In this document: in pieces, positions 1-16,341 of the stretch
Numbering within the stretch: position 1 is the stretch's first letter
Layout of the letters: every line of letters starts with the position of its first letter
Origin: Fidelibacterota bacterium TMED108
Lineage (GTDB): Bacteria; Fidelibacterota; Marinisomatia; Marinisomatales; TCS55
DNA length: 16,341 nucleotides
Assembly (NCBI GenBank): GCA_002172545.1
Contig: NHFJ01000015.1
Span: 24,631 to 40,971 of the forward strand
Direction of reading: 5' to 3'
Made by a program: the position numbers and the translations under genes
The notes under the pieces: model-generated
What the model was told of the DNA's origin: nothing
The model's database searches: none
The model's input: the letters and a program-made list of their open reading frames with translations, nothing else

Positions 1-626
1 TTAGAAATGTCTACGGGAAAATGTGGAACAGCTTGAGCTCCATCTATTAATGTTACAACTCCTCTAGATTTAGCAAGCTCGATAATTTTTGACACAGGAT
101 TAATTGTGCCAAAGACATTTGACTGGTGAACCATAGCTAGCATACCGATATCATTTAAATCTGTTTCAATGGATGATAAGTCAAGCATTCCATTTTTTTG
201 CAATGGTAGGTATTTTAATTTCGAGGAAGTTTTTTCTGAAGCCATTTGCCATGGGACTAAATTGCTATGATGCTCCATCTCAGTAACCAAAATTCCATTC
301 CCCTTATTAAGGTTACCGCTTCCCCATGAATAAGCTACTAGATTTATTGATTCTGTTGAGCTTCTGGTAAAAATTACTTCGTGCGAATCAGGAACATTTA
401 GAAATCTCTTTACCTTATCTCTTACGCTTTCAAATTCATTGGTGGCTTTTTCGCCAATCTCATAAAGAGCACGGTGAATATTGGCATTGTAATTAGAATA
501 AAAAGAAGAAACAGAATCTATTACGCATTGAGGTTTTTGAGTAGTTGACGCCGAATCAAGGTATACCAGACCCTTTCTTTCGTGAAAAATAGGAAATTCC
601 TCACGAATATGGTCTGCGTTTAACAT
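1..626 (-). CDS. sufS: Cysteine desulfurase SufS, partial (C-terminal half beyond window)
   Basis: PLP-dependent cysteine desulfurase that takes sulfur from cysteine as a persulfide and passes it through SufE to the SufBCD scaffold. Translating from the ATG at 626 gives 208 residues (MLNADHIREEFPIF...) before the window ends; the family is about 400 residues, so roughly half is present. Visible landmarks are YLDSASTTQKP (about 22-32), the EMEHHSNLVPW motif (116-126) with the histidine that stacks on PLP, and IDGAQAVPHFPVD (194-206) with the PLP-contacting Asp195 and Gln198. The PLP lysine and the catalytic cysteine lie beyond the edge, so type I or II cannot be decided. The start codon overlaps the sufT stop as TAATG, with an AGGGA ribosome site about 7-8 nt upstream. 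It is the last visible gene of the operon. The family assignment is secure; SufS rather than another class-V desulfurase rests mainly on operon context. Confidence 0.93.
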   Translation of the reverse strand, partial: MLNADHIREEFPIFHERKGLVYLDSASTTQKPQCVIDSVSSFYSNYNANIHRALYEIGEKATNEFESVRDKVKRFLNVPDSHEVIFTRSSTESINLVAYSWGSGNLNKGNGILVTEMEHHSNLVPWQMASEKTSSKLKYLPLQKNGMLDLSSIETDLNDIGMLAMVHQSNVFGTINPVSKIIELAKSRGVVTLIDGAQAVPHFPVDIS

Positions 627-1180
627 TAAAGCATCCCTAATTGTAATTTCGCAGATTCATTAATCATGTCTCTATCCCAGGGTGGATCCCATACTAGTTC
701 AACAGCTACTTCAGCTGTTCCAGGGATTCCTTCAATTTTTTGTTTTACTTCTCCCGCGATCATATCTCCCATTCCACAGCCGGGTGCTGTTAGAGTCATT
801 TTAATATCAACATTTGTTCCGCTATTTTTATTATCTTTAAGTTCGCAGGAGTAAATCAAGCCTAGGTCAACAACATTGACTGGAATCTCAGGATCGTAGC
901 ATGTTTTCATTGCTTCCCAAACAGCTTTTTCGTTTGCTTTTCCATCTTTTTCTGTTTCTTCCAGCCACGGTTGAACTTCAGGTATTTTCCCAATTGCATC
1001 AGCATCAACTCCTTCAACTCTAACCAGATTACCGCGAACCATGACAGTATATGACCCACCGAGAGCTTGCGTGATATGCCCTTCTTCCCCTTTTTTTAAG
1101 GTAATTTTATTTCCAAAAGGGATTAGCGTTGCTTCACAATCTCGCTCAATAGTTACTTGTTCATCTATATCTGAATACAT
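626..1180 (-). CDS. sufT: SufT, MIP18/DUF59-family Fe-S assembly protein
   Basis: 184-residue protein matching the SufT layout: an N-terminal segment of about 80 residues (with LGGSYTVMVRGNLVRVEG near 40-57) followed by a MIP18/DUF59 domain (about 85-184). The DUF59 signatures are CYDPEIPVNVVDLGLIY, the MTLTAPGCGMGDMI segment with the conserved cysteine, and VWDPPWDRDMI. SufT proteins support maturation of Fe-S proteins, probably as accessory or carrier factors; their chemistry is not settled. The gene starts 2 nt after the sufE stop, with an AGGA ribosome site 5 nt before the ATG, and its stop overlaps the sufS start. A second, shorter DUF59 protein is encoded near the front of the same operon (5463-5840). 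Confidence 0.9.
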   Translation of the reverse strand: MYSDIDEQVTIERDCEATLIPFGNKITLKKGEEGHITQALGGSYTVMVRGNLVRVEGVDADAIGKIPEVQPWLEETEKDGKANEKAVWEAMKTCYDPEIPVNVVDLGLIYSCELKDNKNSGTNVDIKMTLTAPGCGMGDMIAGEVKQKIEGIPGTAEVAVELVWDPPWDRDMINESAKLQLGML

Positions 1181-1182
1181 AA

Positions 1183-1593
1183 TTATCCTAATATCTCTTT
1201 TTGAATTTTGTTTATAGCATTACTAAATCCGTTCGTTCTTTGAGAGCTAATTGCTCGATCAAGACCAACAGACTCTAAAAATTTACTGCCGTCAATTTTA
1301 ATTATCTCACCAGCGGAATGCCCATTAAATGAACGCTCGATTAACGATAATAAGCCCTTAACTATCATTGCGTCAGAATCAGTTTTAAAATAAAGCTGAT
1401 CATCTTTATTCTCTCTAACAACCCATGCTTGCGATGTGCAGCCTTGAACTCGATTGTTTTCAAGTTTATCATTTGGAGGTAGGCCCTTTGATGCTTTCGC
1501 AAGATCTACTAGATATATATATTTGTCGCGAGGATCTGAAAAAATGGAAAACTCTTCTCTGATTAAATCTAATTTTTTATTTATGTCAGACAT
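1183..1593 (-). CDS. sufE: SufE sulfur-transfer protein
   Basis: 136-residue SufE. It accepts the persulfide from SufS on a conserved cysteine, stimulates SufS turnover and delivers sulfur to SufB. The acceptor is Cys52 in the motif VQGCTSQAWV, matching E. coli Cys51 in position and surroundings. Length is normal for the family (about 138). The ATG at 1593 overlaps the sufD stop (TAATG), so translation is probably coupled; there is only a weak purine-rich stretch upstream. It lies between sufD and sufT, separated from its partner sufS by sufT. Confidence 0.95.
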   Translation of the reverse strand: MSDINKKLDLIREEFSIFSDPRDKYIYLVDLAKASKGLPPNDKLENNRVQGCTSQAWVVRENKDDQLYFKTDSDAMIVKGLLSLIERSFNGHSAGEIIKIDGSKFLESVGLDRAISSQRTNGFSNAINKIQKEILG

Positions 1594-2882
1594 TATTTCA
1601 ATATCTTCTCTAACTGCTGCGACGCGATTTTGTTTAAATATTCACCAATATCTTCGTTTTTTATTAATTCAAGGATATCTGATATGAATCCATTCATAAT
1701 CAGCTCCATAGACTTCTCATGTCCTAAGCCTCTTGATTTTAAGTAAAACAAAGCTTCTGGATCAATCTGTCCAGTTGTAGATCCATGAGAGCATTTGACG
1801 TCTTCCGCATAAATTTCTAATTGAGGATTCGCATTCATAAGAGCAGATGGGCTTAATACTAAATTTTTATTTGACTGACTAGCATCTGTACGTTTTGTAT
1901 GCTCCTCTACAATAACTTTTCCATTAAAAACTCCTGAAGATTGATCAGATAATATATATTTGAATAGTTGATTGCTTTGACATGCATCACTCATATGTTC
2001 AACTATAATATGCTGATCATGATGCTGCTGATCATTAATTAATGAAAGCGCGCTATAATCTGCACTAGAGCTATCGCCGCAAAATTTTAGTTTTATGTTA
2101 TGCCTAAAGAGTGAACTGCCAAGTGACACACTATTAACATTTAGATTACTATCTTTATTCAAATCATAAAAGGTGTTGGCAACATGATGAGACATTTCTG
2201 ATTCTTCTTGGATGCGAATGTGGTTCACAAAAGAATTTTCTCCTAGTTCAACCTTCGTAACTGAATTGTTAAAATATGGAGTGGAGGTTGAACCAATGTA
2301 ATGTTCAACAACAGTAGCTTCTGAATTATTTCCAAATTGAAACACAAAACGCGGATGATTCATTATTTCACTTGTAATGGATGTCGTAAGATATATTATT
2401 TGAATGGGTTTAGTTATTTTTGCATTATCTTTAATATGAATGCTTAATCCAGAATTCATCATAGAGGTGTTAAGCATATAAAAAGGATTTAAGCCTCTAT
2501 CTTGATGTGATTGTACGCTTTTTAATGATTGGTAGTTAAAATCTGAGCTAAAGTGATCTGCACCTGAGGCAACTTTAGCCTCATCAGGTATATCTGATAA
2601 ATTCGGTTGGTAATATCCATTAATTGAAACAATAAGATATGTATTTGGAATTCTACCAGGTAAAAGTCCAGTAAGCTCAACAGCATCACTTAAAGAAGAA
2701 AGGCGAAAATCACCTTTTTCAATAAAAGAAAAATTTGTGAATTGCCAATCTTCCCACTTATTAGTTGGTAGACCCTTATCAATAAAATTTTCAAACGACT
2801 TTTTTCTTAGATCAGTGAGCTCGTCGTTTTCATTATTAATTGAATCCAGTAGAGTGTCAAATTCATCTCGAAAATATTTCAT
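1593..2882 (-). CDS. sufD: SufD, scaffold component of SufBC2D
   Basis: 429-residue SufD, the SufB paralogue that pairs with it in the SufBC2D scaffold where Fe-S clusters are built. The C-terminal core is well conserved: YAEDVKCSHGSTTGQIDPEALFYLKSRGL (about 358-386). It contains Cys364 and His366, the latter matching the E. coli SufD histidine (His360) implicated in iron handling. The N-terminal 250 residues are more divergent, as usual for SufD. The start overlaps the sufC stop as ATGA and the stop overlaps the sufE start, indicating translational coupling. The assignment is clear from domain and position after sufB-sufC. Confidence 0.95.
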   Translation of the reverse strand: MKYFRDEFDTLLDSINNENDELTDLRKKSFENFIDKGLPTNKWEDWQFTNFSFIEKGDFRLSSLSDAVELTGLLPGRIPNTYLIVSINGYYQPNLSDIPDEAKVASGADHFSSDFNYQSLKSVQSHQDRGLNPFYMLNTSMMNSGLSIHIKDNAKITKPIQIIYLTTSITSEIMNHPRFVFQFGNNSEATVVEHYIGSTSTPYFNNSVTKVELGENSFVNHIRIQEESEMSHHVANTFYDLNKDSNLNVNSVSLGSSLFRHNIKLKFCGDSSSADYSALSLINDQQHHDQHIIVEHMSDACQSNQLFKYILSDQSSGVFNGKVIVEEHTKRTDASQSNKNLVLSPSALMNANPQLEIYAEDVKCSHGSTTGQIDPEALFYLKSRGLGHEKSMELIMNGFISDILELIKNEDIGEYLNKIASQQLEKILK

Positions 2883-3619
2883 GATTCTAACCAGGAATAT
2901 CCTTTTTTCTCAATTTCTTGTGCTAATGATAAGTCTCCGGATTTAACGATCTTTCCATTAATCAATATATGGATGAAATCGGGCTCCATATATTCAAGTA
3001 GGCGTTGGTAGTGTGTAATTGCTATAAATGAGCGAGACGCATTACGAAAATTATTAACGCCTTTTGCAACAATTTTAAGTGCATCAATATCTAATCCTGA
3101 GTCTGTTTCATCTAATATGGATAGCTTTGGCTCAAGAGTAAGCATCTGCAAAATTTCATTTCGCTTTTTCTCTCCACCTGAAAAACCATCATTAACTGCC
3201 CTACTTAAGTATTTCTCATCCATATTGACTAACTTTAATTTTTCGCGGATGAGACGCATAAAGTCAGCAGCATTTATTTCTTTTTTTCCATGATGCTTTA
3301 GCTGCGCATTTAAAGCGGCTCGTAAAAAATATGTATTGTTAACACCAGGTATGACAACGGGATATTGAAAAGACATAAATATGCCCTCAAGAGCACGATC
3401 TTCTGGAGCCAATTCTTCTAGGTCTAGTCCATTGAATTTTACTTCACCAGAGGTTATTTCATAATTATCACGTCCAGTAATTATATTTGCAAGTGTACTT
3501 TTCCCAGAACCGTTTCTACCCATTACAGCATGCAATTCACCGGGATTTACTTTTAAATCTAGGCCATTTAAAATAGTTTTTCCTTTTACGCCAGCGTGTA
3601 AATTTTTTATTTCTAACAT
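2879..3619 (-). CDS. sufC: SufC, ABC-type ATPase of the SUF scaffold
   Basis: 246-residue soluble ABC ATPase that binds SufB and SufD and drives the conformational change needed for cluster assembly. Motifs in order are Walker A GRNGSGKST (34-42, Lys40), Q-loop Gln85 in MSFQYPVVIPG, the ABC signature FSGGEKKR (146-153), Walker B LSILDE with the D-loop (166-171 and following) and the H-loop His203 in AITHYQRLL. The FSGGEKKRNEILQM stretch is diagnostic of SufC rather than a transporter ATPase, and no membrane partner is encoded nearby. It starts 26 nt after sufB, with no strong ribosome site, and overlaps sufD by 4 nt. Confidence 0.97.
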   Translation of the reverse strand: MLEIKNLHAGVKGKTILNGLDLKVNPGELHAVMGRNGSGKSTLANIITGRDNYEITSGEVKFNGLDLEELAPEDRALEGIFMSFQYPVVIPGVNNTYFLRAALNAQLKHHGKKEINAADFMRLIREKLKLVNMDEKYLSRAVNDGFSGGEKKRNEILQMLTLEPKLSILDETDSGLDIDALKIVAKGVNNFRNASRSFIAITHYQRLLEYMEPDFIHILINGKIVKSGDLSLAQEIEKKGYSWLES

Positions 3620-3645
3620 TTCATACCAATTTTAATTGTTGAACA

Positions 3646-5094
3646 TTATCCAACAGCGCCCTCAAGACTAACTTCCATTAATTTTTGAGCCTCAACTGCA
3701 AACTCCATAGGAAGTTCATTAAATACTTTTTTACAAAAACCGTTGACTATCATTGAAACAGCATCTTCTGTAGATACCCCTCTTTGGTTGCAATAAAAGA
3801 GCTGATCTTCACCAATTCGCGATGTTGATGCTTCGTGCTCCATCTGAGCTGACGGATTTCTTACATCAATATAGGGGAAAGTATGCGCTCCGCATTCATC
3901 GCCTATCAGAATTGAATCGCATTGAGAATAATTTCGTGCGTTTTCAGCGCCTTTCATTATCTTAACGCCACCGCGGTATGTATTTTGCCCTTTTCCAGCT
4001 GAAATTCCTTTTGAGATAATAGTGCTCTTTGTGTTCTTGCCTATGTGAATCATTTTTGTTCCTGTATCAGCTTGCTGAAAATTATTTGATAGAGCAACTG
4101 AATAAAATTCTCCAACCGAATTGTCACCCTTGAGAATGCAGCTAGGGTACTTCCATGTTAATGCTGAGCCAGTCTCAACTTGTGTCCAAGAAATCTTTGA
4201 ATTATCGCCAAGACAATTCCCTCTTTTTGTAACAAAGTTATATATACCACCTTTACCGGTTTTTGGATCACCGGGATACCAATTTTGAACTGTCGAATAT
4301 TTAATTTCAGCATTATTTAGAGCAACGAGCTCAACTACAGCTGCGTGAAGTTGGTTCTCATCTCTCATTGGAGCTGTACATCCTTCTAAATAACTAACAT
4401 GACTATCGTCTTCAGCAATTATAAGAGTGCGTTCAAATTGACCTGTTTTTGCAGCATTTATCCTAAAATAGGTTGATAGTTCCATCGGACATCTAACACC
4501 CTTAGGTATGTAGACAAAACTTCCATCACTAAAAACGGCGGAGTTTAATGCGCCAAAGTAATTATCAGATACTGGGACTACGCTCCCAAGGTATTTTTTT
4601 ACAATGCCTGGATGACTTTTAACCGCTTCTGAAAAAGAACAAAATATTACACCATGTTTTTGAAGCTCCTCTTTAAAAGTAGTGGTGACTGACACGCTAT
4701 CAAAAACAGCATCTACCGCAACATTTGATAACATTTTTTGCTCTTCCAGTGGAATGCCAAGCTTGTCATAGGTTTTTAATAGCTCAGGGTCAACCTCATC
4801 CAAGCTTTCAAGTTTTTTTTGTTTTTTTGGAGCAGAATAATATGAAATTTTCTGGAAATCAATTTTGGAATAATTAAGTTTTGACCAATCCGGTTCTTTC
4901 ATTTCAAGCCATCTATTGTATGCTTTTAATCTCCAGTCAAGAAGCCATTCAGGCTCATCCTTTTTTGCGGATATAAATCTGATTACATCTTCATTTAGTC
5001 CCGGCGGTATAGTGTCTTGTTCAATATCTGTAGTAAAGCCGTACTCATATTCTTGCTCTATTGCAGAATCAATTATTTGTTGGTTTTTACTCAT
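3646..5094 (-). CDS. sufB: SufB, main Fe-S scaffold subunit
   Basis: 482-residue SufB, the subunit on which SufE delivers sulfur and the nascent cluster forms together with SufD. It is strongly conserved along its whole length, including [17 protein letters not shown] near the start and the C-terminal run [20 protein letters not shown] (about 426-445). Cys239 (EGCTAP) corresponds to the sulfur-accepting cysteine of E. coli SufB and Cys392 (SQCDS) to the essential cysteine near the SufD interface. The EHEA motif is at 419-422. Length is normal (E. coli 495). The ATG is 6 nt after the sufA stop, with no clear Shine-Dalgarno sequence, so it may depend on upstream translation. Confidence 0.97.
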
Positions 5095-5100
5095 CTAAAA

Positions 5101-5463
5101 TCAGGCTGAAAAAGAGGTCCCACAGCCACATGTCCTTTCTGCGTTAGGATTAACAATCTTGAATCCACCGTTAAGAATATCATTTGAAAAATCAATTTTG
5201 ACACCCTTTAGGTATAGGTAGCTTTTTAAATCACAAAAAATCTGCATACCTTGACTTTCAAATACTTTATCAAATTCTTTTTGTTTTTCTTCAAAAGACA
5301 TATCGTAGTTCAAGCCAGAACAACCACCGGTTGTTACTTCCATTCTAAGGCCAAATCCTTTTTTGCCTTCTGATTCCATAACGGCACTTAACCGCTCGGC
5401 TGCTTTTTTAGACATTTTAATTCCTGCATCAAAAATTTCTTTTGTTGTCGCTGAATCGCTCAT
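5101..5463 (-). CDS. sufA: A-type Fe-S carrier (SufA/IscA/ErpA family)
   Basis: 120-residue A-type carrier that receives clusters from the SufBCD scaffold and passes them to apo-proteins. The three signature cysteines are Cys48 in TTGGCSGLNY and Cys112 and Cys114 in ERTCGCGTSF. I chose the ATG at 5463 (MSDSATTKEIFD) rather than a GTG 9 nt upstream, because a GAGGAG ribosome site lies just upstream and the ATG overlaps the preceding DUF59 stop as TAATG. Naming it sufA rather than iscA or erpA is based on its place directly before sufB; sequence alone does not separate the subfamilies. Confidence 0.93.
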   Translation of the reverse strand: MSDSATTKEIFDAGIKMSKKAAERLSAVMESEGKKGFGLRMEVTTGGCSGLNYDMSFEEKQKEFDKVFESQGMQIFCDLKSYLYLKGVKIDFSNDILNGGFKIVNPNAERTCGCGTSFSA

Positions 5464-5840
5464 TATTCCCACTCCTCATCTATTTTAATGTGTTCATGGT
5501 TATCAGGTTTAACTATACCCAGCCCCAATTTTTTCTTTGCCTCATCAGTTATCATCTCCGGATTCCATGGTGGTTCAAAGGTGACTTCTACAAAGGCTTG
5601 ATTAACACTGTTAAGTGCCTCGAGTTTGTTTCGAACGTCTTGAGAAATTTGATCTCCCATAGTACAGCCTGGTGTTGTTAAAGACATTATAATATTTATA
5701 TCTGATTTTGTTTCATCATATGCTTCTTGGATCTGAATATCGTAAATGAGACCAAGATTCCAGAGATCAACTGGAAGCTCGGGATCAAAGCATTGTTTTA
5801 AAACATTAACCACTTCATCTTTTTGAATTAAATTTTTCAT
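5463..5840 (-). CDS. Small MIP18/DUF59 protein of the SUF operon
   Basis: 125-residue protein made almost wholly of one MIP18/DUF59 domain, like the YitW/PaaD-type 'metal-sulfur cluster biosynthetic' proteins. The motifs are CFDPELPVDLWNLGLIYDI, MSLTTPGCTMGDQI with the conserved cysteine, and VTFEPPWNPEMI. A role in Fe-S maturation follows from family and context; no specific client can be named. The frame stays open upstream to 5960, but that stretch overlaps the regulator gene. The ATG at 5840 instead gives an ATGA junction with the regulator stop, a GGAGAT ribosome site with a 6-nt spacer, and a protein starting right at the domain. The stop overlaps the sufA start. It lacks the extra N-terminal segment of SufT, encoded later in the operon. 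Confidence 0.88.
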   Translation of the reverse strand: MKNLIQKDEVVNVLKQCFDPELPVDLWNLGLIYDIQIQEAYDETKSDINIIMSLTTPGCTMGDQISQDVRNKLEALNSVNQAFVEVTFEPPWNPEMITDEAKKKLGLGIVKPDNHEHIKIDEEWE

Positions 5841-6235
5841 TGAGTTATCTCCATGAGGGTAGTTTTTGAGAACATATCCCGCATATTTTGATTGATTCTC
5901 TGAAGAGGAGTAAGAATATTGCATGACTTCATTTGCAAACAATCTGTATTGAAATAACAATCCATTAGGCCAAGGGGCCCCTCAAGTTTTTCAAAAAAGT
6001 CTTTTAGAGAAATCTTGTCTAAATCTGCTTTAATTTTGTAGCCACCAGCTGGACCTTTCAGTGCTTGAATTAAATTATCTCTGGCCATTTGTTGGAGTAT
6101 TTTAGCTAGGAGGTGTTGGGGGATTCCGTATTGTGTAGCAATCTCGGTTGTACTTGAAACAGAATGCTCTGAAGCTTGCTGCATGTGACGCAGTGCTATA
6201 AGGGCATATTCTACTTTTCGTGTGATTTTTAACAT
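5837..6235 (-). CDS. iscR: Rrf2-family Fe-S transcriptional regulator, IscR-like
   Basis: 132-residue Rrf2-type winged-helix regulator and first gene of the SUF operon. The N-terminal DNA-binding part is typical (KITRKVEYALIALRHM, then IPQHLLAKILQQMARDNLIQALKGPAGGYKI). Cys93, Cys99 and Cys105 follow the C-x5-C-x5-C spacing of the [2Fe-2S] ligands of IscR (Cys92, 98, 104), so it probably senses Fe-S status. The exact IscR histidine ligand is not obvious after Cys105. A site matching most of the E. coli IscR type 1 operator lies 58-82 nt upstream (6293-6317), suggesting it represses its own operon when loaded with cluster. It overlaps the next gene by 4 nt (ATGA). Family assignment is firm; IscR-like behaviour is inferred from the cysteines and the site. 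Confidence 0.9.
   Translation of the reverse strand: MLKITRKVEYALIALRHMQQASEHSVSSTTEIATQYGIPQHLLAKILQQMARDNLIQALKGPAGGYKIKADLDKISLKDFFEKLEGPLGLMDCYFNTDCLQMKSCNILTPLQRINQNMRDMFSKTTLMEITQ
5847..5852 (-). promoter_or_regulatory. Ribosome binding site deciding the small DUF59 start
   Basis: GGAGAT on the minus strand, 6 nt before the ATG at 5840 and inside the 3' end of the Rrf2 gene. It supports the ATG at 5840 over the longer open frame that would begin at 5960 and run deep inside the regulator gene. Confidence 0.7.
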
Positions 6236-6240
6236 TTTTA

Positions 6241-6255
6241 CTGCTTTCGAAGCAG
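6241..6255 (-). promoter_or_regulatory. Small hairpin in the leader just before the Rrf2 start
   Basis: Perfect 6-bp inverted repeat (CTGCTT / AAGCAG) around a 3-nt loop, ending 5 nt before the ATG at 6235. It covers the place where a ribosome binding site should lie, and no good Shine-Dalgarno sequence is otherwise visible. It could modulate translation of the regulator or be chance; it is too short and lacks a U run for a terminator. Confidence 0.4.
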
Positions 6256-6292
6256 GTAAATTTAATGATCAGGAAATTGGACTACAACAACT

Positions 6293-6317
6293 ATATACGA
6301 CTATTTTAATCGTATAT
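6293..6317 (-). promoter_or_regulatory. Candidate IscR type 1 operator / promoter of the SUF operon
   Basis: 25-bp near-palindrome. On the minus strand the half-sites ATATACGATT and AGTCGTATAT flank a 5-nt AAAAT spacer. The E. coli IscR type 1 consensus as I recall it is ATA-N3-GACT-N5-AGTC-N3-TAT. Both outer triplets, the spacing and one core half match exactly, and the other core half has one mismatch (GATT for GACT). Perfect 9-bp arms (6292-6300 and 6310-6318) surround it. It sits in the only gap upstream of the operon; a TATAGT or TATATA element overlapping its downstream edge could be the -10. The match is seen directly; binding by the neighbouring regulator is inferred. Confidence 0.68.
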
Positions 6318-6325
6318 AAAATATA

Positions 6326-7375
6326 CTAATATATTTTTACCAATTCTGAAGATTTAGAGGTTACTTTACCAATAATATGAGCTTTAATTTCTGATTTTGA
6401 ATTAAAGGTGTTGAGGTAACCCTCTGCCTCTTTTTCTGGAATCGATATTAGCAATCCGCCTGATGTTTGAGAGTCGGACAACATCAATCGTTGAGAAGCA
6501 GTGATGTGATCAGAGTATCTGCAATAACCTGAGGCATGATCGTGATTTCGTCTTGAGCCAGATGGAACGAACCCCTCATTTGCGAGCTGCTCTACTCCAG
6601 GAAAAAACGGTATATTTTTAAAATCTAACTTTGCAGAAACACCGCTAGATTTACACATTTCAATTAAATGACCGAGAAGACCAAAACCTGTAATGTCTGT
6701 AGCTGCATTAACTTTAAATTTCTGCATTATTTTCGCAGCATCCTTGTTTAACGTTTTCATTGATTCAATGGCCGTTTTTTCTAGCTCATTTTGTATATGC
6801 TCTTTCTTAGTGGCAGTTGACACTATACCAGTTCCAATTGGTTTTGTTAAAACTAGGCTATCACCAGCCATGGATCCGGAATTGCGAATCAGCATATTTT
6901 CATGAACCTCGCCATTAACCACCATGCCGTATTTTGGTTCTTTATCGTCTACAGAGTGACCGCCAAGGATAGGTATTCCTGCTTCGTTTGCTTTGTCAGA
7001 CCCTCCCTTAAGTATTTGAGCCGCAACTTCTTTCGGCAAGTCTTTAATTGGAAAACCAAAAATATTCAGCGCAAAAGTAGGGGTTGCTCCCATAGCGTAG
7101 ATGTCAGACAGTGCATTTGCTGCAGCAATCTGTCCAAAAGTGTAAGGATCATCAACGATGGGTGTAAAAAAATCTACAGTTTGAACCAAAAGCTTTTCAC
7201 CGGAGGTTCGTACTACAGCCCCGTCATCATTTTCACCAAAACCAACAATAACATTTTCATTGTTTTCGCTTTTTAAGTTGCTCAGAACCTGAGCAAGGTC
7301 CTTCGGACCAATTTTACATGCTCATCCAGCTCCATGAGAATATTGCGTAAGTTTTATTTTATTAAAAGATTTCAT
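6326..7375 (-). CDS. selD: Selenide, water dikinase SelD with in-frame UGA selenocysteine
   Basis: SelD makes selenophosphate from selenide and ATP for selenocysteine and selenouridine synthesis. Read from the ATG at 7375 through an in-frame TGA at 7324-7322, the product is 349 residues, close to E. coli SelD (347). The TGA is codon 18 in KLTQYSHGAG-U-ACKIGP, aligning with catalytic Cys17 of E. coli (SHGAGCGCK); known SelD proteins carry Cys or Sec here. The next residues Cys20 and Lys21 keep the CxCK-like pattern as U-A-C-K. Downstream are DDGAVV (about 50-55), ALSDIYAMG with Asp92, GGHS (138-141), DITGFGLLGH with Asp227, and SDSQTSGG (300-307). The frame is open everywhere else, and an in-frame TAA lies directly before the ATG. 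A TTG at codon 63 would give only a 287-residue fragment without the active site. UGA is a normal stop in neighbouring genes, which favours recoding over reassignment. Confidence 0.93.
7278..7324 (-). promoter_or_regulatory. Bacterial SECIS-like region: UGA codon and following hairpins
   Basis: Directly after the UGA (7324-7322) the coding strand can form two hairpins. The proximal one is GGTCC-GAA-GGACC (7309-7297, loop at +18 to +20 after UGA), with an outer TGAGCA/TGCTCA helix (7324-7319 with 7295-7290) that includes the UGA. The distal one is TTGCTCAG-GTT-CTGAGCAA (7296-7278), 8 perfect base pairs with loop at +34 to +36. Bacterial SECIS elements are reported to lie within the ORF with an apical loop roughly 16-37 nt after UGA and a G among its first two bases; both loops satisfy this. 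The outer helix and the distal hairpin share bases and cannot coexist. Which is recognised by SelB cannot be told from sequence alone. Confidence 0.6.
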
Positions 7376-7580
7376 TTATAGAATTTAAACCATCACCGGC
7401 ACCTAAATAAAGCGGTTCTAAAAATATTTTAAATTTATTCACAATACGTTGTTTTTCTTTTGATCGAATTCATAAATTGGAGAGTAATAAAAGGCGAATA
7501 GATAAGATTTAATGATTATTTAAGTCTAATGTATATCGTACACGTTTAAGTTTAAATATTAAGTAATCAAGGAAAACTTT
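7376..7580. promoter_or_regulatory. Divergent intergenic region between selD and korA
   Basis: 205 bp of very AT-rich DNA between divergent genes, which must hold promoters for both. I could not pick convincing -35/-10 pairs. The korA side ends with an AAGGA ribosome site (7569-7573), 7 nt before the korA ATG. It contains a weak IscR-like core (GATT-N5-AGTC at 7514-7526) and three copies of TTAAGT (7520, 7546, 7559) spaced 26 and 13 bp apart. No small gene or clear terminator is visible. Confidence 0.5.
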
Positions 7581-9425
7581 ATGAGCCATGCTACTCAACA
7601 AGTTGATGAAGTTGTTATTCGATTCGCTGGTGACTCTGGAGATGGTATGCAGCTTACTGGCGGACGCTTCACGGACACAACGGCAATTGTTGGTAATGAT
7701 TTAAGTACGCTTCCAGATTTTCCTGCAGAAATTCGCGCTCCCGCTGGATCTCTTGCAGGTGTCAGCGCTTTTCAAATAAAGTTTAGTTCAAAAGATATCC
7801 ATACTCCCGGAGATACTCCTGATGTTTTGGTAGCGATGAATCCAGCGGCGCTTCAGGTTCATCAAAAAGAAGTAAAGCCTGGTGGTACAATCATATGTAA
7901 TGCTAATGCTTTTACTCCAAAAAATTTAAAACTTGCAGGCTATGAGTCCAACCCGCTTGAAGATAAAACGCTAGATGATTATTTCACTGTATATGCAATT
8001 GAAATGGGAAAAATGGTCTCGCTTGCATGTGAGGGGTTAGACCTATCCTCAAAAATTGTAGATAGATCTAAAAACCTTTATGCATTGGGACTGCTTTTCT
8101 GGATATACGATAGGCCTTTGCAACCAACAAAAGATTGGTTAGAGGTTAAATTTGGTAAAAAACCGGAACTGGTTGAAGCAAATGTTAGATCTCTTGAGGC
8201 TGGTTACAACTTCGGAGATACTACTGAAATTTTTACTACACGTTACAAGGTTGATAAAGCAAATCTTCCCCCTGGTAAATATAGAAATGTTATTGGAAAT
8301 AATGCACTTTCAATGGGGTTAGCCGCCGCAGCAGAAAAATCAAAACTAGGAATGTTTTTTGGTGGATATCCTATTACCCCGGCTAGCGATATATTGCATA
8401 CCTTGTCCGCTTGGAAGCATCTTGGTATTAAGACTTTTCAGGCAGAAGATGAAATTGCTGGAATTACTTCAGTAATAGGCGCTGCTTTCACTGGAAATCT
8501 TGGTGTAACTGCTACATCTGGTCCGGGTATAGCGCTTAAAAGCGAAGCTATGGGCTTGGCGGTTATAGCAGAATTACCTTTGGTGGTTATTAATGTTCAA
8601 AGGGGAGGTCCAAGCACTGGTCTTCCAACAAAAACGGAGCAATCCGATCTCCTTCAAGCTATGTATTGTAGAAACGGAGAGGCGCCATTACCGGTACTTG
8701 CATCTTCAACGCCAGGCGATTGTTTCTTTGCTGCGTATGAGGCTTGCAGGATAGCGGTAAAATACATGACACCAGTTGTTTTGCTAACCGATGGTTATTT
8801 AGCTAACGGTTCAGAGCCTTGGCAAATTCCTGCTTTAAAAGATTTGCCAGACTTCAAAGTAAAATTTGCAGATAAGTCTAATATTTCAGATGGTCAGTTT
8901 ATGGCATACTTAAGAAATAAAGATACGCTAGCGAGGCCCTGGGCAATTCCCGGGTCAAAAGGCCTAGAGCATCGAATAGGTGGAATTGAAAAAGAAGATG
9001 TTACTGGTAACGTAAATTATGATCCAGACAATCATCACCATATGGTTAAAACCCGCGCACAAAAAGTTGAAAATATTGCAAATGAATTCGGTCCAACAGA
9101 AATTTTTGGAAAGAAGAGTGGAGATTTGCTTATTTTGAGTTGGGGTGGAACTATGGGCGCATGTAGGTCTGCAGCTGAGGCACTTCAAGGTGAAAAACTT
9201 AAAGTTAGTCACTTGAATTTGCGCTGGATCAACCCCTTTCCAAATGATCTTGGAGAAATCTTAATTAAGTTCAAAAATATTTTAATACCAGAAATTAACA
9301 ATGGGCAGTTAATCAAAATGATTCGCGCTGAATACTTGGTTGATGCTAAAGGATTAAACCTTGTTAGGGGTAAGCCCATTAGTTCAGCTGATATTCAGGA
9401 ATCAGTAAAAAAATTAATAGGATAA
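7581..9425 (+). CDS. korA: 2-oxoglutarate/2-oxoacid:ferredoxin oxidoreductase, fused gamma-alpha subunit
   Basis: 614-residue subunit of a thiamine-dependent 2-oxoacid:acceptor oxidoreductase, which interconverts 2-oxoacid plus CoA with acyl-CoA, CO2 and reduced ferredoxin. Residues 1 to about 195 form the gamma (CoA-side) domain (VVIRFAGDSGDGMQLTGG near the start). From about 235 on is the alpha domain with GGYPITPASD (261-270; YPITPAS is the alpha-subunit signature), AEDEIAGI and ATSGPGIALKSE. This gamma-alpha order is the arrangement of bacterial KorA-type two-subunit enzymes. Translation starts at an ATG with AAGGA 7 nt upstream. korB starts right after the stop. KorA (2-oxoglutarate) rather than another oxoacid is favoured by architecture and by the downstream fumarase, but substrate cannot be proved here. 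Confidence 0.9.
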   Translation: MSHATQQVDEVVIRFAGDSGDGMQLTGGRFTDTTAIVGNDLSTLPDFPAEIRAPAGSLAGVSAFQIKFSSKDIHTPGDTPDVLVAMNPAALQVHQKEVKPGGTIICNANAFTPKNLKLAGYESNPLEDKTLDDYFTVYAIEMGKMVSLACEGLDLSSKIVDRSKNLYALGLLFWIYDRPLQPTKDWLEVKFGKKPELVEANVRSLEAGYNFGDTTEIFTTRYKVDKANLPPGKYRNVIGNNALSMGLAAAAEKSKLGMFFGGYPITPASDILHTLSAWKHLGIKTFQAEDEIAGITSVIGAAFTGNLGVTATSGPGIALKSEAMGLAVIAELPLVVINVQRGGPSTGLPTKTEQSDLLQAMYCRNGEAPLPVLASSTPGDCFFAAYEACRIAVKYMTPVVLLTDGYLANGSEPWQIPALKDLPDFKVKFADKSNISDGQFMAYLRNKDTLARPWAIPGSKGLEHRIGGIEKEDVTGNVNYDPDNHHHMVKTRAQKVENIANEFGPTEIFGKKSGDLLILSWGGTMGACRSAAEALQGEKLKVSHLNLRWINPFPNDLGEILIKFKNILIPEINNGQLIKMIRAEYLVDAKGLNLVRGKPISSADIQESVKKLIG

Positions 9426-10445
9426 ATGATGTCAAATACTAAAGAAACAACCTACACAAGAAAAGATTTTACCTCTGATCAGGCAGTGCGTTGGTGCCCT
9501 GGTTGTGGTGATTATTCTATTTTAGCTCAAACCCAAAAAGTATTCCCGGACCTTGGTAGAAAAAAAGAAGACTTTGTTTTTGTTTCTGGGATAGGTTGCT
9601 CAAGTCGCTTTCCTTACTATATGGATACGTTTGGATTTCATACCATTCATGGAAGGGCGCCTGCCGTAGCAAGCGGTGTCAAGTTAGCAAATCCGGACCT
9701 TTCTGTTTGGGTTGTTACCGGTGATGGAGATGCACTCTCTATCGGAGGAAATCATACTATCCATATGCTTAGAAGAAATATTGATCTCAATGTAATGTTA
9801 TTTAATAATCGTATTTATGGATTAACTAAAGGCCAATATTCTCCAACATCAGAAGTTGGTAAAGTTACAAAATCTACCCCAATGGGTTCTTTAGATGCTC
9901 CTTTTAATCCTCTGTCTCTAGCGCTTGGCGCAGGAGCTACTTTTGTTTCTCGAACTTTAGATAAAGAATCAAAGCATATGCAGGATATAATTACCCAATC
10001 GTATAAACATAGAGGAACTTCATTTATTGAGATTTATCAAAATTGTAATATTTTCAATGACGGCGCTTTTTCATCCTTAACAGATCGCGATACAAAGTCT
10101 GATACTGTTTTATTGCTGGAGGATGGCCAGCCTATGGTTTTTGGCGCTGAAAAGAATAAAGCAATCAGGCTCGATGGAAATGTTCCTAAGGTTTTTGAGA
10201 TTGGAGATAAACTAACTATTGATGATGCATTGGTTCACGATAAAAAAGATTATGTAATTGCATCTTTATTGGCGAATATGACATATAATCCTGATTTCCC
10301 AGAGCCACTAGGGGTTTTTTATGCAATCGATATGCCAACCTATGAAGATTTAATGGTTGATCAGATCGAAGATGCTATTAAAAAGAAGCCAAAAGGCTCT
10401 GTTCAGCAATTGTTAGATTCGGGTGATAATTGGGTAGTTAAGTAG
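9426..10445 (+). CDS. korB: 2-oxoglutarate/2-oxoacid:ferredoxin oxidoreductase beta subunit
   Basis: 339-residue beta subunit that binds thiamine diphosphate and a [4Fe-4S] cluster. The TPP motif is TGDGDALSIGGNH (98-110), ending in NNRIYGLTKGQ (127-137). Cys24 and Cys27 (WCPGCGDY), Cys58 (GIGCSS) and Cys207 (YQNCNIF) reproduce the four-cysteine cluster pattern of the family. Two tandem ATGs follow the korA stop: 9426 abuts it directly and 9429 is one codon later. AGGA at 9419-9422 gives a better 6-nt spacer to 9429, so the true protein may be one residue shorter. No ferredoxin gene lies beside it. The cluster makes it a likely client of the SUF system encoded across the intergenic region. 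Confidence 0.91.
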   Translation: MMSNTKETTYTRKDFTSDQAVRWCPGCGDYSILAQTQKVFPDLGRKKEDFVFVSGIGCSSRFPYYMDTFGFHTIHGRAPAVASGVKLANPDLSVWVVTGDGDALSIGGNHTIHMLRRNIDLNVMLFNNRIYGLTKGQYSPTSEVGKVTKSTPMGSLDAPFNPLSLALGAGATFVSRTLDKESKHMQDIITQSYKHRGTSFIEIYQNCNIFNDGAFSSLTDRDTKSDTVLLLEDGQPMVFGAEKNKAIRLDGNVPKVFEIGDKLTIDDALVHDKKDYVIASLLANMTYNPDFPEPLGVFYAIDMPTYEDLMVDQIEDAIKKKPKGSVQQLLDSGDNWVVK

Positions 10446-10454
10446 AAAGAAATC

Positions 10455-11849
10455 TTGGAATACCGAAAAGAAAAAGACAGTCTTGGTGAAATCAATGTTC
10501 CAACTAAAAAATATTATGGAGCTCAAACCCAACGTTCTTTAGAGAATTTTAAAATTGGCTCTGAACGTTTTCAAAGAGAGCTAATTAGAGCCTATGGAAT
10601 TTTAAAAAAAGCTGCAGCCATAGCCAATGAATCTGCGGGAAGATTAGACTCTAAAATTTCTAAAGCTATTATCCAATCTGCTAGCGAAGTCATAGAGGGT
10701 AAGCTCGATGACCATTTTCCCCTGGTTGTATGGCAAACGGGATCTGGAACGCAGTCAAATATGAACTTTAATGAGGTAATTGCTAATCGCGCAATTGAGA
10801 CATTAGGTGGTCAAATTGGAAGCAAGGACCCTGTTCATCCAAACGACCACGTTAACATGTCGCAATCAACAAATGATACATTCCCATCCGCAATTAATAT
10901 TGCCACAGTTGATATGGTTTCTAATAACCTAATACCAGCACTAAGAAAGCTTTACTCGTCTTTTGATAAAAAGGCTAATGATTTTGATTCAATAATTAAG
11001 CTTGGCAGAACCCATTTACAAGACGCTACGCCGCTTAGCCTGGGCCAAGAATTTTCAGGATACGCTTCAGCGCTTAAACATAATATTGAAAGAATAGAGT
11101 CATCATTAGGTCTTTGCTTGGAACTACCAATGGGTGGAACTGCGGTTGGAACCGGCATTAATTCTTTTGAGGGTTTTGCAGAATCTGCAGCAGAAAATAT
11201 AGCTAAGTTGACTGGACTGCCTTTTAAGACTGCTGCAAATAAGTTTGAAGCACTTGCTGCGCAGGATTGCATTGTGGAGCTATCTGGATCATTAAAAACG
11301 CTAGCTGTTTCCCTGTTTAAAATTGCAAATGATATTAGGTGGCTTGCCAGCGGTCCCCGATCAGGAATTGGTGAAATTATCATTCCATCGAATGAGCCAG
11401 GATCCTCGATTATGCCTGGAAAAGTTAATCCAACACAGTGTGAGGCTATGACAATGGTATGTACTCAAGTTATGGGTAATGATCTTACAATATCAATGGC
11501 TGGGGCTGGTGGAAATTTTGAATTAAATGTTTATAGACCGGTAATTGCATATAATATTGTTCAATCGATTCGACTTTTAAATGATGCCTGTGACTCATTT
11601 CGCATCAACTGTGTGGATGGAATTATCCCGCATAAAGAAAAAATTAAATCAAATCTCTATAATTCGCTTATGCTTGTCACAGCTTTAAATCCACATATTG
11701 GATACGACAAAGCGGCCAAGGTTGCAAAAAAAGCGCATGAAGAAAACACGTCGCTTAGAGAAGCAATCGTTGATTTAGGCTACATGTCCGGAGAAGACTT
11801 TGATAAATTAGTTGATCCTAGAAAAATGACAAAACCCTCTAAAAAATAG
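10455..11849 (+). CDS. fumC: Class II fumarate hydratase (fumarase C)
   Basis: 464-residue class II fumarase catalysing fumarate plus water to malate in the TCA cycle or its reverse; it has no Fe-S cluster, unlike class I. Motifs are [13 protein letters not shown] (96-108), [14 protein letters not shown] (128-141), [10 protein letters not shown] with His187, and the superfamily signature [11 protein letters not shown] (316-326) with the catalytic loop serine. Length matches E. coli FumC (467). The start is a TTG at 10455, giving [16 protein letters not shown], which aligns with the usual N-terminus; no ATG is available upstream in frame. It lies 9 nt after the korB TAG and in the same reading frame, probably in one operon with korAB. 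Confidence 0.95.
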
Positions 11850-11928
11850 TTTTTGATTATTATCAAGCAACGATCAATTAACATATTTTATTTCACTTTT
11901 TTTAAAACTTTAGCAGCAAATTAAAACT

Positions 11929-14052
11929 ATGATCTCTTTTGAGCTTATATTAAAATATTTAAAGTCAGCTATTCTTCTATCAATATTGGGAGCAATAAGC
12001 GTAATTGTATTTATTTTTTATTTAGCGCAAAATCTTCCATCTTTAGATCAGCTTGAAAACTATGATCCAGATTTAATTACTAGAATATATTCATCCGATG
12101 GAGAGATACTTGATGAGCTATTTTTTGAAAAAAGGATTTTTGTAAGCCTAGATCAAATCCCAAACAATATGAAAAATGCTGTCATAGCATCAGAAGACAG
12201 AAGGTTTTATAATCATTGGGGTATCGACTCAAAAAGCATTTTAAGAGCAATTATTGTAAATATTATTAACCTTGGATACGAGCAAGGATTTAGTTCGCTT
12301 ACTCAACAAGTCGCACGCACATTGTATGATACTATTGGTTTTAAAAAAACTATTACTCGAAAAATAAAAGAAATTATTACCGCTATTCAAATAGAGAGAA
12401 CTTATACGAAAGACGAAATTCTTGAAATGTACTTGAATAACGTTCATTTTGGACACGGGACTTACGGTGTTCAGGTTGCTGCAAAAAGATATTTTAAAAA
12501 AGATGTTTCTTTATTGACCTTAGGTGAGAGTGCAATGCTTGTTGGAATCTTACCAGCTCCTGCCAGGTTTTCACCAATTACACATCCTGAGCGAGCGCAT
12601 TATAAAAGAAATATTGTGTTGCGAGTAATGCGCGATGAAAAGTTCATAAACAAAGACATGTTTCTTGAGGCGCGTGCTATTGAAAGAGAAAATATAACAA
12701 TTAATCAAGCTAAGGGGGTTGCACCTTATTTTACTGAATACGTCAGAAGAACAATGGAAAAAGAAGATGATAGGCTTGGTGTTAATATTTATAGAGATGG
12801 ACTAAAAATTTACACGACACTAGACTCACGAATACAGCATGTTGCTGAAGAATCATTGATCAAGGTAATTAAACAAAATCAAGACAAACTAAATAAAAGA
12901 CTATTTAACAATGAAGAAGAGTTTTCGCAGCTAGCATATCTTGGGATTTTCCCAGAAGACACAGTTAAAATGATGATGCAAGGTGATTCGGCCCTATATA
13001 AAGATTTGCGAAATAAATTATTGGTTCAAGGTGCGATGGTGGCTCTTGATCCAAATTCTGGTGCAATCTTAGCTATGGTAGGAGGGCGACCTGATTACCA
13101 TGATCAGTATAATAGAGCAGTGCAGGCTCAAAGACAACCGGGCTCGGTATTTAAACCTATTGTATATACTACAGCTATCGATAACGGGTATCCTGTAACC
13201 AAGCAACTTTTAAATCAGCCTTTGGTTTTGAGGGTTCTAAATGCAGAGGGTGAATGGGAGAAATGGATGCCACGAAATTATGATGGTTCTACCAGCGGAC
13301 TAACTTCTCTGAGGGAAGGCATAAGGAGATCTGTAAATCTGATTGCTGTAAGAGTAGTAAAAGAATTGGTCCCTGCTTCTGAAATTAAATCCACTGCAAA
13401 AAGAATGGGGATTACTACTGACATTAGAGCTGTTGATGCTATAGCTCTTGGAACATCAGAGGTGTACTTATTGGACATGGTAAATGCGTACTCAGCATTT
13501 TCAAACAGAGGACTTCTTAATCAGCCTTTCGGGATAACACGAGTAGAAGATCGATATGGAAATGTTATAAAAGAGTATTTTCCTATACGTGAAGAAGTTT
13601 TGAGGGAGGAGTCAGCTTATGTTATGACATCAATGCTCCAAACAGTCCTTGACAAAGGAACAGGTGGAAGTGCGCGCTGGAAATATAATTTTTACCATCC
13701 CGCTGGAGGTAAAACTGGAACAACTCAAAATTGGACAGATGCATGGTTTGTTGGTTTTTCTAAGCAAATCGCTGCAGGTGTATGGATGGGGGTTGATGAT
13801 CCCAGGGTAAGTCTTGGTGAAGGCCAAGATGGCTCTAGAGCAGCACTTCCCGCATGGGCAAGTTTTATGTCAGCTGCCCATGATACGCTAGGATTAAAAC
13901 GTCAAAAATTTCAGCGACCTGATGGAGTAGTTGACTTTACGATTTGTTCTACATCCAAAGATAGGCCAACAAATTTATGTTCAGTGGAGACAGAGATATT
14001 TATAAAGGGGACCGAGCCGTCGCAAATTTGTAAAGTTCATCGAATGAATTAG
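11929..14052 (+). CDS. mrcA: Class A penicillin-binding protein (PBP1A type)
   Basis: 707-residue bifunctional peptidoglycan synthase. One N-terminal membrane anchor (about 12-34) leads to a GT51 glycosyltransferase (about 50-230) with the catalytic Glu89 in ASEDRRFYNHWGID, SSLTQQVAR and the RKIKEI/EILEMYLN region. The transpeptidase follows, with Ser406 of SVFK (406-409), SVN (468-470) and KTGT (595-598). It is shorter than E. coli PBP1A (850). The tail after the transpeptidase carries three cysteines (673, 684, 701), a pattern I recall from PBP1A proteins of several non-proteobacterial groups. The gene begins 79 nt after fumC without an obvious ribosome site, so it may have its own promoter. 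Its stop overlaps that of the convergent phosphorylase gene. Confidence 0.95.
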   Translation: MISFELILKYLKSAILLSILGAISVIVFIFYLAQNLPSLDQLENYDPDLITRIYSSDGEILDELFFEKRIFVSLDQIPNNMKNAVIASEDRRFYNHWGIDSKSILRAIIVNIINLGYEQGFSSLTQQVARTLYDTIGFKKTITRKIKEIITAIQIERTYTKDEILEMYLNNVHFGHGTYGVQVAAKRYFKKDVSLLTLGESAMLVGILPAPARFSPITHPERAHYKRNIVLRVMRDEKFINKDMFLEARAIERENITINQAKGVAPYFTEYVRRTMEKEDDRLGVNIYRDGLKIYTTLDSRIQHVAEESLIKVIKQNQDKLNKRLFNNEEEFSQLAYLGIFPEDTVKMMMQGDSALYKDLRNKLLVQGAMVALDPNSGAILAMVGGRPDYHDQYNRAVQAQRQPGSVFKPIVYTTAIDNGYPVTKQLLNQPLVLRVLNAEGEWEKWMPRNYDGSTSGLTSLREGIRRSVNLIAVRVVKELVPASEIKSTAKRMGITTDIRAVDAIALGTSEVYLLDMVNAYSAFSNRGLLNQPFGITRVEDRYGNVIKEYFPIREEVLREESAYVMTSMLQTVLDKGTGGSARWKYNFYHPAGGKTGTTQNWTDAWFVGFSKQIAAGVWMGVDDPRVSLGEGQDGSRAALPAWASFMSAAHDTLGLKRQKFQRPDGVVDFTICSTSKDRPTNLCSVETEIFIKGTEPSQICKVHRMN

Positions 14053-15338
14053 TCCTGATATATCAAATCAGGAGATTTTACTTTTTCATCGGATAGCTGA
14101 AAAGTTTTTATCAGCTTTGAATGTGCATCATTAAGTTTGTCATTATCTGAATTAAAGCAGCTCATTATTCGATCACCTTCTTCTATGTAATCACCAACTT
14201 TTGCATTGAATTTGATTCCTGCTGTATTATCCAATTTATCGGACTTAATTTTTCTGCCGCATCCCATTTCAACCGCGGCCCATCCCACAGCTATCGTATC
14301 AAAAGACTTTAAATAGCCATCTTTTTTCGATGTGATTTCTTTTGAAAATATAGGTGCATTTAATTCGCCCGCCTTTTTAATTATACCATCTTGATTTGAA
14401 ACCATTTCTTCAAATTTTTCAAATGCCATTCCGTTATTAATAGATTTTTTTTGTATTTCAGTTGCTTCTAGAGTTGTTTCTACTATACCCGCTTCAATGA
14501 TTAATTTGCTTCCAAGTTCAAAAATAACCCTCATTAAATCCTCAGATCCATTCCCTTTAAGAGCGTGAATAGATTCCTCGATCTCGCACCACATGCCAGC
14601 CGTTTTTCCTAAAGGCTGATCCATATTTGAATACACTACTTTTGTTGAAACGTTAAATTGTTCCCCAATAAATTTTAACATTGTTCCAAGTTTTTTTCCT
14701 TGCGAGAGAGAACGCATAAAAGCGCCATTTCCAATTTTAATATCGAGAACTAATCCATCAATACCTTCAGATATCTTTTTACTCATAATAGATCCACAGA
14801 TCAAAGGAATTGAATCAATTGTACCAGTTATGTCTCTAAGAGCGTATATTTTTTTATCGGCAGGACAGATCGATTCAGTTTGCGACATTATACAAACACC
14901 TGATCGTTCTACATTATTTTTAAAATCTGCAATAGTGAGGTTTGTATTGAAACCAGGTATTGTTTCCAGTTTATCAATAGTTCCTCCAGTATGCCCCAGA
15001 CTACGACCTGCAAGCATAGGAACAGCAATTCCCAATGAAGCCAGAATAGGTCCGAGGATTATCGAAACTTTATCCCCAACACCGCCTGTTGAATGCTTGT
15101 CTGCTACGAATGAGTTAAGGCCTGAGAAATCAATGGTTTCCCCAGAATTAATCATAATACGTGTTAGAGAAACAATCTCATCTTTAACCATGCCATTTTG
15201 ATGAACGGATTTTAAAAAGTCAGTCATAATACTATCGTTGATAGTATTATCAACATAGGACATAATAATAAATTCAAGCTCAGCACTCGTCAATGGACAC
15301 CCGCTAAGTTTTTTATTGATTATTTTTTTGACGTCCAC
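14049..15338 (-). CDS. deoA: Pyrimidine-nucleoside / thymidine phosphorylase
   Basis: 429-residue nucleoside phosphorylase family II enzyme that splits thymidine, and possibly uridine, with phosphate into base and (deoxy)ribose-1-phosphate in nucleoside salvage. Signatures are VADKHSTGGVGDKVSI (78-92), GRSLGHTGGTIDKLE (111-125, phosphate and pyrimidine site), ALRDITGTIDSIPLICGSIMSKK, and LDIKIGNGAFM. Length fits DeoA and Pdp (about 430-440). Thymidine-only versus broad pyrimidine specificity cannot be decided by eye. The start is a GTG at 15338, inside the 3' end of the upstream permease gene (26-nt overlap) and without a visible Shine-Dalgarno, so translation is probably coupled. Its 3' end overlaps the convergent PBP gene by 4 nt. 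Confidence 0.93.
   Translation of the reverse strand: MDVKKIINKKLSGCPLTSAELEFIIMSYVDNTINDSIMTDFLKSVHQNGMVKDEIVSLTRIMINSGETIDFSGLNSFVADKHSTGGVGDKVSIILGPILASLGIAVPMLAGRSLGHTGGTIDKLETIPGFNTNLTIADFKNNVERSGVCIMSQTESICPADKKIYALRDITGTIDSIPLICGSIMSKKISEGIDGLVLDIKIGNGAFMRSLSQGKKLGTMLKFIGEQFNVSTKVVYSNMDQPLGKTAGMWCEIEESIHALKGNGSEDLMRVIFELGSKLIIEAGIVETTLEATEIQKKSINNGMAFEKFEEMVSNQDGIIKKAGELNAPIFSKEITSKKDGYLKSFDTIAVGWAAVEMGCGRKIKSDKLDNTAGIKFNAKVGDYIEEGDRIMSCFNSDNDKLNDAHSKLIKTFQLSDEKVKSPDLIYQD
14053..14080 (+). terminator. Possible terminator of the PBP gene inside the deoA 3' end
   Basis: Immediately after the PBP stop the plus strand has a 7-bp perfect hairpin, TCCTGAT / ATCAGGA (14053-14059 with 14067-14073, 7-nt loop), followed by the T-rich GATTTTACTTTTTC. 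The T run is interrupted and the stem only moderately GC-rich, so termination may be partial. The same bases code for the last residues of DeoA on the other strand. Confidence 0.4.
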
Positions 15339-16341
15339 TTTTTTTAAAAAGTCTTTTTAAAAAGCTAAAGCTGGATCTCAAAGGTGCTTGCTCCTTGACT
15401 GTGTGAAGTATTAGGTACAGTGAAATAATTAAAAGAATTACATTTGGCGACCATACACCAACTACAGGTGAAACTATATTCCTATCAGCAAGATCTTCTC
15501 CACCTATCATCATTATGTAATATATAAGAAAAAATCCAAATGAAAGGCCTACCGCAATAGTGAATCCACCTTTTCTAAATAAAACACCTAAAGAGGCTCC
15601 CGTCATAACAAACAATATACACGCAACAGGAAGAGAAAATTTCTTATGGAACTCTACTTCGTATTTATTATTTGATTTAATATAGCTTCGCAAAAGATTG
15701 TATTCATTCCTAAGCTGCCTTTCAGTGAGATTTATATCCTTTTCTTTTTTGTATTTTTGATCCTCCGTAAATGATGAGTCTGCGTTGTACGATTTTTTAT
15801 AATCTGATAAAATAATTTGTGATTCATCAAAACTAAGAGGAACAATGCTATCAAGCCCAGCCCTTGAAAATGCTCTCCCGATGCGTGAATTCACAATCTC
15901 AATTCTCTTTGAAATGTTTTCTCGCTTAACAAAGATCATTGGAACCGTCATTTCTCTATCTGAGCGACTGGTAGTGTCTCTTCGGTTTAAGAATAGGTCA
16001 TCAGCAGCAATAGTAATTTTATGTTTATCAAATTCTATTCTTCTGTAATTGCCAAAATCGCGCGTATCTAGTTCATGAATTTCTCCGTCAAACATATCTA
16101 GAACAATAGCATCATCAATCGTTGAAAGTTCGCCTGTTTTTGAATGGATGCTGGTTTGTGTTTGACCAGTCCCTTTGCTAAATATCCGTACATCCTTTAA
16201 TGTATCACCCTCTTTATCTCGAATGATCATACTGTAGCTTGGAAGATCATCCATGAAATATCCTGGTTCAATATTTAGATCTGGGCGCTTTCGATAAATG
16301 TCACCAGAAAGCATCCTTGCTTTAAAATTCATTTCAGGCAT
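15313..16341 (-). CDS. LptF/LptG-family (YjgP/YjgQ) permease, N-terminus outside window
   Basis: Transmembrane subunit of the LptB2FG exporter, which extracts lipopolysaccharide from the inner membrane. 342 residues are visible. The Met at the window edge is internal: PEMNFKARMLSGDIYRKRPDLNIEPGYFMDDLPSYSMII corresponds to the start of the periplasmic domain, so the N-terminal membrane helices (roughly a hundred residues) lie beyond the edge. A long soluble beta-rich periplasmic part (about 25-225) is followed by three helices (about 234-254, 259-280, 297-313), with the family hallmark FHKKFSLPVACILFVMTGASLG between 231 and 252. The charged tail FLKRLFKKSGRQKNNQ is cytoplasmic by expectation. 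LptF and LptG cannot be told apart from this fragment. The 3' end overlaps deoA by 26 nt. Confidence 0.88.
   Translation of the reverse strand: MPEMNFKARMLSGDIYRKRPDLNIEPGYFMDDLPSYSMIIRDKEGDTLKDVRIFSKGTGQTQTSIHSKTGELSTIDDAIVLDMFDGEIHELDTRDFGNYRRIEFDKHKITIAADDLFLNRRDTTSRSDREMTVPMIFVKRENISKRIEIVNSRIGRAFSRAGLDSIVPLSFDESQIILSDYKKSYNADSSFTEDQKYKKEKDINLTERQLRNEYNLLRSYIKSNNKYEVEFHKKFSLPVACILFVMTGASLGVLFRKGGFTIAVGLSFGFFLIYYIMMIGGEDLADRNIVSPVVGVWSPNVILLIISLYLILHTVKEQAPLRSSFSFLKRLFKKSGRQKNNQ

Follow-up and report, generated by a model that had tools for sequence, protein, structure and literature searches.

A selenocysteine-type selD gene in a Marinimicrobia genome with the complete selenocysteine machinery, and a candidate two-hairpin recoding signal behind its UGA

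The selD gene of a Marinimicrobia (SAR406) MAG is almost certainly a selenoprotein gene, in which SelB would direct the insertion of selenocysteine (Sec) at an in-frame UGA and the resulting Sec-SelD would supply the selenophosphate for its own synthesis. The UGA is conserved among relatives, the genome carries the complete Sec machinery, and the mRNA 3' of the UGA contains more structure than coding constraint accounts for. The window, i.e., the whole stretch of 16,341 nucleotides that was analysed, corresponds to positions 24631-40971 of contig C15 of the MAG (G000), whose assembly comprises 1,314,030 bases (1.31 Mb) in 35 contigs and is 76.55% complete with 3.55% contamination. The sequence retrieved from contigs C15, C19, and C30 contains dispersed, for the most part single, Ns (8 to 98 per stretch), which perhaps represent masked variable positions; the window itself contains none. 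The features discussed here, in window coordinates, are the following.

6326 to 7375, minus strand: selD (selenide water dikinase), 349 residues, with Sec predicted at codon 18
7322 to 7324, minus strand: UGA, codon 18 of selD, probably read as selenocysteine
7297 to 7309, minus strand: hairpin 1 of the putative bSECIS, GGUCC-GAA-GGACC, 13 nt, starting 12 nt after the UGA
7278 to 7296, minus strand: hairpin 2, apical and putatively SelB-binding, UUGCUCAG-GUU-CUGAGCAA, abutting hairpin 1
5837 to 6235, minus strand: rrf2-family regulator, the next gene after selD, in an order conserved in relatives
626 to 5960, minus strand: Fe-S assembly genes (paaD/sufT-like, hesB, sufB, sufC, sufD, sufE, sufT-like), downstream of selD
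crossing the window edge after the suf genes, as seen in the adjoining stretch: sufS-like cysteine desulfurase gene
7581 to 10445, plus strand: korAB, subunits of a 2-oxoacid:acceptor oxidoreductase, divergent from selD and a conserved neighbour in relatives

The selD frame begins with an ATG at 7375, places 17 codons before the TGA, and then remains open to a TAG at 6326, yielding 349 residues; translation bears out the original prediction in each of these respects. The product scores 414 bits against the SelD profile TIGR00476 (equivalog cut-off 125) and 390 bits against the NCBIfam equivalog NF002098 (cut-off 299), and in an ungapped stretch of alignment its residue 18 pairs with residue 17 of PDB 3u0o, the Cys in SHGAGCGCK. 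This structure, which we take to be E. coli SelD, thus locates the UGA at the catalytic Cys, as had been predicted. The earliest ordinary start 3' of the TGA is, again as predicted, a TTG at 7189 (codon 63), from which a mechanical caller produces a 287-aa ORF. It had also been claimed that automated callers would lose the active site in this way. The claim holds for the mechanical caller; by contrast, RefSeq annotation obtained via PLSDB runs across the TGA in both of the Sec-selD plasmid records inspected, so not every automated pipeline shortens the gene, and the remark was too strong as worded. That remark apart, the interpretation of selD as a UGA-recoded selenoprotein gene is supported, and the predicted Sec-type selD is confirmed as a real feature at the level of sequence.

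Conservation of the TGA was surveyed in 101 genomes drawn from the organism's own genome, genus, family, and order. SelD matches were found in 81 of these, and 78 of the 81 have a TGA-bearing match (a count of one-TGA SelDs that includes some short pieces); the remaining three comprise two genomes with pieces outside the site (G025 and G078) and one, G068, whose only match lies in a frame of 742 aa free of stops. Among the 102 matches of the SelD search, 82 carry exactly one TGA, which argues that this codon is neither chance nor a base error; of the rest, 15 are remote paralogues whose identity does not exceed 29%, and five are stop-free SelDs (three in long frames and two pieces short of the site). 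The position of the TGA was confirmed in all 30 loci from the order-level search, the locus of the window included. Alignment of codon 18 with related SelDs, which had been suggested as a check, places the UGA at the homologous position in 106 of 110 loci, the other four having Cys (L054, L099, L132, and L134); L060 was left out, as it does not cover the site, and the sample is skewed to Sec forms because its 80 public loci are best matches to a Sec-SelD, so the TGA share is no base rate. For 223 reference prokaryote genomes, the published share of Sec forms among SelD genes is 19% (PMC4561486). The MAG is assigned to Marinimicrobia from its nearest named loci, the closest of which (L084) belongs to a Candidatus Marinimicrobia MAG, with 77% identity in SelD and 96% in KorA. 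Throughout the locus alignment, the active-site loop is conserved both before and after the TGA.

These counts bear directly on the simplest alternative, namely that a nonsense mutation or an assembly error has interrupted the gene, leaving just the downstream part to be made from the codon-63 TTG. Such a broken gene would fit the 287-aa ORF of the mechanical caller and an assembly containing scattered Ns, albeit Ns that all lie outside the window. It sits badly with TGA-bearing matches in nearly every genome that has a SelD match (78 of 81), with TGA as codon 18 in 76 of the 79 loci that were aligned from named public genomes (a sample skewed to Sec), and with an active-site loop kept on both sides of the TGA, and the probability that we would assign to it is minute. 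Likewise, genome-wide reassignment of UGA, so that it stands for Trp, Gly, or Cys, would explain a selD frame that is open across a UGA. Among the 15 tabulated genes of the window, however, TGA is the stop of sufC, hesB, and rrf2 (TAA or TAG ends the other 12), from which it follows that the genetic code is not reassigned, as the original prediction had maintained. TGA also ends selA on contig C30, family matches of the remaining window genes that were scanned required no TGA read-through, the genome has a tRNA-Sec together with SelA and SelB, and a conserved structure lies 3' of the UGA. Reassignment is therefore scarcely credible, and a Sec-encoding UGA is the preferred reading.

The prediction that the genome would also encode SelA, SelB, and tRNA-Sec agrees with profile and RNA searches, all three being found in the same MAG on contigs C19 and C30. 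The tRNA-Sec gene on C19, with the anticodon tca (UCA), scores 64 bits, the gathering score being 47. On C30, selB scores 350 bits (cut-off 242), its product carrying the C-terminal winged-helix domain PF09107, and the adjoining selA scores 525 bits (cut-off 268). Across the survey, selA exceeded its cut-off in 70 of the 81 genomes with a SelD match relative to five of the 20 without (Fisher p 2e-7, for genomes that are not independent); its absence from the other 11 of the 81 may possibly reflect incompleteness.

A search for other UGA-containing ORFs, as had been recommended, revealed two in the same genome: a SelW-like (Rdx) gene with the motif CNKU (C13:98557-98769; L149) and a peroxiredoxin with the motif TSGU (C7:100174-100560; L154), the latter being one of nine AhpC-TSA family matches in the MAG. 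SelW-like matches occurred in seven of eight genomes searched, and all eight matches have one TGA. The families searched were SelD, FdhA, SelW-like, Prx (AhpC-TSA), and AhpD/CMD, so the selenoproteome given here is partial. Formate dehydrogenase, which had been named as an example of such an ORF, was rejected as a partner, since TIGR01591 gave no match in the MAG (at 76.55% completeness) or in G002, G003, and G004 of its genus; FdhA matches were obtained in nine of 14 genomes searched, none of them listed with an internal stop. AhpD/CMD (PF02627) was likewise absent from the MAG at that completeness, and was found in two of eight genomes searched, both times with a TGA. As for selenouridine, ybbB (TIGR03167) was not found in the 76.55%-complete MAG, and among eight genomes searched it exceeded the cut-off in G002, G003, and G004. 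According to a 2006 survey, Sec-decoding organisms without FdhA all had a Sec-SelD (PMC1794560), a rule that the MAG fits, having a Sec-SelD and no FdhA match. A machinery that mainly serves SelD itself, with SelD as the sole selenoprotein, would be in keeping with the missing formate dehydrogenase, and the SelD of H. mustelae has been described as that organism's only selenoprotein (PMC4607533). This reading was rejected once the same genome had proved to contain a SelW-like and a peroxiredoxin gene, each with a UGA in the motif typical of its family, and very little probability remains for it, provided that at least one of the two is expressed.

Several variations on SelD content were encountered among the relatives. 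Three genomes possess two TGA-bearing, near full-length SelD genes each (G002 on C14 and C31, G022 on C5 and C18, and G054 on C191 and C132). Stop-free SelDs occur in frames of 737-748 aa in G061 (C50), G067 (C252), and G068 (C193), in the first two alongside a TGA-bearing SelD, and these long frames resemble published Ndh-SelD fusions (PMC2398784), making them candidate fusions only. In genus g22 of family f15, all 14 small genomes (0.7-1.0 Mb) are without a SelD match and without selA over the cut-off, as might be expected of a reduced lineage that has given up selenium. Finally, matches to SelD in phage and plasmid collections, which served as controls, were all below 60% identity, and among viral contigs a single stretch matched, which is no relative.

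The minimum-energy fold of the RNA 3' of the selD UGA consists of exactly hairpins 1 and 2 (-16.9 kcal/mol; z -2.19). Folds of seven single sequences gave z from -1.28 to -2.86, which is modest relative to shuffled sequences, and hairpin 2 is missing from the best fold of L096. Pairing was also scored across a Marinimicrobia set of 38 distinct sequences (L059 and L070 included) and a set of 66 from other phyla, against two null models: a redrawn null, in which synonymous codons are drawn anew by the gene's own usage, and an exchange null, in which sequences that share a residue swap their codons for it. For hairpin 2, the Marinimicrobia set gives 7.18 of 8 pairs, relative to 4.92 with redrawn codons (maximum 5.39) and 6.88 with exchanged codons (maximum 7.08); in the other phyla it forms 5.79 pairs vs. 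4.63 and 5.01 (maximum of the latter 5.26), respectively. Hairpin 1 reaches 4.45 of 5 pairs in the Marinimicrobia set vs. 3.45 redrawn (maximum 3.68), and is too invariant there for the exchange test (mean 4.42, maximum 4.45); in the other phyla it forms 3.53 pairs vs. 2.65 redrawn and 3.37 exchanged (maximum 3.50). RNA structure 3' of the UGA thus exceeds what coding constraint produces.

Covariation was measured in 25 of 106 sequences, hand-picked for diversity and partly for showing the hairpins; in this set, 87.7% of cells pair and the covariation is 0.286 as opposed to 0.104 when shuffled (0 of 500 shuffles reaching it), whereas every slid version of the same 25 stays at or below 49.5% pairing and 0.092 covariation. 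In unselected sets, pairing also drops on sliding. The clearest covarying pair joins columns 33 and 43 of alignment A1, in the forms U-A, C-G, G-C, A-U, and U-G, and connects the third base of a codon (mostly Ala) with the first base of another, which encodes Gly or Ser in most Marinimicrobia and also Cys or Arg elsewhere. Within hairpin 1, A-U replaces U-A at columns 18/26 in three of the 25, together with a change from Asp to Val, and C-G replaces G-C at columns 17/27 in one of the 25. Cys-containing SelDs offer a further control, for which 14 loci were scored and two (L135 and L144) dropped as TGA forms, leaving 12 that are few and mostly GC-rich; their values of 2.92 pairs for hairpin 1 and 4.42 for hairpin 2 are weaker than those of Sec-SelDs. 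One of these 12 combines a first stem of 4 bp or more with a following one of 5 bp or more, relative to 36 of 38 and 40 of 68 Sec-SelDs (base-shuffle means of 2.06, 5.36, and 8.72 for the sets of 12, 38, and 68). In the registers tried, 22 of 106 Sec-SelDs have no 4-bp hairpin-1 stem, and hairpin 1 is thus common rather than universal. An Rfam search of 601 bases at E up to 10 returned no SECIS family among its six hits, all of them below gathering scores.

It may be asked whether hairpin 2 alone matters, with hairpin 1 arising incidentally from codon preference and the conserved GPxDL peptide. Hairpin 1 does overlap that peptide, codon exchange fails to separate it from the null in the Marinimicrobia set, and the 22 Sec-SelDs without it have just been mentioned. 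Codon preference, on the other hand, does not recover the observed pairs when synonymous codons are redrawn (3.45 vs. 4.45), the Gly codon of hairpin 1 is GGT in 37 of the 38 Marinimicrobia-set sequences (AAC stands there in the remaining one), paired changes are seen across phyla at columns 18/26 and 17/27, and the Cys-SelDs score low for this hairpin. A passive hairpin 1 is accordingly a minority possibility, though one to be taken seriously, and a contribution of both hairpins is favoured.

In the published bSECIS model, an apical loop of 3-9 nt with G within its first two positions tops an upper stem of 4-16 bp, at a UGA-to-loop distance of 16-37 nt (PMC13188914). Hairpin 2 fits this description, having 8 bp and the loop GUU at a distance of 33 nt from the UGA. 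Unlike the single stem-loop of the model, the selD element has an additional 13-nt hairpin between the UGA and the apical hairpin, abutting the latter, and this intervening hairpin has support of its own. As the model, in its published outline, does not forbid such a hairpin, the selD element is treated here as a variant. Subtraction of the 13 nt of hairpin 1 from 33 nt leaves 20 nt, near the distances seen for the other two UGA genes of the genome, where the loops of the best-scoring candidate hairpins of a simple scan lie 22 nt (SelW-like) and 21 nt (Prx) after the UGA; hence the proposal that hairpin 1 serves to maintain the customary spacing of the SelB hairpin. The picture in relatives is partly the same: a distance of 22 nt ranks within the top three for four of four SelW-like loci and first for three, and 21 nt is top in five of eight Prx loci, the other three having 17 nt as the top distance in two and second in the third. 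It is tempting to suggest that Sec-selD mRNAs of many phyla carry a distinct, spacing-compensated and coaxially stacked two-hairpin bSECIS, in which hairpin 1 folds out some 13 nt and hairpin 2 acts about 20 nt from the UGA, rather than a single stem-loop; we would give this generalization an even chance. Since hairpin 2 alone satisfies the published model, the spacing model is a refinement and not a necessity. The titles and abstracts of the literature searched contain no description of a two-hairpin SECIS; figures of SelD structures in the supplements of PMC4561486 (SM6.1) and PMC4607533 (S6) were outside this comparison, so an earlier description is possible.

The following mechanism can be proposed. 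On a ribosome that has reached the UGA at codon 18 of selD, selenocysteine would be inserted by SelB, loaded with Sec-tRNA-Sec and docked on the hairpin further downstream; that hairpin 2 is the binding site is suggested by the C-terminal winged helix of SelB and by the apical loop. Hairpin 1, for its part, would fix the spacing, such that with it folded out hairpin 2 works from the customary position about 20 nt past the UGA. In the resulting SelD, Sec would replace the catalytic Cys and the enzyme would make selenophosphate, which SelA would use to form Sec-tRNA for SelD itself as well as for at least the SelW-like protein and the peroxiredoxin.

The surroundings of selD are also conserved. 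Excluding the locus of the window, korA lies near selD in 36 of 39 Marinimicrobia-set loci and rrf2 in 30 of 39 (L025-L053, L055-L061, L070, L084, and L086, of which L025 and L084 are apparently the same locus); several of the loci without korA or rrf2 are short or have a flank of only 1.5 kb. The order korAB / selD-rrf2-suf, which spans 626-7375 of the window on its selD side, is thereby seen to be kept in Marinimicrobia and, together with the two-hairpin reading, is the least expected part of this work. The position of selD beside Fe-S genes that include a cysteine desulfurase suggests a possible link to selenium supply. As an aside, the paaD-like ORF at 5463-5960, which has a TTG start, overlaps rrf2 (5837-6235), and an internal ATG at 5840 is its likelier start.

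Sec-SelD is already known as a common marine selenoprotein (PMC2398784). At the protein level, the present SelD shows no difference from the Sec-containing SelDs of PMC4561486, which it resembles in family, in the position of the UGA, in a SECIS-like structure within the coding region, and in the genomic Sec machinery; the host here is a Marinimicrobia MAG. The Sec redefinition element (SRE) of eukaryotic selenoprotein genes, treated in the same source, is likewise a stem-loop close to a UGA that possibly favours recoding, whereas the present predicted structure belongs to a bacterial gene and has a SelB-type hairpin directly behind it. The abundant families of the marine GOS selenoproteome include SelD, with 357 Sec sequences, as well as SelW-like (CxxU) and Prx (TxxU) (PMC2398784), and all three occur in this MAG; the GOS sequences are metagenomic, whereas here the three families are found in one MAG together with selA, selB, and tRNA-Sec. 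No description of selenium in Marinimicrobia or SAR406 was found in the titles and abstracts of the literature searched. Table 1 of a 2016 survey does list three SAR406 single-cell genomes as orphan-SelD organisms (PMC5029168), which share phylum and selD with the present MAG and differ from it in that the MAG has the full Sec machinery. Among the genes that Section 12 of that survey reports near orphan selD are those for ABC ATPases (PF00005) and for cysteine desulfurases (PF00266), classes represented in the present cluster by sufC and the sufS-like gene, respectively. Incompleteness together with the suf operon may explain the orphan-SelD entries of the three SAR406 single-cell genomes.

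Taken as a whole, the complete selenocysteine trait is present in a Marinimicrobia (SAR406) genome, along with what would be a self-dependent Sec-SelD, and the TGA-bearing SelD is common to most of its order-level relatives, which provides a possible reason for the listing of three SAR406 single-cell genomes with an "orphan" SelD. The analysis also yields a concrete, if proposed, model of the selD recoding signal, a two-hairpin element whose first hairpin would set the distance of the second from the UGA. This signal is the part that merits experiment, and the model is open to synonymous mutants in a reporter.
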